From Flavobacteriales bacterium (GTDB lineage Bacteria > Bacteroidota > Bacteroidia > Flavobacteriales_D > Sanyastnellaceae): 64,000 nucleotides of DNA. The notes beneath the pieces are model-generated. The model made no database searches. It was not told the DNA's origin and saw only the letters and a program-made list of their open reading frames with translations. Positions 1 through 64,000 of the stretch are shown here, piece by piece (position 1 is the stretch's first letter; each line of letters opens with the position of its first letter). A program made the translations under genes and the position numbers. The stretch spans positions 1 to 64,000 of the forward strand of contig JAKVAX010000004.1 of the NCBI GenBank assembly GCA_022447625.1, given 5' to 3'.

Positions 1-33
1 AAAAAAGTTGACAGTGTTTGTACTAAAATACTG

Positions 34-330
34 TTATAGGTTTACAAGTGTTCTTATTTCCTGCTTTAGGTTGTCTTTTTCAAAGTGAACTTGGTTAGGG
101 GTAGCTAGCCTTAAGCTTTCATGGGGTCAAAATGAGTTGTATAGTGCGACAGCTTTGCGAACTCCTTCTCGTGCGTCATCCAAGCCTCTTAAGTTGTAGC
201 TGTCTAAGAACTCTCCTTTGATGATGCCATTGATTCGTTCAGCTTTAGGATTATCCAGCGGTTGGGAGTTCTGTGTCATGGAGATGCGGATGCCGAGTTA
301 TCCGATTTGACTACCCTGACGGGAATGGAA
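34..330 (-). pseudogene. IS3-family transposase C-terminal remnant (decayed)
   Basis: Conceptual translation of the minus strand gives the end of an IS3-type rve/DDE transposase: a degraded HSRQGSQI (family HSDxGxQY), then GIRISMT, then DNPKAERINGIIKGEFLDSY with the catalytic Glu in AER, then YNSF-stop-PHESLRLATPNQVHF. The family motif is YNxxRPHxSL, so the stop at 127-129 is TGA where CGA (Arg) is expected. A second in-frame stop lies at 298-300 with about ten residues missing beside it, and the second catalytic Asp is replaced. The original C-terminus is the TAA at 34-36. The AT-rich bases 1-33 probably hold the element's end. Nothing else is seen in 1-404. It cannot encode an active transposase. 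Confidence 0.8.
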
Positions 331-404
331 CTCACCGAAGGTAAAAACGGATAACTCTACGTCTGCACCTACGCGGAAGGGGGGATATCACAACTAATCG
401 TCCG

Positions 405-731
405 TTAGTTGTTGGATACGGCAATGATTCCGCGGATCAATTGAATGCCTCCGAATACGATGGCACCCCAAAAGACATAGCCAAAGTCTGCAATGGTGGC
501 GATCAATCCACCAATACACCATACGGAGCCCCAGAGAATGTCTCTCTGACCGTCTTTCTTTTGGGCTTCAACAAAAGGAGCAGTTTTTTCTTGCACGATA
601 GCCCGTGCGGCTTCACGGTCCATACCGTGTTCTACGAGAATATCAACGGTTTCGCTCGGAGTTCTTCTTCCTTCGAGCATGTCTGATAAGGCAATATCAA
701 CCTCTTCTTGACTGTGTTTCAGTTCAGTCAT
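405..731 (-). CDS. small two-helix inner membrane protein, unknown function
   Basis: The protein has 108 residues. The first ~65 are hydrophilic and probably helical, with acidic and basic residues alternating (MTELKHSQEEVDIALSDMLE). Two hydrophobic segments follow at about 66-83 and 86-103, separated by a very short turn, so both ends probably face the same side. There is no signal peptide. I do not recognise a family; the arrangement resembles other short Bacteroidota proteins with a soluble helical N-terminus and a membrane hairpin. It starts at ATG 729-731 and stands alone between the IS3 relic and the S46 peptidase terminator. Confidence 0.6.
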   Translation of the reverse strand: MTELKHSQEEVDIALSDMLEGRRTPSETVDILVEHGMDREAARAIVQEKTAPFVEAQKKDGQRDILWGSVWCIGGLIATIADFGYVFWGAIVFGGIQLIRGIIAVSNN

Positions 732-853
732 GATTGAGTTTATTTTCAGTTTAGCAACACCAACTTAATACATATTTGTCAGCCCTCTCAGAGCGCTAGG
801 ATAGTTTTCAACAATTGAGTACCCATTTTCATATTTTAAGGGAATGAAGACAT

Positions 854-888
854 AAAAAAAGAGCCTGGGTGTTTACCTAGGCTCTTTT
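854..888 (-). terminator. intrinsic terminator of the S46 peptidase gene
   Basis: On the minus strand, about 20 bases after the peptidase stop codon, a stem of GAGCCTAGGT paired with ACCCAGGCTC (one mismatch, loop AAAC) is flanked by A's and followed by a run of seven T's. Confidence 0.8.
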
Positions 889-907
889 CAATATGATGAG
901 AATGTTC

Positions 908-3124
908 TTAGTTCTGCATTTCCATTTCAGGAGCTACTTCAGTTGATTCTTCAACTGGCTTTGGCATTGTCTTCACGAAATCAATCTCTTCGATCAAGTT
1001 CGAAGCACCAGCCAACTTGTCGATACAGAACATTACGTAGCGAATATCTACTGAAATCGTACGCTGTAGTTCAGGCTCGAATGCGATATCTCCACTCATC
1101 GCTTCCCAGTTACCGTCGAATGCAAGACCGATCAAGTCTCCATTTCCATTGATCACTGGAGATCCAGAGTTACCACCTGTAATGTCATTGTTTGAGATGA
1201 AACATACCACAAGATCACCGTTGTCATTTGCCCAACGTCCGAAGTCTTCTGCTTCAATCAAACGAGACAATTCAGCAGGAACAACGAACTCTGGGTTTGA
1301 AGGATCCCGTTTCTGTAGGATACCATCAGTAGTAGTGATGAAATCGTAGTGTACAGCATCAGCAGGGTAGTAGTCACCTACTGTTCCATATGTCAAACGC
1401 ATTGTAGAGTTTGCATCCGGGTAATATGCTTCGTTGCTGTTCATTTTGCGAAGTCCGTCAACAAAAAGACGGTAACCTTTGTCAAATTTCTCTTGAGCTG
1501 GATTCGCAAATGTTCCGCGGTATGCTTCGATCATTGAGTTCCCTAGCATAATTGCAAGGTCTTTATCGTAAGCTTTCTTCATCTTCTTTGCAGGAAGCTG
1601 CATGAACGCATTCAAGCTGCTTTCGTTAGCCAAGAAGCTAGTAGAGTAAAGTGTCTCCACAAAACGATCAACGTCTCCTTTGAACTTGCTGTCAATGTAT
1701 TCAAAGATGCTTGGCAAGTACTGCTTGTCAACGTTCTCTTTGTACATCTTGAGTGTATTGCGAAGAAGTTCGCGGTCAGTATCCAGGTCGTAATCTTTGA
1801 AGAATCCTTCAGAAGTACCTGCGAATGACCCCATGATTTGCTTACGCGTCTCCATGTCTTCTTCTGCCATAGCTGCACCGTAAATGCGGTTGAATCGGAA
1901 GGCAAACAATGTAATGTCAGCACCGATGATACCCGCTTCTAGCGCGTATACGTTCGACTTAATCATTGGATCTGAAGACTTGTAGAAATCTTCAATCATT
2001 CCAAGTGCCTCACCGTATTTCTTCTTGCGATCAGCATCTTTATCAACCCATGCAGCGAATTCACTTTCAATCTGCTGCTTCTTACCGTATACATTCAAAC
2101 GCTTCAGACCTTTAGTCTGCCCGATGTAGTACTTCCAGTAGTTGGCAGTGCTTGCATACTTAGATGCGTACTGAATACGAACGGCTTTGTCAGCGTCCAT
2201 GTGCTCCTTCATTGTTTTCAGCTTCACGTCTCGAACCTCTACTACAGTTGGGTTGTAAAGGTTGATCGCTTGCTCAACTCCCCATGATGAAAGGTAACGG
2301 TCAGTAGACCCAGGGTAACCCATGATCATAGTGAAGTCTCCAGGCGCTACACCGTCAAGAGAAACGTTCAAGTGACGCTTAGGAGTGTAAGGAACGTTGT
2401 TGTCTGCGAAGTCCGCAGGGTTGTTGTCTTTGTCAGCGTAGATACGAAGTAGAGAGAAGTCTCCTGTGTGACGTGGCCACATCCAGTTATCTGTATCTCC
2501 TCCGAACTTACCAACGCTTTCTGGTGGTGCACCCACAAGACGAACATCGCGGTAAGTGTTGTAAACGAACAGGTAGTATTCGTTTCCATAGAAGAATCCT
2601 TTTACTTGTGCGTTGTAGTCAGTTCCTTCAGTTGCTTCAGCTGCGATCGCACGTGTCATCTCGCCGATTTTCGCTTCACGCTCGCTTTCGCTCATATCGT
2701 CATTGACACCTTCGAGAACACGTGAAGTCACGTCTTCAATGCGCACCAAGAAGCTCACTTCGAAATCATCGATGTGCATCTCTTGGTCTTTACTCATTGC
2801 CCAGAATCCGTCTGTTAGGTAGTCGTTTTCTTTAGAGCTGAAGCTTTGAATTGCTCCGTAAGCACAGTGGTGGTTCGTAAGAACAAGTCCTTGATCAGAG
2901 ATTACCTCAGCTGTACACATACCTCCGTTCAACATTACGATCGCGTCTTTAAGACTCGCTTTGTTGATGTCGTAGATATCTTCTGCGCTCAGGTTAAGCC
3001 CCATGTTTTTCATTTCGGCTTCATTGATCTTCTTCAGCATATGAAGAAGCCACATTCCTTCATCTGCCTTCGCCATTACAGAGGCACCCAGAAGGATAGT
3101 CATCATCAAGATCAGTTTTCTCAT
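908..3124 (-). CDS. S46 family dipeptidyl-peptidase, DPP7-like
   Basis: This 738-residue secreted serine exopeptidase removes dipeptides from the N-terminus of oligopeptides in the periplasm. A signal peptide (about 1-20, MRKLILMMTILLGASVMAKA) precedes the chymotrypsin-like domain. The catalytic His is in TNHHC (H85), the Asp probably in DTDNWMWPRHTGDF, and the nucleophile in GGNSGSPVING (S653). Eighteen residues after that Ser, the S1 residue is Gly (LAFDGNWE). In the family, Gly here marks DPP7 (hydrophobic P1) and Arg marks DPP11 (Asp/Glu), so DPP7-like specificity is inferred. Length fits the ~710-720 of characterised members. It is monocistronic with its own terminator. Confidence 0.92.
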   Translation of the reverse strand: MRKLILMMTILLGASVMAKADEGMWLLHMLKKINEAEMKNMGLNLSAEDIYDINKASLKDAIVMLNGGMCTAEVISDQGLVLTNHHCAYGAIQSFSSKENDYLTDGFWAMSKDQEMHIDDFEVSFLVRIEDVTSRVLEGVNDDMSESEREAKIGEMTRAIAAEATEGTDYNAQVKGFFYGNEYYLFVYNTYRDVRLVGAPPESVGKFGGDTDNWMWPRHTGDFSLLRIYADKDNNPADFADNNVPYTPKRHLNVSLDGVAPGDFTMIMGYPGSTDRYLSSWGVEQAINLYNPTVVEVRDVKLKTMKEHMDADKAVRIQYASKYASTANYWKYYIGQTKGLKRLNVYGKKQQIESEFAAWVDKDADRKKKYGEALGMIEDFYKSSDPMIKSNVYALEAGIIGADITLFAFRFNRIYGAAMAEEDMETRKQIMGSFAGTSEGFFKDYDLDTDRELLRNTLKMYKENVDKQYLPSIFEYIDSKFKGDVDRFVETLYSTSFLANESSLNAFMQLPAKKMKKAYDKDLAIMLGNSMIEAYRGTFANPAQEKFDKGYRLFVDGLRKMNSNEAYYPDANSTMRLTYGTVGDYYPADAVHYDFITTTDGILQKRDPSNPEFVVPAELSRLIEAEDFGRWANDNGDLVVCFISNNDITGGNSGSPVINGNGDLIGLAFDGNWEAMSGDIAFEPELQRTISVDIRYVMFCIDKLAGASNLIEEIDFVKTMPKPVEESTEVAPEMEMQN

Positions 3125-3275
3125 GTTATCTAGTTTGATTCCGCTAGGGCGGAGTAAGTTCTAAGTAATCTAATTCGGGATAGTAAAAGTAGCGTTTCTT
3201 CTTTCGCCTAAACGGCGGAATGGGATGAGCATCCGTTGTCCGTGTCAAGCGGTTATTGACCTAGACATTCGGCGC

Positions 3276-3803
3276 TTATTGATCGCTCCCGTCCTTTGAC
3301 CAGTCAATCTTCACAATCAACGAATCAATCGCATTGTACAACTCGCGAAGGTCTGGGCCTTGGTAACGATTGTTTACGCGCTTATCGCCAATTTGTGTGA
3401 TGGTGGCAGGCAAATCTGTCACCATTGGTTGGTCATAGGTAGTTTGAAGCGTATCATAACCGAGCTTTTCCGCGATAGCGAATACTTCAGCAAACAACTC
3501 AGCATTAGCCTCTGCCTTGTACTTTCCAATCATGTCAACGAAGTTGCGTCCTTCATAGAAACACATTCCGTTATCAAGGGCTTCAAAAGTGAAGGTCGGA
3601 CAAGTACCAAAGCATGCCGTACGTTCGTAATAAATCGCTGTCTTCGGCTGTACAGGTTCTGGAATTTCTACTGAATCTACTTGAACAGGAGTCGGAGGTG
3701 GCGGTGGTGGTGGCGTTTCTGCCAAATCATCCTTTGCTTTACATCCTACAATTCCAGCACCAATGACTAGCACTAGGAAGAAGTATCCGATCGCAGTTCT
3801 CAT
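3276..3803 (-). CDS. DUF6438-type lipoprotein
   Basis: The protein has 175 residues. A lipoprotein signal peptide ends in IVGC (Cys about 21). A linker with a proline run (PPPPPPP) follows, then a domain of about 120 residues beginning YYERTACFGTCPTFTFEA. The CFGxCPxF signature and the following GxCFYEGRNF and GKYKAE segments match DUF6438, a Bacteroidota domain of unknown function. The Pro-rich linker suggests it spans part of the periplasm from a membrane anchor. Its ATG overlaps the yidC stop codon by 4 bp (ATGA), so the two are translationally coupled. A copy of the dispersed 13-mer lies inside (3468-3480). Confidence 0.75.
   Translation of the reverse strand: MRTAIGYFFLVLVIGAGIVGCKAKDDLAETPPPPPPPTPVQVDSVEIPEPVQPKTAIYYERTACFGTCPTFTFEALDNGMCFYEGRNFVDMIGKYKAEANAELFAEVFAIAEKLGYDTLQTTYDQPMVTDLPATITQIGDKRVNNRYQGPDLRELYNAIDSLIVKIDWSKDGSDQ
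3468..3480 (-). repeat. dispersed 13-mer copy (CGCTATCGCGGAA)
   Basis: Exact T-variant on the minus strand, inside the DUF6438 lipoprotein gene, read there as Ala-Ile-Ala-Glu. Confidence 0.75.
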
Positions 3804-5695
3804 TTCTTCTTGTTTTTCTTAGCATTCTCTTGCTGAAGCTTTTGCATCTCTTCCAGACGTTGCTGGAAGTTCGACTTTTTCTTCGGTGTCGCCTTGTTCT
3901 TTTCGATCTTCTCGCGAATCTTATCCTCGTCGATCAAGTAGTTCTTGATCAATACCATCTGACCAATTGACAGCAAGTTAGAACAGAAGTAGTAGAAGCT
4001 CAATCCGGCAGCGAATTTGTTGAAGAATACGAGCATGAACAACGGGAAGATGTTCATGATTACCTTCATATTCGGCATACCTGGCTGCTGAGCATTCGGC
4101 ATATTCGCTGAACTCAAACGCGTGTAGAAGAAGGTAGAAACCGCCATCATTACTGTGAATCCAGATACGTGGTTTCCGTAGTAAGTAGAGACAACAGGAA
4201 TGTGTTGGCTCCAAGAAATAATCGCGTCATACGCTCCAAGGTCATCTGCCCATAGGAAACTGCCTCCACGAAGGTCAATATTCGCAGGGAAGAAGCGGAA
4301 CATCGCATAGAGAATAGGAAGCTGTAACAACATTGGTAAACAACCCGCGAATGGATTGACCCCTGTCTCTCGGTACAAGGCCATGGTAGCTTGCTGCTTA
4401 GCCATAGCGTCATCCTTGTGCTTTTCGTTGATCTGCTCAATCTCAGGACGAAGCACACGCATCTTCGCTGATGACATGAAGTTCTTCCATGTGATTGGAG
4501 AGAGCAGTAGTTTGATCATAATCGTGATCACCAAGATGGCAATACCGATACTGCTAATGAAGCTTGTCAACCAGTTGAATACTGGAAGAATCAACCATCG
4601 GTTAACCCATCCGAAGATGAACCAACCGTAGTCTATTATGCGATCAAACTCCTCTACTTCATGGCTTTTAAGTTCGTTGAGCTCGTTCGGACCGAAATAG
4701 AACTCTAGTGATTGCACACTATTTGCAGAAGCCAGCATGGGCATTGGCAGCTTCGCATCGTAGAACATGTTTACCGTAGTATCCTCCTCTGCCGTAGGAG
4801 GATTTGATTTGATGTCTGCACCTGCGGCAAAACCTTCGCGATTAATCACCGCTGCGCTGAAGTAGTTTTGCTTAAACGCCATCCAGTTCAGCTCACGCTC
4901 TAGCACTTCGTCGTCTTCGCGCCCATCTCCAAGATAGTCGCGGCCTTGTCCCATTTCTCGGAAGTATATCGCACTGTGCTGGCGCTCCCAGGCAATGCCT
5001 TTCTCGTTGTGCTTACCAGCAGAAGACCAGTTGAACTGACCCGTAGGTAAATCAAGTGTTTGGTCAAGCCCAATGGCCTGTATCTGAAGATTTACAACGT
5101 AAGCATCCGTATTGAGCTCGTAAATGTAGTCTAGGTACTTGCCAGGGTCGTTCGTCTGCAAGCGCATAACAACACGCTGAGAACTGTCTGTCTTCTCTTC
5201 ACTTACTTTAGTGAAATAGAGGTCAGACATATTCATTTTCCCTTTTCCACGGTACTCGAACCATATATCCATCTGGTTCTTGTCTGCGTGCCAGAGCTCA
5301 ATGTTTTCTTTTTCCCAGAATGACTGGAACTGCTCCAATTCAGCGCTGTAGAACAGTCCACCTTTGGAGTTAATCGCCACCTTCACTTTCTCATTCTGCA
5401 TGAAAGTAAGCCCTTCCGATCCCTGAGCAGACGGGGAGAAAATTCCCCATCGAGAGGCGTTCTCTGCTGCAATGCGCACAGCACGTGCGCTATCGGTTTC
5501 TTGAGCCACGTTCGCAGCAGGTGCGAGCGATCCAGGATCATCAGCCGCAGATGTACTCATGTCTACCTGGCTGCTGTCGGCAGCCTGTATGGTTTCTGTT
5601 ATGGGTTTTGGCTCCTCATCAGGAGTGAAGAAATAAGTGTATCCAACGAAGAATAACACCATCAATAACAACCCGGTAACCGTATTCCTATCCAT
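3800..5695 (-). CDS. yidC: membrane protein insertase YidC
   Basis: YidC inserts and folds inner membrane proteins, alone or with SecYEG. The 631 residues show the Gram-negative architecture. TM1 is near the N-terminus (TVTGLLLMVLFFVGYTYFF), followed by a large periplasmic P1 domain to about residue 350, which includes an acidic, low-complexity linker after TM1. The conserved 60KD_IMP core follows (WLILPVFNWL, LLLSPITWKNF, NPFAGCLPMLLQLPILYAMF) with the remaining membrane helices, then a strongly basic C-terminal tail (KKKSNFQQRLEEMQKLQQEN). The basic tail is typical of Bacteroidota YidC and may contact ribosomes. The downstream DUF6438 lipoprotein overlaps by 4 bp. A TAnnTTTG box lies 18 bases upstream. 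Confidence 0.96.
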   Translation of the reverse strand: MDRNTVTGLLLMVLFFVGYTYFFTPDEEPKPITETIQAADSSQVDMSTSAADDPGSLAPAANVAQETDSARAVRIAAENASRWGIFSPSAQGSEGLTFMQNEKVKVAINSKGGLFYSAELEQFQSFWEKENIELWHADKNQMDIWFEYRGKGKMNMSDLYFTKVSEEKTDSSQRVVMRLQTNDPGKYLDYIYELNTDAYVVNLQIQAIGLDQTLDLPTGQFNWSSAGKHNEKGIAWERQHSAIYFREMGQGRDYLGDGREDDEVLERELNWMAFKQNYFSAAVINREGFAAGADIKSNPPTAEEDTTVNMFYDAKLPMPMLASANSVQSLEFYFGPNELNELKSHEVEEFDRIIDYGWFIFGWVNRWLILPVFNWLTSFISSIGIAILVITIMIKLLLSPITWKNFMSSAKMRVLRPEIEQINEKHKDDAMAKQQATMALYRETGVNPFAGCLPMLLQLPILYAMFRFFPANIDLRGGSFLWADDLGAYDAIISWSQHIPVVSTYYGNHVSGFTVMMAVSTFFYTRLSSANMPNAQQPGMPNMKVIMNIFPLFMLVFFNKFAAGLSFYYFCSNLLSIGQMVLIKNYLIDEDKIREKIEKNKATPKKKSNFQQRLEEMQKLQQENAKKNKKK

Positions 5696-5713
5696 TTACA
5701 AATCTTAGGGGGG

Positions 5714-5721
5714 CAAAGATA
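5714..5721 (-). promoter_or_regulatory. TAnnTTTG -7 box upstream of yidC
   Basis: TATCTTTG on the minus strand matches the Bacteroidota -7 consensus, 18 bases before the yidC ATG. No clear TTG -33 element is visible. Confidence 0.5.
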
Positions 5722-5774
5722 TACGTTCTCATGGCATCTACCGCATGGCGATGTAGTTATTGGCAGCCTGTAGG

Positions 5775-5844
5775 CTGTGGACGGTTGACGGTTGACGGTT
5801 GACGGTACTTAGTGGACCGTGGACTGTGGACCGTGGACCGTAGG
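5775..5844. repeat. heptamer-phased intergenic repeat array A
   Basis: Ten consecutive 7-bp units in perfect register with consensus C-N-G-T-N-G-A: CTGTGGA, three CGGTTGA, CGGTACT, TAGTGGA, CCGTGGA, CTGTGGA, CCGTGGA, CCGTAGG. It lies between yidC and the SDR gene. A second, weaker 7-bp array follows at 5887-5907 (CGAACCC, CGAACTA, CGTCCTA). Confidence 0.8.
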
Positions 5845-5886
5845 CTTCTGAAATTACTCAGATCTCAGTATTCAAACTTTCGTCCA

Positions 5887-5907
5887 CGAACCCCGAACTA
5901 CGTCCTA
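5887..5907. repeat. short secondary heptamer array after array A
   Basis: Three 7-bp units (CGAACCC, CGAACTA, CGTCCTA), about 40 bp after array A and just before the SDR stop codon. Array B near 10.3 kb has the same two-part arrangement. Confidence 0.5.
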
Positions 5908-5920
5908 CCGATCACTCGCC

Positions 5921-6754
5921 TTATACAGTCTCAGTCACAGGAAACATACTCTTCATCATCCCAAAGAATTCCGGATCAGACATTGAGTAGCGCGCTCCTA
6001 GGAGTTGGTCTGCATCTGCTCCTGCTTGGTATCGTAGGGTGTCTGAACCGTCAGTTGCAGCATTCCAGATGACATCTGCAATGAGGTCTGGATGGCTCAT
6101 GTTTTCTGGGTTCATCGCATTCTCGTATGACTTCATCATTCCACCAACGAAGGCGTTGTATTCTGTGAGTTCCTCATTGTGTTGGAAGTCAAGTGAACGG
6201 GAACCGAAGTCAGTGGCAACACCACCGGGCTCAACGATTTTCACTTTAACTCCGACTGGTGCTAGCTCATAATGAAGCGACTCGCTGAAACCTTCTACAG
6301 CAAACTTGGTGCTGTGGTATAGCGGCATTAATGGGAAGGTCATGCGACCGCCGATAGAGGAGATATTGATGATTGTTCCGTCGTGGTTCCCTCTAAGGTG
6401 AGGCAGAATAGAACGCGTTACATCAAAAAGGCCAATGACATTCGTATTGAACTGACGAGCAACTACTTCTTTAGTAGCTGACTCGAAGGTTCCCATAAGT
6501 CCGTAGCCTGCATTGTTTAGAACCACATCAATCTTTCCAAACTTCTCGATGCCTGCGTTAATCGCGCTATCGATGCTCTGTTGGTCAAGAACGTCTAGTT
6601 GTTCAACGATGACGTTATCTAGTGCAGCAAGATCAGTGCCTTTTTCTGGTGTGCGCATGGTAGCGATCACGTTCCAGCCTTCCTTCTGAAATTTGAGGGC
6701 AGTGTGACGTCCGATTCCTGTGCTTGCTCCGGTAATTAGAATTGTCTTTTTCAT
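5921..6754 (-). CDS. short-chain dehydrogenase/reductase
   Basis: This is a 277-residue classical SDR. The NAD(P)-binding motif TGASTGIG is at about 8-15, NNAGYG near 80, the catalytic Ser in NISSIGG, and YHSTK (Tyr-x3-Lys) near 150. Arg in MRTPEK after the second strand suggests a preference for NADPH. The C-terminal region (HPDLIADVIWNAATDG, RYQAGADADQLLGARYSM) resembles the SDR subgroup often found beside AraC regulators. The substrate cannot be told from sequence. It is last in a same-strand group with the SnoaL-like and AraC genes, 125 bp downstream of the SnoaL-like gene, so it may be under that regulator's control. Confidence 0.88.
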   Translation of the reverse strand: MKKTILITGASTGIGRHTALKFQKEGWNVIATMRTPEKGTDLAALDNVIVEQLDVLDQQSIDSAINAGIEKFGKIDVVLNNAGYGLMGTFESATKEVVARQFNTNVIGLFDVTRSILPHLRGNHDGTIINISSIGGRMTFPLMPLYHSTKFAVEGFSESLHYELAPVGVKVKIVEPGGVATDFGSRSLDFQHNEELTEYNAFVGGMMKSYENAMNPENMSHPDLIADVIWNAATDGSDTLRYQAGADADQLLGARYSMSDPEFFGMMKSMFPVTETV

Positions 6755-6879
6755 CGGGTGAGATTTATTTCGTTTTTAATTCTTACTCCAAATTTCATCC
6801 AAACAATTCCTCAGTATAAACACAGAAAACGGATTGTCTAACACAAAATCATGGGGTACTCATAACCACTGTTAAAAGC

Positions 6880-7659
6880 CTAGAATTTCCCACTATTCAC
6901 CGGGTTCTCTGGAACTGGTTCTACATTGTCCCAATGTTCAACAACACGGCCGTTGTCAACCCTAAAGATGTCTACCTGTGCATAGTCTTGATTAAGTTTA
7001 CCGTCGTTCCAATTCGCCTTAGCTAGCGTGGCTACGAAGTTTCCTTGTCCAACACAGAGCACAATCTCTTTGTAATTCAATGGACGCTGAGGGTTCTTAG
7101 CTAATTGGTAAAATGCATCTCTTCCGTCGGCTACGTCTTTATTATGCTGAATGTAATCCTCAGCTACATACTCTTTAATGAGTTCTGGATTGCCGCCCTC
7201 CATCAAGGCATTGTGCAAAAGGTTCCTCACGAGGGCAACATTCTCATCGGTTTTGTCTAGATCGACGACCTCCGTGGGGCCATCGATGGAAGTATGTCCA
7301 GAAGGTGTGTTATCTGCGTACGCTGAGATTACATCCCAGTGCTCAATGATCTTGTCATTTTCATCGTACGCGAAGAAATCTGTCGTGACCCACTTCGCTT
7401 CACAATTATTAATGTCTTGGTATGCTTGTACGAATACGTGTTTGCCGTCATCCCAGCCCCTGACAATTTGAATGTCTCGTACCGGACAACGTTCAACGAA
7501 GTCACCAAAGAATTCGATGAATCCTTCTTTGCCATCTTTAACACCTGTACTGTGCTGCTTGTAGTAGGCTCCGGTATATTTATTGATAGCCTCTACATAA
7601 TGTCCGTCGCGGATACCTTCGAGGTAAAGTGCTTTTGCTGATTCAAGTCTTTTGCTCAT
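6880..7659 (-). CDS. tandem SnoaL-like (NTF2-fold) protein
   Basis: The 259 residues contain two related SnoaL-like halves, about 5-125 and 140-259. Each has a short helical start, an 'x-YYKQHSTGVKDGKEGF' or 'DYIQHNKDVADGRDAF' motif, and a strand ending in EHWD (KIIEHWDVISAY and RVVEHWDNVEPV). The fold makes a small-molecule pocket used by polyketide cyclases, isomerases and many uncharacterised proteins. No signal peptide is seen, so it is cytoplasmic. The repeated halves suggest an internal duplication giving an intramolecular dimer. Position between the AraC regulator and the SDR suggests a shared small-molecule response. The reaction is unknown. Confidence 0.82.
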   Translation of the reverse strand: MSKRLESAKALYLEGIRDGHYVEAINKYTGAYYKQHSTGVKDGKEGFIEFFGDFVERCPVRDIQIVRGWDDGKHVFVQAYQDINNCEAKWVTTDFFAYDENDKIIEHWDVISAYADNTPSGHTSIDGPTEVVDLDKTDENVALVRNLLHNALMEGGNPELIKEYVAEDYIQHNKDVADGRDAFYQLAKNPQRPLNYKEIVLCVGQGNFVATLAKANWNDGKLNQDYAQVDIFRVDNGRVVEHWDNVEPVPENPVNSGKF

Positions 7660-7746
7660 GGTCGTGTTGTTTCAAAATGACAACACAAAAGTGGAATCCT
7701 CAAGTGAGTAAAGGGTTATAGATTCAAGTGTATCTATGGTAAATCA

Positions 7747-8622
7747 CTAACCATTGTTTATTCTGAATTGCTGAGGGGTGAATCCAGATTGCTTCTTGAA
7801 CCACTTGCCGAAATTGCTTGGCTCATCAAAACCTAGTTCAAAGGCGATCTCTTTCGCGTTTTGCTTCCCAAAGACCAATGCTCGCTTCGCGCTTAGAAGC
7901 AGCTGCTCGTCGATATAGGCCTTGATGGTAAGTCCTGTAATTGCCTTTGAAACTTCGTTTAGGTGTTTGTAAGAAACGCCCAGTTTTCCTGCGTAGAAAT
8001 TGGCATCGCGCGAGTCGGAGAAGTGTTGCTCATGCAGCTCAAGGAACTGATAAAACAAGGCAGTATGACTGGTTCCTAGTTCTTGATCTGGCAGTTGTAA
8101 ACACAATTCGAGTAGGAGGGTAGTCAACAGCGCACCAAGTTTCAAGTGTCCATTTCCTGAAGAACTAGCAGCGTAGCTTTGAGTTAACAAGCGCAACAAT
8201 ATTTGCAGGTGCTCACTTTGATCAAACGCTTGAACGTTTGTCTTAGTCAGAAACGAGCGTTTGAATCGAGCTAGTGCTGCTTGTGAGGCATGTTGGTCAA
8301 GAAATTCTTCAGTGAAAAGCACGAAGGTTCCTTTGTAATTCCGAGCAGCATCGAAGGCGTGAACCTGTCCTTTGGTCAATAGAAGTGCCTGTCCCTTATA
8401 AAGGTCAAGAGCTTCAAAATCTACTTGGTGTTTGACGTGAGAAGACTCTAGGAAGATGATCACGAAGAAAGCTAATCGGTGCGCCTTGAAAGGGTCGTGA
8501 TCAAGGTCAACAGGAATATCAAACAGTTCCTCGATTCGCTTTATTTCGAGTCCATGGGCAGTACGCTCATCACTTTCGTGAAACTGAATTCGAGGAATGG
8601 ATTTTGGACTGTTCTTCATCAT
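7747..8622 (-). CDS. AraC family transcriptional regulator
   Basis: An N-terminal cupin-like sensor region (about 1-170) is followed by a C-terminal AraC-type double helix-turn-helix (about 190-290). The family signature near the end is AKEIAFELGFDEPSNFGKWF followed by KQSGFTPQQFR. The N-terminus contains HQVDFEALDLYKGQALLLTKGQVH, typical of the AraC ligand-binding fold. I start it at ATG 8620-8622, which overlaps the DUF1287 stop in a TAATG junction; a TTG six bases upstream is less likely. It probably controls itself and the following SnoaL-like and SDR genes. The inducer is unknown. Confidence 0.9.
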   Translation of the reverse strand: MMKNSPKSIPRIQFHESDERTAHGLEIKRIEELFDIPVDLDHDPFKAHRLAFFVIIFLESSHVKHQVDFEALDLYKGQALLLTKGQVHAFDAARNYKGTFVLFTEEFLDQHASQAALARFKRSFLTKTNVQAFDQSEHLQILLRLLTQSYAASSSGNGHLKLGALLTTLLLELCLQLPDQELGTSHTALFYQFLELHEQHFSDSRDANFYAGKLGVSYKHLNEVSKAITGLTIKAYIDEQLLLSAKRALVFGKQNAKEIAFELGFDEPSNFGKWFKKQSGFTPQQFRINNG

Positions 8623-9203
8623 TAGCAATCATCGGTCATCCGGTAATGACCAATGATCTTGAACTCAAAGAGCATGTCTTCTAAAACCTGTCCAGATCCA
8701 ATGTTGTGTACGATCTGGTAGACGCCTGAGCTGCCTTTCACTCCTGATACAACGCCTATGTGTTTGATTCCACCTCCGAGATTCCAACAAACAATGTCAC
8801 CTGGAAGGTAATCTTCCGCGCTAGCGCTAATGGTCAATTCCTCACCAAATCTAGAAAAGAATACCATGAGGTTAGGAACTCGTCGGTGATCAATGTTGTA
8901 ATCAGGTCGCGAGAGTCCCCAATTTGCAGGGTAGAGGTGAAAGTTGTTTCTCATGTCTTCATGCACCAGCTGCTGCAGATCAATCCCCATTTTGCGATAA
9001 GCACGAATCACTACATCTGTGCAAACTCCCTTGTCAGCCGGGACGTCTCCCATAGGGTAGTTCAATTTGAAGTAGCTAGGATCATAGGTGACTTGGTCTT
9101 GTGTTAACGCTAGCGCGGAATCGGCCAAGGCACGTTCGAATTGCTGTCCATAAATTGAGGAGGAACAAATGAATAGAGAAAAAAAAATGAGTGATCTAAG
9201 CAT
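8622..9203 (-). CDS. DUF1287 domain secreted protein
   Basis: The protein has 193 residues from ATG 9201-9203, with a signal peptide MLRSLIFFSLFICSSSIYGQ. A GTG seven codons upstream is possible, but the ATG gives a clean signal sequence. The mature part matches DUF1287: GVCTDVVIRAYRKMGID, HRRVPNLMVFFSRFG, DYLPGDIVCWNLGGGIKHIGVV and the final HYRM. The conserved Cys near GVCTD and His in IKHIGVV suggest an NlpC/P60-like Cys-His arrangement, so a periplasmic amidase or peptidase activity is possible but unproven. It is translationally coupled to the AraC gene (TAATG). Two copies of the dispersed 13-mer lie inside. Confidence 0.85.
   Translation of the reverse strand: MLRSLIFFSLFICSSSIYGQQFERALADSALALTQDQVTYDPSYFKLNYPMGDVPADKGVCTDVVIRAYRKMGIDLQQLVHEDMRNNFHLYPANWGLSRPDYNIDHRRVPNLMVFFSRFGEELTISASAEDYLPGDIVCWNLGGGIKHIGVVSGVKGSSGVYQIVHNIGSGQVLEDMLFEFKIIGHYRMTDDC
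8814..8826 (-). repeat. dispersed 13-mer copy (CGCTAGCGCGGAA)
   Basis: Exact G-variant on the minus strand, inside the DUF1287 gene, read there as Ala-Ser-Ala-Glu. A second copy in the opposite orientation lies about 280 bp away in the same gene. Confidence 0.8.
9108..9120 (+). repeat. dispersed 13-mer copy (CGCTAGCGCGGAA)
   Basis: Exact G-variant on the plus strand, inside the DUF1287 gene (minus strand), read there as Ser-Ala-Leu-Ala. Confidence 0.8.
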
Positions 9204-9251
9204 TCGGCAAGATGTCAAAACCACACCTAACTCCCTAGTTATTAGGATGTT

Positions 9252-9476
9252 TTAACTCCTTTGGGCGATAGTAATAAGCGTAACCACAATGATGATGACA
9301 ACAATCGGAATGGTAGTCCATATGTATTTTTCAAGCTTGCCGGCTTTAGTCGCCCAAAGACCTGCGACTACTATGGCGAAACATTCGAAGCCCCATTCTA
9401 AAGAGAAGACTACAGTTAGCGCACTTAATAAAAGTAATGCACGAAGCCACCATGGTATGCGCTTATTAGCTTCCAT
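9252..9476 (-). CDS. small two-helix membrane protein, unknown
   Basis: The protein has 74 residues from ATG 9474-9476 (MEANKRIPWWLRALL); a TTG five codons upstream is the only earlier option. Two hydrophobic helices, about 11-35 and 47-70, are separated by a short polar loop (ATKAGKLEKYIW). There is no recognisable family. It sits 26 bp downstream of the unknown secreted protein at 9503-10252 and may be co-transcribed with it and the DUF1287-AraC pair. Its coding status rests on length and orientation only. Confidence 0.5.
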   Translation of the reverse strand: MEANKRIPWWLRALLLLSALTVVFSLEWGFECFAIVVAGLWATKAGKLEKYIWTTIPIVVIIIVVTLITIAQRS

Positions 9477-9502
9477 AAGTCTAAGGAACAATCCTGGATG
9501 CT

Positions 9503-10252
9503 TTAAATGGTTTTGACGCTCTCCACTCGGAATCGATCTCCCAACTGCTCCACAACGAAAGCGTACTTTCGTAACACTTCATCCCCACTCCCAAACCCAA
9601 TTTCAATCTTCAATTCGTTTGCTGTCCGTTCAATGGATAGGATGCGACCGATATTCAAATGACCTCTGGTGAATTCGTCTTCTTTAGTCAGCACAATGAA
9701 TTTCTGGCTCACTTGCATCGAAGGTAGCGGGGGCTCCAAATTCCCATCTTGTTTGAAGTACATCTCTTGACTTGAGCTGATGCCCTCTTGCTCCCGTAAA
9801 TCTGCCTCCATCGCTCCTAAAAGCGCTAGGTAGTATTCACTTTCGATCAATTCAATGAAGGCGACAATAGGAGAGAGGCCACCCGCAGCATATCTCAAGT
9901 TCTGCATGTTTGACCTGATCTGGACGGTGATACGCTCGTTCCTCTTTTGCTCATCATCACTTGATTCAATTGATGCAAACAAGCGCTCAACACCAGATTT
10001 CAATCGCGAAGTAGGAAACTCGGTATAAGGAAAGGTCTGTCCGTTGATTCGATACACCACCCCGGTCGTCGCCTGTGTGATGCGCAACTTGATCAGCCCA
10101 CGATCATCTCGATCCTCCCCAGAGACAGAAGGCGTAGTGAAGTTAATCGTCACCGTCGCTTCATCCTTAAACACCATGTCAATGGCGTCTTGAGCGGTTA
10201 AAATAACGGGAGCTAACAGAAAGACAACGTTCATTAATAGTCGGCGGGTCAT
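9503..10252 (-). CDS. secreted protein of unknown function
   Basis: The protein has 249 residues with a signal peptide (MTRRLLMNVVFLLAPVILTAQ, cleavage about 20). The mature part is mixed alpha/beta without cysteines or obvious catalytic motifs. It opens with DAIDMVFKDEATVTINFTTP, has a helical centre (KSGVERLFASIESSDDEQKR) and ends in beta strands (ELKIEIGFGSGDEVLRKYAF). I do not recognise a domain. It lies downstream of heptamer array B and probably heads the minus-strand run 10252 to 7747. A periplasmic location is the only inference I can make. Confidence 0.6.
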   Translation of the reverse strand: MTRRLLMNVVFLLAPVILTAQDAIDMVFKDEATVTINFTTPSVSGEDRDDRGLIKLRITQATTGVVYRINGQTFPYTEFPTSRLKSGVERLFASIESSDDEQKRNERITVQIRSNMQNLRYAAGGLSPIVAFIELIESEYYLALLGAMEADLREQEGISSSQEMYFKQDGNLEPPLPSMQVSQKFIVLTKEDEFTRGHLNIGRILSIERTANELKIEIGFGSGDEVLRKYAFVVEQLGDRFRVESVKTI

Positions 10253-10282
10253 GGACTAATATAGCGATAAACGGTATTCGGA

Positions 10283-10331
10283 CAGTAGACCGTGGACCGT
10301 GGACCGTGGACGGTAGACGGTAGACAGTTGA
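10283..10331. repeat. heptamer-phased intergenic repeat array B
   Basis: Seven consecutive 7-bp units: CAGTAGA, three CCGTGGA, two CGGTAGA, CAGTTGA. The consensus C-N-G-T-N-G-A equals that of array A 4.5 kb away. It lies between the DUF6625 gene and the secreted protein gene. The rest of the 237-bp gap shows only the secondary array at 10339-10373. Confidence 0.8.
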
Positions 10332-10338
10332 ATAATAC

Positions 10339-10373
10339 ACTAACTCCCAACGCCTAATGCCTAAAGCCTAAAA
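10339..10373. repeat. secondary heptamer array after array B
   Basis: Five 7-bp units in register: ACTAACT, CCCAACG, CCTAATG, CCTAAAG, CCTAAAA. It follows array B by 7 bp. Confidence 0.65.
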
Positions 10374-10489
10374 GCCCCGTTTGCCATTTCGCTATTTCGC
10401 CCTTCAGCCGGGAGAACAATTAAACCCCATCACAATTCTTAAGTCAAACAATCAGAACATGCCCCAAAAGCTTGTTCAGATCAACAAAC

Positions 10490-11464
10490 TTATTTCCATA
10501 GACGACGTTTAAGTCCCCCAAGTAGTCGTTTTGTTAACAGCACGTATGCCTTGGGTGCGCGGGCTTTTTGTTTGCGATCAGCTATTTCGCTGGCTATGTT
10601 TTCATGACTTCGGTGAAAACCATAATGACTCACCCAGAATTCGTTTGGAATGGCTTCCCAGTCAGGGTAACTGAATTTGTAAGATCGCTTCTCAGTAACC
10701 CAGTGATAATGTAAGAAGGAGGCGGTAGCCGCCGTTCCGCGTTCAGCGAAAACATGCCCATCTTTGAAATGAATCAACTCATCTTCAGCAATGAACTCTT
10801 TGATTCGATTTTGGAAGTACAGACGTTGACCATGTTCATGGAAGAAGACTACTTCAGAAAAGCTGTGGCAAGTTGTGTTCAGATTTTGTAAAGACTCTCC
10901 GTTGCGAAGGTTGTCGTAGATGTTGTCTCTCTTGTTCGGAAGTCGAGCAGCTTCGTCAAAACCTACGTATCGTGCTTGCTCAAAGACTTTTTTCCAGTCT
11001 GGAGATGCTTGGTATAGGGTGCAGTTTAGTTCGTTATTCCGAAAGAAGGCAAGTGATCCAGAAAGCCAGTGTTGGCGGAAACTGATGATGTCAAATTGGT
11101 CAAAGATTCCCTCCGTTTTCAATGAGTGCAAATCACCAAGCACAAGATCGATGTCTCCAATTCCCCACCAATCTGCGTCTTTTACAAGATCTTCAAATAG
11201 ATGTCCGTAGGCTGGCTTTAGATCACACAGCTTATATGGATAGGTGAGGTCTAGGTTGATGCCAAGCTTCTCCTTGGCTCGAGTGACAAGCTCGCCTGAC
11301 GAACAATGTACCTTATGGACGTTTGAAGGGTGTACCGGCGGTAGTTCTAAATCAGTAACGAACAGAAAGTCAATGAAATCAGCATATTCCGCACTTTTTA
11401 AGAAAAGAGGGAAGTATTGAGGAAAGGAGTCTCCAATATACGGTATGATGACCTTGATCGTCAT
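10490..11464 (-). CDS. DUF6625 glycosyltransferase-like protein
   Basis: The protein has 324 residues with no signal peptide. The N-terminus MTIKVIIPYIGDSFPQYFPL is the first strand and loop of a GT-A-like nucleotide-sugar fold. The segment TYPYKLCDLKPAYGHLFED followed by WWGIGDIDLVLGDL is the DUF6625 signature, with DID in the place of a metal-binding DxD. This family occurs in polysaccharide clusters. The C-terminus is very basic (KAYVLLTKRLLGGLKRRLWK), suggesting peripheral membrane contact. It is the last gene of the ccm-DUF2520-kdsC operon, starting immediately after the kdsC stop. Transfer of a sugar to an envelope glycan is likely, but donor and acceptor are unknown. Confidence 0.8.
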   Translation of the reverse strand: MTIKVIIPYIGDSFPQYFPLFLKSAEYADFIDFLFVTDLELPPVHPSNVHKVHCSSGELVTRAKEKLGINLDLTYPYKLCDLKPAYGHLFEDLVKDADWWGIGDIDLVLGDLHSLKTEGIFDQFDIISFRQHWLSGSLAFFRNNELNCTLYQASPDWKKVFEQARYVGFDEAARLPNKRDNIYDNLRNGESLQNLNTTCHSFSEVVFFHEHGQRLYFQNRIKEFIAEDELIHFKDGHVFAERGTAATASFLHYHWVTEKRSYKFSYPDWEAIPNEFWVSHYGFHRSHENIASEIADRKQKARAPKAYVLLTKRLLGGLKRRLWK

Positions 11465-11989
11465 CTACCATTCGTGCGACTCGTCGTCAAACCACTTGCC
11501 TTGAACTTTCATGGTCTGTTCCAAGATATCTCGAACACATCCTTTACCACCATTAACCGGTGAAATGTAGTCGGCAATTTCGCGAATCTCAGGGGCGGCA
11601 TCGTTTGGACATGTTGCCAACCCAGCCATACCCATCACACGGTAATCTGGAATATCATCGCCCATGTAGCAGACTTCATCAGCTTTGATGCCTTCTTTGG
11701 CCAAGTAGTCATTGAAGACTTTTACTTTGTTCGAGCTTGACAAGAATACATCTTTCACACCTAAACCTTCGAATCGCTTCTTTACAGCTTCTGATCGTCC
11801 ACCAGTGATAATCGCTACGCGGTAGCCTTTCTTTGCAGCTAATTGCACCGCATAACCGTCGCGAACATTTGCTGTACGCAATTGATCACCGTCTGTAGAA
11901 AGGATAACGATTCCGTCAGTGAACACTCCGTCAACGTCGAAACAGAAAGTGGTGATATCGTTGAGTTTGGTCTTGTAATTATCGCTCAT
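11465..11989 (-). CDS. kdsC: KdsC-type HAD phosphatase (Kdo-8-phosphate phosphatase)
   Basis: KdsC hydrolyses 3-deoxy-D-manno-octulosonate 8-phosphate to Kdo for the LPS core. The 174-residue protein is a cap-less HAD enzyme of class C0. Motif I is FDVDGVFTDG with both catalytic Asp, motif II is the Thr of IITGG, Lys lies in SSNKVKVF, and motif III/IV is MGDDIPD. Length fits KdsC (about 170-190), which works as a tetramer. Specificity for Kdo8P over related sugar phosphates is inferred from family and from the envelope context (DUF6625 downstream). It overlaps the DUF2520 gene by 11 bp. Confidence 0.88.
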   Translation of the reverse strand: MSDNYKTKLNDITTFCFDVDGVFTDGIVILSTDGDQLRTANVRDGYAVQLAAKKGYRVAIITGGRSEAVKKRFEGLGVKDVFLSSSNKVKVFNDYLAKEGIKADEVCYMGDDIPDYRVMGMAGLATCPNDAAPEIREIADYISPVNGGKGCVRDILEQTMKVQGKWFDDESHEW

Positions 11990-12743
11990 AGCTTTTGATA
12001 ATGCTGTTGCTGATTAGGACGTAAATATCTTTGAGCTCGGGATATTCCTCGAGCATGTCTAGGTGCGAATCTAAAGTCTTCTCATCATTGCGTAAAGCAG
12101 GGCCCGTTTGAGCTTCAAATGCCGACATTTCACTGCTCTTGGCAATGGTTTCTTGAATAAGCGGACGCAATAGGTCAAGCGTTAGATCATGATCCTCGAG
12201 GTACTGCTCGGCTTGATGAAATAGGTGATTCGTAAAGTTATTTACGACCACTGCAGCCACGTGCAAGTGTTTTCGTTGATCTGAATCAATGCGTTGGACA
12301 TTCGAAGAAAGGTACTCTGCGAGTTCGATCAACTCTTGTTCCCATTCAATGTTATTGGCTTCGATGCACAATGGAACATCATCCCAATTAGGCTCTCTTG
12401 AATCACTAAAGGATTGAAGAGGATAGAAGACTCCACTGTTTTCGTGGCTTAACTGATCGAGTGCCGCAGTTCCTGATGTGTGTGCTACTTTTCGCTCGCG
12501 CGGAATCGATTGTCCTACCGAGGCAATGGCATCATCACTCACGGCGATAATCAAAGGAAGATCATCTTCTGGAATTTCATCATAACCGATGCTCGTAGCA
12601 TCAATCGATGAGGCAAAGAACTGGGAATCTTCAGGTCTGCGGCTGATGACGTATCGCACTCGAACTCCTTGATCGGCAAATCGTTTGGCCAGGTGATGTG
12701 CCACCTTGCCAGATCCTGCGATATCAAGGATTAAGTCATTCAT
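11979..12743 (-). CDS. Rossmann-fold and DUF2520 domain protein
   Basis: The protein has 254 residues. An NAD(P)-binding Rossmann domain starts MNDLILDIAGSGKVAHHLAKRF, with GSGKVA in place of the usual GxGxxG loop. VAHTSGTAALDQL follows, and then a helical C-terminal DUF2520 domain (about 125-250; KHLHVAAVVVNNFTNHLFHQ). The layout resembles pyrroline-5-carboxylate reductase and related dehydrogenases, but the substrate is unknown. It overlaps ccmF by 4 bp and kdsC by 11 bp, so it is translated as part of the ccm-kdsC operon. In Bacteroidota this gene is commonly next to a KdsC-like phosphatase. Confidence 0.85.
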   Translation of the reverse strand: MNDLILDIAGSGKVAHHLAKRFADQGVRVRYVISRRPEDSQFFASSIDATSIGYDEIPEDDLPLIIAVSDDAIASVGQSIPRERKVAHTSGTAALDQLSHENSGVFYPLQSFSDSREPNWDDVPLCIEANNIEWEQELIELAEYLSSNVQRIDSDQRKHLHVAAVVVNNFTNHLFHQAEQYLEDHDLTLDLLRPLIQETIAKSSEMSAFEAQTGPALRNDEKTLDSHLDMLEEYPELKDIYVLISNSIIKSYER

Positions 12744-15550
12744 GCCTTTTTCGAACGCTTAGACAGTTTGATTCGATGTCTTACTGCGAGTGTTGTTCCG
12801 ATGATCATGATGATACAACCTAACCATAGAATGTTGATCTGAGGGAAAATTACCGCTTGCATGACAATGAAGTCACGGCGGATACTCTCATGCTCCCATA
12901 TGGTTAAGTTGATGGTCTGATCAACAGGGTTGAAGCTGTTCACCAAGAATTTTAATCCCCAGTTGTCGTAAGTCTGGGCATCAGGAACAATCAGTGAATC
13001 ACGTATGATGTACAACGGATCAATGGCCTCTACGCGATTGCGTTCACGAAGTGAGCAATGCACGCGTAGCGCGATGTCTTTCTCGAGTAGGCTGTAAGCT
13101 GGCTTCATGCTGTCTGGAACCGCTGACAGAGAGTCAATCGTCACAAGTACATTGCTTACTAATAGACTATCCCCCACATGTAGGTCATGCGCTCGACCGC
13201 CTAAGAAACCTTCTTCGTCTGTCTCGGGAGGAGAGATCTGGCCCCACTTAATGTGCGTGTACAAATCTTGATGAATGAAATGCTTCGTATCTGGCTCTGG
13301 TGCGTTACCCATTTGCTCATTGAGCTGAACACGAGGCTCAAGAGTAAAGAGCTTCTCACCCGGAATACCTGCTACCCAGCGCTGCGCCTCACGTGCATGA
13401 CGTTCATTTGGCAATGGAATGGTGCGCCACTTGCTCTCCATATCACGGATGAAGGTGCGTGAAGCCAAGTGGTCTTCCTTCGCTTCGAAGAACATATTAC
13501 TGAAGAAGATCACGTCGCCCTCCTTGAACTGCTTCGGCACCATCTCGAAGTAATCGATCTCAAACATCACGTGGATGCCTTTGTCGTATCGGTTTTTGTA
13601 CGAGATGAAGTAGTCACCCATTTGAAGGGTGTCACCTTGAAGAAGTAGAATATCTTCGCGGTTGTCGAAGTCGTTATTGAGGGTAGTGATATCTCCCATT
13701 TGGTTTTGAGAGATAATGTCTTTCTGAGACGTACTAATAACAGCTCCGAAGATCAATAAGCCAAAGCCTATGTGGGCTATCGCGGAACCAGACTTGTCCC
13801 ATTTCCCTTTGACCATTGAAATGAGGTAGTCAACGTTGGATGTCACCGCGAAGAGGGTCGCAAACACCAGCGCGATGCGAGGGAATTCACCTGCAGAGAA
13901 GTCGAAGAAGTGCAGCACCAACATCAACAAAGCTCCCGCTGCAACAAACGATCGTACGATTTGTCCTAGGAATTTCTTTGGGTCTGTCTTCTTGTATTTT
14001 AACCACTGAGTAAAGCCGCTCAACATGATAAACAAGAATGCCAAAGGCACCTGATACACGTGATACGCTGCGTCAATATCCGTAGAAGGGGCAAAGTTGT
14101 GGTCTGCCAATGACTTGAACCAAGCCCAGCCTGTGCTTTCATGAAGTCCCATGAAGGTTTCGCTGTATGGTTCGAGTAGTTTGTTGAATACTGGAATCGA
14201 TGTTGCAAACGAAATCTGAATCCCTGCAACGAGTAAAATCACACTTCCAATAAAGATCCAGAACTCACGCGACCAAAGGTCTTCTTCCACTTTCGGTCTA
14301 GGGATGTGCTTTGCATAGGCTATGATCAGAACTGCTGCGAGAGAAGCTAGAAAAACGATGGTGACGTTCATTGTTGCCTTTGAACTTCCCCAAATCCCGA
14401 TGGCTAAGAGAACAGCCCAGAATGCCGCGATAATCCAACGCCAACGAATATGTTTAAGCATCATCACAGCTCCAACACCAGAAAAGAACAATAGGTATAC
14501 CAGTAGCTGCGGAAGAATCCCGCTATCCACGAAACTGTGCACCGAGGTATCCCCCAAGATTCCACTCTTCGTCAAGAAAGTAGAGTAAACAATCAGAATG
14601 AACGATCCTATGATTAAGAACAACGCAGAGAATACGGATGTCACTTTGTTGCGATTGACCATAAGAAGGTGTCCACCACCTACGAGTAGCAACCATGGCA
14701 CAAGTGAACTATTTTCCACTGGATCCCAGGCCCAGAAACCACCAAAGCTCAATGCTTCATAGGCCCAAGCACCTCCCATAAGGATTCCCGTTCCAAGAAT
14801 CATGATACCGAAGAACGCCCAAGGTGTAGCCGGACGCATCCATTCGATGTATTGTTTCTTCCATAAGCCCGCAATCGCGAAAGCAAAAGGCATCAAAGTA
14901 CTCGCAAATCCAAGGAATAGTGTCGGAGGGTGAATCACCATCCAGTAGTTCTGCAGCAATGGGTTGAGTCCTTGTCCGTCAGCAAACAACGGTAAGCTCA
15001 AGTACTCCGCATTGCGAGTCCATGGTAAGCCGATATTCTCTGGCGCCTCTCGGATAAGCAAGAAAGGATCAATTCCAAACTGATAGTCTCCGAAGTAAAC
15101 ACCCAAAAGCATGCATGCCAGCCACGCTTGTACCGAAGCAATAATGGCCATGACAGGTGCTTCCCATGTGGAACGGCGTCTTATAAAGATGAGTGCAAGC
15201 ACGATGTGCCAGAACATCCATAGCAGGAATCCTCCTTCTTGTCCGCCCCAGAAACAGCTAAACTGCAATGGGGTGCCCATCTGATTATTCAAGTGTTTCC
15301 AGATATATTGGAATTCGTATCGATGGTTGAAGATGAGGGTGTAAATGAGCACAATGACCAGTAGGAAGGAAACAGCATGTATAATAAAAGCGGTTCTTCC
15401 GAAACGCTTCCATGACTCATTGCCCTTTCCAAGAGCACCCATTAAATAGCCGATAAATCCAGCAATCGCGGCGGCAAATCCTCCAGCGATTAAGAACCTA
15501 CCCAGCGTAGCTGCCCAGGTCCATTCTCCTTGGTAAACGATATCTTCCAT
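12740..15550 (-). CDS. ccmF: cytochrome c maturation protein CcmF (heme lyase subunit)
   Basis: CcmF takes heme from CcmE and attaches it to apocytochrome c at the outer face of the inner membrane. The 936 residues contain many transmembrane helices. The tryptophan-rich WWD domain (GGAWAYEALSFGGFWAWD, then PVENSSLVPW) lies around residues 260-290. An upstream motif around WGGQEGGFLLWMFWH, His in VIHPPTLFLG, and a second block of helices near 500-620 are also present. A long soluble region (about 640-895) precedes a last helix. The protein is longer than Escherichia coli CcmF (647), mostly because of that soluble region. Its ATG overlaps the ccmE stop (TAATG). Confidence 0.93.
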   Translation of the reverse strand: MEDIVYQGEWTWAATLGRFLIAGGFAAAIAGFIGYLMGALGKGNESWKRFGRTAFIIHAVSFLLVIVLIYTLIFNHRYEFQYIWKHLNNQMGTPLQFSCFWGGQEGGFLLWMFWHIVLALIFIRRRSTWEAPVMAIIASVQAWLACMLLGVYFGDYQFGIDPFLLIREAPENIGLPWTRNAEYLSLPLFADGQGLNPLLQNYWMVIHPPTLFLGFASTLMPFAFAIAGLWKKQYIEWMRPATPWAFFGIMILGTGILMGGAWAYEALSFGGFWAWDPVENSSLVPWLLLVGGGHLLMVNRNKVTSVFSALFLIIGSFILIVYSTFLTKSGILGDTSVHSFVDSGILPQLLVYLLFFSGVGAVMMLKHIRWRWIIAAFWAVLLAIGIWGSSKATMNVTIVFLASLAAVLIIAYAKHIPRPKVEEDLWSREFWIFIGSVILLVAGIQISFATSIPVFNKLLEPYSETFMGLHESTGWAWFKSLADHNFAPSTDIDAAYHVYQVPLAFLFIMLSGFTQWLKYKKTDPKKFLGQIVRSFVAAGALLMLVLHFFDFSAGEFPRIALVFATLFAVTSNVDYLISMVKGKWDKSGSAIAHIGFGLLIFGAVISTSQKDIISQNQMGDITTLNNDFDNREDILLLQGDTLQMGDYFISYKNRYDKGIHVMFEIDYFEMVPKQFKEGDVIFFSNMFFEAKEDHLASRTFIRDMESKWRTIPLPNERHAREAQRWVAGIPGEKLFTLEPRVQLNEQMGNAPEPDTKHFIHQDLYTHIKWGQISPPETDEEGFLGGRAHDLHVGDSLLVSNVLVTIDSLSAVPDSMKPAYSLLEKDIALRVHCSLRERNRVEAIDPLYIIRDSLIVPDAQTYDNWGLKFLVNSFNPVDQTINLTIWEHESIRRDFIVMQAVIFPQINILWLGCIIMIIGTTLAVRHRIKLSKRSKKA

Positions 15551-15954
15551 TAATTCTCTACCTCTGCCGTCTCTAGGTTGTGCTTATTCTTGTTGTACTT
15601 CGAAGGACACTTCATCAACATCTCCGTCGCGACGAACTCACCATCGATGACACGTCCGTACAAATCAATTGACTCAGATTGCTCTAATCCTGTAGGCTTC
15701 GCTTTCTTCAAGTTGACCATTTGCGAATTCCCTTCCTTGTCGAACATATGGAACACGGTCAGCTCACTGTTTGTTTGAGGGTCGTAGGTCACAGGGTAAT
15801 CTCTGTTCAGCGTTCCTGAGACCTTGTATTCTTTACCAGGGTTGGCGAATGCTTCTTCAAAAGCAACGGAAGTATTGGCGCCTGTGAAAGTAGCTATGAA
15901 AGTACCTACCACTACAGCGATCAGAATGATCAAAACAATCTGTGTCTTTTTCAT
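15550..15954 (-). CDS. ccmE: cytochrome c maturation heme chaperone CcmE, CxxxY type
   Basis: CcmE binds heme covalently in the periplasm and carries it from CcmC to CcmF. The 134 residues have an N-terminal membrane anchor (KKTQIVLIILIAVVVGTFI) and an OB-fold domain (KEYKVSGTLNRDYPVTYDPQ to SIDLYGRVIDGEFVA). The classical heme-binding His of the LAKHDENY motif is absent. The aligned segment is EMLMKCPSKYNKNK, with Cys116 and Tyr120. This is the CxxxY variant described for archaea and Desulfovibrio, where Cys binds heme. The gene is coupled to ccmF by TAATG and follows ccmD by 72 bp. Confidence 0.9.
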   Translation of the reverse strand: MKKTQIVLIILIAVVVGTFIATFTGANTSVAFEEAFANPGKEYKVSGTLNRDYPVTYDPQTNSELTVFHMFDKEGNSQMVNLKKAKPTGLEQSESIDLYGRVIDGEFVATEMLMKCPSKYNKNKHNLETAEVEN

Positions 15955-16026
15955 GACCTAGTATACATTCTCCACGCGATCGTAGACCGCAAATTTGTTC
16001 AAAATACGAGTTGAGCTATGCTGCGG

Positions 16027-16251
16027 TTAATTGTTCGCTTCAGCCTCATTTTCTAGCCTCTTGATTTTTCGATCGAGAATAACCAGATATACAAAGATAC
16101 CGATCAAAATAACAGCTGCGACAGCCATGACTACGAGCATTTTGCCACTTGAGAACATGGTCTCCTCAAGAGGAGAGATCGTTTCCGCGCTAGCGAAAAC
16201 AGAAGTCAACATCAATACGGCAAGCAGCCCAATGGATTTAAGCATCTTCAT
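16027..16251 (-). CDS. ccmD: CcmD-like small membrane protein
   Basis: The protein has 75 residues from ATG 16249-16251; a second ATG lies two codons in (16243-16245), and a TTG seven codons upstream is unlikely. An apparent signal peptide (LKSIGLLAVLMLTSVFASAE) is followed by one transmembrane helix (KMLVVMAVAAVILIGIFVYLVI) and a charged tail (DRKIKRLENEAEANN). The helix followed by a basic cytoplasmic stretch is the CcmD pattern; the leader peptide is a Bacteroidota feature. CcmD helps release holo-CcmE from the CcmABC complex. The call rests on position between ccmC and ccmE as much as on sequence. It overlaps the ccmC stop. Confidence 0.8.
   Translation of the reverse strand: MKMLKSIGLLAVLMLTSVFASAETISPLEETMFSSGKMLVVMAVAAVILIGIFVYLVILDRKIKRLENEAEANN
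16183..16195 (-). repeat. dispersed 13-mer copy (CGCTAGCGCGGAA)
   Basis: Exact G-variant on the minus strand. It falls at the predicted signal-peptide cleavage region of CcmD, read as Ala-Ser-Ala-Glu. Confidence 0.8.
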
Positions 16252-17269
16252 CGTAATACAACTTAAGTTCAAGACGGTTCATGCGCAGACGCAAACGGTA
16301 TATCCAGTATCCTAGAAGGATCCAACCAAGTACGGCTGGATAGAAAATAGCTCGCAAGCTGCTGTCAAGATCATAACTATTGAATCCAGGGTTTCCTCCT
16401 TTACCTGGGTGGAGTCCTTCGCTGAATCTTGGAAGGATCATCAATAAGATGAACAAAATCACGTAGGCGAATATGTTGAACACAGCCGCTACGCGAGCGC
16501 GCTTTTGTTCGTCGTCAATACCAGCGCGTAACACCAAGTAACCAACGTAGATCAAGAAGGTCACAAGTGCACCGTTAAGTTGCGGGTCATTCACCCACCA
16601 GCTACCCCAAGTGAAACGTGCCCAGATAGAACCAGTAATCAGTCCGAGAACTGCGAAGGTGATTCCTACACGATTGGCCGCTTCCGCGCGCAAATCAAAT
16701 TCTCTCTTAGGCTTGTTTAAGTACTTGATGGAGGAAATGAATCCGATCAGCATGATGAAGAACATGGTGAACCACATCGGAACGTGGAACATCAGGTTTC
16801 GAATGGTTTCGAAGATGACTGGCTGAAAAGGTATTTCGAAAGCCAAACGAAGGTTCTTCCCTACTGGAGGCGTACAATACCCTTCGGCGTTAGCGTCTAA
16901 CTCAACTCCCTCCAGGTAAATAGCGTTCGGGAGCATGGTGGTTCCATCCCTCGTATTTCGAACATAAACATTAAAAACACTCGACTTTACGCGTTCTGGA
17001 AGGTCAAGTGAAACACGAATACGATCGTGTGCAATGACTTCTTCAACCGCACCGCACATGTACGTTGAGTCATGGGCAAAGTACACTTCGGGAGCCTGAC
17101 CTGCGTCAAAGTGCGTGTTGTAACCAACAATAATGCACTCATTTTGACCAGGTTGGAAGCTAGTATTGTCAACAGCAATCAGGCCAGGACCTAGCTTAAC
17201 TAAGAACGAGGCGGCGATGACATAAAGAAGGAGCAGGAAAGCCAGTACTTTCCACCAATTCTTAAGCAT
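16238..17269 (-). CDS. ccmC: cytochrome c maturation protein CcmC (heme export, CcsA family)
   Basis: CcmC presents heme to CcmE at the periplasmic face. The 343 residues start with a transmembrane helix (WKVLAFLLLLYVIAASFLV). A periplasmic insertion of about 110 residues (25-140) follows, absent from the ~245-residue proteobacterial protein. The CcsA core then has NLMFHVPMWFTMFF (conserved His), the WWD-like motif WARFTWGSWWVNDPQLNGAL and GLHPGKGG with the second conserved His. The C-terminus is basic. The insertion looks like a beta-sandwich and could contact CcmE, which is inference. It overlaps ccmD and follows ccmB by 14 bp. Confidence 0.92.
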   Translation of the reverse strand: MLKNWWKVLAFLLLLYVIAASFLVKLGPGLIAVDNTSFQPGQNECIIVGYNTHFDAGQAPEVYFAHDSTYMCGAVEEVIAHDRIRVSLDLPERVKSSVFNVYVRNTRDGTTMLPNAIYLEGVELDANAEGYCTPPVGKNLRLAFEIPFQPVIFETIRNLMFHVPMWFTMFFIMLIGFISSIKYLNKPKREFDLRAEAANRVGITFAVLGLITGSIWARFTWGSWWVNDPQLNGALVTFLIYVGYLVLRAGIDDEQKRARVAAVFNIFAYVILFILLMILPRFSEGLHPGKGGNPGFNSYDLDSSLRAIFYPAVLGWILLGYWIYRLRLRMNRLELKLYYDEDA

Positions 17270-17283
17270 TCAGTGAATGAATT

Positions 17284-17946
17284 TTAATCGCGCCAAAGGT
17301 AGGGAAATAACAAGTAGCTCAGTACCCCAATCGCGATGCTAAGTACTAACAAAAAGGAGAGATTTATCAGGTTCTCTTCGAGTGGTAACCCCGCAATGAT
17401 CTGTTTGTTGTAGTTGTTGATCAAGATGATCAATGGAATGGCAATCGGGAGGCCTAAAACTGCGGTTAGTCCGATTCCGGTTTCGCTTTGTGACGCTATC
17501 GCGGAGATGAGTGTTAGTAATGTGGCAAATCCAAAACACCCACCAAGCAGCCCAAGGATGAAGGAAAGCTCCTTACCATCAATTGGTGTGCTTCCCAAGA
17601 ACAGCGCGTATGAGCCGAAAGCCACCAGCCCCAACAACATCATCAAAAAGCTGTTGTAGAAGACCTTCGCTAAGATGTACTCTTGAGGTTTAATGGTGTA
17701 ATAGAGGTACAAACGGATGCCTCTTTCTTGCGTTTGAAAACTCTTGCCAACTGCACTAAATGCAGTAAAAAGTACGATCACCCAAAGCAGCGCATTCCAG
17801 GTAATCTCGTCTTCCAAACTCTCAAAAGCTTGGTAACACAGGTATACTGTACTCAACGCAAACAGGCCGATACCCACCAGGGTATGCTGTTGACGAAACT
17901 CCAAACGAGCCTCATGCCGGATCAGAAAGAATATTCGGTTGAGCAT
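17284..17946 (-). CDS. ccmB: cytochrome c maturation protein CcmB (ABC permease)
   Basis: CcmB is the membrane subunit that works with the ATPase CcmA to release heme-loaded CcmE from CcmC. The 220-residue protein has about six transmembrane helices. It begins MLNRIFFLIRHEARLEFRQQ, a conserved CcmB start, and contains ERGIRLYLYYTIKPQEYILAK and LLGGCFGFATLLTLISAIAS. It is the first gene of the eight-gene operon ending at 10490. No ccmA is in the window, so the ATPase must be encoded elsewhere or be absent. A TACCTTTG box ends only 4 bases before the ATG, suggesting a leaderless operon transcript. Confidence 0.9.
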   Translation of the reverse strand: MLNRIFFLIRHEARLEFRQQHTLVGIGLFALSTVYLCYQAFESLEDEITWNALLWVIVLFTAFSAVGKSFQTQERGIRLYLYYTIKPQEYILAKVFYNSFLMMLLGLVAFGSYALFLGSTPIDGKELSFILGLLGGCFGFATLLTLISAIASQSETGIGLTAVLGLPIAIPLIILINNYNKQIIAGLPLEENLINLSFLLVLSIAIGVLSYLLFPYLWRD

Positions 17947-17950
17947 GCCG

Positions 17951-17958
17951 CAAAGGTA
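17951..17958 (-). promoter_or_regulatory. TAnnTTTG -7 box 4 bases before ccmB ATG
   Basis: TACCTTTG on the minus strand, separated from the ccmB ATG by four bases. The identical octamer lies five bases before the SRP RNA 5' end, so transcription probably starts at or beside the start codon. Confidence 0.6.
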
Positions 17959-17983
17959 GTTTAGATTTCGACGTTGATTTTAT

Positions 17984-18054
17984 GTGGAACGTTGAATGTT
18001 GAATGTGGAACGCATTCAGGTAATTCCTTCTGCGTTCAACATTCAACGTTCCAC
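17984..18054. repeat. heptamer-phased inverted repeat between ccmB and glpK
   Basis: Units GTGGAAC, GTTGAAT, GTTGAAT, GTGGAAC (17984-18011) are mirrored by GTTCAAC, ATTCAAC, GTTCCAC (18034-18054). The arms 17984-18003 and 18035-18054 are perfect 20-bp inverted repeats with a 31-base loop. There is no T-run, so it is not a simple terminator; it lies between divergent genes. Confidence 0.85.
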
Positions 18055-18086
18055 CCTGCACGAAAAGCTTTCCCTATATTTCTCAC

Positions 18087-19568
18087 ATGATCCTAACCAT
18101 TGACCAAGGAACCACCAGTTGTCGTTCATTACTGGTCTCTTCGAAAGGAGAGGTCATGGCTGTTGCCCAAGAAGAGTTTACGCAGTTCTTTCCCCATCAA
18201 GGATGGGTGGAACATGATGCTGTTGAAATCTGGGAGACACAACTGCGAACGATTCAAGACGTATTTGAGAAGGCCGGAGTCGCTCCGAAAGAGGTCAAGG
18301 GAATTGGGATGACCAACCAGCGTGAAACCACAGTGGCGTGGGACAAAACGACAGGCAAACCAATCTGCAAAGCCATCGTATGGCAGGATAAACGCACCGC
18401 TGCGATTTGTGAAGACATCAAGATCAAAGGGTTGGGCGAGCGAGTACGCGAACGTACGGGCCTCGTCGTAGATGCTTATTTCTCCGCTTCCAAGATGATG
18501 TGGATCCTCAGTGAGGTGCCAGGAGCAAGGGCATTGGCGAATCAAGGAAAGCTCTTGCTAGGAACTATTGATAGCTGGCTGATGTGGAAATTATCTGAAG
18601 GCGAACTCTTTGCCACAGACGTTTCCAACGCTTCAAGAACCATGCTCTTTGACATTCATTCACTGGAATACGATGAGATGTTGCTAAAAGAGTTCGATAT
18701 CCCTCGATCAGCACTTCCAGAGGTGAAACCTTCCATAGGCACCTTTGGTTATGCAAATATTCTAGGCGAACGAATTCCAATCACCGGCGTCGCTGGTGAT
18801 CAACAATGTGCCTTGTTCGGACAGGCATGCTTTGAAAAAGGAATGGTGAAAAACACGTACGGTACGGGATGTTTCATGCTGATGAATACCGGTATCACCT
18901 GTCATCAAAGCAAACACGGACTGCTCTCGACGATAGCATGGGCTGACGGAGAAAAAACAGTGTACGCCCTAGAGGGGTCAGTGTTCATTGCTGGTGCAGC
19001 TGTTCAGTGGTTGCGTGATGGTTTAGAAATCATTGAAAGTGCTGCTGACTCAGAAGAATTTGCTGAACAAGCGGAGTACAAAGAACACGTATACGTAGTA
19101 CCAGCTTTTGTTGGACTAGGCGCACCCTATTGGGATATGTATGCTCGTGGCGCCGTATTCGGATTAACCCGAGATACAGGAAAGAATGAAATCGTTCGCG
19201 CCACCTTGGAGTCTATGGCTTTTCAAACACGTGATGTTCTAGATGCCATGTCTGAAGACGCCGGTTTGAAGATAACTAAGCTTCGTGTAGATGGTGGTGC
19301 ATCAGCGAACGACCTTCTCATGCAGTTTCAAGCAGATATCATTACCACAGAAGTTGATCGTCCGGCCAATGTGGAGTCTACCGCGTTAGGTGCTGCGTAC
19401 ATGGCTGGTATTGGTTGCGGATTGTGGCAACAGTCAGAAATCAAAAAACTAAGACGTTCAAATCGTGTTTTTAAACCATTAATGGAACAAAAACGCGTTG
19501 ATCGCATATACAAAGGCTGGAAGAAAGCCGTTGAACGCAGTATGCAATGGATCGATCATGAACCGTGA
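18087..19568 (+). CDS. glpK: glycerol kinase
   Basis: GlpK phosphorylates glycerol to sn-glycerol 3-phosphate with ATP in the cytoplasm. The 493-residue FGGY-family kinase shows the N-terminal phosphate loop MILTIDQGTTSCRSLL, then GMTNQRETTVAWDKTTGKP and IVWQDKRTA around the glycerol site, TGVAGDQQCALFGQ with the catalytic Asp, the KNTYGTGCFMLMNTG loop, and DGGASANDLLMQFQAD near the C-terminus. Length matches family members. It overlaps glpD by 11 bp, so the two steps of glycerol catabolism form one operon. No glpF facilitator or glpR-like repressor is nearby. An imperfect -7 box (TATATTTC) lies just upstream. Confidence 0.96.
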   Translation: MILTIDQGTTSCRSLLVSSKGEVMAVAQEEFTQFFPHQGWVEHDAVEIWETQLRTIQDVFEKAGVAPKEVKGIGMTNQRETTVAWDKTTGKPICKAIVWQDKRTAAICEDIKIKGLGERVRERTGLVVDAYFSASKMMWILSEVPGARALANQGKLLLGTIDSWLMWKLSEGELFATDVSNASRTMLFDIHSLEYDEMLLKEFDIPRSALPEVKPSIGTFGYANILGERIPITGVAGDQQCALFGQACFEKGMVKNTYGTGCFMLMNTGITCHQSKHGLLSTIAWADGEKTVYALEGSVFIAGAAVQWLRDGLEIIESAADSEEFAEQAEYKEHVYVVPAFVGLGAPYWDMYARGAVFGLTRDTGKNEIVRATLESMAFQTRDVLDAMSEDAGLKITKLRVDGGASANDLLMQFQADIITTEVDRPANVESTALGAAYMAGIGCGLWQQSEIKKLRRSNRVFKPLMEQKRVDRIYKGWKKAVERSMQWIDHEP

Positions 19569-21153
19569 TGTAGCTATCGAACGTATGAAGTCTACCGGTG
19601 TTGATCTGGTGGTCATAGGAGGGGGAATCACCGGGTGTGGTATTGCCCTAGATGCTGTGTCTAGAGGTTTGTCTGTTGCACTTGTGGAGCGTGAAGACTT
19701 CGCTTCGGGAACGAGCAGCCGCAGTACGAAACTCATTCACGGCGGTCTCCGCTACCTCAAACAATGGGATTTCAAGCTCGTAAATGAGGTTGGAAGAGAG
19801 CGAGCTATAGTTCACAAGATCGCCCCCCATTTAGTGCACCCAGATAAGATGCTCCTTCCGCTTGTCAAGGATGGGAAGTATGGATATTGGTTGACGAATG
19901 TTGGTTTAACCGTCTATGACCTTCTGGCGGGAGTGAACGGTGATGATCGCCGTCAAATGCTTAATAAAAAGGAGACTTCGGAGCTCGAGCCTTTACTAAG
20001 AGATGATATTCTCGAGGGAGGAGGCTTTTATGCTGAATATCGCACGGATGACGCCAGACTAGTGATGTCGGTGTTGAAGTCAGCAGTAGATGAAGGAGCA
20101 ACGGCAGCAAACTATTGCGAAGTCGTTGACTACAGAATCAAGAAGGATAAAATCCGCGGGGTGCGTGTGAAAGACGTGCTTTCTCAAGAAGAGTTTACCA
20201 TCAAGTCAAAGCTCGTAGTGAATGCAACAGGGCCATGGGTAGACCAGCTCAGAGCAAAGGCAGATGCCTTGCATGGGAAAAAGTTGTTCTTGAGTAAGGG
20301 AGTGCACTTGGTCGTTTCAAGAAATCGATTCCCAATTAATAACACGGTGTACTTCGATAATGAAGATGGACGCATGCTATTCGCTGTTCCAAGGATCAAC
20401 AAGGTTTACCTAGGGACTACAGACACGGCCTATTCCGAAGATATCGCTTCACCTCAAACGAGTGCTGAAGATGTTGATTACGTGTTGAAGGCGGTCAATC
20501 ACATGTTCCCGTCGATCCAGCTTCAAGTCCAAGATGTCGAGTCGACATGGGCCGGACTTCGACCGCTCATCTTTGAAGAAGGGAAAGGCGCCTCTGAGAT
20601 GAGCCGAAAAGACGAAACCTTCGAAGCTCACAATGGGTTGATCTCCATTGCTGGAGGAAAGCTTACGGGCTACCGAAAGATGGCAGAGCGAATCATAGAC
20701 TTAGTATTCGATCGTCTCGAACGAGATAATCCGGGATGTACTACGGATCAAATAACCCTTCATGGAGGTGAATTCCAAGACTATGCGGCTGTTGAAAAGG
20801 CAGTGAAGAAACTGACGAAGGAAGGAATGAAACAAGACATGGCAACCTATTTAGTTCATAACTATGGCTCCAGTGTTGGGCTGCTCTTACATGATGTGAA
20901 GAGCTTCGAAACCAAAGATATTCTCAAAGCAGAATTGATATACGGTATTGAGCATGAAATGGTGATTCGTGCCAATGACTTCCTAGAACGCCGGACAGGC
21001 CGACTCAATTTTGACATCGAATGCGTTAAAAAGTTCTATCCGAAAGTGATTCAATGGATGGCGAAAAGGCTATCCTGGGATGAAGAGCGCATTCAAGAAG
21101 AGAAGAAAACTGTGGAATCAAAACTCGATGAGGTTACCTCAATGCTATCCTAG
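19558..21153 (+). CDS. glpD: aerobic glycerol-3-phosphate dehydrogenase
   Basis: GlpD is an FAD-dependent, membrane-associated enzyme that oxidises glycerol 3-phosphate to dihydroxyacetone phosphate and passes electrons to quinone. I start it at ATG 19558-19560 (531 residues), which overlaps the glpK stop. A TTG 20 codons upstream would overlap glpK by 71 bp and add no family sequence. The FAD motif DLVVIGGGITGCGIALDAVS is near the N-terminus. The substrate-site motif SSRSTKLIHGGLRYL and the TWAGLRPLIFEEG segment follow, then the C-terminal DAO_C domain. Its 3' end overlaps the convergent exonuclease gene by 9 bp. Confidence 0.95.
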   Translation: MNRDVAIERMKSTGVDLVVIGGGITGCGIALDAVSRGLSVALVEREDFASGTSSRSTKLIHGGLRYLKQWDFKLVNEVGRERAIVHKIAPHLVHPDKMLLPLVKDGKYGYWLTNVGLTVYDLLAGVNGDDRRQMLNKKETSELEPLLRDDILEGGGFYAEYRTDDARLVMSVLKSAVDEGATAANYCEVVDYRIKKDKIRGVRVKDVLSQEEFTIKSKLVVNATGPWVDQLRAKADALHGKKLFLSKGVHLVVSRNRFPINNTVYFDNEDGRMLFAVPRINKVYLGTTDTAYSEDIASPQTSAEDVDYVLKAVNHMFPSIQLQVQDVESTWAGLRPLIFEEGKGASEMSRKDETFEAHNGLISIAGGKLTGYRKMAERIIDLVFDRLERDNPGCTTDQITLHGGEFQDYAAVEKAVKKLTKEGMKQDMATYLVHNYGSSVGLLLHDVKSFETKDILKAELIYGIEHEMVIRANDFLERRTGRLNFDIECVKKFYPKVIQWMAKRLSWDEERIQEEKKTVESKLDEVTSMLS

Positions 21154-21765
21154 TTTACGCAATAATTGACGTCGTTGAATATAGAGTAAAGGAGTCCAAT
21201 CACCGAACATTTCCTCGAAGATTCGCGCTGTATTTCGAGCATCGTCAATCGCTCGGTGTGAAGTGCCATCAAAAGTGAGCCCTGTATACTCAAGTGCGGT
21301 TTTAACCCCTACAGGTTCTTTGAGCTTAAGGAGTTTGGAATGACTCATCTTCAGGCATATAAAGTGATTTAACCACGTAAGATTAATCGCATGTAGCTCG
21401 CCGTCTCGCAATAGTTGCTGTTTGTCATAATCACCCCAGCTAGCCAAAAGGTAGTCACCTTCATTCGGCTTCAGCCAATCTTCAAATGACCACATGACAT
21501 CTTGGAAATCCTCAGCACGATCAATATGATGCTGCTCGATAGACGTAAGCTCTTTACAGAAAGAAGAAAGGGTAGGGTTGAGCTTAGGTTTGATGAACTC
21601 TGAGAATTCACTCATGCGCTGACCATATTCGTCAACCATCACCGCTCCTAACTCAATGGTTTCCTGACGAGGTGGTTTTCTGCGTCTCCAGCACGTAGCC
21701 TCTAAGTCAAAAATGACATATCTCAATCGCTCAGTCTTTTTGATGGCTTGATTTAGTAGAGCCAA
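21145..21765 (-). CDS. DEDDh 3'-5' exonuclease (KapD-like)
   Basis: The protein has 206 residues. The exonuclease motifs are ExoI FDLEATCW (Asp and Glu), ExoII around LLASWGDYDKQQLL, and ExoIII HRAIDDARNTARIFEEMF (His and Asp, DEDDh type). The family includes ERI-1/KapD-like RNA or DNA trimming enzymes; the natural substrate is unknown. No ATG precedes the domain, so it probably starts at TTG 21763-21765, inside the end of the upstream pRiA4b-like gene (13-bp overlap), which implies coupling. Its 3' end overlaps convergent glpD. Confidence 0.85.
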   Translation of the reverse strand: MALLNQAIKKTERLRYVIFDLEATCWRRRKPPRQETIELGAVMVDEYGQRMSEFSEFIKPKLNPTLSSFCKELTSIEQHHIDRAEDFQDVMWSFEDWLKPNEGDYLLASWGDYDKQQLLRDGELHAINLTWLNHFICLKMSHSKLLKLKEPVGVKTALEYTGLTFDGTSHRAIDDARNTARIFEEMFGDWTPLLYIQRRQLLRKLG

Positions 21766-22328
21766 TCCTCATCCAATGAGTCGATGTAATCATCAATCTC
21801 TTCGAGGTCTTCATTAATCACTGACATTCTAAATAGAGCAGGATCATATTCTCCACCATACCAGTCTACTTTTTCTTCGTATTCCGGAAGGCGTGGATTA
21901 GACATGATATTGAGGAACTCATGGTATCCATTAATTCCTCCTACATCTTCTGGTGGGCAATTACGCTCTCCAGCAAGGCAAATCGGAATGTGCTCGCTTT
22001 CGTCATTCTCTACGATTTTCTCCAGCGTAATGGTATGTGACCATTTGTCTCCAAAGTCGTAAACGTAGTTAATCCTATCACCGGTACTTTGGACGAATTC
22101 ATCCAAATTTACCTCGTGGTCTTCAACGAAGTCTTCATCTTCCAAGAACTCTAATTGCGAGATCTTTTCATCTGCTGTTGCGAAGTAGTATAGGTGACAG
22201 TTTTCCCAGCCCATAGCGAGCTGGATAGTGTGGTGTAAGGTGCGCATGTCAATGTCTGAATTAACGCGCACTCGGCGCCAAACTCTCGGTTCCAGAGAGT
22301 CAAGCTCGATGAGTAGTTCGAAGATCAT
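21753..22328 (-). CDS. plasmid pRiA4b ORF-3-like protein
   Basis: The 191-residue cytoplasmic protein begins MIFELLIELDSLEPRVWRRV, the hallmark start of the PRiA4_ORF3 family. TLHHTIQLAMGWENCHLYYF and YVYDFGDKWSHTITLEKI follow, then the cysteine-containing CLAGERNCPPEDVGGINGYH. The family is common on plasmids and chromosomes and has no established function. The C-terminal ~35 residues are very acidic (EDLEEIDDYIDSLDEDWLY). It overlaps the exonuclease gene by 13 bp, so a joint role in nucleic-acid turnover is possible but speculative. Confidence 0.9.
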   Translation of the reverse strand: MIFELLIELDSLEPRVWRRVRVNSDIDMRTLHHTIQLAMGWENCHLYYFATADEKISQLEFLEDEDFVEDHEVNLDEFVQSTGDRINYVYDFGDKWSHTITLEKIVENDESEHIPICLAGERNCPPEDVGGINGYHEFLNIMSNPRLPEYEEKVDWYGGEYDPALFRMSVINEDLEEIDDYIDSLDEDWLY

Positions 22329-22478
22329 CGTCGAGAAAAAGAATAGATATTTACAGGAATCTGTATTGGAGCCTGTGCCTCCATAGGTTAGTAATTATTT
22401 TGCAGCGTGAAAATAGTCAATAGCTGCTACCTAGCGTCGCTCTTAACCGAAATTTTACACCGTTCATGGATTTCTACG

Positions 22479-22994
22479 TTACTCTGAGCAAGAATGTTCT
22501 GTCCAGATCAAGGTGCTGAGATCAAAGCCTTCGCTCTCTGCATGTTGCATTAGTTGACTGCTGATATCTTTCGGTAAAACGGGCGTTCTGCTCAGAATCC
22601 ACAGGCATTCACGGTCAGGAGAACCAACCAGTGCATATCCATATTCATTATCCAGCTGCATTACGTAATAGTCACCATAGAAGGGTTTGAAGAAGCTGAC
22701 CTTCAGTACTCCAGGTACTTCAGAATTCGGACGTTTCGCTTCTCCTTCTGAAACGGATTCGGAATCATCTGCGATGCTAACACCGCGATTGACTACTTGC
22801 ACCTTTCCGTTCTCTTTGATCGTGTATTCGGCCGTTACACACTTGAGTCCATCCTCAAATTTATTGGGTAGACGGGCTACCTCGTACCATTTTCCAGCAT
22901 AGCGATCCAAGTCTAATGTTTCAACAGTGGCTAGTGGTTCGCTTCCGCCGCAGGCGAATAAAAGCAGCATACATAGCGGGAATAGTTGTTTCAT
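22479..22994 (-). CDS. bacterial lipocalin, Blc type
   Basis: The protein has 171 residues with a lipoprotein signal (KQLFPLCMLLLFACGG, lipobox FAC). The lipocalin start motif DRYAGKWYEVARLPNKFE is followed by the beta-barrel strands. The Blc-type second motif GDYYVMQLD and third motif ECLWILSRTPVLP are present. Blc-like lipocalins sit on the outer membrane and bind fatty acids or lysophospholipids. It is probably monocistronic, 77-84 bp from the divergent response regulator start. Two small cysteines (LKCVTAEY and EHSCSE) could form a disulfide. Confidence 0.9.
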   Translation of the reverse strand: MKQLFPLCMLLLFACGGSEPLATVETLDLDRYAGKWYEVARLPNKFEDGLKCVTAEYTIKENGKVQVVNRGVSIADDSESVSEGEAKRPNSEVPGVLKVSFFKPFYGDYYVMQLDNEYGYALVGSPDRECLWILSRTPVLPKDISSQLMQHAESEGFDLSTLIWTEHSCSE

Positions 22995-23077
22995 AGCAGT
23001 AAATTAAGGTAAAGTACGGCAGATGCCTTACAGAAAAACCTGATTTGTGTTAGACCTTTGTACCAGACGTTGTGATT

Positions 23078-23719
23078 ATGAAGATACAAGTGGCCGTAGC
23101 TGAGGATAACCCTAATCTTATCCGTTCTGTTCTCGAGAAACTCCAATTGTTTGACCAAGTGGAGGTCATGTGGGTAGCCAATAATGGCGTGGAGGTTATT
23201 CAGAAAGTAACCAATCAACAACCTGACGTGATTCTGATGGACATTAATATGCCTGAAATGAATGGGGTAGAGGCCACCCGAAAGGTCAAAGATCAGTTCC
23301 CGAACATCAAGGTGATCATGCTGACAGTCTTTGATGAAACGGATAAGATCTTCAACTCTATTCTTGCGGGAGCCAGCGGTTACTTGTTGAAGGATGAGAA
23401 GCCAGGAAAACTGATTCAGGCCATTGAAGAAGCCATAGAGGGTGGTGCTCCGATGTCTCCTGTGATAGCCGCTAAGTCGTTACAACTAATTCGCTCGGGT
23501 AAGCAAGAGCCGATTGAATCCGTTGATTTCGGATTGACCAATCGCGAGATGGAAATTTTGGAAGAGATTTCAAAAGGAAAGAACTACCAACAGATCGCCG
23601 ATAAACTCTTCATTTCGCCTAAAACCGTTCGTAAGCATATCGAGAATATCTATAGAAAGCTCCAGGTTCACAATAAGGTAGAGGCGATTCAGCTGGCAAT
23701 GAAACACGGGATTATTTGA
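23078..23719 (+). CDS. NarL/FixJ-type response regulator
   Basis: The protein has 213 residues from ATG 23078-23080; a GTG two codons upstream is unlikely. The receiver domain (1-120) has the acidic pair in VAVAEDNPN, phospho-acceptor Asp55 in VILMDINMPEMNG, Thr in MLTVFD and Lys in LLKDEKP. The C-terminal LuxR-type HTH is LTNREMEILEEISKGKNYQQ followed by SPKTVRKHIENIYRKL. The propeller histidine kinase encoded convergently 4 bp away is the obvious partner, being a HisKA_3 kinase of the class that pairs with NarL regulators. Targets are unknown. Confidence 0.93.
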   Translation: MKIQVAVAEDNPNLIRSVLEKLQLFDQVEVMWVANNGVEVIQKVTNQQPDVILMDINMPEMNGVEATRKVKDQFPNIKVIMLTVFDETDKIFNSILAGASGYLLKDEKPGKLIQAIEEAIEGGAPMSPVIAAKSLQLIRSGKQEPIESVDFGLTNREMEILEEISKGKNYQQIADKLFISPKTVRKHIENIYRKLQVHNKVEAIQLAMKHGII

Positions 23720-23721
23720 TT

Positions 23722-23734
23722 CGCTATCGCGGAA
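23722..23734 (+). repeat. dispersed 13-mer copy (CGCTATCGCGGAA)
   Basis: Exact T-variant starting 3 bp after the response regulator gene. It contains the TAG stop codon of the convergent histidine kinase, whose last codons CCG CGA TAG are part of the motif. Confidence 0.8.
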
Positions 23735-26711
23735 GCAAAAGCTCAATCCGTGTGCCCTTGCTTTCTTGAGTGATGAACTCAAGTTTACCACCAATTTCCT
23801 TCATTCGTGTCATCATGTTTTTCATGCCGTAATGACCTTCCCGCTCTTTACCCGAGAATCCTACGCCATCATCTGAGAAATGCATGCGGATAGCGTCTGC
23901 TTCGGTGTTGACGTTAAATTGGAAATGTTCTGCATGGGCGTGCTTGATCGCATTGTTGGCCGCTTCCTGCAATACACGGAACATGTGAATGGCCTCGGAA
24001 GGATCTAGAATATGCTCGTGTATGATATCAGTTTTTGACTCAAATAACGGACGTTCACGATGAGCCAAGATTCGTCCCATGTAATCTTGAAAGCGAATGG
24101 AAAAATCTTCAATCTCAACGAAGTCTTGATTGATTGTCCAAATCGTATCTCGTAAGGTTTGCATGGTTCCGCGTGCAAAATCGCTGAGGTCATCAAGGTC
24201 AGCTTCAGGCTCTGTGCTTTTCCCGGCCGAGATTTTATAGCTCATGTTATCAAGCGATGTAATCACATGTGTGATCTGAGCTCCGATGTTATCATGAAGT
24301 TCCATAGAAATACGTTCACGTTCACGGTGCACGCGCTCAATCGCCTCACGCTTTAGAATCTCTTCTCTGAGCCTTCGCTGAGCTATATTACGCACAACCA
24401 TAATGATGACGAACACACCCGCGATGATCAGGACCACCAAGAACCAAGTAGTTTCCCAAAACGGAGGGTGCACTACAAGGGACACTTGTCGAATTTGTCC
24501 TACGGATTCAGCTGCTGCCCATCGTGTACCTATCTCAAGGTTAGATTCTCCATGAGGTAGGCTATTAAAGTTCAATTGGGTGCTTTGCTTTCCTGTACAA
24601 ATCCACTGCTCATGTTGGTCTAAACGGTAGCAGATTTCACAGTCTTGAACGCCGATTCCCGGTTGCGCAATCGAAAGCGTGATGTTTTCATCCTGTGGGT
24701 AAAGTTGTATAGCTTCAGGATACAACAAGCCACCTTGAACTTGACCTAATTGTTCTGAATTGAGTGGTTGGTAATTGAGTTGCACACTGGTGATCAACGC
24801 CGTGTGATCATTGCGCTTTTCCTTTTGGAAATCAGGCAATAGGAAATAACAACCATCCACACCTCCAAACCAGGGGATATCATTTACCATACCCCCGGCA
24901 TTCTGGCTATGCTCTAAGAACGGAATCCCTTGTTCGAGAACGAGATTAGATACCTGAAAATCTCCCTCAGTTCCATCGGTATTAATGATGCTCAAGCCTT
25001 CATTTGTGCATGCGATGAAAGATCCATGGGTCTCAACCATGTCATAAACTACTTCGTTCTTTAGCCCTTCTTCACCACCAACAACTTCGAATTGAATGGA
25101 GCCTCCGTTTTGATCAATGGCGATACCTCCACCCATGGTTGAAATCCACAAATCACGTGTACCGCTGAGGAATGAGTTGGTGACCACATGGAACGGGAGT
25201 TCATCGTTTCCCTCGCCTTCAACGAAAACACGTAAAGAAGCCTCATCGAGCTGGAGTTGATACAAGCCCATAATGCCAGGAAGCCAAAGCTGATTTCCAT
25301 CTACACGAAGACTCATACAGTAGTTTGACCCTTGCGCTTCAGGTGATAGGTCGGCTGGGAGAATGGTTTGAATCGTCCCATCGGCCTCGCGTATGAAAAC
25401 ACCATTAGTACTGCTCATGACCAACCTGCCGTCGTCCAATTGATCAATCATACTGATCCCTGGAACATCCCGAAACATATCCAAATCTTCGATCCATTGA
25501 CCATCTATCTGAGTGAAGCATTTTAATCCTTCGCTTCTAGTTCCGACCCACAAACGTGATTCATCCACGAATAAACACGTAGGGTGGAAACCTTCCAAGC
25601 GCTGAACCATTTTCATACGAGATTCAGGTTGAATAGTAGGAGAGAAGAAGTCAGCTTCCAGTTCGAAAACATTGATTCCTACCGTTGAACATACCAATAG
25701 CTGATTGTCGATCAACTCCACAGACCAAACGATAGGGTCATCAAGAATTTCACCGGGGATATGAAGAATCTGTGCACAGTTTGGGTCCCATCGGAATGCA
25801 CCGTAGCGATTCGTTCCCATCCAAACACTACCATCTTGGGATTGAAAGAATCCGCCGACATAATCGTTTTGAATGGATGCGTGATCCTTGTTGTAAAGCA
25901 CTGCAGGTGTTAAGCCATTGTCGCTCAGTGTATATAGGCCTTTGTTCGTGCCAAAAATGAACTCATCGCCTAACAAGCCAGCATCTTGAATGTCAATATT
26001 TTCAGCCGGTTCATACCTCCAGTCTTCGCCATCATAAATAGAAAGCAGGTCCTCGTTCCAGGCGAAAAGGTAATTGCCAGCTTCACTTAGATTGATGATA
26101 TCACTCAGACTAAATTGAGCGTGGAATGGAGAGATCCTGCCTTCGTCAAACAGATACAATGAATCTCCATTTGATAAAAGGGTTTGTCCCCTGTATGTCT
26201 CCAGTCGATTGTAACCTTCGTATCCAAGGAGAGAAGAAGCGGTGTATGCGGTATCAGAAGAACTTAGAAAGTATAATTGTCCAAAATGAAAGCTCAGAAT
26301 TCCGCCCTTGGTCTTCACGAGGTCTTGAACTGATTGATGGAAATCACCATCCTGGTCTGATGAGACATGTAGTTGATGAATCCTACCTGTATGTGGGTCT
26401 AAGCGGTTGAGTCCATGGCGCGTTCCAATCCAGATGATACCTTGATCATCTTCTACCATGTTGATCACAAAGTTGTCTGTGAGTCCGCTTCCGTCGCGTT
26501 TCCTTCTTAAGACCTCAAACTCTGAACCGTCATAACGGCAAAGTCCATCTTGAGTTCCAAACCACATCAACCCTTGCTGATCTTCAATGATGGCACCTAT
26601 GGTATTTTGATTTAAGCCGTCTTTGATGCTTAATGAAGAGAGTCTTATTCCACTTTGCGCTAGCGCGGAATAGGATAGGATGAACAGACAACTGATCAGT
26701 AACGAACGCAT
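23724..26711 (-). CDS. two-component-propeller sensor histidine kinase
   Basis: The protein has 995 residues from ATG 26709-26711; a TTG five codons upstream is less likely. A signal peptide (RSLLISCLFILSYSALAQSG) precedes a large periplasmic beta-propeller region (Reg_prop repeats such as QQGLMWFGTQDGLCRYDG and DQGIIWIGTRHGLNRLDP). A Y_Y_Y domain near residues 640-720 and one membrane helix (TTWFLVVLIIAGVFVIIMVV) follow. The kinase core is HisKA_3 with His about 806 in RISMELHDNIGAQ, and HATPase with EAANNAIKH and DDGVGF. It lacks a receiver. The ligand is unknown; propeller sensors often sense glycans but not only those. Confidence 0.93.
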   Translation of the reverse strand: MRSLLISCLFILSYSALAQSGIRLSSLSIKDGLNQNTIGAIIEDQQGLMWFGTQDGLCRYDGSEFEVLRRKRDGSGLTDNFVINMVEDDQGIIWIGTRHGLNRLDPHTGRIHQLHVSSDQDGDFHQSVQDLVKTKGGILSFHFGQLYFLSSSDTAYTASSLLGYEGYNRLETYRGQTLLSNGDSLYLFDEGRISPFHAQFSLSDIINLSEAGNYLFAWNEDLLSIYDGEDWRYEPAENIDIQDAGLLGDEFIFGTNKGLYTLSDNGLTPAVLYNKDHASIQNDYVGGFFQSQDGSVWMGTNRYGAFRWDPNCAQILHIPGEILDDPIVWSVELIDNQLLVCSTVGINVFELEADFFSPTIQPESRMKMVQRLEGFHPTCLFVDESRLWVGTRSEGLKCFTQIDGQWIEDLDMFRDVPGISMIDQLDDGRLVMSSTNGVFIREADGTIQTILPADLSPEAQGSNYCMSLRVDGNQLWLPGIMGLYQLQLDEASLRVFVEGEGNDELPFHVVTNSFLSGTRDLWISTMGGGIAIDQNGGSIQFEVVGGEEGLKNEVVYDMVETHGSFIACTNEGLSIINTDGTEGDFQVSNLVLEQGIPFLEHSQNAGGMVNDIPWFGGVDGCYFLLPDFQKEKRNDHTALITSVQLNYQPLNSEQLGQVQGGLLYPEAIQLYPQDENITLSIAQPGIGVQDCEICYRLDQHEQWICTGKQSTQLNFNSLPHGESNLEIGTRWAAAESVGQIRQVSLVVHPPFWETTWFLVVLIIAGVFVIIMVVRNIAQRRLREEILKREAIERVHRERERISMELHDNIGAQITHVITSLDNMSYKISAGKSTEPEADLDDLSDFARGTMQTLRDTIWTINQDFVEIEDFSIRFQDYMGRILAHRERPLFESKTDIIHEHILDPSEAIHMFRVLQEAANNAIKHAHAEHFQFNVNTEADAIRMHFSDDGVGFSGKEREGHYGMKNMMTRMKEIGGKLEFITQESKGTRIELLLPR
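26658..26670 (+). repeat. dispersed 13-mer copy (CGCTAGCGCGGAA)
   Basis: Exact G-variant on the plus strand. It encodes Ser-Ala-Leu-Ala at the predicted signal-peptide cleavage site of the histidine kinase. Confidence 0.8.
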
Positions 26712-26747
26712 GATGCAAGGTACCAACTTTTAAGGCGATACATCACT

Positions 26748-26755
26748 TACCTTTG
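26748..26755 (+). promoter_or_regulatory. TAnnTTTG -7 box 4 bases before sirtuin ATG
   Basis: TACCTTTG, then AGGC, then ATG at 26760. Octamer and spacing are the same as at ccmB, so a leaderless mRNA is predicted. Confidence 0.6.
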
Positions 26756-26759
26756 AGGC

Positions 26760-27440
26760 ATGAAAAGGATTGTTGTGATGAGTGGTGCTGGAATGAGCGC
26801 AGAAAGTGGAATACCAACTTTTCGTGGGTCAGACGGCCTCTGGGAAGGACATCGAATAGAAGAGGTGGCAACCCCTGAAGCTTGGCATGCAGACTACCGC
26901 AAGGTACTTGAGTTCTACAACTTCCGCCGCAAAGGTGTAATGGAGGCAGAACCAAATGAGGGTCATCTAGAACTGGCCCGAATGCAAGATGAATTTGATG
27001 TCCAAATTGTAACTCAAAACATCGATGATCTTCATGAACGCGCAGGCTCGATTAATGTTATGCACCTGCACGGAGAAATTATGAAGGCACGCAGTACTAT
27101 TGATTCTTCGCTCATTACCTCGCTTGATCATTGGGAGCTGAAAGATGGCGACCAATGTGAAAAGGGCAGTCAGCTGCGTCCACACATTGTTTGGTTTGGA
27201 GAAGCGGTGCCTATGATGGAGTCAGCTATCGCCATGGCGCAAACCGCAGATATATTCCTGGTAGTTGGGACGAGTCTACTGGTTTATCCGGCAGCCAGCC
27301 TTGTTAATTTTGTAAGGCCAGGAACTCCGATATATTTAATTGATCCAAATCTTCAAGGTATTGAAGGTTCGTCAGGCGTGACAGTATTCAATACTGGAGC
27401 GGTGGAAGGGATGAAGCTTTTCCGAGAAGCAATCAGCTGA
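26760..27440 (+). CDS. cobB: class III sirtuin, NAD-dependent lysine deacylase
   Basis: Sirtuins remove acyl groups from lysine using NAD. The 226 residues have GAGMSAESGIPTFRG (NAD loop), VTQNIDDLHERAG, catalytic His in HLHGEI, and GTSLLVYPAASL. The pair Tyr-x-x-Arg in EFYNFRR is the class III signature that favours succinyl or malonyl groups, as in CobB and SIRT5. The four zinc cysteines are missing: the usual Cys-x2-Cys region reads KARSTIDSS, and only one Cys (GDQCEKG) lies near the second pair. The gene is short and probably leaderless. It ends directly against the convergent dockerin-like gene. Confidence 0.9.
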   Translation: MKRIVVMSGAGMSAESGIPTFRGSDGLWEGHRIEEVATPEAWHADYRKVLEFYNFRRKGVMEAEPNEGHLELARMQDEFDVQIVTQNIDDLHERAGSINVMHLHGEIMKARSTIDSSLITSLDHWELKDGDQCEKGSQLRPHIVWFGEAVPMMESAIAMAQTADIFLVVGTSLLVYPAASLVNFVRPGTPIYLIDPNLQGIEGSSGVTVFNTGAVEGMKLFREAIS

Positions 27441-28226
27441 CTACATTCCGAAGTAATTCAGAATGATTAAGAGATCTGACACACCTACTTGGTTGTCGTT
27501 GTCATAATCTCCATCAGAACATCCTCCATTTACGGTATTCCCGATGTTGTTCAGAAAGGTCAAGAAATCCGCAGTATCGATCACACCATTGTCATTCTGA
27601 TCAATACAACTAGGGTCAAACATCATATCTGCCTGAATGAACTCACCATAAGAAGTGGTACTCCAATTCCCGTTGGCGTCTTGAGTTCTGATATACAAAT
27701 CATGCGATCCTGGAGCCAATTGTGTGGTTGGAATCTGCAAGGTAAGGTCAACATCAAGAATGTCAGGGTCAATATCTATGGGGAAACCATTCCCAAAACC
27801 AGGGTCTAGGTCGAAGAAGTACTCCAATTGAGCCAGAACAGGTCGTTCCGGTGCATCAAGAATGTTGAAGTCGATGATGAAGGGCAAACTGGTATTTCCT
27901 GCGGCGTCGAAAGCGACCAATGTTATCTGAACTCCTTGCGCTGAGGTAAAAGGCGCGATGGGGATGCTTACAGATACACTTGCATCAATTGCTGGGTTGA
28001 AGGAATCAAAGGTGACGATTCCCACACCAGGGTCAGGAAAGAGTTGATACTCGATAGAAGCAATCGGAGTTAATGGGTCAGCTGACAAGGTCTCGACAAA
28101 CAAAGGAAGGTAGAGCTCACCCAGGGTGACCTCGTCATCATATTCCACATTGATAATCTGTGGGATTTGGGCGTTGATCTGAATCGCACAAACCAAGGCA
28201 AAAATGAAGCTTAGTAGAACTCTCAT
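27441..28226 (-). CDS. secreted protein with dockerin-like C-terminus
   Basis: The protein has 261 residues with a signal peptide (RVLLSFIFALVCAIQINAQ). The middle contains two similar beta-sandwich segments (PIASIEYQLFPDPGVGIVTF and AQLEYFFDLDPGFGNGFPID), which look like a Bacteroidota 'EYFFDxDPGxGxG' repeat. The last ~55 residues carry two dockerin-type calcium loops, DQNDNGVIDTADFLTFL and DYDNDNQVGVSDLLIILNYF, each with a D-x-N/D-x-D pattern. A type I dockerin would need a cohesin partner, and none is visible here, so a structural calcium-binding role is as likely. It is joined to the beta-helix gene by a TAATG junction. Confidence 0.75.
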   Translation of the reverse strand: MRVLLSFIFALVCAIQINAQIPQIINVEYDDEVTLGELYLPLFVETLSADPLTPIASIEYQLFPDPGVGIVTFDSFNPAIDASVSVSIPIAPFTSAQGVQITLVAFDAAGNTSLPFIIDFNILDAPERPVLAQLEYFFDLDPGFGNGFPIDIDPDILDVDLTLQIPTTQLAPGSHDLYIRTQDANGNWSTTSYGEFIQADMMFDPSCIDQNDNGVIDTADFLTFLNNIGNTVNGGCSDGDYDNDNQVGVSDLLIILNYFGM

Positions 28227-29251
28227 TATTTGTTGGTTTTAGTTTTGATCTGGATTTCTAGATCGCCGTCACTTGAAGTCTCTTGCTCGTAGAAATAGAT
28301 CGAAGGAATTGGTGGCATACCTGACAGTACATAGCTGAACTGTCCTCCGAAGATCCCCACGTCTGTGCCATCGCTTCCTGCATTAAGTAATGCGTTTGGA
28401 ATGTCTGTTCTTAAGCCAAATTGGGCATCTCTGCTCGCAATCGAAAGTACTTCGAAGGTGCTATCTGTTTCCACAATATTATCGGTGGGCTGGTAGAGCG
28501 AAAGGAAGGAATTCTCTGCAAAATTGCTACTCGCTGCTATGTTCGTTGAGAGTGGATCAATGACGCTTTCTTCAAAGACATTGTTGTCTAGTTGCACGTT
28601 ATTAAGCAACACTGTCGCAGAGCCGTAAAAAACATTATTGTAAATCATCGCAGCAGAAGAGGCTGAAATAATCAAGTTCGTGGCGGTGGGGTCGCCGAGA
28701 ATGTCTGTTTCATTCCACAAAAGGTTATTATGGAACTTCATGCTAATACTATTGACAACATCTACGAGATCAGGAACTGTTGCCCGCATGTAGTTCTGAC
28801 GCACGATGTTAAACTTCGTTGGACCAGCGTCACCAACAGTGAGGGTACTCGAGACATAGTTGCGTTCAAAAACGACACTATTCGCATTGATTCGAGCATC
28901 AGTGATTGAAAGTCCACTGACCACAACGCCATTTGCAGTGATATTGATTGGCCCAAGCTGGCTGGCACGAATATCTGCTTGATTCCCTGGATTATCTACG
29001 AGGAAGAAGCCTGTACCGTAAATGACGAGCTCTATGTTGATCTCGACCTCGGCAACATTATAGGCCACGTCGGAGTGCTCGATGACAAGGGTGTCTCCAG
29101 CAGCGCTTCCCGCGATAGCGGAGGCTAAATCCGTGAAGTCAGCACTGACTCCTGGGTTATTGTTCACTCGGTACCTTGACTGCGCTGAAGCATAGTTAGT
29201 CAAGACAACAAAAAAGCATACCACGAGGCATGCTGCGATTTGTCTATACAT
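28226..29251 (-). CDS. secreted parallel beta-helix protein
   Basis: The protein has 341 residues with a signal peptide ending near TNYASAQ. The body has the repeating short-strand pattern of a right-handed beta-helix (GPINITANGVVVSGLSITDA, INANSVVFERNYVSST, SMKFHNNLLWNETDI, MIYNNVFYGSATVLLNNVQL). It resembles pectate-lyase-like or NosD-like repeats, but no catalytic motif can be assigned. The N-terminus VNNNPGVSADFTDLASAIAG is the usual start of such folds. It is translationally coupled to the dockerin-like protein, so the two may act together at the surface. A near copy of the 13-mer (one mismatch) lies at 29109-29121. Confidence 0.75.
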   Translation of the reverse strand: MYRQIAACLVVCFFVVLTNYASAQSRYRVNNNPGVSADFTDLASAIAGSAAGDTLVIEHSDVAYNVAEVEINIELVIYGTGFFLVDNPGNQADIRASQLGPINITANGVVVSGLSITDARINANSVVFERNYVSSTLTVGDAGPTKFNIVRQNYMRATVPDLVDVVNSISMKFHNNLLWNETDILGDPTATNLIISASSAAMIYNNVFYGSATVLLNNVQLDNNVFEESVIDPLSTNIAASSNFAENSFLSLYQPTDNIVETDSTFEVLSIASRDAQFGLRTDIPNALLNAGSDGTDVGIFGGQFSYVLSGMPPIPSIYFYEQETSSDGDLEIQIKTKTNK

Positions 29252-29261
29252 AGCAAAGAGG

Positions 29262-29269
29262 CAAAGTTA
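29262..29269 (-). promoter_or_regulatory. TAnnTTTG -7 box upstream of the beta-helix gene
   Basis: TAACTTTG on the minus strand, 10 bases before the ATG. It predicts a leader of only a few bases. Confidence 0.5.
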
Positions 29270-29338
29270 GTTACCCGAATATACTAATTTTGAGTCGATT
29301 GAACGGTATAAATGAATGATTGGTCGATAAGATTCGCT

Positions 29339-32300
29339 CTAAATGATGCTGCGGTGGTTTTGGTGTAACAATGACAAAAAGCGCGGATTTGGACGCATTG
29401 AGTGATCTGAATCAGCGAATTCTTCCTTGAATCCTATCAGCCAATACATATCGAGCTTTCCTTTGCCTTTCACTTCAATTTTCCCTCGATATTCACATTG
29501 GAAATATTCCTGAACTAAGTCATGTGTGTATGCTGTAATATTGATACGCCCCGCTTCACTTTCTGATTCCATTCGAGAAGCGGTGTTCACGGTATCACCC
29601 CAAATATCATAGGCGAACTTTTTCTTTCCAACAACTCCAGCAATGACCTGACCACTGTTGATCCCAATTCGAAGATCCCAAGGTTCTTTGCCAGACTTAC
29701 TTCGTTCGATATTGATTTCTTGAGCTTTCTCAAGCATGTAGAGTGCAAAAGCACATACACGCATGGCATGAGTATCACTTTTGGCTGGGAGACCTGCAGC
29801 ACACATGTAAGCATCTCCGATGGTCTTTATCTTTTCGATCTTCAAATCACCAAGCCCTTCATCCCATGCCTGGAAGTAGCTGTCAAGGATCATCACCAAT
29901 TCATTCGGATCCATGGTCTGTGTCCGACTTGTAAACCCTGCAAAATCACTGAAGAGAACACTGACGTTTTCGTATGTCTGAGTTTGAGCCTTTCCGTTCT
30001 CTTTCAGCTCGTCAGCAGTTCTTTTCGGAAGAATATTCAAAAGTAGATTCTCTGCTTTCTTTCGCTCATGGTTCACCTGCATGGTACGTGTGGCCACCTT
30101 TTCCTCGAGCTCCTCATTCTCGATTCTCAAACGATAGGTTCGCCATCTCACAAAAAGGTATATCGTTATAGCACCAAGAATGATACATGTAACAAGGAAC
30201 CAAGTGGTCTTCCAGTAAGGTTGATCAATGGTAAACCAGTAATCTTCTGTCGGACCAATATGACCGTCGGAGCCGACAGCTCGAACTTGAAATTTATACT
30301 CCCCTGGGGGAATGCTCTGGTAAGTGGTGGAACGTACCTTCGAAGGCTTTGACCAATCTCTATCAACCCCTTCCAGAAAGTAAGAGAAGTGTACCTCACG
30401 CTCGTCGAGCCAATCAAAACCATCGAAATGAAAGGTCAAGTGGTTCTGATCATAACCAAAGAACGGATTCCAGGGAATTTCATAGTTGTTCTGAATAGCC
30501 TCAAAATGGATATAGTCAGCATCCAATGTGCTCATGGCTTTGCGCTCCTGAGCCCGTTCCTCAATCAGCGTGTCGCGCCAGTTTATTTCTTTGCCATATA
30601 GGTCTACGTTCTCTACGAAAGCCCAAGGCTCAAAATGACGTTCAGGCGCATTCTCAGTATGGAATGAAAACAGGGTGTTGTCACCTAACCAGAGTTGTTC
30701 GCTTTCATCTACCGTGACTGCCGCTCCCTGAGAAAGGAACTTGATTGGAATCTCTTTGTTTGCCTCAAATAGGCGAATAATATCATTCGATTTGGTGTTG
30801 AATTGGACAAGTCCTTTTCGAGTGCTGAAGTAGATGGTGTTTGCCTCACTTGCTTCATGTATATGTAGCACCTGCAAATCTGGAAATTTCGACGTGTATT
30901 GTTCAAAGGAATCAGGATTCACCGAGGTAAAACCTTCCTTTTTTAAGTCGATAAAATTTACGGAATACAAGCCCCCGCCATTCGTGCCAATCCACAGCGT
31001 CGAATCCTCAATATGAACGCTTGATAATACACTCGATGCAGAGAATACTTCCGAGCCTATAGTATGAAAGGAAGCACCTTCTTCAGGGGAAAGAATGGAA
31101 AGGCCATCCGCGGTCGCGCACCAGGCGTGTCCTTCATCGTCCATTTCAATATCGTAAATCGTATTACTTCTCAACCCATGTCCCTTGTTCAGCGTAATGA
31201 TGGAATCTTCTTCGAATACAAGAAGTCCGGCAGAAGTGGCAATGGCCAGCGCATTGGGATAGGCGGGGAGTTCAACGACATCATAGGTGTTCAAAAAGCG
31301 ATCCTCGTCTGGGACAAGCGTTCGCAGATTTTCGTCATAAATCAGTATCTCGGCATTTGTCCCCAGAATCAGAGATTGATCAAATGGAGATTCGCCAATG
31401 TATGATATGCTACGACCAATAGAAGGGTACGAGGTGGGCTCCAATGAACCATTCTGATACGATCGAATTTCACCCATTTCATCTGAGACCAAGACTTCTC
31501 CAGAACGTAATTTGGTGACAGCTTTAGTGGTTTGATCAATGCCTTCTTGTGTTTGAGGCTGAATAGCTTGAAAAGCTTCGTTTTCTAGTTTAATCAATCC
31601 ACTCGCGATACTTCCAAACCAAACATTGCCTTGTGGATCAACTGCGACACCGGTTTTCTTCCCTTCTGGAATGCCTTCGGTCTTGCCGTAAGCGGTTAAG
31701 GTACCGTCGGCATATTTCACGAGTTCGCCTTCCAGTGTAGTTAACCAAATGTCATCTCCGTTGCGGTTGTGATAGCCTTTGAACTCTTGCGTAGCAGAGA
31801 AATACTTGGTTCCAATAATTCCGTCTGATAGCTCGGAGATTTGACCGTTTGATACCAAGGCTAAGCCCTGATTTGTCACCACTAACATCCCGTGAGGAGT
31901 GGGAAGTATCGATCGGATAGTTCCGGCAGGGATACCATCATCTTCGCCTAAATACCGCCATGAGCCTCCTTCATTGATGGAGATGTTTCCGGTCCATGAT
32001 CCATACCAAAGGCTGCCTTCTTCATCTTGCGCTATCGCGGAAGTGGTGTTCCCCTTAGGCTGATTGTCATCTTGATAGAACGAAATCTGGTCTCCTTCAA
32101 TACAAAAGACACCTAGCTTGTTGGTCCCGAACCAAATACGTCCTTGGTCATCGGGGAAAATGCTCAACACCTTCATACGTTCTCCTGGGAGTCCCGATTT
32201 ATCGGAGTATTCTGTAAAATGTTGGCCGTTGTATTTAATAATGCCGTGTCCTGCCGTACCGATCCAGAGGTTTCCTTCCTCGTCGTTCGCGAAGCAGTTA

Positions 32301-32632
32301 ATGTTCTTATCTGTGAAACAGGGAAGATGGCTATACACTTTGAATCTCACACCATCGAAACTGACCAGTTGGCCTTTAAATCCTCCAATCCATAGCAACC
32401 CACGGTTGTCAAAGTGGAGACTCAGTACAATGTTGATGGGTAGGTTCTGATCTTGGCTTAGTTGATGAAATGGAAACTGCGTGCGATCATCAAATCGCAT
32501 GCTCTCGCTCTCGATTACTTGAGAGGGGGAGATATCGTATTGTATTCCTTCTATTGGAAACACCGCAGTCTGAGCGCTTGAACTCATCGAGAGTAGAAGT
32601 CCGAGAAAGAGATATGTGATTTTGTGTAGCAC
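29339..32632 (-). CDS. two-component-propeller sensor with class III adenylate cyclase output
   Basis: The 1097-residue protein starts at GTG 32630-32632, with a signal peptide to about SSSAQ. The periplasmic part has Reg_prop blades (DEGNLWIGTAGHGIIKYNG, DQGRIWFGTNKLGVF) and a Y_Y_Y domain. One membrane helix (TTWFLVTCIILGAITIYLFV) and a coiled coil (RLRIENEELEEKVATRT) lead to the cyclase domain (about 866-1075). Metal ligands are in FSDFAGF (D896) and GDAYM (D940). The purine-specifying residues are Lys in KIKTIG (K936) and Asp in YDIWGD (D1009), the adenylate-cyclase pair, with Asn and Arg in DTVNTASRM. Periplasmic signals would thus set cAMP levels. Confidence 0.92.
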   Translation of the reverse strand: MLHKITYLFLGLLLSMSSSAQTAVFPIEGIQYDISPSQVIESESMRFDDRTQFPFHQLSQDQNLPINIVLSLHFDNRGLLWIGGFKGQLVSFDGVRFKVYSHLPCFTDKNINCFANDEEGNLWIGTAGHGIIKYNGQHFTEYSDKSGLPGERMKVLSIFPDDQGRIWFGTNKLGVFCIEGDQISFYQDDNQPKGNTTSAIAQDEEGSLWYGSWTGNISINEGGSWRYLGEDDGIPAGTIRSILPTPHGMLVVTNQGLALVSNGQISELSDGIIGTKYFSATQEFKGYHNRNGDDIWLTTLEGELVKYADGTLTAYGKTEGIPEGKKTGVAVDPQGNVWFGSIASGLIKLENEAFQAIQPQTQEGIDQTTKAVTKLRSGEVLVSDEMGEIRSYQNGSLEPTSYPSIGRSISYIGESPFDQSLILGTNAEILIYDENLRTLVPDEDRFLNTYDVVELPAYPNALAIATSAGLLVFEEDSIITLNKGHGLRSNTIYDIEMDDEGHAWCATADGLSILSPEEGASFHTIGSEVFSASSVLSSVHIEDSTLWIGTNGGGLYSVNFIDLKKEGFTSVNPDSFEQYTSKFPDLQVLHIHEASEANTIYFSTRKGLVQFNTKSNDIIRLFEANKEIPIKFLSQGAAVTVDESEQLWLGDNTLFSFHTENAPERHFEPWAFVENVDLYGKEINWRDTLIEERAQERKAMSTLDADYIHFEAIQNNYEIPWNPFFGYDQNHLTFHFDGFDWLDEREVHFSYFLEGVDRDWSKPSKVRSTTYQSIPPGEYKFQVRAVGSDGHIGPTEDYWFTIDQPYWKTTWFLVTCIILGAITIYLFVRWRTYRLRIENEELEEKVATRTMQVNHERKKAENLLLNILPKRTADELKENGKAQTQTYENVSVLFSDFAGFTSRTQTMDPNELVMILDSYFQAWDEGLGDLKIEKIKTIGDAYMCAAGLPAKSDTHAMRVCAFALYMLEKAQEINIERSKSGKEPWDLRIGINSGQVIAGVVGKKKFAYDIWGDTVNTASRMESESEAGRINITAYTHDLVQEYFQCEYRGKIEVKGKGKLDMYWLIGFKEEFADSDHSMRPNPRFLSLLHQNHRSII
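32030..32042 (+). repeat. dispersed 13-mer copy (CGCTATCGCGGAA)
   Basis: Exact T-variant on the plus strand, inside the propeller-cyclase gene, read there as Ser-Ala-Ile-Ala. Confidence 0.8.
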
Positions 32633-32681
32633 GAAGGCAAGGTTTCCTTCGCTAATCTACTAAGCTTCCGAGAAACTGGAG

Positions 32682-33302
32682 TTAATTCGAGGCAACGTTG
32701 TACTCTGAGAGTTGAACAGGAATAATCCCAAGTTCAATTTCACGTACGATTCGCTCAATCGGCCAGTCTTCACCATAGGGATCGTAATCGTCCTTGAGGT
32801 TATGGCCGAAGATTCGTGCCACACTTTGCCACATAAAAGCGGAGAAACTTCCTTTGAGCTCATCGATGAGTTCGAATGACGTGTCGCCTGTCTGGCGATC
32901 AATAAGTTTAATGAGAATAATACCTTCAGAAACGGTCATTTTGCGAAGCTCTCCCTCAAACTGATCCTTGAGTTTCGATTCGCACTCTTTCAAATAGTGA
33001 CGTTGATCCGATTTGTTGTCCATCGCCATCAAATCCGTTTCGTACTCCTTCATTAAGAGACCAGCGGTATAGGCGTATGGATAGACCTTCACAACCTTTT
33101 CTTCGAGACGATGCTTTTTGCGAATAGAGCAGCTTGATTCACCGTCTTTACTGCCTGCGATCACGGCCAAATCAAGGTTTACGACAGCCAAAGTGTCTCC
33201 ATCAACCACCTCTTTTTCGCAAAGGTGACCAACAGCAGTAGAACGTTGCGCTTGTAGAGAAACAGCGGCAACAAGCGATATGACCAGTAGTAAGATTCGC
33301 AT
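32682..33302 (-). CDS. DUF4294 secreted protein
   Basis: The protein has 206 residues with a signal peptide (RILLLVISLVAAVSLQAQ). The DUF4294 features are KVVKVYPYAYTAGLLMKEY, a charged helix (YLKECESKLKDQFEGELRKM), then EGIILIKLIDRQTGDTSFEL and the C-terminal AFMWQSVARIFGHNLKDDYD with a short acidic end. The domain is restricted to Bacteroidota and is of unknown function; a Cys in CESKL and another in SSCSIRKK are not clearly catalytic. It stands 49 bp upstream of the propeller cyclase on the same strand, so co-transcription is possible. Confidence 0.85.
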   Translation of the reverse strand: MRILLLVISLVAAVSLQAQRSTAVGHLCEKEVVDGDTLAVVNLDLAVIAGSKDGESSCSIRKKHRLEEKVVKVYPYAYTAGLLMKEYETDLMAMDNKSDQRHYLKECESKLKDQFEGELRKMTVSEGIILIKLIDRQTGDTSFELIDELKGSFSAFMWQSVARIFGHNLKDDYDPYGEDWPIERIVREIELGIIPVQLSEYNVASN

Positions 33303-33390
33303 ACCTCGTTAACGAAAGATACGAAGCTTTGGTCTCAGAGTTCCGTTTTGAATTGCCAAATAATGGGAATCCGAAGCTAGAAATCAGCGA

Positions 33391-34857
33391 TTAACGCTTC
33401 AGTTTCCAAAGACTTGGGCCTTCAGAAGTGGCATGTTGGGCTGGTGAATCACTCAACAATTTGAATGCAGCAATCGCAGCGGCATGAGCTTCGTGCCTGT
33501 CGTAATTGTCAAGGAATTCGGGCTTGTAGTGATCTTTCACAAACAAAGTGTCAAAGTCTCCACTGCGGAATGCGTCATGACGAATTGCGAAGCGCCCGAA
33601 TGATAAGGTGGTTTCTACACCTGAAATCTTATACTCATCAATAGCACGTGTCAATTTCTCAATAGCCGATTTACGGTCTTCGGCATGAGCCACCAGCTTT
33701 GAAATCATCGGATCGTAGTAAATCGGAATCTCCATTCCTTCTTCATATCCGTCATCAACACGAACACCTGGTCCTTCCGGACGACGGTAAGTTCTCAATG
33801 TACCTACGTCAGGGAGGAAGTCATTCTTTGGATCTTCAGCATATACACGCAATTCTATGGCGTGGCCGTTGATCGTCAAGTCTTCTTGGTTGAATGAAAT
33901 TTTCTCTCCTCGTGCGATTTGAATCTGCTCTTTTACCAAGTCAACACCCGTAATCATTTCTGTAACCGGGTGTTCCACTTGCAAACGCGTATTCATCTCG
34001 AGGAAGTAGTAGTTTCTATCCCCATCCATCAAGAACTCTACTGTTCCTGCTCCTACGTAATCACAAGCACGGGCTACATCACAGGCGCTTTTACCCATGG
34101 CGTTGCGTAGTTCAGGAGTAAGGATGCTTGAAGGAGCTTCCTCCACTACTTTCTGGTGACGACGTTGAATACTACACTCACGCTCGAATAAGTGAACGAC
34201 GTTACCATGGGTGTCAGCAAGTACTTGAACCTCGATGTGACGAGGTGAGCTAACAAATCGTTCAATGAAGACAGAACCATCTCCGAAAGAGCTTTCTGCT
34301 TCGGAAATCGCACGCTTCATTTGGCTTTCGAGATCTTCCTCGCGTTCAACAATACGCATCCCTTTTCCACCACCTCCGGCAGAAGCTTTAATAAGAATAG
34401 GGAACCCGATTTCACGGGCAATGCGAATAGCTTCTTCCGCGCTAGCGACTGCTTCATCAGTACCTGGAACCATAGGAATACCAAATTCCTTTACAGCTGC
34501 TTTAGCCGCGAGCTTACTACCCATGACCTCCATGGCGTCAGGTGAAGGGCCAATCAACGTAATACCTGCAGCTTTTAATTCTCGCGCAAACGTGGCGTTT
34601 TCAGAAAGGAAACCATATCCTGGGTGAACGCCCTCAGCACCTGTGTCTTGACAAGCTTTGATGATACGCTCAATGCGCAGGTATGATTGAGATGATGCTG
34701 GAGGACCCACAAAAACCGCTTCATCAGCATATCGTACGAACGGTGCATTTTGGTCAGCTTCAGAATAAACTGCCACAGTAGCGATTCCCATTTCTCTGGC
34801 TGTACGCATAACACGCAAAGCAATCTCTCCTCGGTTAGCAACAAGTATTTTCTTCAT
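33391..34857 (-). CDS. accC: biotin carboxylase subunit of an acyl-CoA carboxylase
   Basis: Biotin carboxylase uses ATP and bicarbonate to carboxylate biotin on a carrier protein. The 488 residues begin KKILVANRGEIALRVMRTA, then EGVHPGYGFLSENATFA. The ATP-grasp glycine loop is IKASAGGGGKGMRIV; also present are ECSIQRRHQKVVEEAPS and MNTRLQVEHPVTE. The protein is about 40 residues longer than Escherichia coli AccC (449) and ends with FDTLFVKDHYKPEF, as in subunits of propionyl- or methylcrotonyl-CoA carboxylases, so the partner could be either. No biotin carrier or carboxyltransferase gene is adjacent. BioY at 55.8 kb could supply biotin. Confidence 0.92.
   Translation of the reverse strand: MKKILVANRGEIALRVMRTAREMGIATVAVYSEADQNAPFVRYADEAVFVGPPASSQSYLRIERIIKACQDTGAEGVHPGYGFLSENATFARELKAAGITLIGPSPDAMEVMGSKLAAKAAVKEFGIPMVPGTDEAVASAEEAIRIAREIGFPILIKASAGGGGKGMRIVEREEDLESQMKRAISEAESSFGDGSVFIERFVSSPRHIEVQVLADTHGNVVHLFERECSIQRRHQKVVEEAPSSILTPELRNAMGKSACDVARACDYVGAGTVEFLMDGDRNYYFLEMNTRLQVEHPVTEMITGVDLVKEQIQIARGEKISFNQEDLTINGHAIELRVYAEDPKNDFLPDVGTLRTYRRPEGPGVRVDDGYEEGMEIPIYYDPMISKLVAHAEDRKSAIEKLTRAIDEYKISGVETTLSFGRFAIRHDAFRSGDFDTLFVKDHYKPEFLDNYDRHEAHAAAIAAFKLLSDSPAQHATSEGPSLWKLKR
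34435..34447 (-). repeat. dispersed 13-mer copy (CGCTAGCGCGGAA)
   Basis: Exact G-variant on the minus strand, inside the biotin carboxylase gene, read there as Ala-Ser-Ala-Glu. Confidence 0.8.
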
Positions 34858-34880
34858 GGTACGTCTTTGGTTCGGCCAAA

Positions 34881-35696
34881 TTACGACTTCGGACCGCGAA
34901 GTCCGTAATGACCAGCAATTAGTTTTTCAAAGGTTCTTCCACCAAGAGATTTATGGAGTAAGACACTTAGATGTTGAACAGGCGTAGCTACCCGGTAGCG
35001 CAATTTCGGACGCTTTGATTTCAGAATGCGTTCGACTGTTTTGGCAACAAGAATTGGGTCTTTAGCACAAGCAACTTCACGGTTGATTTGATCCAAGGCT
35101 TGATCGAAATTGGTGTAAACCGCCTTATCTATGTTGGAAGCTACCTTTCGGTTGTCGTTGATCTTCGTCTTGAAATCACCTGGTTCAATAATGCTCACAT
35201 TGATTCCAAATTGCCAAAGCTCCATGCTGAGCACTTCGCTAATTCCTTCAACCGCAGATTTGCTTGAGCAATAGATGCCTCGGTAAGGAAGGCCAAACAT
35301 TCCAGCGATACTGGTGATATTGATGATATTGCCTTTTGATTCGCGTAAGGCAGGAGTGGCAACTCTACAGGTATTAAGAACGCCGAATACATTGGTGTCG
35401 AAGATCTCTTTCGCCTCAGTGTCTGATGTACTTTCTAACGGACCCGCCATGCCAAGGCCGGCGTTATTAATAAGAACGTCAAGTTTGCCTTCTTTGTCTA
35501 AAATGAGATTCACGGCACGTTGAACAGTAGCTTCGTCAGTTATTTCCATGCGGACAATACAGTATCCTTGCTCGGTCATTCCTTCCGCAGCACTTCTGCT
35601 GGTGCCGTAAACGATGTGTCCTTTAGACGACAAGTATGAGGCAACTGCCTTTCCTATTCCAGCTGATCCGCCAGTGACAAGGATTACTTTGGACAT
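34881..35696 (-). CDS. short-chain dehydrogenase/reductase
   Basis: This is a 271-residue SDR with the cofactor motif VTGGSAGIGKAVASYL, a strand end YGTSR whose Arg suggests NADPH, NNAGLGMAG, the catalytic Ser in NITSIAG, and YCSSK (Tyr-x3-Lys) near residue 155. The end of the protein is basic and Arg/Leu-rich (RYRVATPVQHLSVLLHKSLG), perhaps for membrane association. The substrate cannot be assigned. It is 23 bp upstream of accC on the same strand and probably co-transcribed. It is only distantly similar to the SDR at 5921-6754. Confidence 0.88.
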   Translation of the reverse strand: MSKVILVTGGSAGIGKAVASYLSSKGHIVYGTSRSAAEGMTEQGYCIVRMEITDEATVQRAVNLILDKEGKLDVLINNAGLGMAGPLESTSDTEAKEIFDTNVFGVLNTCRVATPALRESKGNIINITSIAGMFGLPYRGIYCSSKSAVEGISEVLSMELWQFGINVSIIEPGDFKTKINDNRKVASNIDKAVYTNFDQALDQINREVACAKDPILVAKTVERILKSKRPKLRYRVATPVQHLSVLLHKSLGGRTFEKLIAGHYGLRGPKS

Positions 35697-35790
35697 GGGG
35701 CAAATATCGAATTTTTAGGACATCTGTCTTTGTTCAGAAATGTGGTGGGGTAGAAGAAGGCAGTTGAGCGGAAAAAGGGCAAAAAAAATG

Positions 35791-35886
35791 TGGCAAGCTA
35801 CTCACATCGCACCGCTCAACCATCTACCCTTGCTGCCTTCCGGCCCTGGGGGAGTTCAATAGGAGCTGGTCGTGTAAGACTTGCCA
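35791..35886 (-). ncRNA. ffs: small signal recognition particle RNA (4.5S type)
   Basis: On the minus strand the conserved core GGCCGGAAGGCAGCAAGGGT carries the GGAA tetraloop and the asymmetric A-C loop that bind Ffh. The ends TGGCAAG and CTTGCCA pair to close a hairpin of about 96 nt. A run of T's follows the 3' end (35781-35789) and acts as terminator. A TACCTTTG box lies 5 bases before the 5' end. The RNA joins Ffh in co-translational targeting to SecYEG/YidC. This explains most of the 327-bp gap 35697-36023; I see nothing else in it except this promoter. Confidence 0.95.
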
Positions 35887-35891
35887 CGGCG

Positions 35892-35899
35892 CAAAGGTA
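35892..35899 (-). promoter_or_regulatory. TAnnTTTG -7 box of the SRP RNA gene
   Basis: TACCTTTG on the minus strand, five bases before the paired 5' end of the RNA. Because a structural RNA's 5' end is fixed, this calibrates box-to-start distance in this genome. Confidence 0.7.
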
Positions 35900-36023
35900 A
35901 TGAGTTTTTCTCGACCTACACCAGCACTTTTTTCCGATGAGCCCTCTTTTTTGTTCGCTCGTCCTAAAATGCCCTGATTTGGTAAACTTTAACTTAATTT
36001 CACCGCAACTGAAATCCAACATT

Positions 36024-36557
36024 ATGAATCAGAAAGCTATTACCTACGGAGTGATTGGAGGATTAGTCTCTATCGCGGCCACCCTTGTTATGTATATCGT
36101 CAACCCAGCCTTGCTTGCGAGCTTCTGGATAATGATGCTCTTTATCCCTGTCCAGATTGTGTTTGTTGTTCTCGGAACCATCGCCGCACGTAAGAACGCG
36201 GGAGGATACATGCCTTTTGGTAAAGCATTTTTAAACGCTTTCGTCTGTGGTATGGTCATGTCACTGTTGGGTGTTCTATTCCAAATTATGCTCTTCCATG
36301 TCATTGACCCAGAGCTTCCAGCATACTTGATGGAAGAGGCCATGCAAAACACAGCTGAAATGATGTCGAAATTCGGAATGCCCGAAGAGGCAATGCAAGA
36401 AGCGATGGCGCAAGCTGGTGAGGATATTGAAAAGGGCTTCTCGGTAGCGGGAATGTTTGGCAACCTAATCACCTCTGTGTTCTTCTGGGGATTCATTGGA
36501 TTGATCGTAGGACTGATCGTTAAGCGTAATCCCCCTGAAGCCGATCCAGTGGTTTAA
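36024..36557 (+). CDS. DUF4199 membrane protein
   Basis: The protein has 177 residues from ATG 36024-36026 (MNQKAITYGVIGGLVSIAAT). The upstream in-frame extension crosses the SRP RNA promoter region and is rejected. Four hydrophobic helices surround a helical, Met-rich segment (YLMEEAMQNTAEMMSKFGMP). The architecture and the start motif fit DUF4199, a Bacteroidota inner-membrane family of unknown function. A glycosyltransferase follows 30 bp downstream, and in many Bacteroidota a DUF4199 gene precedes a GT2 gene, so an envelope-glycan role is possible. Confidence 0.85.
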   Translation: MNQKAITYGVIGGLVSIAATLVMYIVNPALLASFWIMMLFIPVQIVFVVLGTIAARKNAGGYMPFGKAFLNAFVCGMVMSLLGVLFQIMLFHVIDPELPAYLMEEAMQNTAEMMSKFGMPEEAMQEAMAQAGEDIEKGFSVAGMFGNLITSVFFWGFIGLIVGLIVKRNPPEADPVV

Positions 36558-36587
36558 TGTATTTTCGCGTTCGAGTAACGCTTTACT

Positions 36588-37550
36588 ATGACACAACCAG
36601 AGGTTTCCATTATTGTACCTCTTTTGAATGAAGAAGAATCCCTGCGCGAGCTGCATGCCTGGATCAAGAAGGTGATGCTGGCGCAGGGATTATCTTATGA
36701 GGTAGTCTTCGTTGATGACGGAAGTACGGATGATTCCTGGAAGGTCATTCAAGAACTTCGGAGTCAAGACGATCAGGGCGTACGTGGTATTCGCTTCCTG
36801 CGCAACTATGGCAAAAGTGCTGCCTTGAATGAAGGTTTCAAGATTGTACGAGGAAAAGTGGTGATCACCATGGACGCTGATTTGCAAGACTCCCCAGATG
36901 AGATTCCTGAGTTGCGTTCCATGATTATGGATGAGGGCTATGATCTGGTCAGCGGCTGGAAGAAGAAGCGTCACGACCCAATCTCCAAGACGATTCCTAC
37001 CAAACTATATAACTGGGCCACTCGAAAAATGTCTGGTATTTATCTACATGATTTCAACTGTGGACTCAAAGCATACCGCGCCAATGTGGTAAAGAATATT
37101 GAAGTCTACGGTGAAATGCACCGCTACATTCCGGTAATCGCTAAACGTAATGGTTTTGGGAACATAGGAGAGAAGGTGGTAGCACACCGTGCTCGTCAAT
37201 TCGGTAAATCGAAGTTCGGATTGGAACGATTCATGAACGGATTCCTCGATCTACTTACCATTACATTCATTTCTCGCTTCGCTAAGAAACCAATGCACTT
37301 CTTCGGAAGCTTGGGAACCTTGATGTTTGTCTTCGGTTTCATCCTATTCGTATTCATTGGAGGTGAGAAGTTATGGGCACTAGCCAATGATATTGAAGCT
37401 AAGAACATCACAGAAATTTCTGGATTCTACATTGCCCTGATTACGATGGTTATTGGAACACAGTTGTTCCTCGCGGGCTTCCTAGCAGAGTTGATTTCGC
37501 GCAATGCGCCGAATCGCAATGCCTACTTAGTCGCCGATCGAATAGATTAA
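36588..37550 (+). CDS. GT2 family glycosyltransferase, polyprenyl-phosphate type
   Basis: The protein has 320 residues. The GT-A domain begins EVSIIVPLLNEEESLREL and contains VVFVDDGSTDDSWKVI, the metal-binding DxD in TMDADLQDSPDEIP, and FNCGLKAYRA. Two transmembrane helices lie at the C-terminus (FGSLGTLMFVFGFILFVFIG and IALITMVIGTQLFLAGFLAE). This is the bactoprenol glucosyl/glycosyltransferase or dolichyl-phosphate-mannose-synthase-like type, which loads a sugar onto a lipid carrier for GT-C enzymes. A GT-C enzyme is encoded at 59-60.5 kb. The exact sugar is unknown. It is probably co-transcribed with the DUF4199 gene. Confidence 0.92.
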   Translation: MTQPEVSIIVPLLNEEESLRELHAWIKKVMLAQGLSYEVVFVDDGSTDDSWKVIQELRSQDDQGVRGIRFLRNYGKSAALNEGFKIVRGKVVITMDADLQDSPDEIPELRSMIMDEGYDLVSGWKKKRHDPISKTIPTKLYNWATRKMSGIYLHDFNCGLKAYRANVVKNIEVYGEMHRYIPVIAKRNGFGNIGEKVVAHRARQFGKSKFGLERFMNGFLDLLTITFISRFAKKPMHFFGSLGTLMFVFGFILFVFIGGEKLWALANDIEAKNITEISGFYIALITMVIGTQLFLAGFLAELISRNAPNRNAYLVADRID

Positions 37551-37575
37551 GATTCCGCCGTTAGGCTGAAAGAAA

Positions 37576-38766
37576 TTACATTACTGCAGAGCCAATAAGC
37601 TCCTCTCCATCATACCAAGCAAAGAACTGTCCCGCTGCGATTCCGCGTTGAGCGCTTTCAAAAACAACGCGTAAGTGATTCTCTTCCCAGAATAAGGTAC
37701 AAGGCTGCAAAGGTTGTCGGTAACGAATGCGTCCGAGATAAGAACGTGATTCACCCAAGGTCATTTTTAAGTCTTCTCTAACCCAATGAACTTCATGATG
37801 AGGAATGTAGAGACCACGGCGATACAGGCCAGGGTGATCATCACCTTGACCAACGTAAACCACATTCTCTTTGACATCTGTTCCAATCACAAAAAGAGGT
37901 TCGGCTTTACCACCAACATGGAGGCCTTTACGTTGTCCCACAGTGAAGAAATGTGCGCCGATATGCTCGCCCACAACTTCACCCATAAAAGGTTCTAGTT
38001 TGAAAGCTTGGTAATTAATGTCGCCTCCGGCGGAACGGCTATCGCCTTCTTCAGTTAATACTAATTGCTGAAAGACTTCGTGTTCTGGGGAGATCTCTAT
38101 GATTCTTCCTTTTTTCGATTTGAGTTGCTGCTGCAAGAATACAGGTAACTTCACCTTTCCGATGAAGCAGAGTCCTTGGGAGTCTCTCTTATTTGCCGTT
38201 GGAAGTCCGATTTCGGTAGCAATCTCCCGAACCTTAGGCTTCACCAGATGTCCAATCGGGAAAAGGGCTTTGGAAAGCTGTTCTTGCTTCAATTGACACA
38301 GGAAGTAACTCTGGTCTTTATTATTGTCTGCTCCAGCGATCAACGAGTGAACTTCCTTGCCGTCTACTTCTTGGGTAGCTTTTTGACAGTAGTGTCCTGT
38401 CGCAACAAAATCAGCGCCCAATTTCATGGCAGCATCTAGGAAAATGTCGAATTTGATTTCACGGTTGCAAAGTACGTCGGGATTCGGTGTGCGACCCGCC
38501 TCATACTCAGCAAACATATAGTCAACAATTCGCTCGCGATACTCGTCTGAAAGGTCAAGCACCTGGAGAGGGATTCCAAGGTGTTCAGCCACGAGCATAG
38601 CATCGTTCGAATCATCAATCCAAGGACACTCATTGTTGATAGTCACTGATTCATCATGCCAGTTACGCATGAATAGTCCTATCACTTCGTATCCTTTTTC
38701 TAGTAAAAGGTGTGCGGCGACGCTAGAATCAACGCCTCCTGATAAACCAACTACAACTCTTTTCAC
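37576..38766 (-). CDS. mnmA: tRNA-specific 2-thiouridylase MnmA
   Basis: MnmA thiolates U34 of Lys, Glu and Gln tRNAs using a sulfur relay. The 396 residues begin [20 protein letters not shown] (PP-loop). The two catalytic cysteines are in [12 protein letters not shown] and [11 protein letters not shown]. The central and C-terminal beta-barrel domains ([26 protein letters not shown]) are complete. The start is GTG 38764-38766. A TAATTTTG box ends 4 bases upstream, suggesting a leaderless mRNA. It is convergent with the GT2 gene. Confidence 0.96.
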
Positions 38767-38770
38767 ACTG

Positions 38771-38778
38771 CAAAATTA
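38771..38778 (-). promoter_or_regulatory. TAnnTTTG -7 box 4 bases before mnmA start
   Basis: TAATTTTG on the minus strand followed by four bases and the GTG start. It is the third case with this exact spacing (with ccmB and the sirtuin). Confidence 0.55.
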
Positions 38779-38900
38779 CCACAACTACACCGAAAAACGA
38801 TGTGTAGGATGATTCTTACAGTCGGGACAGGTAGATGCCCTACACTATCGGAAAAGGTGTTGAATTAACTTGGGTAAGCCATTACCTTCACTTTAGAACA

Positions 38901-39296
38901 ATGAACTATGTGAATTCTGTACTCTTGATCGACGATAACCCGAGCTGTAACTTTATTATGAGCGAGTTTATCAAACTGGCTGATGAGCGAATTGAAGTGC
39001 ATGTATCCGAGTCAGTCCAAGAGGCGCTAGAGAAACTGAATGATCCATTGATTTGCTTCCCAGAAGTAATCTATGTAGATCTCAATATGCCCGTTCAGAA
39101 CGGGTTCGAATTTATTGAAGCCTTTGAACAACGCTTCATGATCACCCATCCGGGAAGCAAGCTATTTATGTTGAGCAGTTCCTTGAGACCTGAGGATAAA
39201 GAGCGCGCACTTACATACCAAAGCGTGCAAGATTTCGTTAGTAAAAACGACATTGACACCTTTTTACAGAAAACTTTGCTTCGAGCTGTAGCCTAA
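38901..39296 (+). CDS. stand-alone receiver-domain response regulator
   Basis: The protein has 131 residues from ATG 38901-38903. The earlier in-frame ATG at 38835 would add 22 residues unlike any receiver start. Acidic pocket residues are in VLLIDDNPS, phospho-acceptor Asp60 in VIYVDLNMPVQNGFEF, Ser in MLSSSLRPED and Lys in DFVSKNDID. There is no output domain, so it acts by protein-protein contact, like CheY or Spo0F. It lies 120 bp upstream of the ECF sigma gene on the same strand, and a link to that system is an inference. Confidence 0.9.
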   Translation: MNYVNSVLLIDDNPSCNFIMSEFIKLADERIEVHVSESVQEALEKLNDPLICFPEVIYVDLNMPVQNGFEFIEAFEQRFMITHPGSKLFMLSSSLRPEDKERALTYQSVQDFVSKNDIDTFLQKTLLRAVA

Positions 39297-39416
39297 ATAC
39301 CTGTTTTCCAGTGTTGTATATATTGGGTGTTTCTGTTTTCCTAAAATTTCCTTAATTCGTTAGCCAGATAAGAGGCAACCGTTGTGGTTTGTCCTCGTCT
39401 AATTAATGTCTCGTTC

Positions 39417-39986
39417 ATGATAGATGATGAACTTCGGGAGCTAATCTTAGGATGTGTTCGTGGGAGCAGAAAGTCTCAGGAGGGCATCTATCGTAGATTG
39501 TACGGGACAATGATGGCCGTTTGTATGCGGTATACTAAGAACGTCGATCAGGCACACGATATTTTGCAGGAAGGCTTTCTAAAGGTATTCGCAAACATTG
39601 GAAAATACGGTTTCGAAGGCTCGTTTGAAGGCTGGGTGCGAAGAATCATGGTGAATACCGCCATTGATACTTTCCGAAAGAAGAGAACAGACTTCGTGTT
39701 ACTTGGGGAAGATCAGTCGATTGAAGATTACACTGAAGTCGCTGAAGATGATGATGAAGAAGCAGAATTTGAATTCACAGCTTCAGACGTGGTGGAAGCC
39801 ATGCAGCAGTTGACCCCAGCCTACCGCACCATCTTTAACCTCTACGTGTTTGAGAACCTTACGCACGTAGAGATCGCCGAGCGACTTGGAATTAGTGTCG
39901 GAACATCTAAATCCAACTATGCAAAAGCGAAAAGAAATTTGAAACGCATATTAACTAACGATTTCAGGAATCGCGATGACGGATAA
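39417..39986 (+). CDS. ECF-type RNA polymerase sigma factor
   Basis: The protein has 189 residues from ATG 39417-39419; a GTG 11 codons upstream is possible but less likely. Region 2 is YRRLYGTMMAVCMRYTKNVD, then QAHDILQEGFLKVFANIGKY and FEGSFEGWVRRIMVNTAIDT. An acidic linker (EDYTEVAEDDDEEAEFEF) precedes region 4 (LTPAYRTIFNLYVFENLTHV, then EIAERLGISVGTSKSNYAKA). It overlaps the following membrane-anchored PKD protein by 11 bp, the arrangement typical of an ECF sigma with its anti-sigma. The regulon is unknown; the downstream T9SS surface proteins are natural candidates. Confidence 0.92.
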   Translation: MIDDELRELILGCVRGSRKSQEGIYRRLYGTMMAVCMRYTKNVDQAHDILQEGFLKVFANIGKYGFEGSFEGWVRRIMVNTAIDTFRKKRTDFVLLGEDQSIEDYTEVAEDDDEEAEFEFTASDVVEAMQQLTPAYRTIFNLYVFENLTHVEIAERLGISVGTSKSNYAKAKRNLKRILTNDFRNRDDG

Positions 39987-41274
39987 GTTTGATGCCTTTG
40001 AGCATAGCATGAGGAACGTGCTCAAAGATTACGAAGTGCCTTTCAACGAGGCCAGTTGGGAAGAATTAAAAGGACAAATTCCAGGCGGGTCAGCTTGGAC
40101 TAATCCTTGGACGATTGCCGCGATCTTTGCAGGTCTATTAACCGTTGGCGCTACCTCATGGTATTTCCTCAGCTCTGACAACGGTACGATGGCGCAAGCA
40201 GCTAACCCTACAGATCTTGTAGTCAATAAAGATACATATGAAGGTATTCGCTCAAAAACGGAACAATTCCTTCTAGCTGTTGCTGATAATAGCGGTGATA
40301 TGATCTCTTTCGAAGACGCAGTTCTGGCGTCTGAAGAAGCGGCGAACGCTAATGATAGCAATAGTGCACAACTCGCCGCTATCAATACGACTTCAAACAC
40401 TACTCAACCAACAACTACTGAAGAGTATGAATCTTTGGTGGCAGCAGACGAAATGGAAGCTGCTGAAGAGGAAATCGTTGGAATCCCTGCAGAAGGAGAT
40501 AAGCCAGCAATTCCAATCTCTATCAGCACGCGCAAAGGATGTGTCGGTACTACAGTAGAATTCAACATCTCGCTTGAAAGCGAAGACGGTAACTACCTAT
40601 GGAACTTTGGTGATGGTAACTTCTCGAACCAACCAAACCCAACTCACACTTACCTCAAAGCAGGTACATACGACATTACACTCTCTGTGACTAGCAACGA
40701 CGACGGGGTGATTCGTACCAAGACGATGGATAACCTCATTGTCATTAACCCAACTCCTGAAGCAGATTTCGATTGGTCATTCGTTGATTCAACGTCTGGA
40801 ACACCGACGGTTCGCTTCAATAACCGTTCAGCTAGAGCGCAAGATTCAGAGTGGGTGATCGTTGATCTGATTTCTACGGATATCAATCCTACAGAAGCAA
40901 TCAACAAAAAAGGAGTGCACGTAATCGAACTTGTGGTGAGCAACGAATTCGGCTGTTCAGATACAAAAGCACGCACAATCTCTGTCAACGCAGATTACGC
41001 ATTGATGGCTCCTTCACAATTCTCTCCAGATGGAGATGGAGTTTTCGATAGCTTCATGCCTCGCGCCTTCATGGATGATGACATGAACTTCGATCTCAAG
41101 ATCTACAGTGGTGATGAGGTTGTGTTCCACACAACAGACGCAGACAACCCTTGGAAAGGTCAACTTCCAGACGGATCTATTGCTCAGAAAGGCAAGGCCT
41201 ACAGTTGGGTGGCGATCGTGAAAGACCTGAATGGTGAGAAATATTACAGTGGTACAATTACAATTACGCCTTAA
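39976..41274 (+). CDS. membrane-anchored PKD protein with T9SS type-B-like C-terminus; putative anti-sigma
   Basis: The protein has 432 residues. The first ~38 are cytoplasmic and acidic/amphipathic (DAFEHSMRNVLKDYEVPF, NEASWEELKGQIPG). One transmembrane helix follows (TIAAIFAGLLTVGATSWYFL, about 44-63), with no cleavable signal. A disordered acidic linker leads to a PKD domain (about 185-260; YLWNFGDGNFSNQPNPTHTY) and a second Ig-like segment. The last ~90 residues (APSQFSPDGDGVFDSF to YYSGTITITP) align with type B sorting domains (PNAFTPDNDGINEVF). It overlaps the ECF sigma gene. An inner-membrane anchor combined with a secretion-like tail is odd; an anti-sigma that senses the T9SS or the envelope is my inference. 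Confidence 0.75.
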   Translation: MTDKFDAFEHSMRNVLKDYEVPFNEASWEELKGQIPGGSAWTNPWTIAAIFAGLLTVGATSWYFLSSDNGTMAQAANPTDLVVNKDTYEGIRSKTEQFLLAVADNSGDMISFEDAVLASEEAANANDSNSAQLAAINTTSNTTQPTTTEEYESLVAADEMEAAEEEIVGIPAEGDKPAIPISISTRKGCVGTTVEFNISLESEDGNYLWNFGDGNFSNQPNPTHTYLKAGTYDITLSVTSNDDGVIRTKTMDNLIVINPTPEADFDWSFVDSTSGTPTVRFNNRSARAQDSEWVIVDLISTDINPTEAINKKGVHVIELVVSNEFGCSDTKARTISVNADYALMAPSQFSPDGDGVFDSFMPRAFMDDDMNFDLKIYSGDEVVFHTTDADNPWKGQLPDGSIAQKGKAYSWVAIVKDLNGEKYYSGTITITP

Positions 41275-41302
41275 CCAAAATTGTAAATAATCATGTTGAG
41301 AG

Positions 41303-41334
41303 AAGGCTTTAACCTAGCGGTTAGAGCCTTTTTT
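41303..41334 (+). terminator. intrinsic terminator after the PKD/anti-sigma candidate gene
   Basis: A 12-bp stem, AAGGCTTTAACC paired with GGTTAGAGCCTT (one G-T pair) around a TAGC loop, is followed by T's. It separates the sigma operon from the giant T9SS genes. Confidence 0.85.
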
Positions 41335-41368
41335 CGTAGTTTTGCACAATTGTTAATAACCTTTGCCA

Positions 41369-44300
41369 ATGCCCTTGGGATTCCTCGTATTTAGGAAGCA
41401 TTTCCGATACGCTGCGGTCAGGCTGCTATGGATTTGTTTTGTGCTGTTGCCTTCCACTATGTGGGCGACCATAGATCCCGTGTCCAGTACTGACTGTTTC
41501 TCATGCAACGGCTCGGCATCCGTCTCAACCAACTTCACAGGCGAAGTTACCTACGAATGGTACAATGGGCTAGGTGTTCTCTTGGGGCTCGACCAAAACA
41601 CACTTGGAAACACTTCGCTCTTCAATCTTTGTCCTGGAGTATATCAAGTGCAATATACGAATGGTACTGACTCCGCTATAGAATGGTTCTCTATTGCTGT
41701 ACCAGGAGCAGATGCCGGTCAACCAGATGCAGTTTCTTACTGCGCTGAAACCGGAAACTACGATCTGTTCGCTGCATTGCTTGGAACACCTCAGGCCGGA
41801 GGGGATTGGTCTGATCCATTAGGACAGCCGCACTCAGGAACCTTTGATTCGGCAGCTGATGTTCCTGGATTCTACCAGTATGTCATCAATGCTGGAGCTT
41901 GCACGGTTACCTCGGGTATCGACGTCACGCTAATTCAGAATGCTAACGCAGGTTTATCGGCAACCTATCTCATTTGTGAGACTTATAACGAATTCTTCCT
42001 TACAGACGTTCTCGCAGGAGCTCCTGATCTTGGAGGCACTTGGTTTGACAGTAACCAGAATGCATTTGATGGTTTCTATGATCCAGATGTTGATGTGACG
42101 GGCCTATTCACTTATATGATTGACACGGTGTTGGGATGCCCTCCAGTATTCTCGACACTCTTTGTGATCGAAAATGCGCTCCCTGATCCAGGTATTGACA
42201 CCGAACTGGCTGTTTGTCCGAATGCGACGCCATTTGATATGACTGTCCAATTAAACGGAACTCCTGACCCCGGAGGAGTATGGTACGATGAAAATAATGA
42301 CCCGGTAGGACCTCTTTATGACCCCGCTGTGCTCGATGAGGGAGTCTATAATTACGTAGTGCAAGGACTAACCCCTTGTCCAATTCAAGAATCTTTCCTT
42401 ACCGTAACATATACACAAGGAATTGACGCAGGAGAAGATGGAAACCTGGCTGTTTGTGTCAATAATGGAGCTGCTGATTTGTTCAACTCTATTGGGGGGA
42501 TCCCAACAGCAACTGGAAATTGGACTGACCCTTCAAATGCTCCTTCTGATGGAATGGTAGACCCTGAAACTGCATTAGAAGGAACCTACACCTACACAGT
42601 GAACGCCGTTGGATGTCAGCCACAAAGCTCAACCGTGACCTTCACTGTTGAACAGCTCCCGATCGCAGGAACAGGGCAAACGATGTCTTTCTGTGAAAAT
42701 GGAAGTCCGGTTGATCTTGACGGATTATTGTCTGCAGATGCTCAAGCAACAGGGGAGTGGATGATTGGAGGTCAACCAGTGAATGGAAGTTTGGTTGTTG
42801 AAGGCGGACAAACCTACCAACCTATCTATACGGTAGCTAGTGTTCTTTGTCCTGACGATGCAGCATCATTTGAAATTGTAGTGGATGAGTTGCCAAATGC
42901 CGGTCCTGATAATGACCTTTTCACCTGTTCGAACGCATTAGCAATTGACATCGCCGTTCTAATGTCACCCGATCAAAGTTTCACTTCTGAATGGATAGAC
43001 CCAATGGGTAATCCAACCAATAACGTAGTTGACCCTGCGGTTGATCTGCCAGGGCAGTACACACTGATTTCTCATAGTGAAAACTCTTGTCCAGATGATC
43101 AGGCCACGCTGAATGTGATAATATCGGATCCAGCATTTGAGAATGGCTTTGACACCTTCGAAGATTGTACCATCGGCCAGCAGTATGACTTGAACGATGT
43201 CCTTCCAGAAAATATTCCTGATAATGGTGCTTGGAGTCAAGATGGACAAAACGTTCCTCAGCTTGTTGATGGGAATGAATTAAGCTCAGGAGTCTACCTG
43301 TACACCATTAATAATCCGCAGGGCTGTTTACCTTCGGTATTTACCTTTGATCTTATCTTAGTTGAGCCACTTAACGCTGGCGAAGGAGTCGATATAGTAA
43401 TATGCTCAACATCTCCGGAATTTACCCTGGATGATCAGCTTCAGAATGATGTCGACTTGGGTTATTGGGAGTACAATGGCGAAGGATTAGGGAGCACCAT
43501 CATAGATCCATCAAACTCAACTGATGGCGTTTATACTTATGTAGTTCCTGGCATTGGTCCTTGTCCTGCAGATAGCGCTCAAATTGTTCTTGATATTCAA
43601 GAAGGTTTAGCTTTCACGGCCGGCCCAGATTTGATAGTTTGTGAAGGAGATGACAACGTCTTCTTAGGCGCAGGTACCTGCGATAATTGCGAGTTTGATT
43701 GGACCAATGGAGGTCTTTTGAATGACGCTAGCGCGGAATCGCCTCTTTTCCTTGTTCCGGAAGTACAAAGCACCGAGACATATCAGTTCTTTGTCAGTGT
43801 CGACAATGGTGTATGTGAGGTACAGGATGAACTGATTGTGACGGTTCATCCAACCCCAGAATTGATTCTTGTAGGAGATGAGATCCTTTGTGCTGGAGAC
43901 GAAGGGACATGGACTGTTGCAGGAGCCAACACGTATGAATGGGTCTCCTTGAATAACCAAGTTCAATCTACGGATGACAACTACACTGGGCTGCTTTATC
44001 TCGATGAGTCGATCTCAGTTACCGGAACGTCATTAGATGGATGCGCAACCGAAGTTGTCTTGAATGTTATGGTAAACCCATTGCCCGAGCCAATCTTCGA
44101 TTTGGATGACCAGAATGCATGCGGTCAAGTAGTAGTGCAGTTGTATTTGCCTGAGAGTGATGGCAATAACTACTGGTATGAGGTGGATGGAGTGATATAC
44201 GATGAAGAGGTGAACTCACTCGTCATAGTGAATGAAGGGGGGTATGATGTCACCTTGTTCGCGGAATCACCAGAAGGATGCCTGAATTCATTCACGAATG

Positions 44301-44863
44301 ATAATGTGATCACTGTTTATGGTTATCCAGAAAGTAGCTGGTACTTCGTCAATGATCAACTCGGTATTTTATCCACTGAAGTTGAATTCGTGAACACCAG
44401 TATCGACGCAACTCAATTTGAGTGGCAATTTGATGCCTTGGGAACATCGACAGAAGAGTCTCCAATTCTCAGCCTTCCAGCAATTGCAGACCAATCTTAT
44501 GATATATGCTTAGTGGCTGAAAACCAGTATGGTTGCCCAGACACTTTGTGCCGCGAGATTTATCTCGGAGGTGAACTCATAGTGTATGTTCCAAATGCCT
44601 TCACCCCTGATAACGATGGGATTAATGAAGTGTTCTTGCCATCAGTTCTAGGTCATGATCCAAGTGAATTCGAGTTCAGTGTGTTCAATCGCTGGGGTGA
44701 GCTCATCTTCCGATCAGAAGATGAACAGCAAGGATGGAATGGATCCTTCAATAACGGGCAGTACTACGTCCAAGATGGCGTATACACTTGGGTACTTTCA
44801 GTCAAAGATGCCTACACAGCAGAACTCAAGAAGTTCTCAGGTCACGTAACTATCATGCGTTAG
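41369..44863 (+). CDS. giant surface protein with eight Cys-containing modules and T9SS type B sorting domain
   Basis: The protein has 1164 residues from ATG 41369-41371; a TTG two codons upstream is unlikely. The signal segment is LLWICFVLLPSTMWA. About eight modules of ~75-85 residues run from residue ~115 to ~750, each with a pattern of Cys, a DL/DM strand, G-x-W-x-D/x-P, 'G-x-Y-x-Y-x-V' and a final Cys-Pro. Ig-like stretches and a PKD-like segment (FEWQFDALGTSTEESPILSL) follow. The C-terminal ~90 residues (VYVPNAFTPDNDGINEVFLP, FNRWGELIFRSED, ending SGHVTIMR) are a T9SS type B sorting domain. It is likely a surface adhesin or gliding-related protein. Confidence 0.9.
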   Translation: MPLGFLVFRKHFRYAAVRLLWICFVLLPSTMWATIDPVSSTDCFSCNGSASVSTNFTGEVTYEWYNGLGVLLGLDQNTLGNTSLFNLCPGVYQVQYTNGTDSAIEWFSIAVPGADAGQPDAVSYCAETGNYDLFAALLGTPQAGGDWSDPLGQPHSGTFDSAADVPGFYQYVINAGACTVTSGIDVTLIQNANAGLSATYLICETYNEFFLTDVLAGAPDLGGTWFDSNQNAFDGFYDPDVDVTGLFTYMIDTVLGCPPVFSTLFVIENALPDPGIDTELAVCPNATPFDMTVQLNGTPDPGGVWYDENNDPVGPLYDPAVLDEGVYNYVVQGLTPCPIQESFLTVTYTQGIDAGEDGNLAVCVNNGAADLFNSIGGIPTATGNWTDPSNAPSDGMVDPETALEGTYTYTVNAVGCQPQSSTVTFTVEQLPIAGTGQTMSFCENGSPVDLDGLLSADAQATGEWMIGGQPVNGSLVVEGGQTYQPIYTVASVLCPDDAASFEIVVDELPNAGPDNDLFTCSNALAIDIAVLMSPDQSFTSEWIDPMGNPTNNVVDPAVDLPGQYTLISHSENSCPDDQATLNVIISDPAFENGFDTFEDCTIGQQYDLNDVLPENIPDNGAWSQDGQNVPQLVDGNELSSGVYLYTINNPQGCLPSVFTFDLILVEPLNAGEGVDIVICSTSPEFTLDDQLQNDVDLGYWEYNGEGLGSTIIDPSNSTDGVYTYVVPGIGPCPADSAQIVLDIQEGLAFTAGPDLIVCEGDDNVFLGAGTCDNCEFDWTNGGLLNDASAESPLFLVPEVQSTETYQFFVSVDNGVCEVQDELIVTVHPTPELILVGDEILCAGDEGTWTVAGANTYEWVSLNNQVQSTDDNYTGLLYLDESISVTGTSLDGCATEVVLNVMVNPLPEPIFDLDDQNACGQVVVQLYLPESDGNNYWYEVDGVIYDEEVNSLVIVNEGGYDVTLFAESPEGCLNSFTNDNVITVYGYPESSWYFVNDQLGILSTEVEFVNTSIDATQFEWQFDALGTSTEESPILSLPAIADQSYDICLVAENQYGCPDTLCREIYLGGELIVYVPNAFTPDNDGINEVFLPSVLGHDPSEFEFSVFNRWGELIFRSEDEQQGWNGSFNNGQYYVQDGVYTWVLSVKDAYTAELKKFSGHVTIMR
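43726..43738 (+). repeat. dispersed 13-mer copy (CGCTAGCGCGGAA)
   Basis: Exact G-variant on the plus strand, inside the 1164-residue surface protein gene, read as Ala-Ser-Ala-Glu. Confidence 0.8.
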
Positions 44864-44974
44864 AATTCCAATTCAAACATTGAAATAGGGCGCTTTTCAA
44901 CTCGAAATGTTGAAGCTTCGTGCCCATTTGTGAACTTCTCCCCAAGGTCATTTCTTATTTTCGCGGCTCAACCT

Positions 44975-47900
44975 ATGGAACCTATGAGGAGAATATTAAT
45001 CGGATGCTTAGGATTGTTAGCAATGACCTTATCAATCGGGGCGTTCGCACAGGTGAATGTAGTCATGGACAATGGTACATTCTTCTCTTGTGCTGGAGTA
45101 TTTCTAGATAGTGGAGGTCAAGGTGGTCCCGGTTATCAGAATAATGAATATTTCACGACAACCATTTGCCCCGAAAACCAAGGGGATGTCATTACGGTTG
45201 ACTTCATCACATTCCAACTTGATCAAAGCGGAGTTCAGAGCACTTGGGATTACATGGCCATCTTCGATGGTGACAATGTAACTGAAGCATCGCTCGGTGT
45301 TTACACAGGAGATGATCTTGAAGGGTTATTCGTAACAGCAACATCACAAAACACCTCGGGGTGTTTGACCTTCGTATTTCAATCAAACGAAGAAGGAACA
45401 GGAAACTTTGGTGGATCCATTACTTGCGGCACACCATGTGACCGCCCAACTGCTGAAGCAACTTACGACGCGCCTATAACAAAACGAATCTGTATTGGCG
45501 ATGTCATCAACTTTGATGGCTCAGGCTCTTTTGCAGCTCCTGGTTTCGAAATCGTTGAATATCTCTGGGACTTTGCTGATGGTACAACAGACGATAGTGG
45601 TCCTGTGGTGTCACATGCTTGGGATGAGCCTGGGGAATATGTCGTTGAGCTTTTCCTGATAGATGATAATGGGTGTGCATCTACCAACCGTGTGAGTCTT
45701 CAGCTATTGGTGGCTACACCACCTTTGTGGTCGCCGTTCCCAAATGACACTACGCTTTGTTTAGGAGAAGACCTTTGTTTGGAAGCCTTCCCGAATGATT
45801 ACGAGCTAACCTGGAGCGGACCAGAAGAGGCATACAGCAATTCAGACAATACTGTGCTTGAAGACAATGTTGGGGAGTGTTTCGTTTCAGAAATTGAAGT
45901 AGGAGGGTTTTCTCCAGGACAGACATTGACCAACGTCAATGACTTGTTCGGAATCGACGTTTCCATTGAACACAGCTGGTTGTTCGATCTTGTGATCTCC
46001 ATAGAATGTCCGACAGGGCAGACAGTGGTTCTTCACCAGCAAATGGAGCAACCGATTGGAGCTGACGTAGCTTCCAATGGTTCTGACCTCGGTGTACCGG
46101 ATACAGAATTCTGGGATTACAGCTGGACTCCAGATGCGACACAAGGTACTTGGTCACAAGTTGCTACTGACCTCGCAGGAGGTGAAGCGCTTCCAGAGGG
46201 AGATTACAATGCTCTCGAGAACCTAGACCAATTGGTAGGTTGTGACTTGAACGGTACATGGTCTATCGAAATTTGTGACCTCTGGGGAGGTGACAATGGG
46301 GAGTTGAACGAATGGGGATTGAACTTTAATCCTGCGATTATCCCTGAAGTCACCGAGTTTACTCCAGATATTGGAGCTGGTTCTGATAGTTCATTCTGGA
46401 GTCTTGACGCCACAGGATTAGATCTCTTCAATGAAGATCCAGAAGGAAACTCGCTATGCCTCACGCCACTTCAGGAAGGAAACTGGCCGATTACCTTCAC
46501 CGTAATCAATAACCACGGTTGCCAAACAGACAGTGTCATTACAGTTTCAGCTTATCAAGCTCTGCTTGCTGATGCGGGTGAAGACTTTTCTTGGTGTGGT
46601 GAAGGAACAGCTATGAGCGGTGGCCTTGACGGCCTTCCAACACCTGAATGTTCTGCAGACGCAGGTAATTATACCTACTGTTACACCAACGGGGCACCAC
46701 AATCATTTACCTACTGCCCTGACAATCCAGGAGATGGTATTGCTTTCATGGACATTACCTTCAATGCTGGAACAGTCGAGAATTTCTTCGATGAATTCTG
46801 GGTATATGATGGAGACAATACTGGAGCACCGCTGCTTGCAGGCCCGATTTATGGAGACCTCTCAGGACTGCAGTTTATCGCAACAAACCCAAGCGGATGT
46901 ATCACAATCGAAGTCACTCCTGATGGCAGTGTTGACTGTGCAGGCGGTTCTCAAGTAGAGTGGAACTTTGATGTGGGATGTAATCTAGGTGGACCGCAGT
47001 ATGATTACATCTGGGCACCAGCAACAGGTCTTTCTGATCCGAACATTTCAAACCCAGCGGTTGACGAAGTGTTTGAACCAACCACTTACGAGCTCACAGT
47101 ATTCCCGACAGGGCATCCTGATTGTGCTTCAACTGATCTTGTGACGGTATACCCGACTTACTCATATGAAGTGACCTTTATACAACCAGTTTGCTTTGAG
47201 CCAACGGGTGAAATCAACGTATTCATCGATGAGACAACAGGAGATGGACCATGGGATGTATACCTATACCAAGCAGGGCTGGCCATAGATTCATTGATCT
47301 CAACGGGAGGTGACTCAACATTTGATGGGTTACTTCCTAGTGATTACATCGTTATCATTGGCGAAGAAACATGTACCTATGAGGAAGAGATAAATATGTC
47401 TACACCTCCGGTGATTACTTTGACACCAACTCCGGCGGATACAACCATCTGTTACACAGGCGTCGCCTCGCTTTCAGCAGTACCTAGCTTCGACACAGGG
47501 GATATGGAATACTTCTGGAATAACGGAGCAGTTGGACAAGAGATTCAAGTGAATCCTCTACTGGATGAGTCGTACACAGTCTACGCCACGTTCGGCGGAG
47601 CCTGTTTCACTGATACAGTGCAAGTAAACGTAGAAGTACTTGATCCAATCACGCTCGATATTACCGCGGGGAATACAATCTGTCAAGGCGATTCGATCTT
47701 CATAGGAGTAGATAGCGCCACGGGCGTTTTGGAACCGTACCTGCATACTTGGACTTGGGATGCAGGTGGAGAAATCATTACCGATGGAGTCTTCCTTTAT
47801 CCGGAGTACACAGCAAACTGGTGCTGTACAACCACGGATCAATGTGAAACACCAGCCGTGACACAGTGTATTGAAATCGCTATTTCGGATCCAATTGATC

Positions 47901-48685
47901 CTTCATTTGAAGCGGATACGCTCGGAGGTTGTGTACCAACCTTGGTGAACTTTCAAGGATTAGCTGAGAACCCTGAGCATATTTTTGAAGCAGTTTGGGA
48001 CTTCGGCGATGGCGGAATCTCTACAAACCCGCACTCGTCTGCGCATACGTACACCACGCAAGGCTCTTATGATATCACTTATACTGTGATTTCGAATGAT
48101 GGTTGTTTCTTCGAATCAACAGTTGAGGATATGATTACCATCTTCAACTGGCCGATTGCCGGATTCAATATGGAGCCACAGACCGCAGTTCTCCCAAATA
48201 CCGGAATCCAGTTTGAGAACTACTCGTTAGGAAGCGATGTGTACACATGGGTGATGAATAACACGGACTCGTTAAACGATGAAGACCCGTTCTACGAATT
48301 CCCTGATGCGGCTGGAACGTACTCAGTAACGCTTTATGTTGAGAACAGCTGGGGGTGTGCTGATAGCGTATCTCGTTCGGGGTTCGTTGTGGATGAATTC
48401 GTGATGTATGTTCCGAATGCCTTTACACCTGATTTCGATGGCATCAATGACATCTTCCGATTCGAAGGAATTGATGTAGATAAAGACGACTTCAAATTGC
48501 AGATCTTCGACCGTTGGGGAGAGAAGGTATTTGAGACCTTTGATTTCGAACAAGGTTGGAACGGATCTTACAATGGTGGAGAGTACTTTGTGCCAGATGG
48601 AATGTACATTTGGCGTATTGAAACACGTTCGTTGACCTCACTTGAGCGCAAAGAATTGATCGGTCATGTGCTGATCATGCGATAG
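44975..48685 (+). CDS. T9SS type B surface protein with CUB, PKD and P-domains (paralog 1)
   Basis: The protein has 1236 residues from ATG 44975-44977 (another ATG three codons on). The earlier start adds no signal-like sequence. A signal peptide ends near SIGAFAQ. In order: a CUB-like domain (FLDSGGQGGPGYQNNEYF to GNFGGSITC), PKD (EYLWDFADGTTDDSGPVVSH), a proprotein-convertase P-domain (ISIECPTGQTVVLHQQM to IEICDLWGGDNGELNEWGLN), a second CUB-like domain (NFFDEFWVYDGDNTGAPLLA), Ig-like segments, another PKD (AVWDFGDGGISTNPHSS), and a type B sorting domain (YVPNAFTPDFDGINDIFRFE, FDRWGEKVFET). It is homologous along its length to the protein at 49165-52884. It is secreted and surface-attached by inference. 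Confidence 0.92.
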   Translation: MEPMRRILIGCLGLLAMTLSIGAFAQVNVVMDNGTFFSCAGVFLDSGGQGGPGYQNNEYFTTTICPENQGDVITVDFITFQLDQSGVQSTWDYMAIFDGDNVTEASLGVYTGDDLEGLFVTATSQNTSGCLTFVFQSNEEGTGNFGGSITCGTPCDRPTAEATYDAPITKRICIGDVINFDGSGSFAAPGFEIVEYLWDFADGTTDDSGPVVSHAWDEPGEYVVELFLIDDNGCASTNRVSLQLLVATPPLWSPFPNDTTLCLGEDLCLEAFPNDYELTWSGPEEAYSNSDNTVLEDNVGECFVSEIEVGGFSPGQTLTNVNDLFGIDVSIEHSWLFDLVISIECPTGQTVVLHQQMEQPIGADVASNGSDLGVPDTEFWDYSWTPDATQGTWSQVATDLAGGEALPEGDYNALENLDQLVGCDLNGTWSIEICDLWGGDNGELNEWGLNFNPAIIPEVTEFTPDIGAGSDSSFWSLDATGLDLFNEDPEGNSLCLTPLQEGNWPITFTVINNHGCQTDSVITVSAYQALLADAGEDFSWCGEGTAMSGGLDGLPTPECSADAGNYTYCYTNGAPQSFTYCPDNPGDGIAFMDITFNAGTVENFFDEFWVYDGDNTGAPLLAGPIYGDLSGLQFIATNPSGCITIEVTPDGSVDCAGGSQVEWNFDVGCNLGGPQYDYIWAPATGLSDPNISNPAVDEVFEPTTYELTVFPTGHPDCASTDLVTVYPTYSYEVTFIQPVCFEPTGEINVFIDETTGDGPWDVYLYQAGLAIDSLISTGGDSTFDGLLPSDYIVIIGEETCTYEEEINMSTPPVITLTPTPADTTICYTGVASLSAVPSFDTGDMEYFWNNGAVGQEIQVNPLLDESYTVYATFGGACFTDTVQVNVEVLDPITLDITAGNTICQGDSIFIGVDSATGVLEPYLHTWTWDAGGEIITDGVFLYPEYTANWCCTTTDQCETPAVTQCIEIAISDPIDPSFEADTLGGCVPTLVNFQGLAENPEHIFEAVWDFGDGGISTNPHSSAHTYTTQGSYDITYTVISNDGCFFESTVEDMITIFNWPIAGFNMEPQTAVLPNTGIQFENYSLGSDVYTWVMNNTDSLNDEDPFYEFPDAAGTYSVTLYVENSWGCADSVSRSGFVVDEFVMYVPNAFTPDFDGINDIFRFEGIDVDKDDFKLQIFDRWGEKVFETFDFEQGWNGSYNGGEYFVPDGMYIWRIETRSLTSLERKELIGHVLIMR

Positions 48686-48751
48686 AGGCAACCTTTAAGG
48701 GCATTTTATTGTCATTATTAAAACGCTTTTGACCTTAAGAAAAGCTGACTT

Positions 48752-49168
48752 ATGGGAAAGATTTTACTTCTTGTTACTTCATTATTTTGTTCCGCTGGGC
48801 TTTCAGCACAGCAAGATCATGATTGGTTGATTGCTCTTTTTGGAGAGGAAGACTACGCGACTGTTGCAGAAAATGCTCCAGAGAAGATTGAGTACTACAC
48901 GTTTGCGGATGAGCACGGTTATCTCGTTCAAATGGCTGAAGGCAAAGACCTATCAGGTTATCCTGATGCTCTAACCATTGCTCCAAAGAAAGATGGTATG
49001 GTCCCATTATCAGTTGATCTTATTCTATCGGATGAATTCCACCCGAGCCTGTATCGTTTCAAGACAACAATGAACGATACGCATTGGTACCGCGTGGGAG
49101 ACACAGACTACGTTATTACAGTCTTACCGTTAACATCTGTCCAGAATAAATTCAATTCAGAGGAATGA
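48752..49168 (+). CDS. small secreted protein of unknown function between the two paralogs
   Basis: The protein has 138 residues with a signal peptide (KILLLVTSLFCSAGLSAQQ). The mature ~118 residues are mixed alpha/beta, without cysteines, and rich in acidic and aromatic residues (DHDWLIALFGEEDYATVAEN, EKIEYYTFADEHGYLVQMAE, HWYRVGDTDYVITVLPL). I recognise no domain. Its stop codon overlaps the start of the second large paralog by 4 bp (ATGA), so the two are translated together. A periplasmic partner or chaperone of the large protein is possible, but there is no direct evidence. Confidence 0.7.
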   Translation: MGKILLLVTSLFCSAGLSAQQDHDWLIALFGEEDYATVAENAPEKIEYYTFADEHGYLVQMAEGKDLSGYPDALTIAPKKDGMVPLSVDLILSDEFHPSLYRFKTTMNDTHWYRVGDTDYVITVLPLTSVQNKFNSEE

Positions 49169-52100
49169 GAAATTCTCTAGCTCGAATCCTGACTTTCACC
49201 CTTATCACGTTCGTCGGCATGACCTCTCAGGCACAGACGAATGTTGTCATGTCCAATGGTGAGTTCTTCTCGTGTGGAGGAGTCTTCCTTGACAGCGGTG
49301 GACAAGGAGGCCCGGGATACTCCAATGGTGAATACTTTACATGTACCATTTGTCCTGAAACAGAAGGAGATGTTGTGACCATTGACTTCATCACATTTGA
49401 CCTCGATCAATCTGGTGCAGAAAACACATGGGACTCTATGGCCATCTTTGATGGTGACAATACGGGTGAATCTACACTGGGTTCCTACACAGGTACGGCA
49501 CTGCAAGGTCTCTTCGTTACAGCGACACCTCAGAACACCTCGGGTTGTTTGACTTTCGTATTCCAATCGAACGGAACAGGAACAGGGAACTTTGGGGGTT
49601 CTATCACGTGTGAAACGCCCTGTGATCGCCCTACTGCTGAAGCTACATACGATGCTCCGGATAACAAGCGTATTTGTGTTGGAGACGTGATTAACTTTGA
49701 TGGAAGTGCGTCGACGGCCGCGGATGGATTCGTAATAGAAGAATGGCTATGGGACTTCGCAGACGGAACCTCAGACACTAGTGGCCCTATCGTTTCTCAC
49801 TCTTGGGATGAGCCAGGAGAGTACATCGTTGAGCTTTATCTTGTAGATGATAACGGTTGTGCTTCAACGAACAGAATCAGCCTCCAAGTTCTCGTAGCGA
49901 CCTATCCTAGCTGGGATCCTTTCCCGAATGACACTACGCTATGCCTAGGAGAACAGCTTTGTTTGGAGGCTTTCCCGAATGATTATGAGGTCACTTGGAG
50001 TGGTCCTGATCTTTCATACGCTAACGCGGAAAATATTGAACTCCTCGATAACGTAGGGGAGTGTTTCGTTTCAGAAATCGACGTTACAGGATTTGCCCCT
50101 GGCCAGACGCTCACTAATATCAATGACCTTATGACCATTGATATTTCTATTGAGCACAGTTGGTTGTTCGACTTGGTTGTGACGGTTACTTGCCCTACCG
50201 GGGAATCGGTAATCATGCACCAGCAGATGCAACAGCCTGATGGCACAGATGTAGGTGCTAACGGAACAGACCTTGGTGTTCCAGATACGGAATTCTGGGA
50301 TTACTCATGGTCTGCGGATGCCACAGCAGGTACATGGTCTCAGGTAGCTACAGACCTTGGTTTCGGAGGCGGACTGCCAGAAGATAACTACAACTCTCTC
50401 GAACCAATGGAGCAATTGGTCGGCTGTGATTTGAACGGTATTTGGTCAATTGAGATTTGTGACCTCTGGGGAGGTGACAACGGAGAGCTGAATAGCTGGG
50501 GATTGAACTTCAACCCGGCCATTATTCCTGACGTAACAGAATTTACGCCAGAAATCGGACTTGCAAGTGATAGCTCGTACTGGACCTATGACGATACTAA
50601 CTTGGACATCATTTCTGCGCCAGACGATGGGAACTCTGTTTGTTTCCAGCCATTAGCGGAAGGAGATTACCCATTCACATACACCGTTACCAATAACCAC
50701 GGATGTTCGCACGATTCAACAATCGTTGTGACAGCTGAGTTAGCAGGACAAGCAGATGCAGGTCCGGATATCACCTTCTGTGGAGAGGCAACGCAACTTT
50801 CAGGTGGACTTGATGGACAGCCATCATCGTCATGTAACAATGACGGAGGAAATTACACTTACTGCTATTCGAACGGTGGGATGCCTTCGTTCACTTATTG
50901 TCCGGATAACCCAGGAGATGGAATCACTTTCATTGACATTACCTTCAACGCTGGATCCGTAGAGAATTTTTTCGACGAGTTCTGGGTATATGATGGTGAT
51001 AATACTGGAGCACCAATTCTGGCAGGTCCGATTTACGGAGACCTCACAGGATTGCAGTTTGTAGCAACAAACCCAACAGGATGTCTAACCATTCAGGTAA
51101 CGCCCGATGGCAGTGTTGACTGTGCAGGTGGTTCACAAACAGAATGGGACTACGACGTAGGCTGTTCTGCGGGTGGACCTCAGTACGAGTACTCATGGTC
51201 TCCGATTGAAGGACTTTCTGATCCAAATAGCCCAACTCCATTTGTAGAAAGCATTTCAGGTGAAACAACTTATACGTTGACAACCTTCCCAACAGGACAC
51301 CCTGACTGTGCGTCTACTGATGAAGTAACAGTATTCCCAGCATTCGCATTCAACGTTGAATCTTTCGATCCGAGCTGCTTCGGAAACGATGCAGTGATCT
51401 CGGTAGATATCGATCCAGACTCAGGAACAGGTCCTTGGACGATTGAATTCTCTGAAGATGGGGTCTTGCAAGAGACAATAAACTCAGAAGGCGGTCTGAC
51501 AGAATTTGAAGATCTATTCCCTGGAAACTACGCGGTAAGCGTAAGTGATGGTGGATGTACCTACGACAATGACATTGTCATTAATTCGCCACCACCATTG
51601 ATGTTCGAATTATCGAATGATACAACGATCTGTGTTGATGGAATGGCGACCCTTTCAGCTACTTCAGACATGGATATCGATGACTCATGGCAATACACAT
51701 GGGACGGTGGCCTTGGATTAGGAAACCCTGTGTTCGCTGAACCGTTGGAGACAACCACATACAATGTATTTGCTACTGACGATGCGGGTTGTGATTCAGA
51801 TCCAATCGCGGTGACAGTTGAAGTGCGTGATAGCATCACAGTTGAGATCAGTGGAACAGAATTGATTTGTGGTGGAACAGAAGCTTCATTACAAGTCGAT
51901 GATACACAGGGAGGTCTCGGAGCTCCATATGACTACATATGGCAGTTCAATGGGGTAGACGTAGCCAACGGTGAAGATATTAGCGTTCAGCAGTTCCAAA
52001 CAGGAACATACTGCGTATTCGCTACAGATGGATGTGAATCTCCTGCCGGAGAGGCTTGTCTTGATGTAGTAGTTGAAACACCATTGAACGTAGCTTTCAC

Positions 52101-52884
52101 GGCAGATACGCTCGTTGGTTGTTTCCCAGCTGATATTCAGTTCACGAACTTGATTGACGCTACTGCTTACGAATCGGCATTGTGGGATTTTGAAGATGGA
52201 AGTTTCTCAACAGAGGCAGATCCATTGCACCAGTTTGAATTGCCAGGGTTCTACGACGTGTCGTTGACCTTGACAACAGCGCCAGGATGTGTGTACTCCA
52301 CGGTATACCCGAACTACATCACAGTGTACGATAATCCAACTGCTGGATACCACGCACAGCCACAGCCAACAACGATGCCTGATACAGAGATCGAATTCTA
52401 CGATTACTCCGTTGGTGACGTCGTAGACTGGTATTGGGTGTTTGATACCTTGAATGTTCAAGGAACATCAACGCTTCCAGATCCTGTGTTCCAATTCCCA
52501 ATGTCAACTGGAGGTAACTACCCAGTGACACTGACAATTACAGATTCTAATGGATGTACTGATCAGATTACACGTTGGATCGTAATCAATGATCTACTCA
52601 ACATCTACGTACCTAATTCATTCACACCTAACAACGATGGAGTGAACGATATCTTCCTAGTAGAAGGAAGCGATATCGATCCAGATCGTTTCGAGCTAAA
52701 AGTATTTAGCCGTTGGGGAGACAAGGTCTTTGAATCTACTGATATGACTGTTCCTTGGAACGGTAATTACCAGGGTGGAGGATACTTCTCTCAGAATGAT
52801 ATGTACATCTGGCAATTGGTGGTGCACTCGCTGTCAACAAGTGAGCGTTTCGAATTAAGCGGAACAGTGACTATCCTTCGCTAA
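49165..52884 (+). CDS. T9SS type B surface protein with CUB, PKD and P-domains (paralog 2)
   Basis: This 1239-residue paralog of the protein at 44975-48685 has the same domain order. The signal peptide is FTLITFVGMTSQAQ. The CUB-like domain is FLDSGGQGGPGYSNGEYF to GNFGGSITC and the PKD is EEWLWDFADGTSDTSGPIVS. The P-domain runs from VTVTCPTGESVIMHQQM to IEICDLWGGDNGELNSWGLN, followed by a second CUB-like domain (NFFDEFWVYDGDNTGAPILA). Then come Ig-like segments, a PKD (ALWDFEDGSFSTEADPLHQF) and a type B sorting domain (YVPNSFTPNNDGVNDIFLVE, FSRWGDKVFESTD). Similarity is strongest over the first ~730 residues and the tail, and weak in between. Its 3' end overlaps the convergent LAS-peptidase candidate by 4 bp. 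Confidence 0.92.
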   Translation: MRNSLARILTFTLITFVGMTSQAQTNVVMSNGEFFSCGGVFLDSGGQGGPGYSNGEYFTCTICPETEGDVVTIDFITFDLDQSGAENTWDSMAIFDGDNTGESTLGSYTGTALQGLFVTATPQNTSGCLTFVFQSNGTGTGNFGGSITCETPCDRPTAEATYDAPDNKRICVGDVINFDGSASTAADGFVIEEWLWDFADGTSDTSGPIVSHSWDEPGEYIVELYLVDDNGCASTNRISLQVLVATYPSWDPFPNDTTLCLGEQLCLEAFPNDYEVTWSGPDLSYANAENIELLDNVGECFVSEIDVTGFAPGQTLTNINDLMTIDISIEHSWLFDLVVTVTCPTGESVIMHQQMQQPDGTDVGANGTDLGVPDTEFWDYSWSADATAGTWSQVATDLGFGGGLPEDNYNSLEPMEQLVGCDLNGIWSIEICDLWGGDNGELNSWGLNFNPAIIPDVTEFTPEIGLASDSSYWTYDDTNLDIISAPDDGNSVCFQPLAEGDYPFTYTVTNNHGCSHDSTIVVTAELAGQADAGPDITFCGEATQLSGGLDGQPSSSCNNDGGNYTYCYSNGGMPSFTYCPDNPGDGITFIDITFNAGSVENFFDEFWVYDGDNTGAPILAGPIYGDLTGLQFVATNPTGCLTIQVTPDGSVDCAGGSQTEWDYDVGCSAGGPQYEYSWSPIEGLSDPNSPTPFVESISGETTYTLTTFPTGHPDCASTDEVTVFPAFAFNVESFDPSCFGNDAVISVDIDPDSGTGPWTIEFSEDGVLQETINSEGGLTEFEDLFPGNYAVSVSDGGCTYDNDIVINSPPPLMFELSNDTTICVDGMATLSATSDMDIDDSWQYTWDGGLGLGNPVFAEPLETTTYNVFATDDAGCDSDPIAVTVEVRDSITVEISGTELICGGTEASLQVDDTQGGLGAPYDYIWQFNGVDVANGEDISVQQFQTGTYCVFATDGCESPAGEACLDVVVETPLNVAFTADTLVGCFPADIQFTNLIDATAYESALWDFEDGSFSTEADPLHQFELPGFYDVSLTLTTAPGCVYSTVYPNYITVYDNPTAGYHAQPQPTTMPDTEIEFYDYSVGDVVDWYWVFDTLNVQGTSTLPDPVFQFPMSTGGNYPVTLTITDSNGCTDQITRWIVINDLLNIYVPNSFTPNNDGVNDIFLVEGSDIDPDRFELKVFSRWGDKVFESTDMTVPWNGNYQGGGYFSQNDMYIWQLVVHSLSTSERFELSGTVTILR

Positions 52885-53699
52885 TGAATCTCTAGATGAA
52901 TGTGATCGTCATGGCGAACGCTGTGGCATCCATGAAACCTGATCTTATTTCCTTGAGGTAGGAGTCGACTCTTTAGATAAGGTTCGATGAAAATCTTCGA
53001 TGTCGTTGATGACTGGTTTAACAGTTCAAGCAGTCTTCGGGTGTTTTGCGTGTCCAATTCCGCGCTAGCGTTAGGAAAAGGAGACATGAGTTTACCCAAG
53101 ATATTATACTGCCAATAACCCGCTTCTTTACAGCGATCCGCCGTTGGATTCGCGTTACCGTCAGCAAAGACTCCATAACCGATTAGTGAAGGGGAGAAGT
53201 TGTGCAAAGGCTTGCCCTCTTGATCTTTGTAGAAAAAGGCCAGATCTACCTTCTTACCATCTTTATGACTTAAGTGTGGCAACAGAGGGAAGCCATCTAT
53301 GAAAGGGAAACAAGCGTCTAGATAGAGGATATAACCCGGTTCAAAGCGCTCGTTAGTGGCAACGGAAGACAATAGCTCTAGCATCTCCCTATTCACGTAG
53401 TGTCGATTCAAGATCCAGGTGTAACTTCTTGCCGGACGAATGGCGCCGTGCTTTGTAATGCTCAGCGGAACGCGCCCGAAAGCAGAAGCGAGTGGGGGAA
53501 TGATGGCGAGTGTGAAGAGTAAGTATAGGATGACAAACGATCCTCCCTTAATCAATGATCGTTGGAGTTTGTAATGTCCTTGTGGAAGAAAGCGCTGAAG
53601 CGAAAGCCAGAGCAAATAAACGAGTCCACCAACCTGAGTTGTGGCAGTGAGTAAAAGCACGATGACGAATCGTTTCAATATGTTGAGCACTCGTTTCAT
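52881..53699 (-). CDS. membrane protein with LAS-type metallopeptidase motifs
   Basis: The protein has 272 residues from ATG 53697-53699. The longer in-frame reading runs through a transcription terminator (53722-53752) and is rejected. Two N-terminal transmembrane helices (FVIVLLLTATTQVGGLVYLL and SFVILYLLFTLAIIPPLASA) precede a periplasmic domain. It has PHLSHKDGKKVDLAFFY, giving His-x6-Asp with the Gly at +3, and a C-terminal HDDHIHLEIH. Together these match the zinc-binding pattern of LAS peptidases (M15, M74 MepA: HxxGxxxD and HxxHxH). I therefore suggest a membrane-anchored murein peptidase. The middle of the protein has no family I recognise. Confidence 0.7.
   Translation of the reverse strand: MKRVLNILKRFVIVLLLTATTQVGGLVYLLWLSLQRFLPQGHYKLQRSLIKGGSFVILYLLFTLAIIPPLASAFGRVPLSITKHGAIRPARSYTWILNRHYVNREMLELLSSVATNERFEPGYILYLDACFPFIDGFPLLPHLSHKDGKKVDLAFFYKDQEGKPLHNFSPSLIGYGVFADGNANPTADRCKEAGYWQYNILGKLMSPFPNASAELDTQNTRRLLELLNQSSTTSKIFIEPYLKSRLLPQGNKIRFHGCHSVRHDDHIHLEIH
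53058..53070 (-). repeat. dispersed 13-mer copy (CGCTAGCGCGGAA)
   Basis: Exact G-variant on the minus strand, inside the LAS-type peptidase candidate gene, read as Ala-Ser-Ala-Glu. Confidence 0.8.
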
Positions 53700-53721
53700 T
53701 CTAGTAGAACGCAACAACACA

Positions 53722-53752
53722 AAAAAATGCGGACACTCGGCCCGCATTTTTT
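53722..53752 (-). terminator. intrinsic terminator of the M1 peptidase gene
   Basis: On the minus strand, 20 bases after the M1 stop, an 11-bp stem AAAAAATGCGG paired with CCGCATTTTTT surrounds a 9-base loop and ends in T's. It also marks the true 5' limit of the next gene. Confidence 0.85.
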
Positions 53753-53772
53753 AATTCGTATAGATTGACCAA

Positions 53773-55659
53773 TTATTCGTTGGTCTCTGCTTCGTATAGT
53801 AATTCGTCCATGGTGTTGTATGCAACAGCATGGTAGTTCGGACGAGCCTTTTCGTAGATAGCAAGAGCCATCTCCATTTTCCCTGTTTCCTTCATTACGC
53901 GGTAAAGAGGAGTCAGGAACTTACGACGACCAACGTTCACCAAGAACTCTTCAGCGCGGTCATAGGCTGGTTCGTAATCATGCTTTAGAGACTGCTCTAG
54001 CCATGCGAAAAGTACTTCGTTGTTTCCAGTCGCAGTAATGTTGTATGTCACATCAAGTTCAGCCAAACGATCAGCAGACAATTCGTTAGGAAGGTTCGTC
54101 AAGAAGCGGTAGCGCTCTTGGTATGCCCAATCATTCCAAGGAAGATCAGCAGTAGACATTTCACCATTGATCCAAGCAAGATTGGCTTGGTCAACTTTCT
54201 GAATGCGATCAGATTCCACAGAAGGAATATTTGATGGCAATCCCGCTCCATAGATCCAAGAATCTAGGTCTACGGTTTGTAGCTCTTCTTCTGAAAGCAG
54301 GTTCGTAGACAAGTAATCAACGAATCGTTCCGTATCCATCACCTTGAAGCTATTTGAGGTGAAGTATTCCTTAAGGAACACATCCCAACGCTCGCGGCCT
54401 ACCGTTTCTTCCAACAAACGAAGGAAGAAGTAACCTTTATCGTAGGCGATTGCCGACATTCCTTCGTCTGGATCACGATCTTTCAAGTGAAGCTTCAGGT
54501 GCGTATCATTAGGATTACGGTCCATGATCTCTTCAACCTCCATCGTCAACCCCTGGTAGCTCAGAGTAGCAAGCATTTCAGAAGTCTCACGTCCGTAAAC
54601 TGTTTCCATGATGCGTTGCTCGAAGTATACAGTGAATCCTTCGTTTAGCCAGAAGTCATCCCAAGTTGCGTTGGTTACCAAGTTTCCAGACCAACTGTGA
54701 GCAAGCTCGTGAGCTACAAGTGCAGTCAAACTGCGGTCTCCAGCAATAATCGTAGGAGTAGCAAAGGTCAAGCGTGGGTTCTCCATTCCACCGAATGGGA
54801 AGGCAGCTGGTAGGATCAACAGATCGTACCGACCCCATGCGTAGTCTCCGTAAAGAGCTTCCGCAGCAACAAGCATATCATCCATTTCCTGGAATTCGTA
54901 GTGTGCAGCTTCGATCAAATCAGGAGTAGCGTACACAGCAGTACGCTCACCAATTTCCGCGTAAGCGATATCACCCACAGCCAACGCCATCAAGTAAGAA
55001 GGAATAGGCTGCTCCATTTTGAATTCATAAACACCTTCATCGTTCAATGCCGTTGGGTTCTCAGCACTCATCAAAGCAAGCAAGCCTTGCGGAACTTGAA
55101 CCTTCGCATTGTAAGTAAATCGAATACCCGGGCTGTCTTGACAAGGGATCCAAGTACGAGCGAGTATGGCTTGCGATTGTGTGAATAGGAATGGCTTTTC
55201 GCCTTCAACCCAAAGCAACGCAGCCGCATTCGGAGCGCTCTTATACGAGATAGAAACACGTGTAGTGTTCTCTGTGATTGGAATATGAAGAGGCTGCCCA
55301 AGGAAGTCTTCCTCAGGACCAATTTCAAATTCAACCTTACCGCCATCATCAGTCATGACGCTGTCGATAGTCAATTCACGGATATCAAAGATGATAGACG
55401 AGGCATCACCTTCACGCTTAATATCATAGTGTGCTGTACCACTGATGACACGTGTTTCAAAGTCAACAGAAGCATCCCAATCTAGGTGGGTTACTACGGC
55501 GTCATTTGGGCGTGCATAGGTGTGGTGGTCTGTTGCGAGTTTCATCTCTGCGATCTTTTGCTTCGACTCGTCGCTTCGCTCTGGCGTTTCCTCTTGTGGT
55601 TCATTTCCACATCCAAAGAGCAGAAGAGTCGTAAGACTCAATAGAAAAAGCTTCTTCAT
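53773..55659 (-). CDS. M1 family aminopeptidase lipoprotein, LTA4-hydrolase-like
   Basis: The protein has 628 residues from ATG 55657-55659, which gives a lipoprotein signal (KKLFLLSLTTLLLFGCGN). The longer reading lacks one and crosses the promoter. After an N-terminal beta domain come PFGGMENPRLTF (exopeptidase motif, about 290) and the zinc site VAHELAHSWSGN (HExxH, about 317) with WLNEGFTVYFEQ 19-20 residues on. The alpha-helical C-terminal domain is like leukotriene-A4 hydrolase. It cleaves N-terminal amino acids from peptides at the outer face of a membrane. It shares a strand with bioY and the second M1 enzyme but has its own promoter box. Confidence 0.93.
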   Translation of the reverse strand: MKKLFLLSLTTLLLFGCGNEPQEETPERSDESKQKIAEMKLATDHHTYARPNDAVVTHLDWDASVDFETRVISGTAHYDIKREGDASSIIFDIRELTIDSVMTDDGGKVEFEIGPEEDFLGQPLHIPITENTTRVSISYKSAPNAAALLWVEGEKPFLFTQSQAILARTWIPCQDSPGIRFTYNAKVQVPQGLLALMSAENPTALNDEGVYEFKMEQPIPSYLMALAVGDIAYAEIGERTAVYATPDLIEAAHYEFQEMDDMLVAAEALYGDYAWGRYDLLILPAAFPFGGMENPRLTFATPTIIAGDRSLTALVAHELAHSWSGNLVTNATWDDFWLNEGFTVYFEQRIMETVYGRETSEMLATLSYQGLTMEVEEIMDRNPNDTHLKLHLKDRDPDEGMSAIAYDKGYFFLRLLEETVGRERWDVFLKEYFTSNSFKVMDTERFVDYLSTNLLSEEELQTVDLDSWIYGAGLPSNIPSVESDRIQKVDQANLAWINGEMSTADLPWNDWAYQERYRFLTNLPNELSADRLAELDVTYNITATGNNEVLFAWLEQSLKHDYEPAYDRAEEFLVNVGRRKFLTPLYRVMKETGKMEMALAIYEKARPNYHAVAYNTMDELLYEAETNE

Positions 55660-55679
55660 TATTTGGTTGTTACGTGGCG

Positions 55680-55687
55680 CAAATCTA
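55680..55687 (-). promoter_or_regulatory. TAnnTTTG -7 box upstream of the M1 lipoprotein gene
   Basis: TAGATTTG on the minus strand, 20 bases before the ATG at 55659. It supports the shorter start. Confidence 0.5.
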
Positions 55688-55762
55688 AGTATTCTGTATG
55701 TCAGGGTGTTTCGCTTGCGCGGAATTTTAGATACGCTCTTGAAAAGGAACGCAAGTTGGAAA

Positions 55763-56329
55763 CTAAGATTGATGCGCGAGTCTTTTCGCTGTGCGGTGTA
55801 AACCAACAAACACAATGCCGCCAAAAGCCGTTTTCATTGCCAGACCAGGCATGAAAGCTTGCAGTTGAACTCCCCAACTGAATTCTTCGTTCGTAACTCC
55901 TTGCAGCCAGTAGAGGCCAACCACTAACAAGATGAATTGACCTAGCGCTAATAGAACTAAGGCGAAAAGGTTTTTCATCATGATATTCATCTCGGCAAGG
56001 AAGCCCACAAAATTAGCCGCGATCAAAAAACCGATTAGGAATCCACCTGATGAACCTAGAAAGAGGTCCCACCCGCTATTGTAATTAGCAAAAACAGGCA
56101 GGCCGAAACCTCCAAGAAGTAGATAGAGGAGTACCGGAACAGAACCGTTTAGCCAGCCAAACAGAACGCTGAAGAATACCACGAGAAGCGATTGCAAGGT
56201 TAGTGGTACCTCCATCCCGATATCAATATTGAGAGGGGAGAGGATGCAAAGAAGAACCGTAGCGATTCCGATTTTAATCAAGGAATCGATACGGTTCGAA
56301 TCTGAAAGTCTTAAAGCGTCGTTTAGCAT
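55763..56329 (-). CDS. bioY: biotin transporter BioY (ECF S-component)
   Basis: BioY captures biotin for uptake, alone or with an energy-coupling module. The 188 residues form about six transmembrane helices. The family features are EVPLTLQSLLVVFFSVLFGW, LLYLLLGGFGLPVFANYNSG and GSSGGFLIGFLIAANFVGFL; the last corresponds to the GPTGGYLxGF motif. The start is one base after the upstream M1 peptidase stop, so both are co-transcribed. No ecfA or ecfT genes are nearby. Biotin is used by carboxylases such as the one at 33.4 kb. Confidence 0.88.
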   Translation of the reverse strand: MLNDALRLSDSNRIDSLIKIGIATVLLCILSPLNIDIGMEVPLTLQSLLVVFFSVLFGWLNGSVPVLLYLLLGGFGLPVFANYNSGWDLFLGSSGGFLIGFLIAANFVGFLAEMNIMMKNLFALVLLALGQFILLVVGLYWLQGVTNEEFSWGVQLQAFMPGLAMKTAFGGIVFVGLHRTAKRLAHQS

Positions 56330-56330
56330 C

Positions 56331-58175
56331 TTATTGCTTCAGAATAAAGTCAACACCTTCTTCCATCTTGACGGTGTTGTTTGAACGGTCAATGTCTGCC
56401 ATCTTCTTTGATTCGTCAATCACAATCGAAGAAATGTCGCTGTATGAAGCGTTGATGTCAAGCACATAAGAAGGGTGCGTCCAAGGCCAGTCTTCTTCAA
56501 GAACCCAGTCTTTCGCATCTGCCTTCTCACCACGCATAATGCGTAGTGGAATGTAGTGCACTTCTTTGCGACCATCTTTGAAGTTGACGGTAACGTCAAG
56601 AGGCATTGGCATGGCACCAATTTTCTCGAGGGTGACAGAAACTTTGTCTTCCATGCCGCGCACTTCTTGGATTCTGTAATCGATGGTGTTCGTTGAATTC
56701 ATGAAGTATTCGAAGTACCAGTCTAATTCAAGTCCGCTGGCTTTCTCCATTATGCGCTTGAAATCATTCGGTGTTGGGTGCTTGAACTTCCACTCATCGA
56801 AGTAAGTCAAGAGCGCTTGATCACGAACGTCATGTCCGATGATGTAGCCAAGCTGTTCAACCAATACTTGACCTTTGCTGTACGCCGCTACCCCGTAGGC
56901 GCGGTTCGTAGTGTAGTGATCAGCGTGAGTGACAAGGGCATTTTCTTTTCCGTCGCGTACAATTCCGTAGTATCCTTGGTAAGCATATACATGAGGAACA
57001 CGTGTTGGATCTGGGAAGAGTTCATTCATCGTCAACGATGTAGCGAATGACGTGAATCCTTCATCCATCCATTCGTACAATGCTTCGTTTGTTGCTAGCA
57101 CTCCATGATACCAGCTATGAGCTCCCTCGTGAACCGTAACACCAACAAGTGAGCGTAAGTTTCTGTGTCCAGTGATCAAGGTTGCCATTGGGTATTCCAT
57201 ACCTCCGTCACCACCTTGAATGATGCTGTATTGAGGGTACGGGTATTTACCAAAGTGCTCGCTCATGTATTCGAAGGCCTTCACCGCATACTCTGGCAAT
57301 GCTTCCCAATTCTCATTGAATTCAGGGTTGTCTTGGTACAGGAAGTGCATGGTAGGTCCGTTTTCAATCTGGATCTGCTTGTGAATGTAATCAGGATCAG
57401 CGGCCCAAACGAAATCGTGCACGTTTTTAGCCTCAAAATGCCAAGTCAGTTTTCCATTTATCACTTTAGGTCGAGCTTTCTCTGAACCATAACCGTGACC
57501 TACTTCGTCACCGTTAACTACAAGACCAGTACCACCAAGAACATAATCTTTATCGATCGTAATCTTTACATCAAAGTCTCCCCAAACCCCATGGAATTCA
57601 CGTCCTACGTAAGGGTTTGAGTGCCAACCCATATGATCATACTCACTCATTTTAGGGTACCACTGAGACATAGAGAATTCGATACCTTCTTTGTTATTCC
57701 AACCTGAACGACGAATCTGTAGCGGCACTTGTGCGTCCCAAACCATTTCAAAGGTGACTTTCTTTCCAGGTTGAATCGGAGTTGGTAGATCAACTTCCAG
57801 GATCGTACCCACTTCAGTGTAGCGAACCGGTTTTCCATTCATGGTGAGCGACTTCACACGAATCCATCCTTCTTCATCAGGCTGTAGCTCTGAAATTCGG
57901 CTACCGACACGCGGATCAGGATCTTCAATAGTTAGTGAACGCGTGTCCATCATACTTCCAGGTTGGAAGGCATTGAAGTAGAGGTGGTAGAATACTTTGT
58001 CAAGAACGTCAGGAGAGTTGTTCGTGTACACCAGTTTCTGTGTACCTGCATATTGATGTTTCTCTGTATTGACGTCGATCTTCATTTCATATGAGACCTC
58101 TTGTTGCCAATAATTCTTGTTCGCAAATGAATGTAGGCTGCATGTCACAGCCAGAATCATGAAAAGCTTTTTCAT
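56331..58175 (-). CDS. M1 family metallopeptidase (secreted)
   Basis: The protein has 614 residues from ATG 58173-58175, giving a signal peptide (KKLFMILAVTCSLHSFAN). The 19-codon longer reading adds none and includes the dispersed 13-mer and promoter region. An N-terminal beta domain is followed by QGGDGGMEYPMATLITG, the zinc motif VTVHEGAHSWYHG (HExxH) and the distal Glu in WMDEGFTSFATS. Tyr in AYGVAAYSKGQVLVE is in the usual place of the catalytic tyrosine. It differs from the M1 lipoprotein downstream in having GGMEYP rather than GGMENP. It probably heads the operon with bioY. Confidence 0.92.
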   Translation of the reverse strand: MKKLFMILAVTCSLHSFANKNYWQQEVSYEMKIDVNTEKHQYAGTQKLVYTNNSPDVLDKVFYHLYFNAFQPGSMMDTRSLTIEDPDPRVGSRISELQPDEEGWIRVKSLTMNGKPVRYTEVGTILEVDLPTPIQPGKKVTFEMVWDAQVPLQIRRSGWNNKEGIEFSMSQWYPKMSEYDHMGWHSNPYVGREFHGVWGDFDVKITIDKDYVLGGTGLVVNGDEVGHGYGSEKARPKVINGKLTWHFEAKNVHDFVWAADPDYIHKQIQIENGPTMHFLYQDNPEFNENWEALPEYAVKAFEYMSEHFGKYPYPQYSIIQGGDGGMEYPMATLITGHRNLRSLVGVTVHEGAHSWYHGVLATNEALYEWMDEGFTSFATSLTMNELFPDPTRVPHVYAYQGYYGIVRDGKENALVTHADHYTTNRAYGVAAYSKGQVLVEQLGYIIGHDVRDQALLTYFDEWKFKHPTPNDFKRIMEKASGLELDWYFEYFMNSTNTIDYRIQEVRGMEDKVSVTLEKIGAMPMPLDVTVNFKDGRKEVHYIPLRIMRGEKADAKDWVLEEDWPWTHPSYVLDINASYSDISSIVIDESKKMADIDRSNNTVKMEEGVDFILKQ

Positions 58176-58189
58176 TCGTATGGTTTTGT

Positions 58190-58202
58190 CGCTATCGCGG
58201 AA
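58190..58202 (+). repeat. dispersed 13-mer copy (CGCTATCGCGGAA), intergenic
   Basis: Exact T-variant on the plus strand, in the untranslated leader of the M1 gene, 2 bases downstream of a -7-like box and therefore near the predicted transcription start. Confidence 0.8.
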
Positions 58203-58204
58203 GC

Positions 58205-58232
58205 CGAAGATAACAGCTTCTAATTGAGTCAA
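58205..58232 (-). promoter_or_regulatory. putative promoter of the M1-bioY operon
   Basis: On the minus strand, TTG (58230-58232), a 17-base spacer, then TATCTTCG (58205-58212), one mismatch from TAnnTTTG. The start codon is 29 bases further on. Confidence 0.45.
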
Positions 58233-58293
58233 TAAAATAAATTCTACGACCTGTGATCGGTCGCTTCAAACGGTGTCAAAGTGAGGTAATCGG

Positions 58294-58962
58294 TTACCTC
58301 ACCATTCCTTCTATCAGGAACTGTTCCATTTCTCTTGACGCCTTCCAGTGATCAATAACCACGTCTAAGATTTGGTCAGTAAGAATGATGTCTGGTCGAT
58401 GTTCAGACATGTAGTAGAACTGTTTGTTGGCGATTTCTGGAACCTCCTCAAGCATGGGCTTGAATTCTTTCGGGATGATTTTGTTCTTCTCTCCAAGCAC
58501 TTCTCCAAAGTGTGATTTTAATTCGGCGTTATCTAGCACCTTTCGCGCTTTCTTCGGATTTTGGGAGATATGGTCGCGCACATCATAGAGCATATCCTTA
58601 TCTAGGAAGTAAGCGCCACCGCCAATCCATACTTTCTCTGGTCCGAAGTCAAGGTATAAGCCTGGGTATGATTTGTCTTTTCGTCCGTACTTCGAGCAGA
58701 TCGCTGACCTGTTTAGTTTATACGGACTCTTGTCTTTGCTGAATCGAATATCGCGATTGATACGGAAGATGGCATCTTTCGGGGAGATCTCGGTTTCATG
58801 TCCTTCGTCTTTCATGCGATCAATGACCGCTTGAATGAAGTTCTCGAAAGGTTTTTTGACATCAGCTTCGTACCGATTTTTGTTCTCATGGAACCAATCA
58901 CGGTTGTTGTTCGCCGCGAGATCTTTGAAGAAATCAATATAGGCGATAGAAAAGTATGACAT
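58294..58962 (-). CDS. DUF2461 domain protein
   Basis: The 222-residue cytoplasmic protein fits the DUF2461/TIGR02453 family of unknown function. It has FFKDLAANNNRDWFHENKNR near the N-terminus, SPKDAIFRINRDIRFSKDKS in the middle, and PGLYLDFGPEKVWIGGGAYF with the conserved 'GGGxY' segment. The C-terminus has HRPDIILTDQILDVVIDHW. The length (about 220) is typical. It stands between the M1 operon promoter and the GT-C gene, 51 bp from the latter, on the same strand. The bases 58233-58293 show no clear terminator. Confidence 0.9.
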   Translation of the reverse strand: MSYFSIAYIDFFKDLAANNNRDWFHENKNRYEADVKKPFENFIQAVIDRMKDEGHETEISPKDAIFRINRDIRFSKDKSPYKLNRSAICSKYGRKDKSYPGLYLDFGPEKVWIGGGAYFLDKDMLYDVRDHISQNPKKARKVLDNAELKSHFGEVLGEKNKIIPKEFKPMLEEVPEIANKQFYYMSEHRPDIILTDQILDVVIDHWKASREMEQFLIEGMVR

Positions 58963-59013
58963 AGCTCTTTGGTTACGAGCCGGAAGTTACTGAAAGCACA
59001 CGGTACTCAGGTG

Positions 59014-60546
59014 CTAATCTTTACAAATATCTTCGGGGTCAACCGTATAGATTTGCACGTACTCCACGCTGTTGATTGGATTCAACCAGTGCAGCAGTTT
59101 ATCGAAGTTCCCTGGTTCAATGGTGGTGTCGTAAGTCAGCGTCGGATAGCGATCACTGAATACTTTCAATTGCTTCTGAATCTCTTCCATGGTACCATAG
59201 AAGAGAACGTAGTTCGGAACAGGACGTACATCACGCTTTTCACACATGAATTGACGTTGTTGCTCGAAATCTGTTTCACCTGGTTGATACCAGTAGTTGG
59301 CTGTCCAATCACCTTGGTAGTAGAGTGGAGGAAGAGCGCGAGATGCGGCAAATACCTGAAGGAAGTTCTGTTCATCGCCTTGCTCGTACATGTAATCCAT
59401 CGATTCCACGCGGGAGCGTTTACCGTAAGTGAACGTCAATACTAGCAGACCGGCAATGTTGATCACCCAAAAGAATGACCACATCCCTTTCAAGAGCTTC
59501 TGACGATTCGCCCAGAACGACGAACGCTCAAGCCAAACATTCCAGCCAACCACTCCGAGGATGACTAGGTAGGGAATGAACGGGAAGATGAATCGTTCCT
59601 GTTTGTTCGGGAAGTACGAGTGGAAGATGAAAAAGGCCACAGCAGGAACGAAAAGCAGTAAGTGCTTACGTCCGATATAACCGAATCCAAAGAGCAAGAA
59701 TAAACTCACCGGAGGAATCAAAAATCCAGAAACGGTAAGCAGGTACATGTACCAAGGGCCATTCGGGTAGTTCCCAGAGTTGGCATTGTTGTATTCAATG
59801 TATGCTCGTAATTGCGTGAATGGCTCTCCCCAGATGAATACATCCTGGATCTGTGCAACTGCAAAGAAGAAGAGCGAGCTGAACCCAAGAATGAAGAGGC
59901 CTTTCCATTCTTTCTGAAGCAACAAAGCGAGGCCAACGCCTAAGCCGAATACTCCACATTGAAAACGGAACCCAGTGGCGAGTCCAATTCCGATTCCCGC
60001 GATAGCGAAATCAAACCACCGATAATCACCTTGGCGCTTAATCAACACCCAGGAAGACCACATCAATGGTGGAATGCAGATAAACTCAACTAACTGTCTA
60101 ACGGAGAAATTAGGCATGAAAGCCAAAGCTGCCAGAAGCAAACCAACCAAGGCCGCACTGCGCTTGTTGCTAATGGTCTCGGCAATTTTAAAGCCGAAGT
60201 AAACAATCAACAAGCTGTACATCGCATGAAATAGGCGAATGAAGATCATCATGAATTCTGGATCTTCCATACCTACCGCTTTCAATGCTTGGAAGATCAC
60301 ATACTGCGTTCCCACATAGGCGAAGTTGGCAGGGTGTGGCTTCGGGTCTTCACGCTGGCTTGCAGGTAACCATCGATCCGCATCTTCACCGTCTGCCCAA
60401 CTAGCTGCTTGTTCAACCACCAAGAAGTGGTCATCGTGCATCAGGTATCCTGGTGAAAAGAAGGTTGCAAGTAAACGAAGTGCAATGGCCACCAGCATCA
60501 CTAGCTTCAGGGGCTCATTGTTCCACATTGATCTCAGCGTATTCAT
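59014..60546 (-). CDS. GT-C type glycosyltransferase, multi-spanning
   Basis: The protein has 510 residues from ATG 60544-60546; a TTG three codons upstream is less likely. Ten or more transmembrane helices follow a first loop with SPGYLMHDDHFLVVEQAASW. The acidic pair DD after the first helix is the GT-C motif that acts in polyprenyl-phosphate-sugar-dependent transfer. A periplasmic C-terminal tail of about 120 residues is soluble (from KRSRVESMDYMYEQGDEQNF on). It may be of the ArnT/PMT or GPI-mannosyltransferase-like group; I cannot choose. It follows asnB by about 29 bp in the TPR-ribH-asnB operon. The GT2 enzyme at 36.6 kb could make its donor. Confidence 0.85.
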   Translation of the reverse strand: MNTLRSMWNNEPLKLVMLVAIALRLLATFFSPGYLMHDDHFLVVEQAASWADGEDADRWLPASQREDPKPHPANFAYVGTQYVIFQALKAVGMEDPEFMMIFIRLFHAMYSLLIVYFGFKIAETISNKRSAALVGLLLAALAFMPNFSVRQLVEFICIPPLMWSSWVLIKRQGDYRWFDFAIAGIGIGLATGFRFQCGVFGLGVGLALLLQKEWKGLFILGFSSLFFFAVAQIQDVFIWGEPFTQLRAYIEYNNANSGNYPNGPWYMYLLTVSGFLIPPVSLFLLFGFGYIGRKHLLLFVPAVAFFIFHSYFPNKQERFIFPFIPYLVILGVVGWNVWLERSSFWANRQKLLKGMWSFFWVINIAGLLVLTFTYGKRSRVESMDYMYEQGDEQNFLQVFAASRALPPLYYQGDWTANYWYQPGETDFEQQRQFMCEKRDVRPVPNYVLFYGTMEEIQKQLKVFSDRYPTLTYDTTIEPGNFDKLLHWLNPINSVEYVQIYTVDPEDICKD

Positions 60547-60575
60547 TGGGTACAAAGAAAAGCTTATTCCTTCAA

Positions 60576-62339
60576 TTAATTCTGGAGTGCCGCTTCAAGT
60601 ACCAACACGGCCCATAACAGGTGTGCATGATCTTGTTTCCCACTGGCATGCTCAGCGATGATTTGCTTCAACTCTGTGAGGTCAAAACCAATGGCCGCCA
60701 GTGATTCACTTGTTGATGTCCTTTGCATCATAGCTGCAAGTGGTCCATTCAACAATGAGCTCAATGGGACTTCAAATCCCTTTTTAGATCGTTCTAGAAT
60801 GCTTGCGGGTAGGAGATGACCAAATGTCTTTTTCAAAGCGATTTTGCCTTCTTTTCGAGAGACTTTTTGTTCAAGTGGCATCGCGTTCGCAATCGCTACA
60901 ACATTCGGGTCAAGAAATGGGACACGTACTTCAAGTGAGTGCTGCATGCTCATGCGATCTACCTTGACCAGCATGTCATTTGGCAAGACAATTTGCTGAT
61001 CAAATTGAAGAAAGTCTTCTTGTGCAGTGAGTTCACTGCGTCTTCCTTCTTTCAGCAAGCGGTCAATCTCTTCATCGTTGTTCCATTGCGCGAGGTAACC
61101 AGCTTGTTTATCCGAAGGGATGGAGGCAAGCTCTAGCATCTTCTTCACTTGTCGTTTCTTATCCGCAGCTTCGGTTTCACGTGAACCTGAAGATCTGATG
61201 AGGCTATTCATGGCTTTGGCTAATGCCGAAGGCATTTTGTTGGCCAATAGCATCGCGCGGTGCTTTCGGTAGCCTCCGAACAACTCGTCGGCACCATCTC
61301 CAGACAAAGCCACTGTAACATGCTTGCGGCATTCTTGTGATAAGAAGTACACGGCGAGTGCAGAAGAATCGGCAAATGCGGTATCTACTTGATCCAAATA
61401 CGATTTCGAGATATCACCGAGATTATCGAAGCTCAATTTGAAGGTGTGATGATTGCTTCCGATGTGGTTGGCTACTTCTTCAGCGAAGCTTGTTTCGTCT
61501 AAATGTGGTCGATCTTTGAAGCCAATGCTGAAGGTGTTAATGTTCGGGTGTTTTTTACTCGCTAGCGCGGAAATGATCGAGGAGTCCAAACCACCAGAGA
61601 GGAAGCATCCAACCGGAACATCAGCAACTAGGCGACGCTCCACAGCACCATCTAATGCTTCGAAAAGGTCTTTATCTGAAGTAGCAGCGTTAGGGTAAGA
61701 GTTCGTTGATTGATTTGAAGAAACGAAGAAACTCTTTGGGGCAAGTTGTTGCGTGTTTTTTGCAATGCTTCCTCCAGTAGGATAGGTGTAGCTCAATACG
61801 TTCTTCACTTCGTCGAGATTGATCTCCTGGTTGCGATCAAGTAATGCGCGCTCTTCGCTCGCAAAGGCGATTCCATGATCGTCTTTGGTGAAGTAAAGTG
61901 GTTTGATTCCAAAAGGGTCTCTGGCTAGGAGTAGCTCTTTCTTTTGCGAATCATAGAAAGCAAAAGCAAAGCATCCGTTCAATTTAGAAATGAAGGAAGA
62001 GCCCTCGTTGATCAGTCCGGCCAATAGAACTTCAGTATCACTTTCTGTAGAGAAGGAGAATCTTGACTCGAGGTCTTCCCGTAATGCTTTGAAGTTGTAG
62101 ATTTCTCCGTTGTACACCAGCACATAGCGCTTGTCAGGGGACAGAAAAGGTTGGTTCGATCGTTCGTCGAGATCGATAATCGCGAGTCTTCGATGTCCCA
62201 CGCAAAATTGATCATCTTCGAAAAGACCCGCATAATCTGGTCCGCGGTGTTCCAGTGCCTCGTTGAGGTGGGCTATTCGCTCTGATACTTCGTTATTGAA
62301 GGCAGAAGAGAATGAGAAGTAACCGGTAAAGCCGCACAT
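60576..62339 (-). CDS. asnB: asparagine synthetase B-type (glutamine-hydrolysing)
   Basis: The 587-residue enzyme has two domains. The N-terminal glutaminase starts MCGFTGYFSF, with Cys2 as nucleophile, then HRGPDYAGLFEDDQFCVGHR and YNGEIYNFKALRED. The C-terminal synthetase has the PP-loop CFLSGGLDSSIISALA and ALSGDGADELFGGYRKHR. It would convert aspartate to asparagine, but paralogs of this length in glycan clusters amidate sugar uronic acids or peptides. The neighbour is a GT-C glycosyltransferase, so either role is open. It starts 2 bp after ribH and carries a copy of the 13-mer. Confidence 0.93.
   Translation of the reverse strand: MCGFTGYFSFSSAFNNEVSERIAHLNEALEHRGPDYAGLFEDDQFCVGHRRLAIIDLDERSNQPFLSPDKRYVLVYNGEIYNFKALREDLESRFSFSTESDTEVLLAGLINEGSSFISKLNGCFAFAFYDSQKKELLLARDPFGIKPLYFTKDDHGIAFASEERALLDRNQEINLDEVKNVLSYTYPTGGSIAKNTQQLAPKSFFVSSNQSTNSYPNAATSDKDLFEALDGAVERRLVADVPVGCFLSGGLDSSIISALASKKHPNINTFSIGFKDRPHLDETSFAEEVANHIGSNHHTFKLSFDNLGDISKSYLDQVDTAFADSSALAVYFLSQECRKHVTVALSGDGADELFGGYRKHRAMLLANKMPSALAKAMNSLIRSSGSRETEAADKKRQVKKMLELASIPSDKQAGYLAQWNNDEEIDRLLKEGRRSELTAQEDFLQFDQQIVLPNDMLVKVDRMSMQHSLEVRVPFLDPNVVAIANAMPLEQKVSRKEGKIALKKTFGHLLPASILERSKKGFEVPLSSLLNGPLAAMMQRTSTSESLAAIGFDLTELKQIIAEHASGKQDHAHLLWAVLVLEAALQN
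61560..61572 (+). repeat. dispersed 13-mer copy (CGCTAGCGCGGAA)
   Basis: Exact G-variant on the plus strand, inside asnB, read there as Ser-Ala-Leu-Ala in the PP-loop helix. Confidence 0.8.
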
Positions 62340-62341
62340 GA

Positions 62342-62860
62342 CTAGTAGTCAAATCCAGGCCCCCAAGAAGAACGCAAGCTTTTCTGAAGTGCGACCATTT
62401 TCAAGCAGGCGACACCTGCTTCCGTTCCTTTATTTCCGTGTTTACCTCCAGAACGATCAATGGCTTGTTGCTTATTATCGTCAGTGAGGACACCAAAAAT
62501 GACTGGTCGGTTGAATTTGAGAGCAACGTCTTTGACTCCTTGTGATGCCGCTTGGCACACGAAATCAAAGTGAGCTGTCTCTCCTCGAATCACCGAACCG
62601 ATGGTGACCACTCCGTCAAGTCCTTTGTGCTCCAATAGGAATGCAGCTGCCGAAGGGAGCTCGAAGGTGCCAGGTATATCTATTACGATGAGGTTCTCGT
62701 CTTTGATCCCGGCTTCACGGATGACATCTTCGGCACCTTTGGCAAGGCTAGATGTAATCTCATGGTTCCACTCAGAAACAACAATCCCGATACGCATAGC
62801 AGACGCATCGGGAAGTTGATTTTTATCGTAGTCTGATAGATTCTTTTCGGCGGTAGCCAT
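62342..62860 (-). CDS. ribH: 6,7-dimethyl-8-ribityllumazine synthase
   Basis: RibH condenses 5-amino-6-ribitylaminouracil with 3,4-dihydroxy-2-butanone 4-phosphate to give lumazine, the penultimate step of riboflavin synthesis. The 172 residues have VVSEWNHEITSSLAKGAEDV, DIPGTFELPSAAAFLLEH (the PG-x-x-E-hP substrate loop), VTIGSVIRGETAHFDFVCQA (phosphate and ribityl contacts, catalytic His) and FGVLTDDNKQQAIDRSGGKH. An N-terminal extension of ~20 residues is common in Bacteroidota. It lies between the TPR protein and asnB, 5 and 2 bp away. Other rib genes are not in the window. Confidence 0.95.
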   Translation of the reverse strand: MATAEKNLSDYDKNQLPDASAMRIGIVVSEWNHEITSSLAKGAEDVIREAGIKDENLIVIDIPGTFELPSAAAFLLEHKGLDGVVTIGSVIRGETAHFDFVCQAASQGVKDVALKFNRPVIFGVLTDDNKQQAIDRSGGKHGNKGTEAGVACLKMVALQKSLRSSWGPGFDY

Positions 62861-62865
62861 AAGGC

Positions 62866-63555
62866 TTACTTTTTACCGAGGTAAGCAGCGTATCGCTGTG
62901 CACGTCCGTGGACCTGCGCCTCTGGGTAGTTGTCTACTACTTTCTTGAAGTTCTTCGCTGCCTTGTCGTTCTGACCAAGCTCCATCTGAGCGATACCCGC
63001 TTTGTAAAGCATCATTGGGGCAGTGAATCCTTCCGCGTTCGTTCCGCGAGCCATCGCAGCCGCACGTTCGAATGCCTTCGCACCTTCTTCGTAGTTTCCT
63101 AGTTCAACGTGGCAATCTCCGATTCCACCTTGAGCAAGTACGCTTACTACGTCATCAGAAAGGCTAACCTTCTCGAAGTGATCAAGCGCTGTTTCGAAAT
63201 CTCCACGGTCACGAGCGATGATTGCTAGATCGTAGTGCGCACGAGCACCAGCTTTTGTTCCGTCGTGATCGCTTGCAACATCTTCTAGACCAGCGTAAAG
63301 ACCGTCTCCAATCATGGCAAGATCCAAAGAGTCAACTTCGAAGTATTGCTCTGCTTTCCATGAATCAGCATTGGCGTCATTTTCAGCTGGCTTCACCATA
63401 AGGTAGAAGTAAGCTGCTCCAATAAGAACTACAGCAACAATTGCTACTAGTACAGTTACCAGGGTCTTACGGTTGCGATCTACAAAGAGCTCTGTCTTTG
63501 TGTACACTTCATTTACATCAACGATTACCTCTTCCTGGTCTTTCTTCTTAGCCAT
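62866..63555 (-). CDS. membrane-anchored TPR protein, YfgM-like
   Basis: The protein has 229 residues from ATG 63553-63555. The 11-codon longer reading overlaps the promoter box. The N-terminus is charged (AKKKDQEEVIVDVNEVYTKT). One transmembrane helix (TLVTVLVAIVAVVLIGAAYF) follows, then a periplasmic region with TPR-like helical repeats (GARAHYDLAIIARDRGDFET, VLAQGGIGDCHVELGNYEEG, MMLYKAGIAQMELGQNDKAA). YfgM-like proteins work with periplasmic chaperones near SecYEG; the match is by topology. The gene order TPR / ribH beside recF is typical of Flavobacteriia. Confidence 0.85.
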   Translation of the reverse strand: MAKKKDQEEVIVDVNEVYTKTELFVDRNRKTLVTVLVAIVAVVLIGAAYFYLMVKPAENDANADSWKAEQYFEVDSLDLAMIGDGLYAGLEDVASDHDGTKAGARAHYDLAIIARDRGDFETALDHFEKVSLSDDVVSVLAQGGIGDCHVELGNYEEGAKAFERAAAMARGTNAEGFTAPMMLYKAGIAQMELGQNDKAAKNFKKVVDNYPEAQVHGRAQRYAAYLGKK

Positions 63556-63576
63556 AACGGTCTTTTTAACGAAGGG

Positions 63577-63584
63577 CAAAAATA
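63577..63584 (-). promoter_or_regulatory. TAnnTTTG -7 box of the TPR-ribH-asnB operon
   Basis: TATTTTTG on the minus strand, 21 bases before the ATG at 63555. It supports the shorter start. Confidence 0.55.
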
Positions 63585-63737
63585 GCATTTTAAGGGGAAT
63601 CTAGAAAACCCATGTGGTGGTTTGATAGCGAACAAGGTGTTGTTAGTTTCTAGAAGCAGTTCGTTTTACCTGTTGGAGCCGTCGGTTTTGTTGGGAAATC
63701 GTAACACTATGTCCGACGTATCGAGGTAAATTCTGGC

Positions 63738-63745
63738 TACTTTTG
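63738..63745 (+). promoter_or_regulatory. TAnnTTTG -7 box upstream of recF
   Basis: TACTTTTG on the plus strand, 16 bases before the GTG start of recF. Confidence 0.55.
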
Positions 63746-63761
63746 TTCCAAAGAGAAAACG

Positions 63762-64000
63762 GTGCGGATCCGATCATTATCACTTGTCAACTTTAAGAAC
63801 TACGAAGAAGCTACCTTGGATTTCAGTCCAGAGGTGAACTGCCTCGTAGGTGACAATGGTTCTGGTAAAACCACTGTCTTAGATGCTATTTACTACTTGT
63901 CGTTCTGCAAGAGTTATTTCAATCCGATTGATTCGCAGAATGTGCGCTATGATCAATCGTTCTTCTTAATTCAGTCGCAAGTAGAGAAGGCAGGTGAGGT
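63762..64000 (+). CDS. recF: DNA replication/repair protein RecF, 5' part (runs off the window)
   Basis: RecF loads RecA at single-strand gaps with RecO and RecR. About 79 codons are present from GTG 63762-63764; the gene is cut by the window edge. The translated start is (V/M)RIRSLSLVNFKNYEEATL, then the Walker A motif VGDNGSGKTTVLDAIYYLS and FCKSYFNPIDSQ, all typical of the RecF ATPase head. The reading stays open to base 64000. The start is GTG; no upstream in-frame ATG gives RecF-like sequence. It is divergent from the TPR-ribH operon, the usual arrangement in Flavobacteriia. Confidence 0.93.
   Translation, partial: MRIRSLSLVNFKNYEEATLDFSPEVNCLVGDNGSGKTTVLDAIYYLSFCKSYFNPIDSQNVRYDQSFFLIQSQVEKAGE

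Follow-up and report, generated by a model that had tools for sequence, protein, structure and literature searches.

Dma1 and Dma2 of Bacteroides thetaiotaomicron are described as dual membrane-spanning anti-sigma factors with Das (ECF21) sigma factors, in which an N-terminal anti-sigma domain is followed by a TM helix, a long disordered tether, and a C-terminal beta-barrel (PMC13088901). The partner protein studied here shows the same order, namely a putative N-terminal anti-sigma domain, a TM helix, a disordered tether, and a C-terminal domain, and it likewise adjoins an ECF sigma factor. As far as Dma1 and Dma2 are described in that source, the partner differs from them in that its C terminus is PKD-Ig-CHU_C-like, with no beta-barrel, and in that its own promoter is common to a small RNA and a DUF5684 protein, with type B cargo often adjacent. 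The proposed link to the Dma proteins is drawn through N-terminal homology to barrel-type partners found here. In P. gingivalis, PorA-PorY-PorX-SigP regulates the T9SS, and PorA, a T9SS C-terminal-domain protein that influences an ECF sigma factor, is the nearest precedent (PMC7712824). PorA is described there as a separate surface protein acting via a two-component system, whereas here a signal-like domain lies inside a putative anti-sigma factor. The tail of the partner resembles type B cargo signals (CHU_C, TIGR04131; PorP/SprF shuttles; PMC12618676, PMC9143113) in its FSPxGDG loop, WxG, and final strands. Unlike type B cargo, it lacks RWG, is apparently anchored in the inner membrane, and has a borderline profile score in its own genome. 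E. coli sigma-E with RseA and the small RNAs RybB and MicA is an autoregulated envelope-type sigma system, and the present pair is like it in predicted autoregulation and a promoter-linked small RNA; the anti-sigma factor and the sensor here differ. We know of no described way in which Bacteroidota sense T9SS traffic outside PorXY-SigP, and a search of mostly open-access literature found no description of an anti-sigma factor with a T9SS signal-like tail.

The pair lies in the window, the whole 64,000-nucleotide stretch of Flavobacteriales DNA that was analyzed. The reading that we favor, with modest confidence, is that it is an autoregulated ECF sigma/anti-sigma pair of Dma-like layout whose secretion-incompetent type B tail senses T9SS cargo traffic. 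This makes it a testable candidate T9SS-traffic sensor, with an N-terminal profile that matches 223 of the 245 sampled genomes of the order. The features of the operon are as follows.

39374..39400, + strand: promoter GGCAACC-N15-CGTCT, ending 16 nt 5' of the sigma start (conserved motif)
39417..39986, + strand: ECF sigma factor gene, 189 aa (ATG 39417, TAA 39984-39986; Pfam and NCBIfam)
39976..39986, + strand: overlap of the sigma and partner genes, 11 bp (ORF coordinates)
39976..41274, + strand: putative anti-sigma partner gene, 432 aa (ATG 39976; Pfam, alignment, AlphaFold2)
39976..40104, + strand: putative N-terminal (cytoplasmic) anti-sigma domain, residues 1-43, with invariant W28 (alignments, N-terminal homology)
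40105..40170, + strand: TM helix, residues 44-65 (AlphaFold2 with low pLDDT, hydrophobic sequence)
40171..40473, + strand: disordered tether, residues 66-166 (pLDDT < 50; nonsynonymous differences)
40474..40749, + strand: PKD domain, residues 167-258 (Pfam, AlphaFold2)
40750..40995, + strand: second Ig/PKD-like domain, residues 259-340 (AlphaFold2)
40996..41271, + strand: CHU_C-like tail without RWG, residues 341-432 (Pfam, alignment, AlphaFold2)

The original prediction of an ECF sigma factor overlapping its partner by 11 bp agrees with both the ORFs and the domain matches. The sigma factor matches Sigma70_r2 (52.5 bits) and Sigma70_r4_2 (55.6 bits) in Pfam and the sigma70-ECF superfamily in NCBIfam (104 bits against a cut-off of 42.9), and it has sigma-70 regions 2 and 4 only, as defines an ECF sigma factor. 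It is 48 to 82% identical to 14 relatives and about 41 to 48% identical to the sigma factors paired with barrel-type partners. A sigma gene stands directly 5' of the partner in 27 of the 28 relatives (26 by the first search, with L020 added later) and was not found at L031, and the two genes overlap by 4 to 26 nt in 18 of the 28. The ortholog survey thus finds the pair and its architecture recurring across the order Flavobacteriales. Chance does not explain the pair, given this recurrence and given that the window and G002 differ by 1 nonsynonymous change across some 220 tail sites. Directly 5' of the sigma operon lies a single-domain response regulator gene (window 38835-39296).

The AlphaFold2 model of the partner (29 sequences in the input, mean pLDDT 68) contains helices at residues 6-17 and 25-33, a helix at 44-65 suited to the membrane, disorder at 66-166, two beta domains within 167-337, and then the tail, which is predicted to be four-stranded. 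The beta domains and the tail are modeled well (pLDDT mostly 76-93; 78-93 by block in the tail), but confidence is low, with block pLDDT about 44-55, for both the N-terminal helices and the TM helix. The PKD domain is a 62-bit match to PKD_4, and a PDB fold search with the model returned Ig/PKD-type folds, with a whole-model TM <= 0.31 among the matches listed, and was uninformative on the tail. An uncleaved inner-membrane anchor had been proposed, and 43 hydrophilic residues do precede the TM helix, itself modeled with low pLDDT; this N terminus, its kinship with the partners of other sigma factors, and the AlphaFold2 model argue against a cleavable signal peptide and support the anchor. Three residues are fully invariant in the 29-row partner alignment: W28 in the N terminus, and the tail residues W393 and G395. 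Read over their full length, the 28 relatives broadly share the layout, with L023 missing the PKD domain and keeping the tail, and the ten sampled for domains have, like the window partner, PKD and CHU_C-like domains and no C-terminal beta-barrel. Among the parts compared between the window and G002, the tether carries the most nonsynonymous differences (16 in about 234 sites).

The operon appears to be transcribed by its own sigma factor. GGCAAC-N15..17-CGT is found 5' of 35 of 35 unique sigma genes (N16 in 31), with CGT 7-37 nt ahead of the start codon, the motif having been derived from those same 35 upstream regions. Because the promoter stands ahead of the sigma gene, we infer that this sigma factor reads GGCAACC-N15-CGTCT. 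In 60 genomes, the strict form has 121 matches versus 16 for the reversed pattern, with at least one match in 51 genomes. The 117 unique strict sites in the loci collected divide into 32 at sigma genes (31 by script and L064 reassigned by reading), 31 at DUF5684 genes (assigned by Pfam for the own-genome copy and by motif for the rest), 29 at the small RNA, and 25 others, which include sister sites from close genomes. Apart from the sigma gene, no coding companion occurs under the promoter as regularly as the DUF5684 integral membrane protein (about 140-180 aa). With the promoter named, a reporter is ready and a gene set is predicted. Its two regular companions in the own genome are located as follows.

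G000:C23:248884-248910: DUF5684 promoter site with the gene downstream (31 sites among relatives)
G000:C9:23439-23564: small RNA (L105, L299), also at L216, L156, L158, L159, L186, L190, and others

Where a promoter site lacks an ORF, what follows is in most cases a hairpin, then a core (GGTTTCAA, 4-8 variable nt, TTGCAGG), and then a terminator hairpin; together these make up a conserved small RNA, about 95 nt long, immediately 3' of the sigma-type promoter. All 22 of the 22 aligned sequences contain the core, by which they had been selected. The hairpin arms covary between sequences, as judged by eye and not by a pair-count tool, and for 10 of 12 terminator pairs, at least one sequence has both paired bases changed. 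When 10 small-RNA loci were searched against Rfam at E <= 1, only three weak matches resulted, all elsewhere in the loci. The small-RNA model matches 112 of 245 genomes at E <= 0.001, a count that is too high because the matches in family f9, weak ones to model R1, have the promoter and core at 0 of 15 loci checked, so that f9 was rejected as a carrier; matches from the other families have both in 5 of 5. All 51 own-family genomes match, G024 only at 8e-4, and the RNA occurs as two nearby copies in L186, in L279 and, going by the model, also in G057 and G217. Complements of the 11-nt core fall mostly within ORFs, and no recurrent start-site target emerged among the part of the matches inspected. 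The pair therefore also brings a conserved small RNA without an Rfam match that is linked to an envelope-type sigma factor; we know of no small RNA so linked from Bacteroidota.

The remaining strict sites are more varied. Complete type B cargo genes follow at L283 (15 nt after CGTC), L288 (22 nt), and L286 (229 nt), and a PorP_SprF gene follows at L284 (148 nt), these loci (L283, L286, L288/L284) representing three genomes. Type A genes (L287, L290) and EI24/CysZ-like, PqiA-like, and TPR proteins are also found under the promoter. L163 precedes a small-RNA model match, L287 overlaps a weak one, and L289, which is cut by the contig end, was excluded from type B. In the own genome, L295, a type B cargo gene whose RWG is intact, is 36 nt 3' of GGCAACC-N16-CGTC, with a spacer one base longer than usual, a length shared by 1 of 35 sigma promoters. 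For comparison, CHU_C matches above the cut-off number 49 in this genome, roughly 1-2% of its genes (gene number estimated). L294 was considered as a PorP gene and set aside, as it has no PorP_SprF match and a weak small-RNA model match lies between promoter and gene.

In F. psychrophilum, the T9SS gene PorU is under an ECF-type promoter, and the SM6 promoters include those of a sigma/anti-sigma pair and of T9SS genes (PMC9723704). The pair THC0290_1774/1773 and the small RNA Rfp11 of that paper are possible counterparts of the genes described here. Control of T9SS core genes by the present sigma factor was rejected, the promoter motif being found at 0 of 25 PorU loci (25 of 29 were examined, L115 and L133 among the 25 being cut at the start, and nearly all lie outside the window's family). 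A CGTTTTTTT-like box was seen in five of the six PorU upstream regions viewed, and the f9 PorU loci L118, L120, L121, L124, and L125 carry an upstream AT-rich block that ends in such a box, which is possibly the promoter of another ECF sigma factor.

This gene set bears on the main rival to T9SS sensing, a general envelope sensor, in which the tail would be an Ig-like domain from a cargo gene reused for sensing general periplasmic or outer-membrane stress, with the T9SS not sensed. We regard this as rather unlikely, although the genes regularly linked to the promoter (sigma, DUF5684, small RNA) include no T9SS machinery that we saw, PorU among it, and the EI24/CysZ- and PqiA-like membrane proteins also suit a general sensor. 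Against it stands the fact that in a few genomes the promoter precedes type B cargo genes and, in one case, a shuttle gene, and the neighborhood of the pair is a second point against it. The downstream features in the window are as follows.

41297..41336, + strand: rho-independent terminator ending the operon, 18 pairs (z -6.5)
41337..41344, + strand: TAGTTTTG, a match to the Bacteroidota sigma-A box TAnnTTTG, 5' of the cargo gene (sequence)
41363..44863, + strand: giant T9SS type B cargo gene, the conserved neighbor (CHU_C 57.7 bits; relatives adjoin the pair)
44930..48685, + strand: second giant type B cargo gene (CHU_C 63.9 bits)
49165..52884, + strand: third giant type B cargo gene (CHU_C 53.2 bits)

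Among pairs followed by over 4 kb of sequence, type B cargo lies directly 3' of 12 of 20 signal-tailed pairs versus 1 of 37 others (Fisher 2e-6, which takes no account of shared descent). Along most of its length, the window's cargo neighbor shares 29-43% identity with those of L331, L332, L339, and L335. It had been suggested that the sigma factor controls the giant cargo genes just downstream; in the window, this is unsupported because the terminator and the sigma-A-like box intervene, and no copy of the sigma promoter was found ahead of these genes. The consensus of the Bacteroidota sigma-A box is given as TAnnTTTG (PMC9723704). The window has such a box and a terminator-like hairpin between partner and cargo; of the main-group gaps, 7 of 9 share the box and 8 of 9 the hairpin, so that in the main group the neighboring cargo is more likely a functional partner than a target, as judged from these intergenic elements. 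The second lineage of CHU_C-tailed anti-sigma factors (L366, L385, L390) also has giant type B cargo directly 3' in 3 of 3, with a mechanical cargo ORF start at -5 to +22 nt; its gaps have the terminator-like hairpin in 0 of 3 and the TAnnTTTG box in 0 of 3, and its sigma genes are without the GGCAACC promoter.

Two further elements were noticed among the cargo genes. A palindromic ACAATTGT or CAACACGTGTTG, followed by TAATAAC/GATAAC, stands just 5' of the cargo gene in the window (41345-41361) and in L331, L332, L335, and L339, and thus occurs in several genera. Between the second and third cargo genes, the window encodes a 138-aa exported-looking protein (48752-49168) with no Pfam match.

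We compared the tail with real type B signals. Against CHU_C, the T9SS type B signal, the partner tail scores 24.6 bits (cut-off 27; E 2.7e-5), and in the own-genome scan it is borderline at 26.8 bits (27.1 with neighbors), which makes it the weakest of the 49 own-genome matches marked over the cut-off. TIGR04131 has no match in the partner, and CHU_C is above the cut-off in 8 of 10 sampled relatives. The alignment comprised 57 anti-sigma tails (53 unique) and 24 cargo signals, of which 20 came from the own genome (30 CHU_C loci taken, 10 left out for having no tail by motif) and four were L283, L286, L288, and L295. The W of WxG is present in 23 of 24 cargo signals and 53 of 53 unique anti-sigma tails, the P of FxP in 8 of 24 and 48 of 53, and the G of the final strand in 52 of 53 tails. 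This near invariance speaks against the general envelope sensor, whereas the loss of the FSPNGDG part or of most of the tail domain in some family members speaks for it.

The pattern at RWG is the reverse. Its W is present in 22 of 24 cargo signals versus 0 of 53 unique tails and its R in 22 of 24 versus 7 of 53, RWG is absent from all five further tails from the Flavobacteriaceae-like family f9 (0/5), and in the alignment column where the cargo ends, R occurs in 20 of 24 cargo signals versus 12 of 53 tails. The original observation that the tail resembles a type B signal and misses RWGExxF therefore extends to a conserved feature of the family. Five conserved motifs of a type B signal are each reported to be needed for secretion in F. 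johnsoniae, and RWG, in our reading of that source, belongs to one of them (PMC12618676). Given the W counts, the tail has the appearance of a secretion-dead copy of a type B signal. The conservation pattern as a whole marks it as homologous to CHU_C and subject to a constraint of its own, the RWG segment having been lost. The idea that each tail was captured from, or is cognate to, its neighboring cargo was rejected, since the own cargo is not specifically similar (rank of own cargo among 13, per tail: 11, 6, 3, 11, 7, 3, 1, 10, 11, 3, 2, 2, 1). A PDB sequence search with the tail gave nothing convincing (best E 1.1); a cargo signal, unlike the anti-sigma tail, matches the GhpA C terminus in such a search.

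These counts weigh on a second alternative, that the tail is truly translocated, so that the protein spans both membranes with its signal domain at the surface and its other end tethered to the inner membrane. The order of parts, as described for the Dma proteins (PMC13088901), would suit this arrangement, about 100 disordered residues could by our estimate span the periplasm, and the window's giant cargo genes often carry PKD domains as the partner does. The loss of the W of RWG in 53 of 53 tails, the scarcity of the terminal R, and the reported need for each conserved type B motif nevertheless make translocation improbable.

Several features fit cargo-traffic sensing by the tail: how the parts are ordered, a signal that has lost RWG but kept the rest, the linked cargo, and the promoter at cargo and shuttle genes in a few genomes. 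Against it count the 0 of 25 PorU loci, the small number of genomes in which type B cargo or shuttle genes are promoter-linked, the decayed tails of L340-L342, the lack of specific similarity between tail and neighboring cargo, and the low model confidence of the TM helix and N terminus. We infer sigma binding, outer-membrane reach, ligand, proteolysis, and small-RNA action in the following scheme. With the tether, the tail could extend as far as the outer membrane, and there its signal-like domain may engage a reader of type B signals, either the PorP/SprF shuttle or the translocon; alternatively, it may be displaced from that reader when cargo is abundant or secretion stalls. Release of the tail would lead to proteolysis or a conformational change that frees the sigma factor. 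From GGCAACC-N15-CGTCT, the free sigma factor would then transcribe its own operon, the DUF5684 membrane protein, and the small RNA, a possible repressor of mRNAs; a few genomes would add type B cargo genes and a shuttle gene to this set. More tentatively, and with somewhat less than even confidence, we put forward a surveillance pathway of Bacteroidota that arose at least twice, in which the secretion-dead tail would measure cargo traffic by competing with real cargo at the outer membrane and free the sigma factor for a RybB/MicA-like small RNA, DUF5684, and, in some lineages, cargo and shuttle genes. A worn-down export tag used as a sensor suggests that cells may monitor the secretion of their own surface proteins and answer with a dedicated gene set.

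To place the pair among its kin, the first 70 partner residues were used as a query, and 30 of 60 genomes matched, the own genome included; one of these matches, L038, was rejected as a relative. The N-terminal profile has no match in 13 of 51 same-family genomes, and among the matches listed, the frames are mostly of about 400-480 aa. From a sigma scan of genomes, the best 80 of 462 loci were taken, of which 76 have a partner ORF and 70 a complete one (L331 is the same contig as G001, and L333, from Cryomorpha ignava, the same as G050). The tail profile finds a tail in 25 of the 70 complete partners and none in 45. The sigma promoter is present at 20 of the 25 signal-tailed pairs (absent at L337, L338, L366, L385, and L390) and at 5 of the 45 others, namely L371, L395, and the Cryomorphaceae-like L340-L342, whose tails have decayed past the reach of the tail profile; the association (Fisher 1e-8) ignores descent, the profile was built partly from the same tails, and some of these loci come from genomes already sampled above.

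Many of the other partners end like outer-membrane barrels, OMP_b-brl being found in 8 of 9 sampled, with 5 over the cut-off. Of 48 partners outside the signal-tailed class, 6 of them truncated at contig ends, the window-type N-terminal profile matches 47 (E <= 0.01), and it matches 0 of 380 shuffles, which supports the predicted sigma/anti-sigma pairing. That the partner is no anti-sigma factor, the overlap being incidental and the protein an inner-membrane scaffold, is very improbable, for although residues 1-43 have no cysteine and hence no zinc-binding anti-sigma motif (HxxxCxxC), the N terminus is homologous to partners of related sigma factors, barrel-type included, and pairing with a sigma gene is order-wide, with frequent overlap.

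On the sigma tree, the signal-tailed label requires two changes, versus a shuffled mean of 21.5, and these are forced by well-supported branches. The main group has 26 rows, its own node being weak (80/55), and L366, L385, and L390 form a separate clade. With several long branches in this tree, the simplest reading is that the signal-tailed design was gained twice.
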